In this document: positions 1 to 39,578 of the stretch, piece by piece
Layout of the letters: every line of letters starts with the position of its first letter
Position numbering within the stretch: position 1 is the stretch's first letter
Assembly: GCF_009848685.1 (NCBI RefSeq)
Contig: NZ_WXTX01000022.1
Location: 1 to 39,578, forward strand
Source: Andreprevotia sp. IGB-42
Lineage (GTDB): Bacteria > Pseudomonadota > Gammaproteobacteria > Burkholderiales > Chitinibacteraceae
Length of the DNA: 39,578 nt
Reading direction: 5' to 3'
Position numbers and translations under genes: made by a program
The notes under the pieces: model-generated
What the model was told of the DNA's origin: nothing
Databases searched by the model: none
What the model saw: only the letters and a program-made list of their open reading frames with translations

Positions 1-168
1 GAGGATGCCAGCACGTTGCCAAGTTGGCAGCAGATGGCCAGCCGCAAAGCAGTCCATACAACGCTCGACTACGCACGGTAGATTATCCGCCAGCCTCGCG
101 CGCGTTATCTATATGCAATTGCGAAATGCGGAATCACACAGTACAACGATCAAAGCGCCGGAATGCAA
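1..168. other. Left-edge region without a recognisable gene
   Basis: No convincing coding sequence is visible before the terminator at 169-192. The short open frames here have no recognisable content. The stretch probably belongs to the downstream or upstream flank of a gene outside the window. Confidence 0.5.
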
Positions 169-192
169 AACAGCCCCGCAAGCGGGGCTGTT
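167..192 (-). terminator. Rho-independent terminator of the RNA methyltransferase gene
   Basis: An 11-bp GC-rich inverted repeat (arms 169-179 and 182-192, AACAGCCCCGC / GCGGGGCTGTT) lies 26 bases past the stop codon of the minus-strand gene. Read on the minus strand, the stem runs into a short T-tract formed by the A run at 167-170. It would end transcription of the methyltransferase, possibly together with the upstream chemotaxis gene. Confidence 0.8.
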
Positions 193-217
193 CGATTTAA
201 TGCATGCACCAAGGCGG

Positions 218-1387
218 TCAGGTCGCCGGCTTGTCGCGATTGCCGCCAGCCACCATCCGGTATTCGAACAAACGGCATTCGATGGCGCCATTGAACAGCG
301 GCGTGCGCTTTGACGCTTTCAGGCGGATGCCGCGTGCCAGCTCCGGATCACCGGTAAAGAAATAGGCGCGCCAGCCGCTGAAGCGCTGCTTCAGTACCGT
401 GCCCCACTGCGGATATGCCTCTGCCAGCCGGTCAAGCTCCTCCAGCCGGATGCCATATGGCGGGTTGCACAGCAGCACACCACTGTCTGCGGTGGCCTTG
501 GCATCATTGAAGTTGAGCTGCTTGAGCTTGACCACATCCGCGACGCCAGCGGATGCAAGATTCGCCTCCGCTGCCATCAACGCGGTAGACGACACATCAC
601 TGCCGACGATATTGAGCGACGGATCATGCTTCTCCGCCGCCTTGGCCTCGGCACGGATTTGCTGCCAGCCGTTGTCATCGTGATTGCGCAGCTGCTGGAA
701 CGCAAAGCTGCGCTTCGAGCCCGCGGCAATATTGAGCGCCTTCCAGGCGGCTTCGATCAGCAAGGTGCCCGAGCCACACATCGGGTCGTAAAACGCTTCA
801 TCGCTCTGCCAGCCCGCCAGCGCCAGCAAACCGGCGGCAAGGTTCTCGCGCATCGGTGCGTCGCCGGTTTCCACGCGATAGCCGCGCTTGAACAAGGCGT
901 CGCCCGAGGTATCCAGGTAGAAGGTGGCAGTACGGTCAGTCAGGTACAGGTGCACGCGCATGTCCGGCGCTTGCGTATCCACATTGGGGCGCTCGCCGGT
1001 AGCGCGGCGGAAACGGTCACAGATGGCATCCTTGATTTTCAGGCCGGCAAACTCCGGGCTGCGCACGGGGCTTTTGACGGCGGTGACATTCACCTTGAAG
1101 GTATTGTGCAGCGCAAACAGCTCGGGCCAGTCGATATTCATTGCCTGGCGGTACAGGTCTTCCTCGTTGCGGTAGGCTTTTTCATCCAGCCGCCACAGGA
1201 TGCGGCTTGCCAGGCGCGAGTGGAGATTGGCCTTCATCATCAGCGACCAGGTGCCGGCAAACGCCACGCCCCCGTCGGTGGCGGTCACGTACTTGCCACC
1301 CAGTTGCACCAGCTCGTCGGCCAGCGCAGCTTCCAGCCCACGGGGGCAGGAGGCGAAAAAATTGAAGCTTTGGGAGAAATTCTGCAC
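218..1387 (-). CDS. THUMP-domain class I SAM-dependent RNA methyltransferase (RlmL N-terminal-half type)
   Basis: This 389 aa protein matches the N-terminal half of E. coli RlmL, which methylates 23S rRNA guanine N2 (m2G2445). An N-terminal THUMP RNA-binding region (about residues 40-160) is followed by a Rossmann methyltransferase domain with the SAM motif DPMCGSGTLLIEAA (from about residue 202) and the catalytic NPPYG motif (about residue 308). The RlmK half of the enterobacterial fusion is absent, as in many betaproteobacteria. The start is GTG at 1387, with an AGGA-type ribosome binding site about 8 bases upstream; no better ATG lies near the conserved N-terminus. It begins 17 bases after the chemotaxis gene and is probably co-transcribed with it. 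The exact target nucleotide is inferred from the family. Confidence 0.88.
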   Translation of the reverse strand: MQNFSQSFNFFASCPRGLEAALADELVQLGGKYVTATDGGVAFAGTWSLMMKANLHSRLASRILWRLDEKAYRNEEDLYRQAMNIDWPELFALHNTFKVNVTAVKSPVRSPEFAGLKIKDAICDRFRRATGERPNVDTQAPDMRVHLYLTDRTATFYLDTSGDALFKRGYRVETGDAPMRENLAAGLLALAGWQSDEAFYDPMCGSGTLLIEAAWKALNIAAGSKRSFAFQQLRNHDDNGWQQIRAEAKAAEKHDPSLNIVGSDVSSTALMAAEANLASAGVADVVKLKQLNFNDAKATADSGVLLCNPPYGIRLEELDRLAEAYPQWGTVLKQRFSGWRAYFFTGDPELARGIRLKASKRTPLFNGAIECRLFEYRMVAGGNRDKPAT

Positions 1388-1404
1388 TCGATATTCCTGA
1401 AGGA

Positions 1405-3063
1405 TCAGCCGCGGAACTGATCGAGCTCGCGGCGCAGCTCCTCGGACTTGCGCCCGAGTTCAACTGCTGCAGTATAAATCTCGTCGGCGTCTTTGGCGCT
1501 GACTGCGAGCGAGTGATTTACCGCATCCAGCTCGCCACTGATGCGCGATACCGATACTTCGATCGATTGCGACTGCGCAACCGACTCGCCAACGCGCAGG
1601 TTGGCATCCTGCATCATGCCCACCGTAGCTGCGATGGCACCCAGCGCATCGTTGGATGTAGCCACCAGCGCCTGTGCCTGCGCGGCGGTTTCCTTCATGT
1701 CGCCGGCGGTATGGTTGATCGCCCCCACCACGGTATCGATCACCTTGCGCGAATCAGCCAGCGCATAGTCGGTCTGCCCGGCCAGCTTGCGTACTTCGTC
1801 TGCCACCACGGCAAAACCACGGCCGGCCTCGCCAGCGCGCGCAGCCTCGATAGCGGCATTCAACGCCAACAGATTGATCTGGCCCGAAATCTCCTGCACC
1901 ACATTCAGGATGCGCGTGATCTGCGCGGTATCGACCGACAGCTGCTGCAAATCATCCGCCAGGCGCTGGCTGGCGCCGGCACCGTCATGCACGCCGCCCA
2001 CCATGCGATCGAGTTCGCTCTTGGCCGCTGCCAGCTTGCCGCCGGCATCCTGCACGCAGCCGCGTACCGATTCGGCCAGGCTGGCGGCATCCCCCGCCGC
2101 ATTGCGGATGCTGCTCACCTCGCCATTGATATGGCCCAGCTGGCCGGCGCTGCTGGCAATCTCGCTACGCACTTCCTCGGCAATGCCGACAAACTGCTGC
2201 GCCATGGCCGCCGTCTGCTCGGCGCTACGGCGACCGGCGGCAAACACATCGCGGATCAACGCCAGCAAGCGGTTGAGTTTTTCGGCAATGCGGGCGATTT
2301 CATCGCGGCCCAGTACCTGTACCGCACGGCCCAGATCACGCGATTCGGCCACGCCGTCGATATCGTTGGCCACGCGGCGGATGCGCGCGACGATACGCCG
2401 CGCCGCCAGCACCGCCAGCGCACTACCCAGCAACAGGCAGACCACCGCAATCGCCAGCAATTGCCAGAAGCTGGCCCACAACGCTTCGGATACGCGCGCC
2501 ATGGTGACGTCCACGCCGATCACATAGCTGGCGCCATCAGCGGCTTTCATCGGCATGAAAATGGAACGGAAGGTGCCGAACTTGTCGCTGTACTCGGCAA
2601 ACTGCGTGTTGCCGGTTTCCCAAGCCAGCATCACCGCCGGATCGGCATCGTTGTAATGCTCGAAGTACCTGGCATAGTTGCCGGCATCGAATTCCTTCTG
2701 CGGTGCGCCGTCGGCAATGTAGTAAACCTTGCCGTCGCGCACCGTCATCAGATACGTGTATGACAGCCCCACCTTTTGCGCGTAGCTACCCAGCTTGAGC
2801 ACCAGCGCCCGGTATTCATCGATGCCGATCGCGCCCGGCGCCTTGGCCCGTGCCACATAGCCGGGGTCGATGATGAAGGGCACTGCAAATGCGGCAGCAC
2901 GCAGCCGGCCATCGATTTCCGCCCGCACATCGGTGGCTTTGTCGAAATAGGTATTGCCGGTAAAGGCGACGATCACCAGCACCTGTACTGTCAGGATCCA
3001 GACGAGGATACGGCGGAACAGGGAACCGGTATTACCGGCAAGCGTGTTGGATGGGGTGGACAA
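1405..3063 (-). CDS. Methyl-accepting chemotaxis protein
   Basis: This 552 aa inner-membrane chemoreceptor signals to the CheA/CheW arrays. It has a first membrane helix at about residues 18-36, a periplasmic sensor of about 160 residues (probably Cache-like), a second helix at about 198-220, a HAMP linker, and a cytoplasmic signalling domain. The highly conserved hairpin tip is present at about 391-430 ([20 protein letters not shown], then [15 protein letters not shown]). There is no C-terminal CheR/CheB-binding pentapeptide; the protein ends LDQFRG. The start is TTG at 3063 with a strong AAGGAG Shine-Dalgarno six bases upstream, and there is no ATG before the first membrane helix. The ligand cannot be read from the sequence. 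Confidence 0.93.
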
Positions 3064-3137
3064 GGCCTGCTCCTTTCTTCATTTGCAATCATCATAAAGC
3101 AAAGAAGAAAGATAGATACCCACCGGTATGCGGTGTA

Positions 3138-3488
3138 TCAGCCCGGGAAGGGCGGCAGTGCCTTGCGTACGCTGGCTGGCAGCTTGGCCCGCACCAAGGC
3201 ATAAGAGGCATCGAGCAACGCGGCGAAATCGGTATCGGGCAAGGTGGCCGGGCTATCGAGCATGATCCAGTGGTAGCGCCCCAGATAGGGCGCAGCGCGT
3301 ACACCGGGCTGATCGGTCAGCTCCAGGAAGCGGGCCGGATCGACCTTGAAGCACACACTGCCGCTCTTGAGGCCATAGATGGCAAACATCTTGGCGCCAA
3401 CGGAATACGCCTCGTTGCTTTCCCATTTGATATCCATGCTGGCGCCAGGCAAGGCAGCACAATGCTTGCGGAACTCATCTGCAGTCAT
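3138..3488 (-). CDS. MmcQ/YjbR family protein
   Basis: This 116 aa protein belongs to the small YjbR/MmcQ family (CyaY-like alpha/beta fold, sometimes annotated DNA-binding), whose cellular role is poorly known. Typical family features are MTADEFRKHCAALPG at the N-terminus, KMFAIYGLKSGSVCFKVDP in the centre, and GRYHWIMLD before the last helices. The ATG at 3488 was chosen because the family consensus starts there; the frame stays open upstream but that part is not conserved-looking. It lies 82 bases downstream of the SMC-like gene and 74 bases upstream of the chemotaxis gene, all on the same strand. No functional link to the condensin-like cluster can be shown. Confidence 0.85.
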   Translation of the reverse strand: MTADEFRKHCAALPGASMDIKWESNEAYSVGAKMFAIYGLKSGSVCFKVDPARFLELTDQPGVRAAPYLGRYHWIMLDSPATLPDTDFAALLDASYALVRAKLPASVRKALPPFPG

Positions 3489-3570
3489 GCTCGATACAGT
3501 CCTCGGTTGGTCCCGGATACCGCCACCCCAGAGCGCGGCAGTAACCAGTGCGCAACGCAGTGTAGCGTGC

Positions 3571-6393
3571 TCAGCCTGTGGCGGCAGCCTCGGCAGTGCG
3601 CACGCGGCGGCGTGTCTGCGCGATGATCGGCGCCCATTGCTCGCCCGGCTGCTTCTTGCGCGTGGTGAGCGTGAGCTCGGATGGCCCATACACATTGGTG
3701 TTGTGCGTAAGCGGCGTGGTAATCAGATATTGCGCCTGCGTGGCCTTCAGAAAGCCGCCCACGCGGTCGATGTTGAAGATGTCCAGGTGAGCAAACGGCT
3801 CGTCGATGAACACGAAGCCGGACGGATTGGCTTCGTCCATCATCAGACCGATCAGCAGGATCAGCGATTTCATTACCTGCTGTCCCCCGGATGCCTCGCC
3901 ATCGTTCAGGCCCATCATGCCTTTCTGGTCGAAGTTGAAGCGCGCAGACAACCCCGCCTGCGCCAGCGTCAGGTCATCGTTATCAAGGTGCGGCAGCTCC
4001 AGCTCGATGTCGATACCGGCCAGCTCGCCCAGCCGCTTCACATTGCGGCCGTACGCGCGCACCGTAGCGCGCAGCTTGTTGATGTAGGCGGCGCGCGCTT
4101 CATCCGTCAGCCCGTTGGTGCGGATCACTTCGTTGCGATGCACTTGGGTGTCACGCTCCAGTGCCGCGTAGTCACCGGCCAGCTTGTCGCGGCGCGCCAG
4201 GATGGTGGGGTCGGTTTCCCAGTCGCCTCCGGCCAGGCGCGCGCGCTCATGCTCGATCATGTGCAGCACCTCGCGCGAGCCGGCGTATTTCTCCTTCAGC
4301 TCACGCAGTGCACTGGCCTGCGCCAGCTCGGCTGGCAACGCGGCCTTGGCAGTACGCAGGCTGCGGATCTGCCTGCTTTGTTCTTCACGCTGGCGCGACA
4401 GCTGTTCGATCAGCGTGCTGACCTGGCCATCCAGCCGGCTACGCTGGTCCTTGAGCTTTTCATAGCGGATGCGGCCTTCCTCGCGCGCGTTGCGGGTTTC
4501 TTCCCATGCGGCCTGCGCGGCGGCCAGTGCCGCACCGGCCTCCTGCGCGCGGCGCTCTTCTTCCGGCCAGCGCTCGGCCACGGCGGCAAATTCATCCTGG
4601 CGGGCGGCCAGCTGCACGACCGCCTGCATGCCCATCAATGACTGGGTGAGGCCGGACGCTTCGCGCTCCAGTTCCAGCAAGCGGGCTTCGTCCGCCAGCA
4701 GCTTTTCATTCAGATCACGCAAGCGGCGGCTCACTTCTGCCAGTCGCGAATGGCGCGCTGCCTCGCCAAAGGCGTAATCGCCCGGCTTGGCGGAGATATC
4801 GCGCGCGCCACGCCGTTCCTTGTGATAGCCCTCGCGGGTGATCCAGTCGCCATCGATGCGGTTGCCATCGGCCACTGATTTCGCACGCGACGTGCGATTG
4901 AGCAGGCCGATCAGCCAGCCCGGTGCATCCGCCTTGAAATCGACGATTTCCAGGATGCTGCCCGGCGCAGCTGCCCCCACCGGCTCCCGGTCCGGCACCA
5001 CGAAGTGGCGGAAGCGCAGCTGCTGGCCGATTTCCCATGCCCGCGCCTTGTCCGTCGCCTTGTTGAGCAGGATGATATGGCGGTACGGCGCCAGCAAGGC
5101 CTCCACCGCGTCCTGCCAGCTGTTATCGCTGACTTCGACGATTTCGGTCAGCAACTGGTGCGCCACGCCGGCTTCATCCAGCGCCGCGCGCATCTGCCGG
5201 ACAAAATCCGGATGCGGCTGGCGGCCCTGCTGCAGCGCGAACTGCGCTTCGGACATCTGCTGGCGTTCGTCCTTCATCAGGCGGATGGCCTGCTTCAGCT
5301 GCGCCGCCGCTTCTTTTTTCCTGCCCAGTGCATCGTTCAGCGCCACCGCATCGGCACCGTGCTCCAGCTCGGCCAGCTGGCGCAGCCGCTCGGCATCCTT
5401 GAGGGTTTTCTCGCTGTCCCGCGCTACATCGCGCGCGCCCTGGAACGCGGCAAACGCCGCATCGTATTCGTTGCGCGCCGCTTGCTCATTACCTAGCACC
5501 GCGTTTTGCTGCGCATCTGCACTGCGGAATTCGCTGTCGATGATATCCAGCTCATCCTGCTTCTGCTTCAGGCCACGCCGGCTGCCCTTGAACTGGTTGA
5601 TATAGCCGCGCAGGCTTTCCCATTGCTCCACATAGCGCAGCGCCGGGATCGCCTGCTTTTCCAGCTGTTCAACGTCGTCCTGCAGCGCGCGCCATTCGGT
5701 GAAGCTGTTGCCGCGCAGCCGCAGCCGCTCCACATCCAGCCCGAGCTGCGACAGCTGCTGCTCCAGCTTGCCCAGCTCGCCCTCGGCCTCTTTCAGGCGC
5801 AACTTGGTCTCGCTGTAGTGATCGAGCACTTCCTTGTCGCCAAATACCTGGAACACCAGCTCCAACAGCGCCTTGGGGCTGTATTCGCACAGCTTGTCGG
5901 TATCGCCCTGCTCCAGCGCCAGCACCTCGGCAATCGCCGGCGTCAGCCCCGCCTGTTCCAGCCGGCGCTTGTATTCGTTCACGCCCAGCCACTGCAGCCG
6001 GGTTTCGGTATCAGCATTCAGCGCCGTATCGCCCTCGGCGATTGCATACTGGCGTACCCAGTCACCCCCTTGCTTGCGGATGCGGCAGAACAGCGTCACC
6101 TCATCGCTGGTGGCCGGGAAAAACAGATAGGGAAATAAGCCGCCGCCTTGGCGGCGCGGGTTGCTCACCACCGCGCGCAACCACGCATAGTTCTCACGGT
6201 TATTGCGGACATAGCGCTTGTAATCACGCCGGCCAGAGCACTTCAGCGCCAGGATCGTGCGCAACGCATCCAGCAACGTGGTCTTGCCCGAGCCATTGGG
6301 GCCGACGATGGTAACGATCTGCGCATCGAGCGGCACGCGGATGGCACGCCAGAAATCCCAATGCACCATTTCCAGTTCGCGAATCTGAAACAC
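3571..6393 (-). CDS. SMC-family ATPase, MksB/MukB/JetC-like (condensin-like subunit)
   Basis: This 940 aa protein has SMC architecture. The Walker A motif GPNGSGKTTL is at residues 31-40. Long coiled-coil arms (about 175-370 and 555-745) flank a globular hinge-like middle (about 390-530, with WQDAVEALLAPYRHIILL). The C-terminal head carries an ABC signature-like ASGGQQ (about 834-839) and Walker B plus D-loop FVFIDEPFAHLD (about 860-871). It is shorter than bacterial SMC (about 1,150-1,200 aa) and MukB (about 1,490 aa), as expected for the MksB/JetC group. The start is GTG at 6393, directly abutting the TAA of the upstream MksE-like gene, so translation is probably coupled. The role inferred from the family is ATP-driven DNA loop extrusion, for chromosome organisation or plasmid exclusion. 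RecN or Rad50-like proteins are less likely given the kleisin-like partners. Confidence 0.85.
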   Translation of the reverse strand: MFQIRELEMVHWDFWRAIRVPLDAQIVTIVGPNGSGKTTLLDALRTILALKCSGRRDYKRYVRNNRENYAWLRAVVSNPRRQGGGLFPYLFFPATSDEVTLFCRIRKQGGDWVRQYAIAEGDTALNADTETRLQWLGVNEYKRRLEQAGLTPAIAEVLALEQGDTDKLCEYSPKALLELVFQVFGDKEVLDHYSETKLRLKEAEGELGKLEQQLSQLGLDVERLRLRGNSFTEWRALQDDVEQLEKQAIPALRYVEQWESLRGYINQFKGSRRGLKQKQDELDIIDSEFRSADAQQNAVLGNEQAARNEYDAAFAAFQGARDVARDSEKTLKDAERLRQLAELEHGADAVALNDALGRKKEAAAQLKQAIRLMKDERQQMSEAQFALQQGRQPHPDFVRQMRAALDEAGVAHQLLTEIVEVSDNSWQDAVEALLAPYRHIILLNKATDKARAWEIGQQLRFRHFVVPDREPVGAAAPGSILEIVDFKADAPGWLIGLLNRTSRAKSVADGNRIDGDWITREGYHKERRGARDISAKPGDYAFGEAARHSRLAEVSRRLRDLNEKLLADEARLLELEREASGLTQSLMGMQAVVQLAARQDEFAAVAERWPEEERRAQEAGAALAAAQAAWEETRNAREEGRIRYEKLKDQRSRLDGQVSTLIEQLSRQREEQSRQIRSLRTAKAALPAELAQASALRELKEKYAGSREVLHMIEHERARLAGGDWETDPTILARRDKLAGDYAALERDTQVHRNEVIRTNGLTDEARAAYINKLRATVRAYGRNVKRLGELAGIDIELELPHLDNDDLTLAQAGLSARFNFDQKGMMGLNDGEASGGQQVMKSLILLIGLMMDEANPSGFVFIDEPFAHLDIFNIDRVGGFLKATQAQYLITTPLTHNTNVYGPSELTLTTRKKQPGEQWAPIIAQTRRRVRTAEAAATG

Positions 6394-7095
6394 TTATTCT
6401 TCTCCCGCCGCGATGACATCCGGCGCATCTGTATTCGCGAAAGCATCCACCTGCACGGCGATCTGCGTGCCCGACAACTGCAACACCTCACCCAGCGCCC
6501 CCTCGATGATGCGCGGCGCGAGTTTGGCGTAGTCGATCATCAGATCGAGCAGCGGGCCCTCGTGGATCAACTTGTTGCGACGGATCACGAAGCCCAGCTT
6601 GGCCAGTTGCCCCAGATTCATCGAGAAGCGTGCCTTGCCGCCCAGTTTCTTGCCGAAATCGGCATAGATGGCGTCTTCCGGCACGCCGGGTGCCATTTCC
6701 TCGCCGTGGGTGATGGGTTTTTCACTGCCGAACATGTCCGACTGCGTATCGCCTGCGCGGCCGGCGCGGGCAATCTGCCGCTCACGCTTGGGCAAGATGA
6801 TCAGCGCCCACAGCACCACCAGCAACGCGATGGCATCACGCGGCAGGCCCATATTGTTGCTGAGCCAGTTTTCGCCTTCACCGAACACCCAGTCTTCCAT
6901 CTCGGGCTTGAGGCCGACGGCAATATGTTCGGCGTACGGGTTCTCCAACAATTGCAGGCCGCACTCTTCGAGCCGGTGGTCGAGGCTGGCGCGGAAGGTT
7001 TCGTCGATCAGCGCACGGCGTGCCAGCGGATCACGACGGGGAATGAAGCGGTGCGCCAGCAGGCGCGCCACCAGGATATTCAGGGCTTGGTCCAT
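6394..7095 (-). CDS. MukE/MksE/JetB-like condensin accessory protein (candidate)
   Basis: This 233 aa protein has an N-terminal helical part (LNILVARLLAHRFIPRRDPL), a central hydrophobic helix (AIALLVVLWALIILPKRERQ), and a winged-helix-like C-terminal half (FSMNLGQLAKLGFVIRRN, then a helix and strand). Size, fold impression and position directly before the SMC gene fit the KITE subunits MukE, MksE and JetB, which bind the kleisin and regulate the SMC ATPase. No motif proves this; the call rests on context and length. Its stop codon is immediately followed by the GTG start of the SMC gene, and it lies 46 bases after the unrecognised 216 aa gene. The ATG at 7095 is the only reasonable start. 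Confidence 0.65.
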   Translation of the reverse strand: MDQALNILVARLLAHRFIPRRDPLARRALIDETFRASLDHRLEECGLQLLENPYAEHIAVGLKPEMEDWVFGEGENWLSNNMGLPRDAIALLVVLWALIILPKRERQIARAGRAGDTQSDMFGSEKPITHGEEMAPGVPEDAIYADFGKKLGGKARFSMNLGQLAKLGFVIRRNKLIHEGPLLDLMIDYAKLAPRIIEGALGEVLQLSGTQIAVQVDAFANTDAPDVIAAGEE

Positions 7096-7111
7096 CGTTA
7101 ACTCGGGGTAC

Positions 7112-7132
7112 TACCGCGCGGCATGCGCGGTA
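7112..7132 (-). other. GC-rich stem-loop inside the condensin-like operon
   Basis: A perfect 8-bp inverted repeat (TACCGCGC / GCGCGGTA, arms 7112-7119 and 7125-7132, 5-base loop) fills the 46-base gap between the 216 aa gene and the MksE-like gene. No T-tract follows, so it is not a classic terminator. It could stabilise or separate the mRNA segments and set subunit ratios; that is inference. Confidence 0.45.
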
Positions 7133-7141
7133 CGGGGAACA

Positions 7142-7792
7142 TCAGCGCTTGAGCAGCGCATTGATCTGGCTGGGGCGGCCCAGCAACGTTTTGGCCAGCT
7201 CTTCACACAATGCGGGATTGCACTCGGCCGGATCGAGCAGCAGCACATCCTCGCCCAGCTGATCCAGATTGCGCACGGTCAGCTGGATCTTGGCCGTTTC
7301 GATTTGCGCCTCGAAACGCAGCCGCGTGGGCAGCATCGGCTCCACGGTGATGGCGGAGCGCTGGAAGCGTTCTTCGGCAGTCTTGGTGATTTTCTCTTCC
7401 AACCGGCACCCCAGATGCCACAGCCGGTCTTTCAGGAACTGCGCTTCCACCTGGCTGCCGAACGACACCTTCAACGGACGCGGCGCGCGCCAGTTGATGC
7501 CGAACTCGATCAGGCTGTACCAGTCGACATTCTCGATGCTGGTCTGGCGCAGGTTGACGGCAGCATTCTCGAACGCCAGATTGGTCCACTCGCCGGCGCT
7601 CCATGCCTTGAACGTATGCGCATTGGTCGGCTTGATCACGCGCAACTGTTCCACCAGCTCATCCAGGTAGGCAAAAACAGCCCGCAGCGCAGCATCGATC
7701 GCTTCCAGGTTGCTGCGTAGCTGCGCCTTGGCATCTTTCTCATTGGCGGCGGCAGACTGCGCCTGTTGTTTCAGTTCGTCGAGTAAGCCCAT
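7142..7792 (-). CDS. Unrecognised 216 aa protein, fourth gene of the condensin-like cluster
   Basis: I do not recognise a family. The first 55 residues are strongly helical and charged (starting MGLLDELKQQAQSAAANEKD) and look like a short coiled coil. The middle has tryptophan-rich loops (AWSAGEWTNLAF, NVDWYSL). The C-terminal half alternates short strands and helices (PLKVSFGSQVEAQFLKDRLW, LRFEAQIETAKIQLTVRN) and ends in a helix. There is no signal peptide, membrane helix or nuclease-type catalytic motif. The ATG at 7792 was chosen because an AGAGAAAG sequence precedes it and the coiled coil begins there. It sits between the kleisin-like and MksE-like genes, so an SMC-complex subunit or regulator is the natural hypothesis. 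Confidence 0.7.
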   Translation of the reverse strand: MGLLDELKQQAQSAAANEKDAKAQLRSNLEAIDAALRAVFAYLDELVEQLRVIKPTNAHTFKAWSAGEWTNLAFENAAVNLRQTSIENVDWYSLIEFGINWRAPRPLKVSFGSQVEAQFLKDRLWHLGCRLEEKITKTAEERFQRSAITVEPMLPTRLRFEAQIETAKIQLTVRNLDQLGEDVLLLDPAECNPALCEELAKTLLGRPSQINALLKR

Positions 7793-7802
7793 CTTTCTCT
7801 GT

Positions 7803-7828
7803 CCGGCATGATGCCGGTCTGATGCCGG
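7803..7828 (-). other. Triple CCGGCAT/ATGCCGG repeat able to form two alternative hairpins
   Basis: One CCGGCAT arm (7803-7809) can pair with either of two ATGCCGG copies (7811-7817 or 7822-7828). The structure ends 11 bases upstream of the start codon of the 216 aa gene, so it would sit against its ribosome binding site. This is directly visible; any regulatory role is inference. Confidence 0.4.
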
Positions 7829-7860
7829 CACCTGGTTGATTTTATAACGTCGTCACGCAT

Positions 7861-9126
7861 TCAGCGGGGTTTCAGGCTACCACGCGTCAGCGTGGCTACC
7901 TCGGGGTGATCCAGTTCGTCGACCGCATCTTCGGTATGCAGCGCCAGCGGCAGCTTGACGATATCGGCAACGATGCTCTGCTCCAGCGCCGCATCCGCAT
8001 CACCCAGCAACGATAGCAGCGACAGCCGGTAGGCCGTTTCCGGATAGGTATCGGCCAGCACCGCATCGGCCAGCGTGGCTTCGATGCGCACGTCTTTCAG
8101 ATAAGCAAACAGCTCCTCGGCCAGCACCAGGCGCTCGGCCTCGACAGCGGTAACCGATTGCGCCAGCTCGGATGTGGGCAGCGCCGATTCCAGCACCGTA
8201 TCACGCTCGCGTTCCAGCAGTTCGAACTCGGTCACATCTAGCAGGATATCGGATACCACCAGCGCTGGCTCGGGGTGAAAGGTCAGCAGATCGCGGCCCA
8301 GCGCGGCAAGCTGCTCTTGCGAACGCGCGCGCAGCCAGTCTGCCACGTTGGTCGACGTCAGCCCGGATTGCCCCAGGTGCACGCGCTGCGCGGCCAGCTC
8401 GGCCAGCCGGCGCTGGAATACCCCGGTCATGCGCAGCATGCGGCCCTGCGCCAGCGCAATGGCCTGCGCCACCTGCTGCACCTGGCGCTCGCTGCTTTCG
8501 TCCTCCAGTACCTGGCGGATCACATCGGTACCTTTCTCCACCCAGCGCCACACGCTTTCCAGCTTGGTGCGTGCCCGGGTAATCTGGAATTCGGATTGCG
8601 ATTCCAGCGCATCGGCAAAATCGCCATGCAATTCGTTCAGGCGCGCCAGCAAATGCTGCAGCGTTTCCGGGGCGATATTGCCCAGTGACTGTCCTGCCGC
8701 CACTTGCGCGGTCAGGTAGCCCAGCTCCGCATCGCCATCGGCAAACTGCGTGAGCGTAGCGAGCGCCGCCAAAGCCACCCGGCCCGGCTCGCTCAGCGAA
8801 TACAGCGCGGCATCACTATCCCACACCAGCAAGCCGTTATCGCGCAGGCGCTTGAGCACCGTATCGCGCTTCACCGGATTGATATAGGCAAAATGGGCGT
8901 CCAGCTCTTGCGGGCTCCAGCGCGGCGCATCGGCACGCGCGCCGATCTCGCGCAGGATCAGCAAACGCACCAGCACCTCATCCTCGCCGCCACGAAACAG
9001 CGTGATCAGCGCATCCAGATACGGCTTGGCGCGCAACAGGCCGGCCAGCGGTCCCAGATCGCGCGGGTCAAATCCGGGCTGGAAAAAATCGTCCAGTGGC
9101 GAATCAGTGATGGATGGCTTGGTCAT
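7861..9126 (-). CDS. Kleisin-like MksF/MukF/JetA-type subunit (candidate)
   Basis: This protein of about 421 aa (423 if the ATG at 9132 is used) opens with a winged-helix region (about residues 30-130: LVRLLILREIGA, then DTVLKRLRDNGLLVWDSD and LYSLSEPGRVALAALA). A long helical middle rich in Leu, Glu, Gln and Arg follows (about 150-330, with RARTKLESVWRWVEKGTDVI). The C-terminal part is shorter and more acidic. This pattern, with an SMC gene in the same cluster, matches kleisins of the MukF/MksF/JetA type, which bridge the SMC heads. There is no enzymatic motif. Its start overlaps the end of the glycosyltransferase gene by 23-29 bases, implying translational coupling. The family assignment is an inference from architecture and context. 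Confidence 0.68.
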   Translation of the reverse strand: MTKPSITDSPLDDFFQPGFDPRDLGPLAGLLRAKPYLDALITLFRGGEDEVLVRLLILREIGARADAPRWSPQELDAHFAYINPVKRDTVLKRLRDNGLLVWDSDAALYSLSEPGRVALAALATLTQFADGDAELGYLTAQVAAGQSLGNIAPETLQHLLARLNELHGDFADALESQSEFQITRARTKLESVWRWVEKGTDVIRQVLEDESSERQVQQVAQAIALAQGRMLRMTGVFQRRLAELAAQRVHLGQSGLTSTNVADWLRARSQEQLAALGRDLLTFHPEPALVVSDILLDVTEFELLERERDTVLESALPTSELAQSVTAVEAERLVLAEELFAYLKDVRIEATLADAVLADTYPETAYRLSLLSLLGDADAALEQSIVADIVKLPLALHTEDAVDELDHPEVATLTRGSLKPR

Positions 9127-10006
9127 CGGCATTCAGGGAAGTGGGCGCGGCGAATGAACTGGCGAGTGCGGCATCGAGTACATCGGCCAGCACGCCATCG
9201 GCGGCAAACTTGCGGGCAAACAACGCTGGGCTGGCCAGCAGCGCCGGCAGATCATCCGCCGAGAACGTGCGCGGCGACCATGCGCCATCCGCCCATTCCA
9301 GATGGCGCAGCGCATCGTGCGCCACCTGTTCGGCAAACGGCGTATGCGCCAGCATGGTCTGGAAAAACATCTCGTCCGGCACCAGTGTTTTACGGAAGAA
9401 ATCCGGCAATTGCGGTTGCGCGGCCACAAAAGCCAATATCGCTTGTCCAGCATCGGCGTGCAAACACCACCACTGCGAGCCGGCGCGTACCGCTTGCAAA
9501 GGCATCGGCAAGCGGCGATGCACACCCAGGCGGCCGGCGAGGCGTTGCAGCTTTTGCACGCCGCGATCGAACAGGCTGCGGTTCAATGCCTCGAAATGAA
9601 AGGCCTGCCAGCGGTAACGCACATCAAATTCGGCAACGCTGCGGCTGTCGATATAGCCAGCACGGCCGCCGTGCAGCAGCCGGGCAGCAATTTCAGTATT
9701 GGATTTGAGCGGGTAATCCTGGCCGGACAATAGCACCAGCCAGTCGCAGCCATCGGCCAGCGCCGCCCGCATCAGGCGCAGCGTGGCGGCCACCAGCGAG
9801 AAACCACCCCAGCGGCACGGCACGCGCTCGACAAAAGTCACCGCAGCGCCTGCCGGCATCGCCTGCCCGATGGCGGCAAAGGTCTGCGCCGGGGTATTGG
9901 CGTCGATGTGCAGATAGAACGCCGTATCCGGCGTAGCCAGCCGCGCCACCAGCCGGCCCAGTTGGGCCGGATGCGCGTGGGCCAGTATCAGGTAAGCGAT
10001 CCGCAC
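9104..10006 (-). CDS. GT14 (core-2/I-branching) family glycosyltransferase
   Basis: This 300 aa cytoplasmic enzyme starts with the typical MRIAYLILAHAHPAQLGRLV. It then shows YLHIDANT, CRWGGFSLVAATLRLM, the family hallmark WLVLLSGQDYPLKS (about residue 106), and a YRWQAFHFEALN segment. It belongs to the bacterial relatives of beta-1,6-N-acetylglucosaminyltransferases, which transfer GlcNAc or xylose without a DXD motif. Donor and acceptor are unknown here. The start is GTG at 10006, because the first strand begins exactly there. It is 20 bases after obgE and overlaps the kleisin-like gene by 23-29 bases at its 3' end. A glycosyltransferase wedged between obgE and a condensin-like cluster is odd and may reflect chance operon packing. 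Confidence 0.85.
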   Translation of the reverse strand: MRIAYLILAHAHPAQLGRLVARLATPDTAFYLHIDANTPAQTFAAIGQAMPAGAAVTFVERVPCRWGGFSLVAATLRLMRAALADGCDWLVLLSGQDYPLKSNTEIAARLLHGGRAGYIDSRSVAEFDVRYRWQAFHFEALNRSLFDRGVQKLQRLAGRLGVHRRLPMPLQAVRAGSQWWCLHADAGQAILAFVAAQPQLPDFFRKTLVPDEMFFQTMLAHTPFAEQVAHDALRHLEWADGAWSPRTFSADDLPALLASPALFARKFAADGVLADVLDAALASSFAAPTSLNADDQAIHH

Positions 10007-10026
10007 CGTGCCGGCCCGGGTAACGA

Positions 10027-11876
<1,850 letters not shown>

Positions 11877-11890
11877 TGCACCACCAAAAT

Positions 11891-11918
11891 AAAAAAGCCC
11901 TATCGCAGGATAGGGCTT
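11891..11918 (-). terminator. Rho-independent terminator after rpmA
   Basis: A perfect 10-bp stem (AAGCCCTATC / GATAGGGCTT, arms 11895-11904 and 11909-11918, 4-base loop) is followed on the minus strand by a T-run (complement of 11891-11896). It lies 22 bases past the rpmA stop and directly in front of the solute-binding gene, so it should uncouple rplU-rpmA from the downstream genes, at least partly. Confidence 0.9.
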
Positions 11919-11940
11919 CTTACGCACCGGAAGAAACCGA

Positions 11941-12213
11941 TTAAGCTTCTTCGCCGGTGTACGGCAGTACAGTGACCGTGCGGCGCTTTGCAGCACCCTT
12001 GATCGCGTACTTGACGTAGCCGTCAACGAGGGCGAACAAGGTGTGATCCTTGCCGATGCCAACGTTTTCGCCCGGGTGGAATTCAGTGCCGCGCTGACGC
12101 ACGATGATGGAACCAGCCGGAATCAGCTCGCCGCCATACACTTTGATACCGAGTCGTTTTGCCTGTGAGTCGCGGCCGTTACGGGAACTACCGCCAGCTT
12201 TTTTGTGTGCCAT
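11941..12213 (-). CDS. rpmA: 50S ribosomal protein L27
   Basis: This 90 aa protein has the classic L27 N-terminus [20 protein letters not shown], followed by [26 protein letters not shown]27 sits at the peptidyl-transferase centre of the 50S subunit. There is no N-terminal prepeptide of the Firmicutes type. It is 17 bases downstream of rplU and followed by a strong terminator. Confidence 0.98.
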
Positions 12214-12230
12214 GGTTAGTCAGCTCCTGA

Positions 12231-12545
12231 TTACGCGTCGATCGAATCGATGCGGATTTCGGTGTAGTTCTGGCGATGGCCCTGACGCTTCTGGTAGTGT
12301 TTACGACGGCGCATCTTGAAGATGCGAACCTTGTCGTGACGACCTTGCGAGATCACCGTTGCCTTGACTGTAGCGCCAGCCACGAGGGGCGCGCCAATAG
12401 TCACTGCTTCACCGTTTGCCACCATCAATACTTCGTTCAGTACGATCTGGCTGTCGATGTCTGCAGTAATCTGTTCTACTTTAAGTTTTTCGCCGATAGC
12501 AACTTTGTACTGCTTGCCACCGGTTTTTACGACTGCATAAGACAT
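12231..12545 (-). CDS. rplU: 50S ribosomal protein L21
   Basis: This 104 aa protein begins [20 protein letters not shown] and ends with the L21 signature [20 protein letters not shown], which contacts 23S rRNA. The ATG at 12545 matches the family start; the open frame upstream is the untranslated leader. It is first in the rplU-rpmA unit, with a promoter visible at 12635-12663 and an approximately 83-base leader that contains a GC-rich inverted repeat near 12608-12629. Confidence 0.98.
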
Positions 12546-12634
12546 AACAAGCTCCTGAGAGTTTGTGCTCGAATACGAAGTGCTACAGCCTTGCGGCGAA
12601 CACAACGCCTCCCGCCCAACGCGGGAAGCCAAGC

Positions 12635-12663
12635 ACTTTAAACAAGACTTCCTGCTGCGTCAA
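12635..12663 (-). promoter_or_regulatory. Sigma70-type promoter of rplU-rpmA
   Basis: On the minus strand, TTGACG (12663-12658) and TAAAGT (12640-12635) are separated by exactly 17 bases. The predicted start is near 12628, about 80 bases before the rplU start codon. Confidence 0.65.
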
Positions 12664-12725
12664 TCACTTAATGCACTTTCTGCCCCGCCCCCGCGGTGCC
12701 CCGCGGCCAGCAAAGGCGCGATCCA

Positions 12726-12734
12726 TGCTAAAAT
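12726..12734 (+). promoter_or_regulatory. Extended -10 promoter of ispB
   Basis: TGCTAAAAT is an extended -10 element (TG-n-TAAAAT) 36 bases before the ispB ATG, with no good -35 box. It is divergent from the rplU promoter in the same 225-base intergenic region. Confidence 0.5.
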
Positions 12735-12770
12735 CGCGCTCTTGAAAAACCACTTGCAGCGGAACGACGC

Positions 12771-13739
12771 ATGTCGCTGGAGTTCGTCAAATCAGTAGTC
12801 GGCGCGGAAATGCAGGCAGTCGATGCCATCATCCGCACACAGCTTTATTCGGACGTCGTCCTGATCCGCCAGGTGGCCGAGCATATCGTTGGCGGCGGCG
12901 GCAAGCGGCTGCGCCCCATGCTGGTGGTGCTGGCCGCGCAGGCACTGGGCTACCAGGGCGAGAACCATCGCAAGCTCGCCGCGGTGATCGAGTTCATCCA
13001 TACCTCCACGCTGCTGCACGATGATGTCGTCGACGAATCGTCGTTGCGCCGTGGCCGCCCGACAGCCAACGCGCTGTTCGGCAACGCCGCCAGCGTGCTG
13101 GTAGGCGACTTCATGTATACCCGCGCCTTCCAGCTGATGGTGAGCTGCAATTCGATGCGCATCATGCAGGTGCTGGCCGACGCCACCAACATCATCGCCG
13201 AAGGCGAAGTGCTGCAGCTGATGAACATCGGCAACGTCGACATCGACGAAGCCGGCTATGTGCAGGTGATCCAGTACAAGACGGCCAAGCTCTTCGAAGC
13301 GGCCGCACGGCTGGGTGCCATCCTGGTGGATGCCCCGGCAGATGTGGAAGACCAACTGGCACGCTACGGCATGCATCTGGGTACTGCATTCCAGATCATC
13401 GACGATGTGCTCGATTATTCGGGCAAGGAAGACGATATCGGCAAGAGCCTGGGCGACGACCTTGCCGAGGGCAAACCCACGCTGCCGCTGATCTACACCA
13501 TGCGCAACGGCACCCCGGAGCAGGCCAGCGTGGTGCGCGAGGCACTCCGGCACGGTCAACGCGAACAGCTGCCGGCGGTACTCGCGGCCGTGCAGGCCAG
13601 CGGCGCCCTCGATTACGCACACGGTGTGGCGCAAAGCGAAGCCGCCAATGCACGCGCATTGCTGGCGGCACTGCCCGCATCCCCCGCCCGCCAGGCACTG
13701 GAAATCCTTGCCGATCTGGCGGTGGAACGCGACCGTTAA
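12771..13739 (+). CDS. ispB: All-trans polyprenyl (octaprenyl) diphosphate synthase
   Basis: This 322 aa cytosolic enzyme adds isopentenyl diphosphate units to farnesyl diphosphate, making the ubiquinone side chain. The first aspartate-rich motif is LLHDDVVDESSLRRGRPTAN (Asp at 84-85 and 88). The second is IIDDVLDYSGKEDDIGKSLG (from 209). GGGGKRLRPML near residue 41 is the substrate-binding GKR motif. Lengths and motifs are those of long-chain E-type prenyl synthases; the C8 product is inferred from the Neisseriales and gammaproteobacterial setting beside rplU. It is a single gene with an extended -10 promoter upstream. Confidence 0.95.
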   Translation: MSLEFVKSVVGAEMQAVDAIIRTQLYSDVVLIRQVAEHIVGGGGKRLRPMLVVLAAQALGYQGENHRKLAAVIEFIHTSTLLHDDVVDESSLRRGRPTANALFGNAASVLVGDFMYTRAFQLMVSCNSMRIMQVLADATNIIAEGEVLQLMNIGNVDIDEAGYVQVIQYKTAKLFEAAARLGAILVDAPADVEDQLARYGMHLGTAFQIIDDVLDYSGKEDDIGKSLGDDLAEGKPTLPLIYTMRNGTPEQASVVREALRHGQREQLPAVLAAVQASGALDYAHGVAQSEAANARALLAALPASPARQALEILADLAVERDR

Positions 13740-13756
13740 ATCTTGTAAGCACCGCG

Positions 13757-13785
13757 TTGACAAGCAGATGACGCTTCGCCATAAT
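13757..13785 (+). promoter_or_regulatory. Promoter of tRNA-Pro
   Basis: Perfect -35 TTGACA (13757-13762), a 17-base spacer, and -10 CATAAT (13780-13785) lie 18 bases before the tRNA 5' end. This near-consensus arrangement is expected for a stable RNA gene. Confidence 0.8.
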
Positions 13786-13803
13786 CCGCCTCTCTGATCG
13801 AGA

Positions 13804-13880
13804 CGGGGTGTAGCTTAGCCTGGTAGAGCGCTACGTTCGGGACGTAGAGGCCGGAGGTTCGAATCCTCTCACCCCGACCA
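13804..13880 (+). tRNA. tRNA-Pro (anticodon CGG)
   Basis: A 77-base cloverleaf can be drawn. The acceptor stem CGGGGTG pairs with CACCCCG, the D-arm is GCTTAGCCTGGTAGAGC, the anticodon stem CTACG/CGTAG encloses loop TTCGGGA with anticodon CGG, and the T-arm is GGAGGTTCGAATCCTC. The 3' CCA is encoded. It decodes CCG proline codons. It is a monocistronic gene with its own promoter and terminator. Confidence 0.97.
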
Positions 13881-13887
13881 GAAATTC

Positions 13888-13921
13888 AAAAAGCCGTGAA
13901 GCAATGCTTCACGGCTTTTTT
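13888..13921 (+). terminator. Rho-independent terminator of tRNA-Pro
   Basis: A perfect 15-bp stem (arms 13888-13902 and 13906-13920) with a 3-base AAT loop ends in a run of six T residues. It starts eight bases after the tRNA 3' end. The A-run on the 5' side means it could also work on the opposite strand. Confidence 0.93.
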
Positions 13922-14068
13922 CGTTTTCGCCCCCCATCATGCCCAGTACCGCACGGCATGCATGCAGCCGCACCCGGGCCCTGCCCACCGCAATAGCCGC
14001 GTCATGCCCACCCCCTAGCATCTGCCGCAGCGGCGAACCCGCCCGCAACGATGACTCGGGAGCAAACA

Positions 14069-16621
14069 ATGGACAGGCGGCATTTTCTCAAACTGGGTGG
14101 CTTCGTCACCGTTTCCATCGCCGGGGCAGGCCTTGCCGGCTGTAACAGCGACGCCGCGCCAGAGCTGCCGCCCACGCAGAGCACCGTCAGCGGGCCGGAC
14201 TGGAAATTTCCGCAAAGCGTGGCCTCGGGCGATCCTCGCCCGGATGGCATCCTGCTATGGGCGCGCGTCGTACCGCTTGCCGCCGACGATGTGGCCAGCA
14301 GTGCCAGCGGCGACATCACCATCCGCCTGCGCATCAGCGAAGCCGACTACGCCGGCAGCCTTGGCAGCAATGCCACCATCAGCAACAACCTGGTGCTCGA
14401 TACCACCGTGCCGGTCAAGGCCGCATATGACCACACGGTGCGCCACAAGGTCAGCGGCTTGCTGCCCGGCAAGACCTATTACTACCAGTTCGTTGCCGGT
14501 GACGTGCGCTCCCGCGTCGGCCGCTTCAAGACCGCGCCCGCCAGGGATGCGGATGTAGCGCAACTCAAGCTGGCTTTCCTGAGCTGCCAGGACTGGAGCA
14601 TCAACCACTGGGGTGCCTACGAGCAGATCGCCAGTACGGAAACGCTGGATTTCATCGTGCACTTGGGCGATTACATCTACGAAACCGTTGGTGATGATTT
14701 CCAGCGTGGCGCGGTGGAAGCGCGCCACCCGGCACTGCAGCTCCCCAACGGTACGCTCAGGGCCGGCAGCAGCGCAAAGTACGCCACCACGCTGACGGAT
14801 TACCGCTACCTATACAAGCGTTACCGCACCGATACCCGCTTGCAGGCAGTGCACGAACGCTTCCCGTTCATCGCGGTGTGGGACGATCACGAGTTCAGCG
14901 ATGATTGCTGGGGCGATGCGGAAACCTATGAAAACGGTAGCGCATCGGCCACCGGTGCAGACAACGTGCACCAGTTGCAGCGCCGCCGCAGCGCCAACCA
15001 GGCCTGGTTCGAATTCATGCCGGCCGATGTGTATTTCAACGACACGGCAACCACCAGCTTCGACACCATCCGTATCTACCGAGAACTGCAGTTCGGCAAA
15101 CTGGCGCACTTGGTGATGACCGACGAGCGCTTGTACCGCAGCGACCACATCATCCCGGAGGCCGCCATCAACCCGGCCAGCGGCCAGCAACTGGGCAGCA
15201 TCGGCAGCCGCTATATGGTGCCGGAAAGCACGCTGGCCGCGCTGGAAGCGCAGAAGCGCAGCGCCGGCAGCCAGCAGGGTGACGAGCTGGCGCTGGTTTC
15301 CGTACTGGGCCGCACGCAGCGAGATTGGTGGAAGCAGACCATGCAGGCGTCGTCCGCCACCTGGAAGCTGTGGGGCAATGAAGTATCGCTGCTGAAAATG
15401 GGCATCGACGGCAGCAAGGCCATTGCCACGCTGGTGGCGCTGAATGTCGTCCCCACGCTGGCAGGCAATATCGCCAGCACCGCAGCACTCGTGGCCGGCA
15501 ACAACCTGCTGGCGGCTGCCATCGTCGCGGCCGTTGCGGCCGGCGCCACGCAGCTTGCCGCATCGGCCGGCGCCACCGCCATTGCCACGCAGGATGCACT
15601 GGGCGCCAGCCAGAGCGCCCGGATCGGCGCAGCGGTCACTGCCGGGCTGAGCGTGCAGCAAGCGGGCCTCGCCACACAGGCATACGATGCCGCCAAAGCA
15701 GCTGCACTGGCCGGCGGCACTGCCAGCCAGCAACAGCAAGCCGGCGCACTGCGCATTGCCGAGTTGCTCACTGGCAAAACCGGCGCACCCGCCGTGTTCG
15801 CCGCCGTGCAGGCAGATATCGTTGCCAACAAGCAGGCGTCAAGCTTCGTGCCGGACGCCATGAAGGTGGCACTGGCACCGTTCTTCGACCGCTTCGTGCT
15901 CAATGCCGACCAGTGGGACGGCTACAACGCGGAGCGCAAGGCACTGATGCAGCATCTGGCGGGCAACAATATCCGCAATGTGGTGGCGCTGACTGGCGAC
16001 ATCCACGCCTTCTATGCCGGCACGGTACAGGCCGACTACAACGCCGCTACGCTGACGCCGGTGATGGTCGACCTGGTGACTGCCGGCGTGAGCTCGGATT
16101 CCTTCTTCAACTACCTGCGCCAGGCAGTCGGCGGCATGTCCAGCAGCCTGGCCACGCTAGTGTATTACCCGCTGGTAGTACCGGTAGCCGGGCTGGGCAA
16201 CGTCAACCTGAATGTGAACCTGCTCGATTACACGCTCAAGCCGGGTACCGTTACTGCCGCATCACTGGCGGAAAGTTTGCGCGTGCAGTTGCGCGGCGCA
16301 CTGGCCGCCAAGGGGGTAACGGTGGCGCAGCTCGATGCCACCACCGGCGCGGTGCTGGCTGCACTGCAAACCGATGCCGGCTTTACCGGGCAACTGTTGC
16401 CACTGGCGCAAACGCTGGCCGCGCTGGGCAGCAACCCGTGGCTGGCACTGGCCAATACCGATGCACAGGGCTACGCGGTGGTAACGCTCACGCTAGGGCA
16501 GCTGCGTTGCGAATTTCGCCAGGTGAACCGCCTGGTGGGTGGCAATGCGCCAGCGCAGATCGTTGCGGGCACGGTGGTCGCCATAGTCGACAAGGATGTG
16601 GCAGCCGTCAGGATCGGCTAG
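14069..16621 (+). CDS. PhoD-type alkaline phosphatase/phosphodiesterase, Tat-exported lipoprotein with large insertions
   Basis: This 850 aa protein has a Tat motif (RRHFLKLGG) followed by a lipobox (GLAGC), so it is probably a Tat-translocated lipoprotein. A PhoD N-terminal beta domain leads into metallophosphatase motifs GDYIYE (about 201-206), VWDDHEFSDD (about 269-278) and TGDIHAFYAG (about 641-650). The family hydrolyses phosphomonoesters and diesters with Fe3+/Ca2+. The gap between the second and third motifs is about 360 residues, with an Ala-rich segment at about 450-590 (AAAIVAAVAAGATQLAASAG). A second Ala/Leu-rich stretch lies near the C-terminus (about 680-800). ATG 14069 was preferred over 14051 because GGGAG lies just upstream and the twin-arginine motif follows directly. 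It is convergent with the FecR-SPOR gene. Confidence 0.88.
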   Translation: MDRRHFLKLGGFVTVSIAGAGLAGCNSDAAPELPPTQSTVSGPDWKFPQSVASGDPRPDGILLWARVVPLAADDVASSASGDITIRLRISEADYAGSLGSNATISNNLVLDTTVPVKAAYDHTVRHKVSGLLPGKTYYYQFVAGDVRSRVGRFKTAPARDADVAQLKLAFLSCQDWSINHWGAYEQIASTETLDFIVHLGDYIYETVGDDFQRGAVEARHPALQLPNGTLRAGSSAKYATTLTDYRYLYKRYRTDTRLQAVHERFPFIAVWDDHEFSDDCWGDAETYENGSASATGADNVHQLQRRRSANQAWFEFMPADVYFNDTATTSFDTIRIYRELQFGKLAHLVMTDERLYRSDHIIPEAAINPASGQQLGSIGSRYMVPESTLAALEAQKRSAGSQQGDELALVSVLGRTQRDWWKQTMQASSATWKLWGNEVSLLKMGIDGSKAIATLVALNVVPTLAGNIASTAALVAGNNLLAAAIVAAVAAGATQLAASAGATAIATQDALGASQSARIGAAVTAGLSVQQAGLATQAYDAAKAAALAGGTASQQQQAGALRIAELLTGKTGAPAVFAAVQADIVANKQASSFVPDAMKVALAPFFDRFVLNADQWDGYNAERKALMQHLAGNNIRNVVALTGDIHAFYAGTVQADYNAATLTPVMVDLVTAGVSSDSFFNYLRQAVGGMSSSLATLVYYPLVVPVAGLGNVNLNVNLLDYTLKPGTVTAASLAESLRVQLRGALAAKGVTVAQLDATTGAVLAALQTDAGFTGQLLPLAQTLAALGSNPWLALANTDAQGYAVVTLTLGQLRCEFRQVNRLVGGNAPAQIVAGTVVAIVDKDVAAVRIG

Positions 16622-16647
16622 CGGCAACATGCGACAGCGGGCAGTGG

Positions 16648-16708
16648 GGCAGCACCATGGATGCAACGTGGTGCTGCCTGCCGGTGCAGCAGCCAGCGCA
16701 GCACCGGC
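16648..16708. terminator. Two tandem hairpins between convergent genes
   Basis: A 10-bp perfect inverted repeat (GGCAGCACCA / TGGTGCTGCC, 16648-16657 and 16669-16678) is followed at once by an 8-bp one (GCCGGTGC / GCACCGGC, 16680-16687 and 16701-16708). They fill the 92-base gap between the phosphatase and FecR stop codons. Neither has a T-tract, so bidirectional termination is plausible but not certain. Confidence 0.45.
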
Positions 16709-16713
16709 GTGCG

Positions 16714-20282
<3,569 letters not shown>

Positions 20283-20345
20283 TGTCCGCCCTGCCTGCCC
20301 CTTAAGCTGGCTACGATCACCCGGCCGACATGGGGGCAGACAACC

Positions 20346-20366
20346 AGGCGGGCTTGCCCGCCTTTT
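20346..20366 (+). terminator. Terminator-like hairpin between leuS and lptE
   Basis: A 7-bp GC-rich stem (AGGCGGG / CCCGCCT, arms 20346-20352 and 20357-20363, loop CTTG) is followed by TTT. It sits 13 bases before the lptE start codon, so it could act as an attenuator between leuS and lptE-holA. Confidence 0.6.
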
Positions 20367-20379
20367 ACCGGAAAGAACG

Positions 20380-20922
20380 ATGCGTGGATTTTTGCTTGGT
20401 TTTCTGTTGCTGGCGCTGGCCGGCTGCGGCTTTCATCTGCGCGGCCAGGGGGCGGATGGCACCTTTGTCGCCGCCAGTGCGTACGTGGTGGGCCCCGGAG
20501 GTACCGCCAAACAATTGAAGAAGGTCATCAGTGCATTGCCGGAAGTGGCGCTGCTCAAGGCTGCAGCACCGGATGCCGTGCAGATCGACATCCTGCAGGA
20601 AGGCAGCCACCAGCAGGTACTCACGCTCAACAGCGCGGGGCGCGTCAGCGAATACCGGCTGTTCTACGTGGTGAACTTCCGGGCAAGAATGGGCGACGCC
20701 GTATGGATAGACAATGGCGTCATTTCGCTCTACCGCGACTACACCTATGACGACAACAACGTATTGGGCAAGAACAACGAAGCGGATGCGCTGATCACCA
20801 ATATGCAGCAGGATGCGGCATTCCAGATCATCCGCCGCATCAATGCCACGGCCCGGCATCAGGAAGCCACGTCCGCGTCGGCGACCGTGGCTGCATCTAC
20901 GCCGGCTGCCGATGCGCGCTGA
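20380..20922 (+). CDS. lptE: LPS-assembly lipoprotein LptE
   Basis: This 180 aa outer-membrane lipoprotein (RlpB) plugs the LptD barrel and helps insert LPS into the outer leaflet. It has a lipoprotein signal with lipobox LAGC at residue 16 (MRGFLLGFLLLALAGCGFHL), directly followed by the LptE hallmark GFHLRG. The rest includes VLTLNSAGRVSEYRLFYVVN and VISLYRDYTYDDNNVLGKNN, typical of the family. A short Ala/Thr-rich tail ends the protein. ATG 20380 fits the signal peptide. It overlaps holA by 11 bases, the usual leuS-lptE-holA order of beta- and gammaproteobacteria. Confidence 0.95.
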   Translation: MRGFLLGFLLLALAGCGFHLRGQGADGTFVAASAYVVGPGGTAKQLKKVISALPEVALLKAAAPDAVQIDILQEGSHQQVLTLNSAGRVSEYRLFYVVNFRARMGDAVWIDNGVISLYRDYTYDDNNVLGKNNEADALITNMQQDAAFQIIRRINATARHQEATSASATVAASTPAADAR

Positions 20923-21925
20923 TCAGCTCGGCCGGCATCTTTCCGGCCAGCTTGCTGCGCTTTATACACTGCATGGCGAAGAAGCCTTCCTGACGCAGGA
21001 GGCCGCGCAGGCACTGCGCGATGTCGCGCGCGCGCAAGGTTTTGACGAACGCGAAGTCATGACGGTGGAACCCGGCTTCCAGTGGAGCCGGCTCGCCATG
21101 AGCGGCAGCTCGCTATCGCTGTTTGCCGAGAAAAAACTGCTCGAGTTGCGCATCCTTACCGGCAAGCCCGGCGTGGAAGGTGCCAAGGCCATCGAAGCCT
21201 TCTGCGCCAATCTGCCCCCCGATACCCTCACGCTGGTGATCTGCCCCAAGCTTGATCGCACCGTACAGAACAGCAAGTGGTTCCAGGCATTGACTGCCGC
21301 AGGTGAAATGGTGGAAGCCAAACCGCTCGAGCGCTACCAGCTGCCGGACTGGATGACCGGGCGGCTGATGGCACAGGGCCAGCGGCTGGGCGCAGAAGCG
21401 CTGGAATTCCTCTCTGACCGGGTAGAAGGCAACCTGTTTGCCGCGCACCAGGAAATCCAGAAATTGGGCCTGCTTTATCCGCAGGGTGAAATCGGTTTGG
21501 ACGACGTGCAATCGGCAGTAGCCAACGTGGCGCGCTTCGACGTGTTCCAGCTGGGAGAAACGCTGCTGGCTGGAGATACCGCACGCTTCGTGCGCGTGCT
21601 CGATGGCCTGAAGGCCGAGGGCGAAGCGCCGCATCTGGTGCTATGGGCGCTCACGGAAGAAACACGCGCGCTGTACCGTATTGGCCAGGGCCGCGCACGT
21701 GGCCTGCAAATGGCGCAGCTGATGAAAGACAACCGCATCTGGGGCAACAAGCAGCGCCTGATCGAAGGTGCGCTGAGCCGCGTGAAAGCCAGCACCTTGC
21801 GCACCGCGCTTGTCCATGCGGGTGAAATCGATCGCCTGGTCAAGGGCATAGGGACAGGCGATGCCTGGGATGAACTCAAACAACTCGGTCTGGCCCTGAT
21901 GGGCCGCACCATGTTCAAGCCGTGA
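20912..21925 (+). CDS. holA: DNA polymerase III delta subunit
   Basis: This 337 aa clamp-loader subunit opens the beta sliding clamp. It shows the family N-terminus (LGRHLSGQLAALYTLHGEEA), FLTQEAAQALRDVA, the core segment LTLVICPKLDRTVQNSKWFQ, and the C-terminal collar region (LVLWALTEETRALYRIGQGR). Length is near the E. coli protein (343 aa). ATG 20912 lies inside the end of lptE (11-base overlap), so translation is probably coupled. The longer open frame upstream is not conserved. Confidence 0.96.
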   Translation: MRADQLGRHLSGQLAALYTLHGEEAFLTQEAAQALRDVARAQGFDEREVMTVEPGFQWSRLAMSGSSLSLFAEKKLLELRILTGKPGVEGAKAIEAFCANLPPDTLTLVICPKLDRTVQNSKWFQALTAAGEMVEAKPLERYQLPDWMTGRLMAQGQRLGAEALEFLSDRVEGNLFAAHQEIQKLGLLYPQGEIGLDDVQSAVANVARFDVFQLGETLLAGDTARFVRVLDGLKAEGEAPHLVLWALTEETRALYRIGQGRARGLQMAQLMKDNRIWGNKQRLIEGALSRVKASTLRTALVHAGEIDRLVKGIGTGDAWDELKQLGLALMGRTMFKP

Positions 21926-21932
21926 GCACACC

Positions 21933-23384
21933 GTGAAAGAACAGATCCTCGTCAACGTCACGCCGATGGAAACCCGCGTTGCCACCATAGAAGAAGGCGT
22001 GGTGCAGGATATCCATATCGAGCGCGCCAGCCAGCGCGGCCTGGTCGGCAACATCTACCTGGGCGTGGTCAAGCGCGTGTTGCCGGGCATGCAGTCAGCC
22101 TTCATCGAAATCGGCCTGGAGCGCGCTGCCTTCCTGCACATTGCCGATGTGATCGAACAGCGCCAGCATCCCAATGACGTGATGCGCATCGAAAAACTGG
22201 TGCATGAAGGCCAGCCGGTGCTGGTGCAGGTAATCAAGGACCCGATCGGCACCAAGGGCGCCCGGCTGTCCACGCAGATCAGCATTGCCGGCCGCTTCCT
22301 GGTATTCCTGCCGCAGGAGCACCATATCGGCATTTCGCAACGCATCGAGGACGATGCAGAGCGCTCGCAACTGCGCGCGCGCATGGAAAAGCTGCTCAAT
22401 GGCGAGCATCAGGGCTATATCATCCGCACCTCGGCCGAACACGCCACTGACGCCGAGCTGCTGGCCGATATCGATTACCTGAACCGCATCTGGGCCGATA
22501 TCAAGCTCAAATCGCAAACGCTGCCCGCCACCTCGCTGCTTTTCCAGGATCTGTCGCTGCAGCTGCGCGTGCTGCGCGACATGGTCAACGATGAAACCGG
22601 CGCCGTACTGGTGGACAGCCGCGAGAACTTCGCCAAGATGACCGAGTTTTCTGCCGCCTTCGTCTCCGACGTCTTGCCGCGTGTGCAGCATTACGCCGGC
22701 GAGCGCCCGCTGCTGGAACTCTATGGCGTGGAAGCGGAAATCGAGCGCGCGCTGAGCCGCCGCGTAAACCTCAAGTTCGGTGGCTACCTGATCATCGACC
22801 AGACGGAGGCGATGACCACCATCGACGTGAACACCGGCGGCTTCGTCGGCACCCGTTCCTTCGACGACACCATCTTCAAGACCAACCTGGAAGCCACGCA
22901 AGTGATCGCGCGCCAGCTGCGGCTGCGCAACCTGGGGGGCATCATCATTGTCGATTTCATCGATATGGACAACGAAGAGCACAAGAGTGCGGTACTCGAT
23001 GAGCTGAAAAAGGCACTGGCGCGCGATCGTACCAAGGTGACCATCAGCAACTTCACCAGCCTGGGCCTGATCGAAATCACCCGCAAGCGCACGCGCGAAT
23101 CACTGGCACACGTGCTGTGCGAAACCTGCCCCACCTGCCAGGGTCGCGGCGAAATCAAGACCGCCGAAACGGTGTGCTACGAGATCCTGCGCGAAATCCT
23201 GCGCGAAGCACGCCAGTTCAATGCCAAGGAGTATCGTATCCTGGCATCGCAGAACGTGATCGACCTGTTCCTGGACGAAGAATCCGCCAGCCTGGCACAA
23301 CTGGCCGACTTCATCGGCAAGCCGATTTACCTGCTGGTCGAATCCGCGTACACGCAGGAACGCTTTGACGTAGTGCTGGTTTAG
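21933..23384 (+). CDS. rng: Ribonuclease G
   Basis: This 483 aa endoribonuclease of the RNase E/G family matures the 5' end of 16S rRNA and degrades mRNAs. It begins MKEQILVNVTPMETRVA with an embedded S1 domain (about 35-125, including GNIYLGVVKRVLPGMQSAFI). The catalytic region carries TTIDVNTGGFVGTRSFDDT and IIIVDFIDMDNEEHKSAVLD with the metal-binding aspartates. CETCPTCQGRG is the Zn-link. There is no C-terminal scaffold, as expected for RNase G rather than RNase E. The start is GTG, eight bases after the holA stop, so it may be co-transcribed with it. Confidence 0.95.
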   Translation: MKEQILVNVTPMETRVATIEEGVVQDIHIERASQRGLVGNIYLGVVKRVLPGMQSAFIEIGLERAAFLHIADVIEQRQHPNDVMRIEKLVHEGQPVLVQVIKDPIGTKGARLSTQISIAGRFLVFLPQEHHIGISQRIEDDAERSQLRARMEKLLNGEHQGYIIRTSAEHATDAELLADIDYLNRIWADIKLKSQTLPATSLLFQDLSLQLRVLRDMVNDETGAVLVDSRENFAKMTEFSAAFVSDVLPRVQHYAGERPLLELYGVEAEIERALSRRVNLKFGGYLIIDQTEAMTTIDVNTGGFVGTRSFDDTIFKTNLEATQVIARQLRLRNLGGIIIVDFIDMDNEEHKSAVLDELKKALARDRTKVTISNFTSLGLIEITRKRTRESLAHVLCETCPTCQGRGEIKTAETVCYEILREILREARQFNAKEYRILASQNVIDLFLDEESASLAQLADFIGKPIYLLVESAYTQERFDVVLV

Positions 23385-23421
23385 CCCGGCACCGGCTGCC
23401 CGCACACCTATCCCCTTGCAA

Positions 23422-23442
23422 CGGATCCACCACGTGGATCCG
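23422..23442 (+). other. Perfect 9-bp inverted repeat between rng and the acyltransferase
   Basis: CGGATCCAC / GTGGATCCG with a 3-base CAC loop lies 37 bases after the rng stop and 32 bases before the next start codon. There is no following T-tract, so it is better called a stem-loop or possible protein-binding site than a clear terminator. Confidence 0.45.
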
Positions 23443-23474
23443 CCGCCTTGATCCACGAGCCTGCAGACTTTCCG

Positions 23475-24554
23475 ATGCGCTTTGACAATATCAACCTGTT
23501 GCGGGCATTTGCCGCAATCGCCGTGGTTGTCTATCACGTGATCGAGCACACCAACTGGGTCTCGTTTCCGCACGGAGGCCCCTGGGTGATTTTCCGGCTG
23601 GGCTGGATGGGCGTTGACCTGTTCTTTGTCATCAGCGGGTTCCTGATCACCTACAGCGCGTTGCTGCTTTATCGCAAAACGCCCGCAACGTTCGCCAGCA
23701 ACTACTGGCGCCGCCGCCTTACCCGTATCCTGCCGCTGTATCTGTTGACGATGACGCTGTGGATCGCGTTCTGCTGGGATGGGTTTTTCCTGCAGGACAC
23801 GCGCGACTGGGTGTGGCAACTCTTTACCCACCTGACCTTCATCCACAGTTTCTGGCCGGAAACGCATGGCGCCATCGATGGCGCCAACTGGAGCCTGGCG
23901 CTGGAAATGCAGTTCTACCTGCTGATCGCACTGTTGATCCGCTGGATAGACCGCACACCGGGCTGGCTGATCTGGGTCATCGGCATCAGCATTGCCTGGG
24001 CGTGGCGCGCCACCATGCTGGTGCTTTACGGCCACGGGGAAACCTTTACCCTGTTCCTGCACATCACCCAATTGCCCGGAACGCTGGATGAATTTGGCGC
24101 CGGCATGTTCCTGGCCAAGTATGTACTGGCGCAACGCGATAAAGCCATCAATCAATCATGGCGCCCCAGCCGGCAAACGCTGGGCTGGCTGGCTGCTTGT
24201 CTGCTCGCAGGTTATGTCACCATGAAGGTGTTCTGGGCGGGCGGCGCGTACTGGGACAAGGCGCATATGGTCATATTCTGGCGCACCCTGCTGGCAACAG
24301 CGTTGATGTGCGTGCTCGCCCTTGCCATCTACCTGCCCCAGGTCATCGCCATGCGCTGGATGCACCCTGTCGATCAACTGGGCGAAATCAGCTACGGCAT
24401 TTACCTCTGGCACCTGTTCGCCATCCAGTTTGCTGCCGGTATCAGTGGCATCACTTCGCTGCAAACCCTGGTGGTGGTGCTGGCGCTGACTCTGCTCGCG
24501 GCAATGTGCTCATGGCACTATATGGAAAAACCCATCATGGAGATGGCCCGCTGA
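23475..24554 (+). CDS. Acyltransferase family 3 (OafA/NodX-type) membrane protein
   Basis: This integral membrane protein of 359 aa has about ten hydrophobic helices. It shows the Acyl_transf_3 start (MRFDNINLLRAFAAIAVVVY followed by HVIEH with the key histidine), then GWMGVDLFFVISGFLITYSA and YWRRRLTRILPLYLL. Later come WSLALEMQFYLL and GEISYGIYLWHLFAIQF. Such proteins O-acetylate or otherwise acylate surface glycans such as O-antigen, exopolysaccharide or peptidoglycan. It is convergent with the polysaccharide operon, which makes a glycan of that pathway a plausible acceptor, but this is inference. ATG 23475 was chosen over the upstream TTG because the family N-terminus starts there. Confidence 0.92.
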   Translation: MRFDNINLLRAFAAIAVVVYHVIEHTNWVSFPHGGPWVIFRLGWMGVDLFFVISGFLITYSALLLYRKTPATFASNYWRRRLTRILPLYLLTMTLWIAFCWDGFFLQDTRDWVWQLFTHLTFIHSFWPETHGAIDGANWSLALEMQFYLLIALLIRWIDRTPGWLIWVIGISIAWAWRATMLVLYGHGETFTLFLHITQLPGTLDEFGAGMFLAKYVLAQRDKAINQSWRPSRQTLGWLAACLLAGYVTMKVFWAGGAYWDKAHMVIFWRTLLATALMCVLALAIYLPQVIAMRWMHPVDQLGEISYGIYLWHLFAIQFAAGISGITSLQTLVVVLALTLLAAMCSWHYMEKPIMEMAR

Positions 24555-24607
24555 CACGCTGCAGGCTGATGGCAGGCGCACGAACAACCTGCCAGGATGC
24601 GCACGAT

Positions 24608-24649
24608 GCATCAACCAGGCAGGCATGGTTTTGGCAACCCGGTTGATGC
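24608..24649. terminator. Nested inverted repeat between convergent genes
   Basis: GCATCAACC (24608-24616) is the exact reverse complement of GGTTGATGC (24641-24649). Inside the loop a smaller GGTT...AACC pairing is also possible. It lies between the acyltransferase stop and the WbsX-like stop, where a bidirectional terminator would be expected. There is no clear T-tract on either strand. Confidence 0.4.
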
Positions 24650-24707
24650 GAACACCAGCCAGCAACGCCAAATCCCTTACACTCCCGGGAGAAATGGTTG
24701 GTGAGGC

Positions 24708-25988
24708 TTACTCCAGCCAGCCCAGTAACCGCGCCACCGGCATCAATGCACGCTTGAGACGCTGATTCTTGTTCACCACATAGCGCAAGCGCAGATACGC
24801 CCTGCTGCGCAAGCCATTGGCAAGCAGTTGCTTCGGCGCCGCAGTGAAGCTGAATGCAGCCCATGGTGCATCTGCGGGTGCATCCCCTTGCGGTTGCGCG
24901 CCAGCCAGCATGGCCTGGGTAAACTCAGCCGGGGCCTCTCCCTGCTGCAACGCAGCCTGCGTGGCCTGGAGCCAGGCATGCCCGTAGCGCAAATCGGGCT
25001 CGAGATGGCAGCCCTCCCCCCACTCGTTCCACGCATTGATGAAGACGGCAGGCACCGGCAGGTGTTGATCCTGCCGGGCCTGGTCAATCAGCGCGGCCAG
25101 CCACGCGCGATAAAGAACAGGATGGCTACCGTAATAGCAATGCCCGTACCGCAGGCGGCGAGCGGTATTATCCCAACTGGGCATCACGCAGCGAAAACGC
25201 GGGTAGGCCACCGCAGGTTTCGCCAACGCAAACCGCGCCGCATCGGCGTAACTGAAAATGCGTCCGCCAAAATCGGCAGGCTTGCCGGTCTGGCTATCAG
25301 CCAGTTCGGCAGCAATCATGCCGTGTGGCGGGAACTCCACCGCAGCATCGAAACCATGCACGGTCGGGTCACCAATACCGAAACTCTGCACCGCACACAG
25401 GTAAGGGTCGCCCACCCCCAGCGCACGGCATGCATCACGCCAGCGCCGCACCATGGCTGCGGGGTCCGGCAGGATATCGATGCGGTACACCAGCAACACC
25501 GGCCGGCCGTTGAAACGGATATAGCGCGGATCGGCAAAATAGCGGGCGACATCGTTGATCATCGCCAGATCGTCCTCGGGCGAGTGCTCCTGCGCGATCA
25601 GGATGTTGCGTTCGTCGCCATTCCAGCGGCGGGTCCAGTTTTCATTGGCCCAGCACAGACAGAAAGGATGGTCGGGTGCGCCACCGGCCAGCATGGCTTC
25701 CAGCGGTTGCTCGAGCAACCGCTTGCCATTGAACCAGTAGTAGTGGAAACAGAAACCGGTAATGCCGTATCGCGCCGCCAGGGCGGCCTGTTCGGCGCGC
25801 GCAGCATCCAGCCGCAGATCATAGAAACCCAGATCAGCAGGCAAATGCGGCTGGTAATGCCCGTCAAAGTTGGGCTGGGCGCGTACCACATTGGTCCACT
25901 CGGTAAAGCCTTTACCCCACCACGCATCATTCTCGGGAATGGGATGAAACTGCGGCAGGTGGAAAGCGATCAGCTGTACATCATTCAT
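24708..25988 (-). CDS. WbsX-like / GH99-like domain polysaccharide biosynthesis protein
   Basis: This 426 aa protein has the family hallmark start (MNDVQLIAFHLPQFHPIPEN), then WWGKGFTEWTNVVRAQPNF, ITGFCFHYYWFNGKRLLEQP, FCLCWANENWTRRWNGDERN and FINAWNEWGEGCHLEPDLRY. These define WbsX-type proteins (glycoside-hydrolase-99-like TIM barrels) found in O-antigen and exopolysaccharide clusters, annotated as glycosyltransferases or endo-acting enzymes. The true reaction is unsettled. ATG 25988 overlaps the TGA of the upstream gene in a 4-base ATGA. It is the last gene of the polysaccharide operon and ends in a basic amphipathic helix (RLKRALMPVARLLGWLE). Confidence 0.88.
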   Translation of the reverse strand: MNDVQLIAFHLPQFHPIPENDAWWGKGFTEWTNVVRAQPNFDGHYQPHLPADLGFYDLRLDAARAEQAALAARYGITGFCFHYYWFNGKRLLEQPLEAMLAGGAPDHPFCLCWANENWTRRWNGDERNILIAQEHSPEDDLAMINDVARYFADPRYIRFNGRPVLLVYRIDILPDPAAMVRRWRDACRALGVGDPYLCAVQSFGIGDPTVHGFDAAVEFPPHGMIAAELADSQTGKPADFGGRIFSYADAARFALAKPAVAYPRFRCVMPSWDNTARRLRYGHCYYGSHPVLYRAWLAALIDQARQDQHLPVPAVFINAWNEWGEGCHLEPDLRYGHAWLQATQAALQQGEAPAEFTQAMLAGAQPQGDAPADAPWAAFSFTAAPKQLLANGLRSRAYLRLRYVVNKNQRLKRALMPVARLLGWLE

Positions 25989-28165
25989 TGCCAGCGCTCC
26001 CTGCTGATCAGGCGCCACAGGCGGTAGATCATGCTCATGGTCAATTCCAGTCCCCAGCCGGCGAGGCGACGTTGCCAGCGCTTCAAGCGTGGTGTCGTCG
26101 CCAGCTTGATCCTTAAAAAGCCATGCGCATTGAACATGGCCTGCCGCATCGAATCGGGAAACGCATTTGCCAACCCCAGCGCAACACCCTTGGTCGCGAA
26201 TGAACGCGCCACCGGCATGAACCCGCCTTGCAATGCACGCCGTGGCAGCAAGGCGGCATAATCGGACGCCATCTCGGCGCAGCTGCGATGCGCTTGCGCG
26301 CCAAGGCCGCTGCGGGCCACCGCCAGCAATGCAGGATCAGCATGCAGGCGGCGGATGACGCCAGCGTAGCTGGCAGCCGTTGGCTCGCACAGGAAGCCGT
26401 TGCTGCCATCGATTACGCGTTCCGGGTAGGCGCCATGCGCAGGCGCAATCGGCGGGATGCCCGCGCACATCAGTTCGCTGAGTGTATAGCTGAAGGTTTC
26501 CGGCCAGATGCTCATCAGCAGGCCTGCATCCGGAGCCAGCTCAGCCAGCAGCGCCGGCAATGCCTGGCGCTTGTAGCGCGGTATCACGGTAATCCCGCGC
26601 TTGTTGGCAAACTGGGCGCCACTTTCACCACAGCCAAGCAGGATGACCTCCGCATGCGCGGTGATTTGCGGCAGCAATGCTTCAAACAGCTTCAATCCCT
26701 TGTGCTCGGTCAGCGCTCCCAGCACCACCAGCTTCAGCTTGCCTCCGGCGACATGAGCTGCGGGTACCGGCACGGCCGCCGGGGACCACGCCATGCCATG
26801 CGGTATCACCTGCGGCGCCAGCGCGAGCAACGCCGGTTCCAGTTCGCCATAGTGATCAATCACCGATTGCGACGGCGCAATCAGCCTGACCTGCTGCGTA
26901 CGAACCGTATCAAGATAGGCGCTGCGCAAGGACAGCCACTCGGCTGGCAGGACCGAGCGGAACAGATTGTTGATCGGGTTGCTGGCCGTACAGGCAGCAA
27001 GGCGATCCGGTGTGCAGCTGCGGCACGTTCCGCCGAAATGGATGTATAGCGCAGGGCAATAGGGGTAAAACTCGTGCCAGACATGTAGCGTTGGCAAGCC
27101 GGTACGCAATACGTCCAGCGAATGCCCGATCAGCGAAGAAACGATGACACTATCCACCAGATAGGTCTGGATAATCTCGCGGATTGCCGCTGCATATTCA
27201 TGATGGTGCTGTGCAGTCGCGCAGATGCCGTCAGCAAAATCCCATACCCGCACCGGCTCGCCATGCGTAATATCCAGAAACAGTGCCAGACGTTGCCCAT
27301 ACAGGCCGACACTGCCGATCGACTTCAGGATCAGGTTCTGCCGATCTGGCGTGGCATCACAGTAATCGTGCACCCAGCGTTCAAGCCCGCCGCCCCAGCT
27401 ATGCATGACGTGCAGCTGCACCGGCCGGCCATCGAGCAACGCATCCGGCAAAGGCAGTTCACCCAGCACACGGTAACGCAGCGGATTGGCATGCTCGAAA
27501 GCGCGCACGCGCGCCTCGAGTTGCGGCGGCGTGGCGAAATCGAGCGCATCCCCCGGCCAATCGAGCAGCAACACGTCGCTCAGCCCGTGACTGCCTCCCA
27601 GCAATTGCAGCGTCTGGCCCAACGCAACCCGCCCTTGCAGCTGGCGCAAATCCGCCTGGAGGCCGCGCGCCCGCGCGCACCATTCGGCGCGCAGGTACAG
27701 GCAAACCGGCGATGCCACCGGCACCGTCCAGGCCATGCCGGTGCTCTCGTTGAGCAGTATCCGGTCAAGCAGCGCCAACTCGTCTTCAGGCTGTTTGAAA
27801 TCGGGCTGGTGCAAAGCAAAGCCGCGGCAACATGCAGAAAGCGTGGCAAACCCGGGGCTGGCCGCAACGGCGCCAGCCAGGCGCACGTCCCAGGTATGGG
27901 GCAAGCGCACCCCCCCCGCCAGCAACAGCAGGTCGCCTTGCTCAGCCAGCCGGGCGCAGGTCAACGGCCCGCCAGCATCGAGGATACGCACTCCCGGGCT
28001 ATCGAGCATGGCTGACGCTGCAGGCAATGCGCGCAATGCGGATAACTGGTCTGCGCTGACAACCAGCGTGACTACCTGCTGCTGCACGCTGTGCGCCAGA
28101 CAATCCTCCAGCGTGGCAAGCGTAGCCGCTGGCTTGTCCGCAGCCAGCAAGTACACCGTTGCCAT
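25985..28165 (-). CDS. Large glycosyltransferase with C-terminal GT4 domain
   Basis: This 725 aa protein has a C-terminal GT-B Rossmann domain of family 4 (about residues 475-640): KLKLVVLGALTEHKGLKLFE, EVILLGCGESGAQF, and the donor-binding PETFSYTLSELMCAGIPPIA with the EX7E pattern. The N-terminal 450 residues start like a Rossmann strand (MATVYLLAADKPAATLATLE). They include a segment HVWHEFYPYCPALYIHFGGT followed by CRSC, seen in some O-antigen glycosyltransferases. It probably transfers a hexose to the growing chain; substrate unknown. ATG 28165 is 2 bases after the upstream stop. The C-terminus is basic and aromatic (MIYRLWRLISRERWQ), possibly membrane-associated. Confidence 0.82.
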   Translation of the reverse strand: MATVYLLAADKPAATLATLEDCLAHSVQQQVVTLVVSADQLSALRALPAASAMLDSPGVRILDAGGPLTCARLAEQGDLLLLAGGVRLPHTWDVRLAGAVAASPGFATLSACCRGFALHQPDFKQPEDELALLDRILLNESTGMAWTVPVASPVCLYLRAEWCARARGLQADLRQLQGRVALGQTLQLLGGSHGLSDVLLLDWPGDALDFATPPQLEARVRAFEHANPLRYRVLGELPLPDALLDGRPVQLHVMHSWGGGLERWVHDYCDATPDRQNLILKSIGSVGLYGQRLALFLDITHGEPVRVWDFADGICATAQHHHEYAAAIREIIQTYLVDSVIVSSLIGHSLDVLRTGLPTLHVWHEFYPYCPALYIHFGGTCRSCTPDRLAACTASNPINNLFRSVLPAEWLSLRSAYLDTVRTQQVRLIAPSQSVIDHYGELEPALLALAPQVIPHGMAWSPAAVPVPAAHVAGGKLKLVVLGALTEHKGLKLFEALLPQITAHAEVILLGCGESGAQFANKRGITVIPRYKRQALPALLAELAPDAGLLMSIWPETFSYTLSELMCAGIPPIAPAHGAYPERVIDGSNGFLCEPTAASYAGVIRRLHADPALLAVARSGLGAQAHRSCAEMASDYAALLPRRALQGGFMPVARSFATKGVALGLANAFPDSMRQAMFNAHGFLRIKLATTPRLKRWQRRLAGWGLELTMSMIYRLWRLISRERWQ

Positions 28166-28167
28166 AT

Positions 28168-29343
28168 TCAAGCCAGTCGCAACGAGCGGGCGAGCGCACC
28201 CAGTTTCTTTGCCAGCTTCCAAGAGCGCGAATTATGGATCAGGCGCAACGCCTCCCGCTGGCGATACAGCTCGTTGCGCAGCAGCTCCGGCGAGTTCTCT
28301 TCGCCCAGCTCGTCGTGCGCTTCGGTCACCTGGTACCAGTGATGGTAGCTGCGCTCCGGATCATCGCAATTGAACGGATCCGGGAAGGCCTTGAGCAGAT
28401 CCTGGCGGGTGCGATAGAGCACGCGCTGACGCTGTTCCACCTTGATACCATTGCCGAATACGCCGTATACACAGGGAATCCGCCCCAGCTCGCTCTGGCC
28501 GCTCTTTTCGCATTCCGCGATATACCACTCGCGCATCGCCCACAGCGTAGGGCTATCACTACCGTACTTCTTGAGCATGATGGCTTGCGCACCGCTATCG
28601 AATCCGGAGAAATGATACAGGCGCAAAGGCAGGCCATTTACCAGCAATCCGTCGGGCAACTCGCCAGTCACCTTGCGATGAGACAGGTTCCAGGTCGCCA
28701 CGTTGTAGCCCGGATCGCGCACTACATGGATGTCTTCGAACAGGCAGGGCGCGAGATCAACCCAGCGCTGGTCGGTGAAAATGCCACCGGGGATATCGTC
28801 ATAGCAGTGTTCCAGCAGGCGGTCCGCCCACCAGTCGATGAAACGGCGGCCCTCACCACTATTGCGCACCCCCAGGAAGCCGAGATTGAATACGCCATGC
28901 TTGAGGCTGCAGATCTCGTTGTCGATCACGGTTTCCGGCGTGACTTCGGGTTCGGTCTGATGCGGCGTCAACAGCACGCTGGCCTGGTCAAGCTTGTCGA
29001 TCAGCGGGGTCAATGGCGCAAACACCACCATATCCGGGTCGAGATAGAACGCCTTGTCAGCCTTGCCCTGCTTGAACAGCCAGCGGAAAGCCGGGCCCTT
29101 GACTGCGGTGCACAGCTCAACCACCGAATGCATGAATGCCCAACGGGAGAAATCGGGAATCTCCAGCTGATCGGAAGTGACCACGCTGTCGAAGGGCTCC
29201 TTGTCCAGATCAAGCCAATCCGGCCGGGTGTCCGACAACAGCAGCATGAAATGGGAGTCAGGATGATGATGCTTGACCGATGCGGCAAGCACCCGCGCCT
29301 TGGGCAAATAATTGGTGGTAATGCTGGTAAAGAAAACAACCAT
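28168..29343 (-). CDS. Putative GT-A fold glycosyltransferase (GT8-like)
   Basis: This 391 aa protein starts VVFFTSITTNYLPKARVLAA and has the metal/nucleotide-sugar motif DPD in AFYLDPDMVVFAPLTPL (102-104). Further on are HGVFNLGFLGVRNSGEGRRF, FIDWWADRLLEHC and GIFTDQRWVDLAP. These features match a family of GT-A enzymes related to GT8 that are common in O-antigen clusters. Donor and linkage are unknown. The C-terminus carries SRSWKLAKKLGALARSLR, a motif often seen at the end of polysaccharide-assembly proteins. It is 43 bases after the methyltransferase gene and 2 bases before the GT4 gene. Confidence 0.83.
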   Translation of the reverse strand: MVVFFTSITTNYLPKARVLAASVKHHHPDSHFMLLLSDTRPDWLDLDKEPFDSVVTSDQLEIPDFSRWAFMHSVVELCTAVKGPAFRWLFKQGKADKAFYLDPDMVVFAPLTPLIDKLDQASVLLTPHQTEPEVTPETVIDNEICSLKHGVFNLGFLGVRNSGEGRRFIDWWADRLLEHCYDDIPGGIFTDQRWVDLAPCLFEDIHVVRDPGYNVATWNLSHRKVTGELPDGLLVNGLPLRLYHFSGFDSGAQAIMLKKYGSDSPTLWAMREWYIAECEKSGQSELGRIPCVYGVFGNGIKVEQRQRVLYRTRQDLLKAFPDPFNCDDPERSYHHWYQVTEAHDELGEENSPELLRNELYRQREALRLIHNSRSWKLAKKLGALARSLRLA

Positions 29344-29386
29344 GTCAATGATATCCAGTAGTTCGCGGGCTTGCGCCCGGGCGTTT

Positions 29387-30868
29387 TCAAAGGGAAATTC
29401 GTGTCAATCCGAGCAAGCGCCCAAGGCGCCATAGTTTGCTGTGGCGCACGCCGGCAAGCATGCCTTCGGCACGATCCAGCTGCAGTTGCAATGCGTCCCG
29501 CGATTGCTGCAATGCACAATTTGATTGCTGCTGCTCCGCCAGCTGTTGCCGCAGCGCGGCCAGCGCGGCTTCAAATCGTGCGTATTCAAGCGCGTGCTGG
29601 GTATCCGCATCGGCACGTTCGGTTTGCAGCGTTGCCACGGCATGCTCCAGCCGCAGTCCGTCATGCCGCGACTGCGCGAGCTGTTGTCCAAGCACGCTGG
29701 CCTCTGGCACTTGGGGCCAGCCCATTTCCAGTGCCAGCACGGTTTCTTCGTGCATGCAGGCTGCCAGCGGCGGCAATGGCAATATCAACGCCGGGTCTTC
29801 GCTGAATACGGCAAACAGCAATTGCGCGTCGTCCGGGCTGGCAGACATGGCCAGCATGCCGTGGACGTCCAGTATCTCGCCCTGGGATGGTTGCCACTGC
29901 CATAACACGCGACCAGCCCGATCCATCAAGCGCACACCATACAGACGCAGCACGCCGGGGCGGTCGGCCGGGTCGATCCGCAGCGCCCGCAACGGGGCAC
30001 TCAGCTGCGGCAAGGGAAAGTGCAAGGTCTGGCGTCCGACACCCGTCAGACCGAACGTGCTCACGCTATCCGCTTCGGTGAATACCGGCGCAAGAGTATC
30101 TGCGTCGGCGGCAGCGGCCCAGTAAACCTGGGCCAGAAAATGCGGTGCCTCAACCTGCGGCAATACTTCCGCAGCCTCCGGCGCTACGCCAGCAGTACCG
30201 GCAAGCACGACAAACTGGTAGGCATGTGCATCCACGCGCGCACAAAGATAACGTTGCACCGCTGGCGGCAGCCGGTCTGCATAGCCGGGGTCAAATTCGC
30301 TCCACGGCAATGGACGCACCACGGAATGCCAGCCGCGCGCAGCCAGGCCCGCCGACTGCAACAGCCTTTGCAAGGAGCGGCGCGTGAAGAAACGCAAGTG
30401 CGTGCTGTCCAGCAAGCCTTCGTTGCGATACAGGAAGTCTCCGCCAAGCAATTCGGCGATCACGCCCACATAACCCACATTGGGGATGGAAATGATGATC
30501 TCGCCATCATCGGCCAACAGGGTGGTCAGCGCGGCCAGCACGGATTCGGGCCTGGTCACATGCTCCAGCACGTCAGCACACACGATATAGCGGTAGCGCC
30601 GCTCGCCCAATGCGGCGAGCGCACAGGGCGCGGTCAGGTCGAGCAGCCAGATGTCGCGATAATGCGATTGAGCGCGCTCAAGTTCAGCCTGGTTGTAGGT
30701 GATGCCATCGACCATGGGCCAGCCATGCGCGAGCAGATAACGCCCCAGCGCGCCGCTGCCGGTTCCCACATCCAGTACCGCGCCGGGCGCCTGGATCAGC
30801 TGGGTGACATGGCTGAGCGAATCCCCCGCAGTGCCTGCGACTTCCCTTTCGTATACGTGCGTTTCCAT
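29387..30868 (-). CDS. SAM-dependent methyltransferase with C-terminal coiled coil
   Basis: This protein of about 493 aa starts with a class I methyltransferase domain: SAM motif I VLDVGTGSGALGRYLLAHGW from residue 31, YIVCADVLEHVTRPESVLAA, and DDGEIIISIPNVGYVGVIAE. A beta-rich middle region of unknown function follows (about 225-400). The last 85 residues form a clear coiled coil (about 407-475, Leu/Gln/Glu/Ala-rich) ending in SKLWRLGRLLGLTR. The ATG at 30868 is preferred because GGAG lies 8-11 bases upstream; two in-frame ATGs exist 18 and 33 bases earlier. Beside Wzm/Wzt, a chain-terminating or chain-modifying methyltransferase is plausible by analogy with WbdD. Confidence 0.83.
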   Translation of the reverse strand: METHVYEREVAGTAGDSLSHVTQLIQAPGAVLDVGTGSGALGRYLLAHGWPMVDGITYNQAELERAQSHYRDIWLLDLTAPCALAALGERRYRYIVCADVLEHVTRPESVLAALTTLLADDGEIIISIPNVGYVGVIAELLGGDFLYRNEGLLDSTHLRFFTRRSLQRLLQSAGLAARGWHSVVRPLPWSEFDPGYADRLPPAVQRYLCARVDAHAYQFVVLAGTAGVAPEAAEVLPQVEAPHFLAQVYWAAAADADTLAPVFTEADSVSTFGLTGVGRQTLHFPLPQLSAPLRALRIDPADRPGVLRLYGVRLMDRAGRVLWQWQPSQGEILDVHGMLAMSASPDDAQLLFAVFSEDPALILPLPPLAACMHEETVLALEMGWPQVPEASVLGQQLAQSRHDGLRLEHAVATLQTERADADTQHALEYARFEAALAALRQQLAEQQQSNCALQQSRDALQLQLDRAEGMLAGVRHSKLWRLGRLLGLTRISL

Positions 30869-30925
30869 TACTTCACTCCGAACCATGGCACGACAGCACA
30901 CGGCATGCGGCCGGCCTGTGCGCGC

Positions 30926-32224
30926 TCAATTGATGCGCCCCAGCGCCACCGTCGTGGGCAATGCCATCATGCCGTGTAATACGCGGCTTTGTGACTGGAA
31001 CGCCCGGGCATCGTGTATCCAGTGCAGCATGCGATGATCATGCTGGTCACCATCGGCAATTGCGGCGGTAATGACGTAGTCGCCGGCAAGCAGATAGGGC
31101 AAGCGAAAACTGAATTCGGCCATCAACCGCTCTCCAGCATGCGCATTGTTCGCCTGGCCGCTGGCATGCGGCACCGAGTTTTCGCCAAAAATCACCTGCC
31201 CCAGGCGATCCTTGACATAAAAACCGATGATGGGGCAGGCAATCGGTGCCAGCACCGTCGCCTCGATGCGCAATAGCGCCGCTTCTCCGCCATTGCTGAC
31301 CAATAGCGGTTCACCCCGCTCGTTTTCGAATACGACCGTGTCTATCCGCGCGCCGCCATCACCAAATGCGTGTTCGCTGTCGGGCACATCAAGCATGCTC
31401 CCGCTCACCTGCATGGCTGCCCCGGCAGCAAAGTCATCGCCCGCAGCGGCTTGCTGCGTCACTGTCGCCACGTCCAGCCCATCTTCATTGGCATACTTGC
31501 TTTGCAGGTACTGCTCCGATACCCACTTGGCCGATCCCTGCGCCCTGATTACGCCCCGATCCAGCCAGATGGCGCGATCACAAAGCGCGACGACAGCAGC
31601 ACTGTCGTGACTGACAAACAGCAGCGTGCCACCCTGATCACGGAAACGCCGCAAGAAGCGCATGCATTTCTGGGTAAAGAATGCATCACCCACCGCCAGC
31701 GCCTCGTCAACCACCAATACGTCCGCATCAACATGCGCAATGACCGCAAAAGCCAGCCGGACAAACATCCCGCTTGAATAGGTTTTTACCGGTTGATGGA
31801 CGAAATCACCGATATCCGCAAAAGCCAGGATATCGGGCAAGCGTGCATCTACCTCTGCCGATGACAAGCCAAGGATCGCCGCATTGAGGTAGATATTTTC
31901 AATGCCGCTGAATTCCGGATTGAACCCGGCCCCGAGTTCCAGCAGCGCAGCAACGCGCCCCATCACCCGCACTTGGCCGCTGGTGGGGTTGAGCGTGCCG
32001 CAAATCACTTGCAGCAAGGTCGATTTGCCCGAACCATTGCGGCCGATGATACCCACTGTTTCCCCGGGCATCACGGCAAAACTGACATCATCCAGCGCCT
32101 GGAATTCGCGGCTCCAGCGGCCATGCGTGCGCAGCAACGCTTCAAGCAGGCGATGATGGGGCTTCTCGAATACCGGAAACGATTTGTTCAGCTCGCGCAC
32201 TTCAATGACGGGGCTAGAGGACAT
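30926..32224 (-). CDS. wzt: Polysaccharide ABC exporter ATPase with Wzt C-terminal domain
   Basis: This 432 aa protein's nucleotide-binding domain has Walker A GIIGRNGSGKSTLLQVICG (about 57-75), the signature region YSSGMFVRLAFAVIAHVDAD, and Walker B VLVVDEALAVGD. The last 170-180 residues (about 250-432) form the extra beta domain found in Wzt proteins that recognise a modified non-reducing end of the glycan (FGDGGARIDTVVFENERGEP, then FSFRLPYLLAGDYVITAAIA). Family knowledge links this extension to chains capped by methyl or phosphate groups. It overlaps wzm by 11 bases. ATG 32224 was chosen as the start of the conserved domain; the longer open frame lies wholly in wzm. Confidence 0.92.
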   Translation of the reverse strand: MSSSPVIEVRELNKSFPVFEKPHHRLLEALLRTHGRWSREFQALDDVSFAVMPGETVGIIGRNGSGKSTLLQVICGTLNPTSGQVRVMGRVAALLELGAGFNPEFSGIENIYLNAAILGLSSAEVDARLPDILAFADIGDFVHQPVKTYSSGMFVRLAFAVIAHVDADVLVVDEALAVGDAFFTQKCMRFLRRFRDQGGTLLFVSHDSAAVVALCDRAIWLDRGVIRAQGSAKWVSEQYLQSKYANEDGLDVATVTQQAAAGDDFAAGAAMQVSGSMLDVPDSEHAFGDGGARIDTVVFENERGEPLLVSNGGEAALLRIEATVLAPIACPIIGFYVKDRLGQVIFGENSVPHASGQANNAHAGERLMAEFSFRLPYLLAGDYVITAAIADGDQHDHRMLHWIHDARAFQSQSRVLHGMMALPTTVALGRIN

Positions 32225-33050
32225 CGGCAAACCCCGTGCGCAAACGCATGAACAGCCAGGCGCCACCCAGCGCCACTGCCACGGCAATCAGCGAATACAC
32301 GGCCAGCGCAGACCAGTCAGGCCATTGACCGGCAAACAGCGCAAGCCGCAGCGATTCGATCGGCAGCGTCACCGGGTTGGCGCGGAGCATGGGCTGGAAC
32401 GACTGCGGCAGTGCCGAAACCGGGTAGAAAACCGGAGAAAGAAACTGCATGGCTGTGACCACCAGACCGATCAACTGACCGATGTCACGCAAATAGGTGC
32501 CGAGCGCAGCCAGTATCCAGGCCAGCCCCAGCAGCAGCAGCAGCAGGGGTGCAAAAATCAGCGGGACAGCCAGCGCCGACGCAGGCAGCCCGCGCTGCAC
32601 CCATGCTGCCGCGACTACCAGCATCAGCAAGGTGATCAACGTATGCACTGCGGCCACCCCCAACGCCGACACCGGCAGCACTTCGAGCGGAAAGACCACC
32701 TTCTTGACGTAATTGGCTTGCTGCACGATCAGCATCGGTGCGCGCGACACCACTTCGGCAAACAGCGAAAAAACCGTGATGCCGGCAAACAGCATCAAAG
32801 CAAAATGGCCGTCGCCGGACTGGGCGACACCCCAGCGGGCCTTGAACACCACACTGAACACAAAGGTGTACACCGCCAGCATCAGCAACGGCGTCACGAA
32901 TGACCACATCAATCCGAGCAGCGAACCGCGATAGCGGCTATGCATTTCACGCGTAACGAATTTGCCTATCAGCGCACGCTGGCGTAGCAACTGCAGGAAA
33001 AACTGCAACAACCCGCTGTCCTTGCCGGGCGTGGCATGCACTGCTGTCAT
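32214..33050 (-). CDS. wzm: Polysaccharide ABC exporter permease
   Basis: This 278 aa inner-membrane protein of the ABC-2 permease type has about six membrane helices. Typical stretches are VTREMHSRYRGSLLGLMWSF (amphipathic interface helix), ALMLFAGITVFSLFAEVVSR, FPLEVLPVSALGVAAVHTLI and MRANPVTLPIESLRLALFAG. Together with Wzt it exports undecaprenyl-linked O-antigen or capsule-type polysaccharide to the periplasm. Its ATG overlaps the TGA of the upstream methyltransferase by 4 bases and its end overlaps wzt by 11 bases, so the subunits are tightly coupled. Confidence 0.93.
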   Translation of the reverse strand: MTAVHATPGKDSGLLQFFLQLLRQRALIGKFVTREMHSRYRGSLLGLMWSFVTPLLMLAVYTFVFSVVFKARWGVAQSGDGHFALMLFAGITVFSLFAEVVSRAPMLIVQQANYVKKVVFPLEVLPVSALGVAAVHTLITLLMLVVAAAWVQRGLPASALAVPLIFAPLLLLLLGLAWILAALGTYLRDIGQLIGLVVTAMQFLSPVFYPVSALPQSFQPMLRANPVTLPIESLRLALFAGQWPDWSALAVYSLIAVAVALGGAWLFMRLRTGFADVL

Positions 33051-33652
33051 ACGGAAAGCAGCAACGAGAAATGCTGCAGACGCTGGCGAACATGCCGACG
33101 CAGGCTGTCAAATGCGCCCAGCACCGGTTTGCGGCAAACCAGCGTGGTGTCCTGCCAGACCATGCTGTCATCGGTGGGATTATCACCCCCCCAATGGGTT
33201 TCCGCTTTCAGCACCTCCATCCCGGCAAACTTGCCCATGGCGCGCGCACCATCCGGATAGAAACGCCAGCAATCAACCGGATAGCGATGCTCGGGGCCGC
33301 TGGAGGGCACAATGATGCAAACCAGCCCGCCCGGCTTGAGTACACGCGACATTTCCAGCAGCGACAGCCAGAAATACTCGACATGCTCGAACACCTGCCC
33401 GGAGATGAAGACATCCACCGAACCCGAAGGAATTTCCTTCCAGCTGTACGGCTCGCGCAATACGACGTCCACGTTCAAGCCCGGCTGCAGATCCACGCCT
33501 GTGTAGCGCCAGGCCGGGTCGTCGAAAAGCGTTCGGTAGCTGGCGCCAATTTCAGTACTGCCCAGATCCAGGATCGATAACGGCTTGCCGGCAAACCCGG
33601 TCAGGTATTCCTGCCGGAACAACATCATTTTGTGCAGCGAACTACCGTGCAT
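33047..33652 (-). CDS. Class I SAM-dependent methyltransferase, first gene of the polysaccharide operon
   Basis: This 201 aa enzyme carries SAM motif ILDLGSTEIGASYRTLF (from residue 27), an acidic VDLQPGLNVDVV strand end, and SGQVFEHVEYFWLSLLEMSR. VLKPGGLVCIIVPSSGPEHR is typical of methyltransf_11 proteins. It could methylate a sugar hydroxyl of the exported glycan; the substrate is unknown. The ATG at 33652 has AGTAGG six bases upstream. It is followed by wzm with a 4-base overlap and preceded by an approximately 150-base leader from the promoter at 33812-33840. Confidence 0.88.
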   Translation of the reverse strand: MHGSSLHKMMLFRQEYLTGFAGKPLSILDLGSTEIGASYRTLFDDPAWRYTGVDLQPGLNVDVVLREPYSWKEIPSGSVDVFISGQVFEHVEYFWLSLLEMSRVLKPGGLVCIIVPSSGPEHRYPVDCWRFYPDGARAMGKFAGMEVLKAETHWGGDNPTDDSMVWQDTTLVCRKPVLGAFDSLRRHVRQRLQHFSLLLSV

Positions 33653-33811
33653 GAAGACCTACTTGAGAAATTGAAGTGGATTTGAAAGCGCTCCTGCTGA
33701 TGAGCAGGCCGGTATCGCGTGCGCGGCAGTTGTTAGCAACCCGTGGCGCAGTACAGGCGCGGCAAAGATGCATATGCCTCAGACAAGCAGCAAGCTACGT
33801 ATAAGCTGCGA

Positions 33812-33840
33812 ATAATAAAGCCATTACCCTGCTGTATCAA
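33812..33840 (-). promoter_or_regulatory. Sigma70-type promoter of the polysaccharide operon
   Basis: On the minus strand, TTGATA (33840-33835), a 17-base spacer, and TATTAT (33817-33812). This is the best promoter match upstream of the seven-gene operon and predicts a start near 33805, with about 150 bases of untranslated leader. Confidence 0.7.
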
Positions 33841-33950
33841 GCCGACATCAATGGATGCCGCGCCGTGAAAATGCACCGTCACCGCCGGAAAACGCCGGCT
33901 GGCAACCCTGCCCTGCGGGGTTGTGCCTGCACAAATTTTGACCGGTTTGA

Positions 33951-33959
33951 TGGTATAGT
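33951..33959 (+). promoter_or_regulatory. Extended -10 element before the GspL-like gene
   Basis: TGGTATAGT fits TGnTATAAT with one mismatch. No -35 box stands at the usual distance. It lies about 87 bases before the GTG taken as the start of the GspL-like gene. Confidence 0.4.
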
Positions 33960-34045
33960 TCAGCCTCCCATTTTTTCTGTTTCGATGCCATCGATCGCAA
34001 AGCCACCCGGCCAGGCAGGCTTCCGGCGATCAGCCCCCCGGGCAT

Positions 34046-35167
34046 GTGCCGGAATACGAGACCAATTCCATCGCTGGACATGACGTGAACATCTCCGCAA
34101 CGCCCACTTCCTTCGATACATTGACCGACTGGGTACAACGTGCTGCCCGGGCAACCGGCCGCTGGCTGGGGCTATTGCCCGCCAATCAGGTATTGCCGCG
34201 CCAGCGCTGCCATTTCGTACTGGTTCCCTTGCGTGGTGTTCCCCGCAAGCACATTGAATCGGCCATCCGGCTGCGGCTGCAGCAACTGGGCCTGTTCGAG
34301 CAGATCGGCCTTGCATACCGCATCGTGGGCGATGCCGCGCAGGTCTGGTACTGGGATGATGCACTGGCCCGGCGCCTGTTTCCCGGGGGGCACGCGCTGC
34401 CCTGGCCGGAGCCGCTGTGGCGTGAACCGCTGCAGACAGGCAGCCGTCTTGTGCATTGCGCAGAGGGATATGAACTCGAAGGTGTCAACCCGCAGGGCAT
34501 ATATCGCTCGCGCTGGTATGCACAGCGCCCCGGGGACGATGAACGCCAGGCATTCCATCGCGATCTGGGCATCACCCCGGATGCTGGCGAAGCCAGCACT
34601 GCAACACCCGAAGCCCGCAAGTCGCCGCAAACCGGCTGGCGCGCGCTCAGTGCCGCGGCCAGGCCGGTCCCAGCCTGGGTACTGATCTGCCTGTTGCTGA
34701 TCACGGTCGCAGGCGCCATTGCAGTCATCGAGGTGATCCAGATCACCCGGATCAATCAGCAGGCACGCCTGCTGGAAGTGGAAGTCAAACAGCTGCGCCG
34801 CCAGACCGCTACGCTGAGCGCACTGGAAGCTGCTGCCCGGCAACTGCAGCCCACCACCGATGCCTTGCTGGATTATTCACACTCGCCCAGGCAGTTGCAC
34901 TGGCTGGCACAAATGGCGCAACTGGGCATCATTGGCCAGGTCAGCGACGCTTATATCGCCGACTGGGTATACCGGAGTGGCAATGTGACAACCACACTAC
35001 GCCTCGGGCCCAAGGCCAAAAGTGCGGATGTCCTGTCGATGCTGGAAAAAGCCACGCTATTCGATGATGTGGTCTTGCTGCCCGATCCGCCCCAGGGCAC
35101 TTTGCGCGTTCAACTCAAGCTGCCCGCTGCAAGTGCATCCACCCCGCCACAGGCCAGCGACGAATGA
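34046..35167 (+). CDS. Type II secretion GspL-like (PilM/PilN-like) inner-membrane protein
   Basis: This protein is up to 373 aa. A cytoplasmic region of about 200 residues (with CHFVLVPLRGVPRKHIESAI and RLRLQQLGLFEQIGL) precedes one membrane helix (about 209-231, VPAWVLICLLLITVAGAIAV). A short coiled coil (about 235-265) and a periplasmic domain with a ferredoxin-like feel follow (up to VLLPDPPQGTLRVQLKLP). This topology matches GspL, which links the secretion ATPase GspE to the inner-membrane platform. Identity is weak by motif and rests on order: GspM-like, GspC-like and GspD follow. The start is uncertain: GTG 34046 gives the full frame, and GTG 34085 is an alternative. Confidence 0.65.
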   Translation: MPEYETNSIAGHDVNISATPTSFDTLTDWVQRAARATGRWLGLLPANQVLPRQRCHFVLVPLRGVPRKHIESAIRLRLQQLGLFEQIGLAYRIVGDAAQVWYWDDALARRLFPGGHALPWPEPLWREPLQTGSRLVHCAEGYELEGVNPQGIYRSRWYAQRPGDDERQAFHRDLGITPDAGEASTATPEARKSPQTGWRALSAAARPVPAWVLICLLLITVAGAIAVIEVIQITRINQQARLLEVEVKQLRRQTATLSALEAAARQLQPTTDALLDYSHSPRQLHWLAQMAQLGIIGQVSDAYIADWVYRSGNVTTTLRLGPKAKSADVLSMLEKATLFDDVVLLPDPPQGTLRVQLKLPAASASTPPQASDE

Positions 35168-35225
35168 CCTGGTACTGCAACCGCCCGGCAACCGCCATCC
35201 AGCAACCGATTTTCCCGGATACACC

Positions 35226-36035
35226 ATGGCATTAAGCAGCTCTCAATCTCCGGATGCACCAGCCCAGCAGGCCGGTGTCCGGCTCTGGCAAGCGCTGGCA
35301 CAACAAAGCCGGCAACTGGGGGCGAGCATCGCAGCCAACCCGCGCCTGCAATGGGGACTGGCCGGCATCGCGCTGATCGCCATCACCTCCGGCCTGCTCA
35401 CGCTGGATGATCAGCGCACCGTCAGCCTGCGCAAAATCGAGGCAATGCGCGATACGAATGCCAGCTTGCGCAAGCAATTGGGCAACAGCGCCCAGCAGGT
35501 GCTGTTGCAAGCGCGCCTGGACGGCACCCGCGCGCAAATCGAATCCTCGCTGTGGCAATTTGCCACGCCCGTGGTTGCCCAGGCCGAATTCAGCGACTGG
35601 CTCAACACCACGCTCAAAGACAGTGGTGCACGCGAGCTCAAGGTCACGCAGCCGACGTTCAGGTACCTGAATGCAGGCGCCCCGGCCGACACGACCGCCG
35701 ATAGCACCGGCAACGAGTGCACGGATGGCGCGCAATGCGAGCTGATCGAACTGCGTGCACAATTGCGTTTTTCCTTTGACCCGGCCGGTTTTGCAAAAAC
35801 GTTGGCAACGATCGAGAACGGTGACCGGGCGATGCGGATCGAGCAAATGACGCTCAATACCGCAGAGCGCCGAGTGGAGTTGACCGTACAGACATTGGCC
35901 CGACTTGCCGAACCCACCGGCAAGGCAAACGCCTCCGCAGCCCAGGCAGCCAGCAGCCCCGCCACAACCGATGCCAGCAAACCCGCAGATGCATCGGCCA
36001 GTGCGCCCAAACCCGTGGTGGAAGTCAAATGGTAG
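35226..36035 (+). CDS. Type II secretion GspM-like (PilO-like) inner-membrane protein
   Basis: This 269 aa bitopic membrane protein has a short cytoplasmic N-terminus, one membrane helix (about 42-58, QWGLAGIALIAITSGLL), a coiled coil, and a periplasmic ferredoxin-like domain (VAQAEFSDWLNTTLKDSGAR, then ELRAQLRFSFDPAGFAKTLA). The Ala/Pro/Lys-rich tail (about 235-269) is low complexity. It is a GspM-like partner of GspL, judged by topology and position. ATG 35226 lies 58 bases after the GspL-like stop. The end overlaps the next gene by 7 bases. Confidence 0.68.
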   Translation: MALSSSQSPDAPAQQAGVRLWQALAQQSRQLGASIAANPRLQWGLAGIALIAITSGLLTLDDQRTVSLRKIEAMRDTNASLRKQLGNSAQQVLLQARLDGTRAQIESSLWQFATPVVAQAEFSDWLNTTLKDSGARELKVTQPTFRYLNAGAPADTTADSTGNECTDGAQCELIELRAQLRFSFDPAGFAKTLATIENGDRAMRIEQMTLNTAERRVELTVQTLARLAEPTGKANASAAQAASSPATTDASKPADASASAPKPVVEVKW

Positions 36036-36475
36036 CGCTTTACCGTTGCGGCATACTTGCCGTCATCGTCTGGATCATCGTCGGCGTTTACGCTTGGACC
36101 ACCTTCGCGCTGCCAGAGCATGGCAAGGTGGTGGGGCTTGCCAAACGGCAAACGCAGTTCGAGCTGCCGCGCCCGGTCAATCTGCGACCTGACCTCGCGG
36201 TGCTGGCGCAGAGCGACCTCTGGGGACGCCCGAACGCCACCACGCAAGTAGCGGGTGCAGCGGCATCCCAACCAGCTGAGGTCTGGGCGCGCATTGCCGT
36301 GGTCAAAGAGGACAAAAACGCATACGTGCTACTCAGCAGTCCCAAGGGTGAGATCAAGCCGTTCAAGGTCGGTGACACACTGCCCGATGGCAGCAAGCTG
36401 ATCAAGGTCAGCCCGGAAGAAGTGATCGTTCGCCCGGGCAGTGGCAAACCCCAGACCTTCCGCTTGCTGAACTAA
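36029..36475 (+). CDS. Short GspC/PilP-like protein of the type II secretion cluster
   Basis: This 148 aa protein has one N-terminal membrane helix (about 5-27, YRCGILAVIVWIIVGVYAWT). A compact periplasmic beta domain follows with SDLWGRPN and VWARIAVVKEDKNAYVLLSS, then FKVGDTLPDGSKLIKVSPEE and VIVRPGSGKPQTFRLL. This resembles the homology region (HR) of GspC or PilP, which touches the N0 domain of the secretin. The PDZ or coiled-coil end of full-length GspC is missing. It overlaps the GspM-like gene by 7 bases and precedes gspD by 67 bases. The assignment is moderate; GspN/GspB-like is the alternative. Confidence 0.65.
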   Translation: MVALYRCGILAVIVWIIVGVYAWTTFALPEHGKVVGLAKRQTQFELPRPVNLRPDLAVLAQSDLWGRPNATTQVAGAAASQPAEVWARIAVVKEDKNAYVLLSSPKGEIKPFKVGDTLPDGSKLIKVSPEEVIVRPGSGKPQTFRLLN

Positions 36476-36542
36476 GCAGCAAAAGAAACGACCAAGACGC
36501 GGTAGCACAACACCCGATAGAAGCACGTATTCAGGCAGAACC

Positions 36543-38951
36543 ATGAAATTGATCTCCAGCTCCAGCACCCACTCTGCGCCCCAGGCCAAAATGCGCCCCA
36601 TCGTTTCGGTCCTGCTCGCCGCAAGCATGCTGGGTGGCTGCGCCAATCAATCCAGATGGCTGGACAATGCCTTTCCGGAGCTGCCTCCGCGCGAGCGAGG
36701 CCAACTGGCCGGCACCCCGGAACAGCAGGGTAGCGAAGCACCGGCCAATCGCTTCTTCCAGACCCCGGTAGCCCCGACGCGCAAGGCACCGCCACTTGCG
36801 GTCGCACCGGGCCATACGGAAGCCAATGTGCCCGGCAAGGAAGCCGTGGTGTCGTTCAACAGCATGCCCCTGGCCCAGTTCATTGATTCGGTTTACGGCG
36901 TCATCCTGAAAAAAACCATCGCCATCGATCCTCAGGTACTGCAACGGCGTGATCTGGTCAGCATGAAAACCGGCAAGCCGCTGGCACCCAATGAGCTTTA
37001 TACCGCCGCCAACACCGTGTTGCGCTCGTACGGGATCGCCATCCAGGAGTTGCCCGGCCTGACCCGTTTTGTGCCGGATAATGCCGATAGCAGTTCCTTG
37101 CCGGAAATCCGCCGTGGCCGGGCCTTGCCGGAAGTACCGGAGAGCCTGCGCCCACTGTTCTACTTGGCCGAGCTGGAAAATACCAACGTCAACAATGCAA
37201 TCAACTGGATGCGTACCGCATTCAAGGACAAGGTGACGCTGCAGGAAGACAATACCCGCAACGCGGTGCTGATCAGCGGCTCGCCGCAAAGCGTGTCTGC
37301 GGCGATGCAAGCGTTGCAGGTACTGGATCAGCCGCTGATGCGCGGCAAACTCAGCGTGCGGATTTCCCCCACCTACTGGTCGGCTGAAGAGCTTTCCAAG
37401 CGTATGTCCGATGTGCTGACCGCCGAAGGCTATTACAACGCAACACAGCCGGCGACCAGCGCGCCAGTGGTGATCATCCCGATCGGCGCCATCAACTCGG
37501 TCATTGTTTTTGCCAACAACCAGAACGTACTGGATCACATCGTCAAGTGGACAGAAGAACTGGACCAGCCATCAGAAGCGCGCAACGGCAATTACTTCAT
37601 CTACCCCGTGCGCAATGCCGATGCATCCGACATCGCCACGACACTGTCCCAAGTCATGGGCTCGGGCACTACTGCGGCGGCTGCCGGGCCCGCCACTGCA
37701 ACGGCAACAACCGGGAAAGCGGCGCCGCGCGTAGTGGTGAACAAAGCCACCAACAGCCTGATTTTCCAGGCCACAGCCGGTGAATACCAGCAATGGTATG
37801 GCCTGATCAGGGAACTGGATCGCCCGGCCAAAAGCGCACTGGTTACCGTATCAGTCGCGGAAGTGCGCCTGCAGGATGGCGAGCAGCTGGGCTTTGAATG
37901 GATGGTGAAAAACCTGCGCTTGGGCGGACTGACCGGCACACTGTCAACACTGGGTTCGTTCGGCACCAAGGACATCGGCGGCCTGTCGTTGTCTCTCGGC
38001 GCCGAAGCCGGCTCCCCCACCGTCATCCTCAATGCACTGGCGCAGGCCACCAAGGCGCGCGTGCTGTCCAATCCAACGCTGCTCACACGCAGCGGCGAAG
38101 AAGCCACCATCACGGTTGGCCAGGAAGTCCCTACGGTAACCAGCCAGCAATCCAACGCGGATACCGGCAGCGCCACCGGCGGCGTACTGCAAACCATCCA
38201 GTACCGCAACACCGGGGTCATTCTCAAAGTCAAACCCGTGGTACATGCAGGCGGGCGCATCGACCTGAACGTCAGCCAGGAAGTCAGTACCGTTGTCGAC
38301 GTCAAGGCTGGCAGTGCGCTGTCTCCGACCATCTCCACCCGCAAGGTCGATACCAAGCTGACCGTACTCGACGGCAATACCGTCGTACTTGGCGGCCTGA
38401 TGTCGGACAACCGTGACAACTCGGATACCGGCGTCCCCTATGCCAAGGACATTCCCGGCTTGGGACTGCTGTTCAAAAGCAGCAATTACAAGACGGATCG
38501 CACTGAACTCATCATCCTGATTACGGCTTACTCGATCGAAGACGACTACGATACCCAATCGATTTCGGATGCGTTCCGCACGCGCTTCCCTTGGTCGGAC
38601 ACGCTGTTCCGCGAAGCCCCCAAACGCAATGCCGCAACAGACAGCATGGGCAGCGCCGCACCCGGTGAAAAAGTCTATATCAGCACATCAAAACCCTACG
38701 TCCCCAAAACCGGCAATGCATCGCCAGCGACGGATGATGCACTCAGCACAAAAACCACAACCGGTTCCGGTGAACAATTCGTAACGCCGCCGGGCAACAC
38801 GCCATCTGGCAGCGGCACGAGTCCCGCCACGCAAGCGGCGCCACCCAAGGATGTCGTCATGTCCGGCAACCCGAAAGACGGTAAGGCGGTCTCGGACGAG
38901 GCGCTCAAGAAAGAGCTGCTGGAAGCACTGAAAGGGAGCCTCAATCCCTGA
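36543..38951 (+). CDS. gspD: Type II secretion secretin GspD
   Basis: This 802 aa outer-membrane secretin forms the T2SS exit channel. A lipoprotein signal with lipobox LGGC (Cys33) suggests self-piloting. N0 starts near residue 103 (VVSFNSMPLAQFIDSVYGVI). N1-N3 repeats include FYLAELENTNVNNAINWMRT, FIYPVRNADASDIATTLSQV, and VVNKATNSLIFQATAGEYQQ. The secretin core (about 490-680) includes RVLSNPTLLTRSGEEATITV, QEVPTV, and VLDGNTVVLGGLMSDNRDNS, and ends in VPYAKDIPGLGLLFKS. About 110 C-terminal residues are Ser/Thr/Pro/Gly-rich and end in a charged helix. An alternative ATG at 36591 would give a shorter, more typical signal peptide. It is the last gene of the visible operon. Confidence 0.93.
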   Translation: MKLISSSSTHSAPQAKMRPIVSVLLAASMLGGCANQSRWLDNAFPELPPRERGQLAGTPEQQGSEAPANRFFQTPVAPTRKAPPLAVAPGHTEANVPGKEAVVSFNSMPLAQFIDSVYGVILKKTIAIDPQVLQRRDLVSMKTGKPLAPNELYTAANTVLRSYGIAIQELPGLTRFVPDNADSSSLPEIRRGRALPEVPESLRPLFYLAELENTNVNNAINWMRTAFKDKVTLQEDNTRNAVLISGSPQSVSAAMQALQVLDQPLMRGKLSVRISPTYWSAEELSKRMSDVLTAEGYYNATQPATSAPVVIIPIGAINSVIVFANNQNVLDHIVKWTEELDQPSEARNGNYFIYPVRNADASDIATTLSQVMGSGTTAAAAGPATATATTGKAAPRVVVNKATNSLIFQATAGEYQQWYGLIRELDRPAKSALVTVSVAEVRLQDGEQLGFEWMVKNLRLGGLTGTLSTLGSFGTKDIGGLSLSLGAEAGSPTVILNALAQATKARVLSNPTLLTRSGEEATITVGQEVPTVTSQQSNADTGSATGGVLQTIQYRNTGVILKVKPVVHAGGRIDLNVSQEVSTVVDVKAGSALSPTISTRKVDTKLTVLDGNTVVLGGLMSDNRDNSDTGVPYAKDIPGLGLLFKSSNYKTDRTELIILITAYSIEDDYDTQSISDAFRTRFPWSDTLFREAPKRNAATDSMGSAAPGEKVYISTSKPYVPKTGNASPATDDALSTKTTTGSGEQFVTPPGNTPSGSGTSPATQAAPPKDVVMSGNPKDGKAVSDEALKKELLEALKGSLNP

Positions 38952-39129
38952 ACCACCCCGGGCCTGTTGCTTTTCAGCAACAAGCTTGGCCAACACCGGC
39001 ATTGCGTGCCACCCATGCAAGCAGCAACTCTCAATCATCCGCCATGCGCGGCGTAGTTATGGCCAGACCAGCGTAATTGCTTGTTTTATATCCAAATATA
39101 AGCATGGCCTTATAAAAAATATCATGCCG

Positions 39130-39139
39130 CCCCCCCCCC
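39130..39139 (+). repeat. Homopolymeric C10 tract
   Basis: Ten consecutive C residues lie between an AT-rich patch and a short CCC run. Tracts of this length are prone to slippage. No long reading frame crosses it, so any effect would be on promoter spacing or transcript structure. Confidence 0.6.
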
Positions 39140-39507
39140 TCCCGGATGAAGGCAATTCGCCCCGCATGTGAACAGTGTCACAGCCCATGCCGTGGGCATT
39201 GCCATCAATCCCGTCGGGCTTGGCGCATTTGTGGCACGTGAATTAAGCTAAACCCCAGCGGCTCTAGAGGCGTCGGGCAAGCAGGCAATGCCATATGAAT
39301 GGCCTTGCTTCACGCTGGCAGAAAATCTGTCAATGCACCTGCAACAGCAATGTGTATGCGACAGCGTGGCGTTAGTGATGGCTTACGCCTACTTAGCGTT
39401 TTCTTAGCACTGCCCGGCAAACTAAGTTGCATTGGACCAACCGCAGCAGTTAATATTGCGTTGCCGAATTAGCTAGGCGGCATGCGCACAAACCTGCTCA
39501 GGTTGGC

Positions 39508-39523
39508 ATGCATTCGAATGCAT
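39508..39523. promoter_or_regulatory. Perfect 16-bp palindrome upstream of the right-edge gene
   Basis: ATGCATTCGAATGCAT reads the same on both strands and ends 23 bases before the start codon at 39547. It could be an operator for a dimeric regulator or a small mRNA hairpin close to the ribosome binding site. Confidence 0.45.
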
Positions 39524-39546
39524 TATGTTTGAGGACTAAGCAAACC

Positions 39547-39578
39547 ATGAATCAAAAGCTGATTTCCCGCCTCGTAGT
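39547..39578 (+). CDS. 5' end of an unidentified gene, cut by the window edge
   Basis: An ATG is preceded by GAGGA eleven bases upstream (39531-39535). The ten complete codons read MNQKLISRLV, which could be the start of a signal peptide or membrane protein, but the product cannot be identified from this fragment. The long AT-richer leader with palindrome suggests its own regulation. Confidence 0.55.
   Translation, partial: MNQKLISRLV

Follow-up and report, generated by a model that had tools for sequence, protein, structure and literature searches.

The window, that is, the whole 39,578-nucleotide stretch of Andreprevotia sp. IGB-42 DNA that was analysed (contig NZ_WXTX01000022.1), carries four consecutive genes on the minus strand between positions 3571 and 9132. 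As originally predicted, open reading frames were found for all four; all have relatives, and their dN/dS values are well below 1. They encode F, a candidate kleisin-like subunit of the JetA/MukF type (423 amino acids (aa); 7861..9132), named from its predicted fold and neighbourhood; X, an inserted gene of patchy occurrence (216 aa; 7142..7792; the listed open frame, starting at 7831, would give 229 aa); E, a KITE subunit of the JetB type (233 aa; 6394..7095), named from fold matches; and B, an SMC ATPase of the JetC type (940 aa; 3571..6393) with heads, coiled coils and a hinge-like middle, named from profile matches. F, E and B are the core of the cluster, and X is optional. A yjbR-family gene on the same strand (3138..3557; Pfam YjbR, 1.9e-15) marks the right-hand flank of the site that a further gene, D, occupies in relatives. 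A promoter and terminator scan was uninformative, returning 0 promoter-like signals against 1.5 expected and 9 terminator-like signals against 6.5 expected. The comparisons below use 57 named loci (59 minus L086 and L087, in which B is cut by a contig end), and F of L020, which has a stop inside its frame, was left out of the alignments.

The B protein contains the segments GPNGSGKT, ASGGQQ, FIDE and HLD, which we take to be the Walker A, signature, Walker B and D-loop motifs, respectively. None of them varies among the 22 members aligned, bearing out the initial identification of an SMC ATPase. The best PADLOC match of B is JetC1 (1.6e-23), and profile comparison (hhalign) aligned B with type I JetC over 612 columns (probability 98.5) and with MukB over just 75 columns (probability 69.7). 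B thus has the JetC-type SMC ATPase character of Wadjet; in a TIGR02168 comparison with canonical SMC, it scored 91.4 bits, the cut-off being 567.35. The predicted fold of E resembles the KITE protein JetB, consistent with its earlier description as KITE/MksE-like. Its three best fold matches in the PDB are all JetB (8as8_C, E 8.6e-5; 8dk1_E, 2.4e-4; and 8dk1_F, 2.6e-4), followed by Nse1/MAGE and, more weakly, ScpB. Among 37 E members, 15 weakly match DUF4194 (best 6.4e-4) and 6 match PADLOC JetB1 (best 0.0025), and the window's own copy has no match in Pfam or PADLOC. The JetB-type KITE of Wadjet is therefore represented here by fold and, weakly, by the DUF4194 matches of members.

F is the weak link in calling the cluster a kleisin–KITE–SMC system, its modelled structure pointing weakly to a kleisin. 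The layout that had suggested a kleisin is recovered in the model, with a winged-helix N-terminal region, a helical middle and a winged-helix-like C-terminal end, but the best PDB match, MukF (9gm7_C), is weak (E 0.028). The best PADLOC match of F is JukB, matched by 21 of 37 members (best 1.9e-5), and JetA1 is weakly matched by four (best 0.0022); the scores of F and E lie below the family cut-offs. A Pfam search with F gave no usable match, nor did searches of F, E and D against PDB sequences. Profile comparisons of F and E with JetA, JetB, MukF and MukE found nothing, a weak test, since MukF, MukE and several Wadjet types each entered it as a single sequence. F adjoins E–B in 54 of the 57 named loci, and two Paludibacterium loci (L067 and L082) have E–B and no F within 7.3 kb upstream.

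Within the family of the window, Chitinibacteraceae, F was found in 42 of 43 genomes, with one match each and in all 11 genera. It is present in all 42 family genomes with at least 90% completeness and at most 5% contamination, and no genome of good quality lacks it. The dN/dS values of F, E and B range from 0.028 to 0.183 across nine D-lacking pairs, indicating purifying selection. The gene obgE lies upstream in 39 of the 57 named stretches, and in 31 stretches it is no more than 1.5 kb away from F; F was found on none of 72,556 plasmid records. Canonical SMC (1008.7 bits, TIGR02168) and ScpA, the two components that the search covered, are encoded elsewhere in the window's genome, so that for this genome the question whether SMC–ScpAB accompanies the cluster has a positive answer. 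Such coexistence is a feature of MksBEF, as is the clustering of kleisin, KITE and SMC genes without a nuclease (the kleisin assignment being the weakest part here), whereas MukBEF replaces Smc–ScpAB.

The absence of a JetD homologue, noted earlier for the window, extends to the whole genome, in which a search detected none; a PF09664 search of this genome was also empty, but its controls were equally silent. Because this feature of Wadjet is missing, we class the cluster as a nuclease-free derivative rather than as Wadjet. In relatives, D, a gene for a JetD-family TOPRIM nuclease, is the next gene after B in 9 of the 57 named loci and in 6 of 9 deeper loci, and it followed B immediately in every F–E–B–D or B–D stretch read. 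All four D proteins tested match PADLOC JetD1 (best 2.3e-22) and contain Pfam DUF2399, and one contains JetD_C. The D protein of Pseudogulbenkiania has a Q in place of the TOPRIM E. D was found in 4 of the 43 genomes of the window's family and was undetected in 39. In Silvimonas and in genome G529, D occupies the interval between B and yjbR, where the window and loci L029, L030, L033 and L035 have nothing. At this B–yjbR site, two genera, including a neighbour of the window's own genus, comprise both D-bearing and D-lacking members; same-genus contrasts at one site are provided by G529 (D-bearing) and G528 (D-lacking), and by G551, G553 and G554 (D-bearing) and G552 (D-lacking). G529 and the window share one supported four-row clade in the B tree. 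No nuclease remnants were seen in D-lacking loci. A gene of about 390 aa that follows B in Iodobacter, Chitinibacter, Deefgea and Formivibrio was considered as a JetD-like nuclease and rejected, since its homologue in the window is the gene at 218-1387, which is presumably rlmL-like.

Since relatives carry a JetD-family gene right after the SMC gene, the window's cluster can be read as a Wadjet-type operon after nuclease loss. We put at roughly two in three the probability that it encodes a nuclease-free JetABC, derived from a four-gene F–E–B–D operon of the Wadjet/MksBEFG type that lost D in the window's lineage and kept as a core condensin beside Smc–ScpAB; the loss direction, loop extrusion and the biological role are the parts of this reading that we infer, its observed basis being which genes are there and in what order, how they are conserved and selected, and where D is present or absent. 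The complex would have been passed on vertically as an MksBEF-like second condensin. By analogy with Wadjet, MksBEF and MukBEF, B would dimerize through its hinge, F would bridge the heads and E dimers would bind F, with ATP-driven cycles reeling in DNA loops. Where relatives have D, the motor would stall on small circular plasmids and thereby trigger D to cut them. Without D, the motor would be limited to folding DNA, which points to a role in chromosome organization or segregation and suggests that a machinery of defence has been co-opted to organize the chromosome. The accessible text of a review (PMC10586767) suggests such nuclease loss, as speculation, as a route to MksBEF; in the present case the loss appears to have recurred and to vary still within genera. 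We consider evenly poised the broader proposition that a Wadjet-type motor is turning into a condensin here, with JetABC near-universal in one family and the nuclease dropped repeatedly, recently and variably between congeners.

The complex may instead still act against plasmids or phages without its own nuclease, with JetABC compacting or silencing small circular DNA or recruiting a host nuclease. In PADLOC, B, E and D each have a Wadjet protein as their closest named relative, and human Smc5/6 acts in antiviral immunity, according to the accessible text of the same review (PMC10586767). Furthermore, two D-bearing genomes (G046, at L156, and G192, at L157) have a second JetD-carrying operon, implying that defence needs persist in the clade. 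However, that text places JetABCD in about 5-10% of bacteria, a sparse distribution compared with that of F in the window's family, and identifies JetD as the cutting subunit of Wadjet (PMC10586767). F is also a single match per genome, commonly sits at a constant housekeeping position and is on none of the plasmid records searched. We therefore regard an anti-plasmid or anti-phage role as unlikely and, of the two roles in the original prediction, favour chromosome organization over non-nuclease action against plasmids.

The direction of change could also be the reverse, with a nuclease-free condensin as the ancestor that D joined several times, turning the condensin into a defence system. Fewer loci carry D (15 of 67 overall) than carry the core, and parsimony, in counts that draw on a quick tree with long-branch warnings, requires 6 changes when unordered with gains allowed and 15 events when restricted to loss, so that some regain of D is possible. 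Against this, D lies right after B in every D-bearing lineage, and strong D matches occurred in seven of 200 genomes of the order, six of which also have F, the remaining one having B next to D (the strong counts exclude a weak F match of G193 (8.8e-4) and two short D matches of G175). The deep splits of the D and B trees also agree; the two disagree within Silvimonas and Aquitalea, and the deepest D splits are moderately supported (84-91). Given this deep agreement, D appears to have been passed down as part of the operon and then lost more than once, and we consider repeated gain from a nuclease-free ancestor improbable.

A distinct four-subunit condensin, F–X–E–B, with X as a new subunit or as an effector replacing JetD, is less credible still. 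X lies between F and E wherever it is present in the named loci (9 of 57), and its dN/dS values (0.084-0.263, four pairs) indicate purifying selection. However, X was undetected in the other 48 (one of which, L042, starts inside E, so that X there cannot be judged), it co-occurs with D in the Silvimonas terrae locus L083, and no match to F, E, B or D lies close to X in ten stretches that carry it in other genomes of the class. Nine X stretches compared by crude open reading frame picking had no common neighbour, and X has no family match above cut-off in the searches, which included Pfam. We therefore reject X as a required subunit or JetD replacement; it would be an accessory in some lineages. 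The four-gene order is not conserved across the named loci, the 216 aa gene being an irregular member, and although the prediction of an MksBEF/Wadjet-kind SMC–kleisin–KITE system without JetD stands, that of a four-subunit subtype does not.

Decay of a defence operon after nuclease loss would fit the missing nuclease, the F-less Paludibacterium loci and a genome with only broken F pieces and a D tail (G227, at L164). As far as the window's family is concerned, this reading is largely refuted, and we reject it, given the selection on F, E and B, the invariant ATPase motifs and the presence of F in every good-quality family genome.

According to the accessible text of the review, where Wadjet came from and how it relates to other SMC complexes are unresolved, and descent of MukBEF and MksBEF from Wadjet is speculated (PMC10586767). 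If a Wadjet-type motor is indeed turning into a condensin here, these bacteria would offer a living test of that idea. Because sister species differ in the nuclease at one chromosomal site, the loss step becomes testable by comparing like with like. The questions opened are whether the nuclease-free motor folds the chromosome, whether the nuclease-bearing form cuts plasmids and what spares the chromosome.

Among known systems, Smc–ScpAB likewise pairs an SMC protein with kleisin and KITE partners, but canonical SMC and ScpA are separate genes elsewhere in this genome and B falls far under the SMC cut-off. MukBEF shares the kleisin–KITE–SMC order and supplies the best, weak, fold match of F, but differs in the short B–MukB alignment, the lack of MukE or MukF sequence matches and the presence of SMC and ScpA here. 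MksBEF of Pseudomonas aeruginosa is a MukBEF-like condensin of three subunits and, in the accessible text of its report, coexists with SMC (PMC7485682); the likeness described here is one of layout, and in the window's family some sister species still show the nuclease-bearing state at this locus. Wadjet (JetABCD, also known as MksBEFG or EptABCD) shares the order kleisin–KITE–SMC(–nuclease), the JetC-like B, the JetB-like fold of E and, in relatives, the JetD-family D. In contrast to Wadjet, B is shorter than the 1120-1170 aa of eleven type I JetC frames, D is undetected in the window's genome and most of its family, and the core is near-universal there.

The window's cluster comprises four consecutive minus-strand open reading frames (ORFs), which encode, in order, a 423-aa kleisin-like protein (F, 7861–9132), a 216-aa protein (X, 7142–7792), a 233-aa KITE-like protein (E, 6394–7095) and a 940-aa SMC ATPase (B, 3571–6393). 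The window is a single contig (C15) of a 4.7-Mb genome with 100% completeness, in which profile searches revealed that both ScpA and a canonical SMC are encoded. A homologue search of this genome with D, the JetD-family TOPRIM nuclease gene of relatives, found no copy; JetD_C gave no match there, and neither did DUF2399, for which the controls of the same search were also silent. The ORF check and the genome searches thus bear out the original prediction of four consecutive minus-strand genes without JetD. On the far side of yjbR (3138–3557, minus strand), between it and an rlmL-like gene (218–1387), sits what we take to be a chemotaxis-receptor-like gene (1405–3063), which is shared with the Andreprevotia lacus locus (L029) and with no other named locus.

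The ATPase B is closest to JetC. Its top PADLOC match is JetC1 (1.6e-23), and its top NCBIfam match, SMC_prok_B, scores 91.4 bits, the cut-off being 567.35. In hhalign comparisons, B matched eleven aligned type I JetC frames at 98.5% over 612 columns and MukB at 69.7% over 75 columns. The predicted Walker A, ASGGQQ, Walker B and D-loop motifs are indeed present and show no variation in 22 of 22 aligned members. For E, an AlphaFold model built from 37 sequences (mean pLDDT 72.2, pTM 0.60) found JetB as its three best matches in the PDB (8as8_C, 8.6e-5; 8dk1_E, 2.4e-4; 8dk1_F, 2.6e-4), followed by Nse1/MAGE (0.009 and 0.013) and ScpB (0.068), in agreement with the predicted KITE-like fold; DUF4194 weakly matched 15/37 E members (best 6.4e-4).

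The kleisin-like nature proposed for F is consistent with the layout of its model and weakly with scores. In the AlphaFold model (mean pLDDT 75.6, pTM 0.41), a long helical middle joins an N-terminal winged helix to a winged-helix-like C-terminal end, as in MukF/JetA kleisins. Its top PDB match is MukF (9gm7_C), with an E-value of only 0.028, and the MukF fragment 1t98 appears at 0.20 and 0.33 amid many winged-helix regulators. Among 37 F members, 21 matched JukB of PADLOC (best 1.9e-5; the window's own F is not among them) and four matched JetA1 more weakly (best 0.0022). Because the MukF match is weak and JukB scores above JetA1, the assignment of F as a putative kleisin rests more on layout, gene order and partners than on any score.

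A scan of the genome collection with B yielded 59 loci, 57 of them with a complete B, from Andreprevotia, Chitiniphilus, Silvimonas, Iodobacter, Deefgea, Chitinibacter and others, and further from Chromobacterium, Aquitalea, Vogesella, Pseudogulbenkiania, Paludibacterium and Leeia. Near B, E is found in 57/57 loci and F in 54/57. Of the three loci in which F was not seen, one (L042) ends inside E, and the two from Paludibacterium (L067 and L082) show neither F nor any N runs in the 7.3 kb preceding E (at about 7309). In one further locus (L020; G032, contig C1), F carries one in-frame TGA and the F–E gap is about 480 bases, possibly reflecting a pseudogene or a sequencing error. The core is three genes, F, E and B.

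X is present in nine of the 57 named loci, and its relatives occur in 25/321 genomes of the class, the window's own included. Elsewhere in the class they are mostly stand-alone genes, with most frames of about 250–360 aa and at most three matches per genome (L132–L141). Ten X-bearing stretches read with longer flanks contained no match to F, E, B or D, and a comparison of nine stretches by crude ORF picking found no shared neighbour but X itself. X relatives begin with a conserved LLDELK-like stretch, and Pfam gave nothing above cut-off for ten aligned X proteins. Given this patchiness and stand-alone occurrence, X is probably a passenger or optional accessory, and the four-subunit condensin subtype originally suggested is unsupported. 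Three loci carry an extra gene between E and B (L029, 7438–8001; L038, 7456–8001; L047, 7406–7942); the L038 insert, the sole one examined, is an acetyltransferase by Pfam.

D, a gene of 405–409 aa, lies immediately 3′ of B in 9/57 named loci (two in Silvimonas, five in Aquitalea and two in Pseudogulbenkiania) and in six of nine deeper relatives (L124, L125, L126, L130, L162 and L163); it was not found after B in the other three (L127, L128 and L129). All four D proteins tested matched DUF2399 of Pfam, one of them also JetD_C, and all four matched JetD1 of PADLOC (best 2.3e-22). Among 14 aligned copies, a glutamate is retained in 12, with glutamine in both Pseudogulbenkiania copies (L073 and L084), and a DxD in 13, with histidine for the second aspartate in L126. 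We take these to be the TOPRIM motif residues, and the nuclease may be inactive in these three loci. Across 200 genomes of the order, F occurs in 31 (30 strongly, one at 8.8e-4) and D in eight, seven of them strongly; six of these seven are within the 30 strong-F genomes, and in the seventh (G073, 87% complete) B adjoins D. In the window's family, F is found in 42/43 genomes (42/42 at good quality), and D in only 4/43. Two genomes (G046, L156 on C28; G192, L157 on C87) have, besides an F-E-B-D locus, a second operon, distinct from it, that encodes another SMC and a JetD1-family nuclease.

Within the family, the stretches that were read place D between B and yjbR. D is present there in G529, G551, G553 and G554 and missing in G528 and G552, G529 and G528 belonging to one genus; yjbR begins at most 86 bases past the B frame in L029, L030, L033 and L035. 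In the B tree, G529, the window, A. lacus and Chitinolyticbacter albus make up a four-row clade (support 100/99). With the root chosen as L130 with L163, the D and B trees have deep splits in common, Silvimonas–Chitinolyticbacter beside Chromobacteriaceae (100/99) and then L162 with L124/L126 (84–87), the pattern to be expected of a D that moved together with the operon; the two trees disagree inside Silvimonas and inside Aquitalea. D takes six changes on the 67-row B tree with gains allowed and 15 if losses alone are permitted, and on a 24-row tree of nearer kin it takes five. A search of 293 class genomes with F matched the window's own genome and G227 only. In the latter, which is outside the order, F lies in several broken pieces with a D tail nearby (L164, contig C71), and neither E nor B was found in that stretch, which is probably a remnant of an F-E-B-D locus.

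We estimated dN/dS by YN00, or by NG86 where YN00 failed. For F, E and B, nine D-lacking pairs gave 0.028–0.183, and D-bearing pairs gave 0.034–0.066 (two pairs) and up to 0.265 by NG86 (three more). As D-bearing pairs reach 0.265 against at most 0.183 for D-lacking ones, no relaxed constraint is visible without D. These values suggest that F, E and B are still in use without it. D itself gave 0.066–0.263 (YN00, six pairs). The gene obgE lies upstream in 39/57 named stretches, less than 1.5 kb from the F frame in 31 and 3.7–5.3 kb off in some Chromobacterium and Aquitalea; the stretches examined for the other 18 did not contain it. F had no match among 72,556 plasmid records.

By analogy with the named families, the kleisin would close an SMC dimer which, together with KITE dimers, would reel in DNA loops through ATP cycles. 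In Wadjet, JetD is described as the cutter of circular DNA that JetABC senses (PMC10586767); a motor without D could fold DNA and would not cut it. The cluster is best explained as a nuclease-free Wadjet descendant, retained as a putative family-wide condensin. The matches listed in our literature search, with most subscription literature outside its scope and novelty therefore unproven, included no study of the system in the genera concerned and none on nuclease-variable Wadjet loci within one genus. In the Mks system, a nuclease, MksG, is described as the fourth subunit (PMC10123090). The window's cluster would be a product comparable to MksBEF, here with nuclease-bearing sisters known alongside it.
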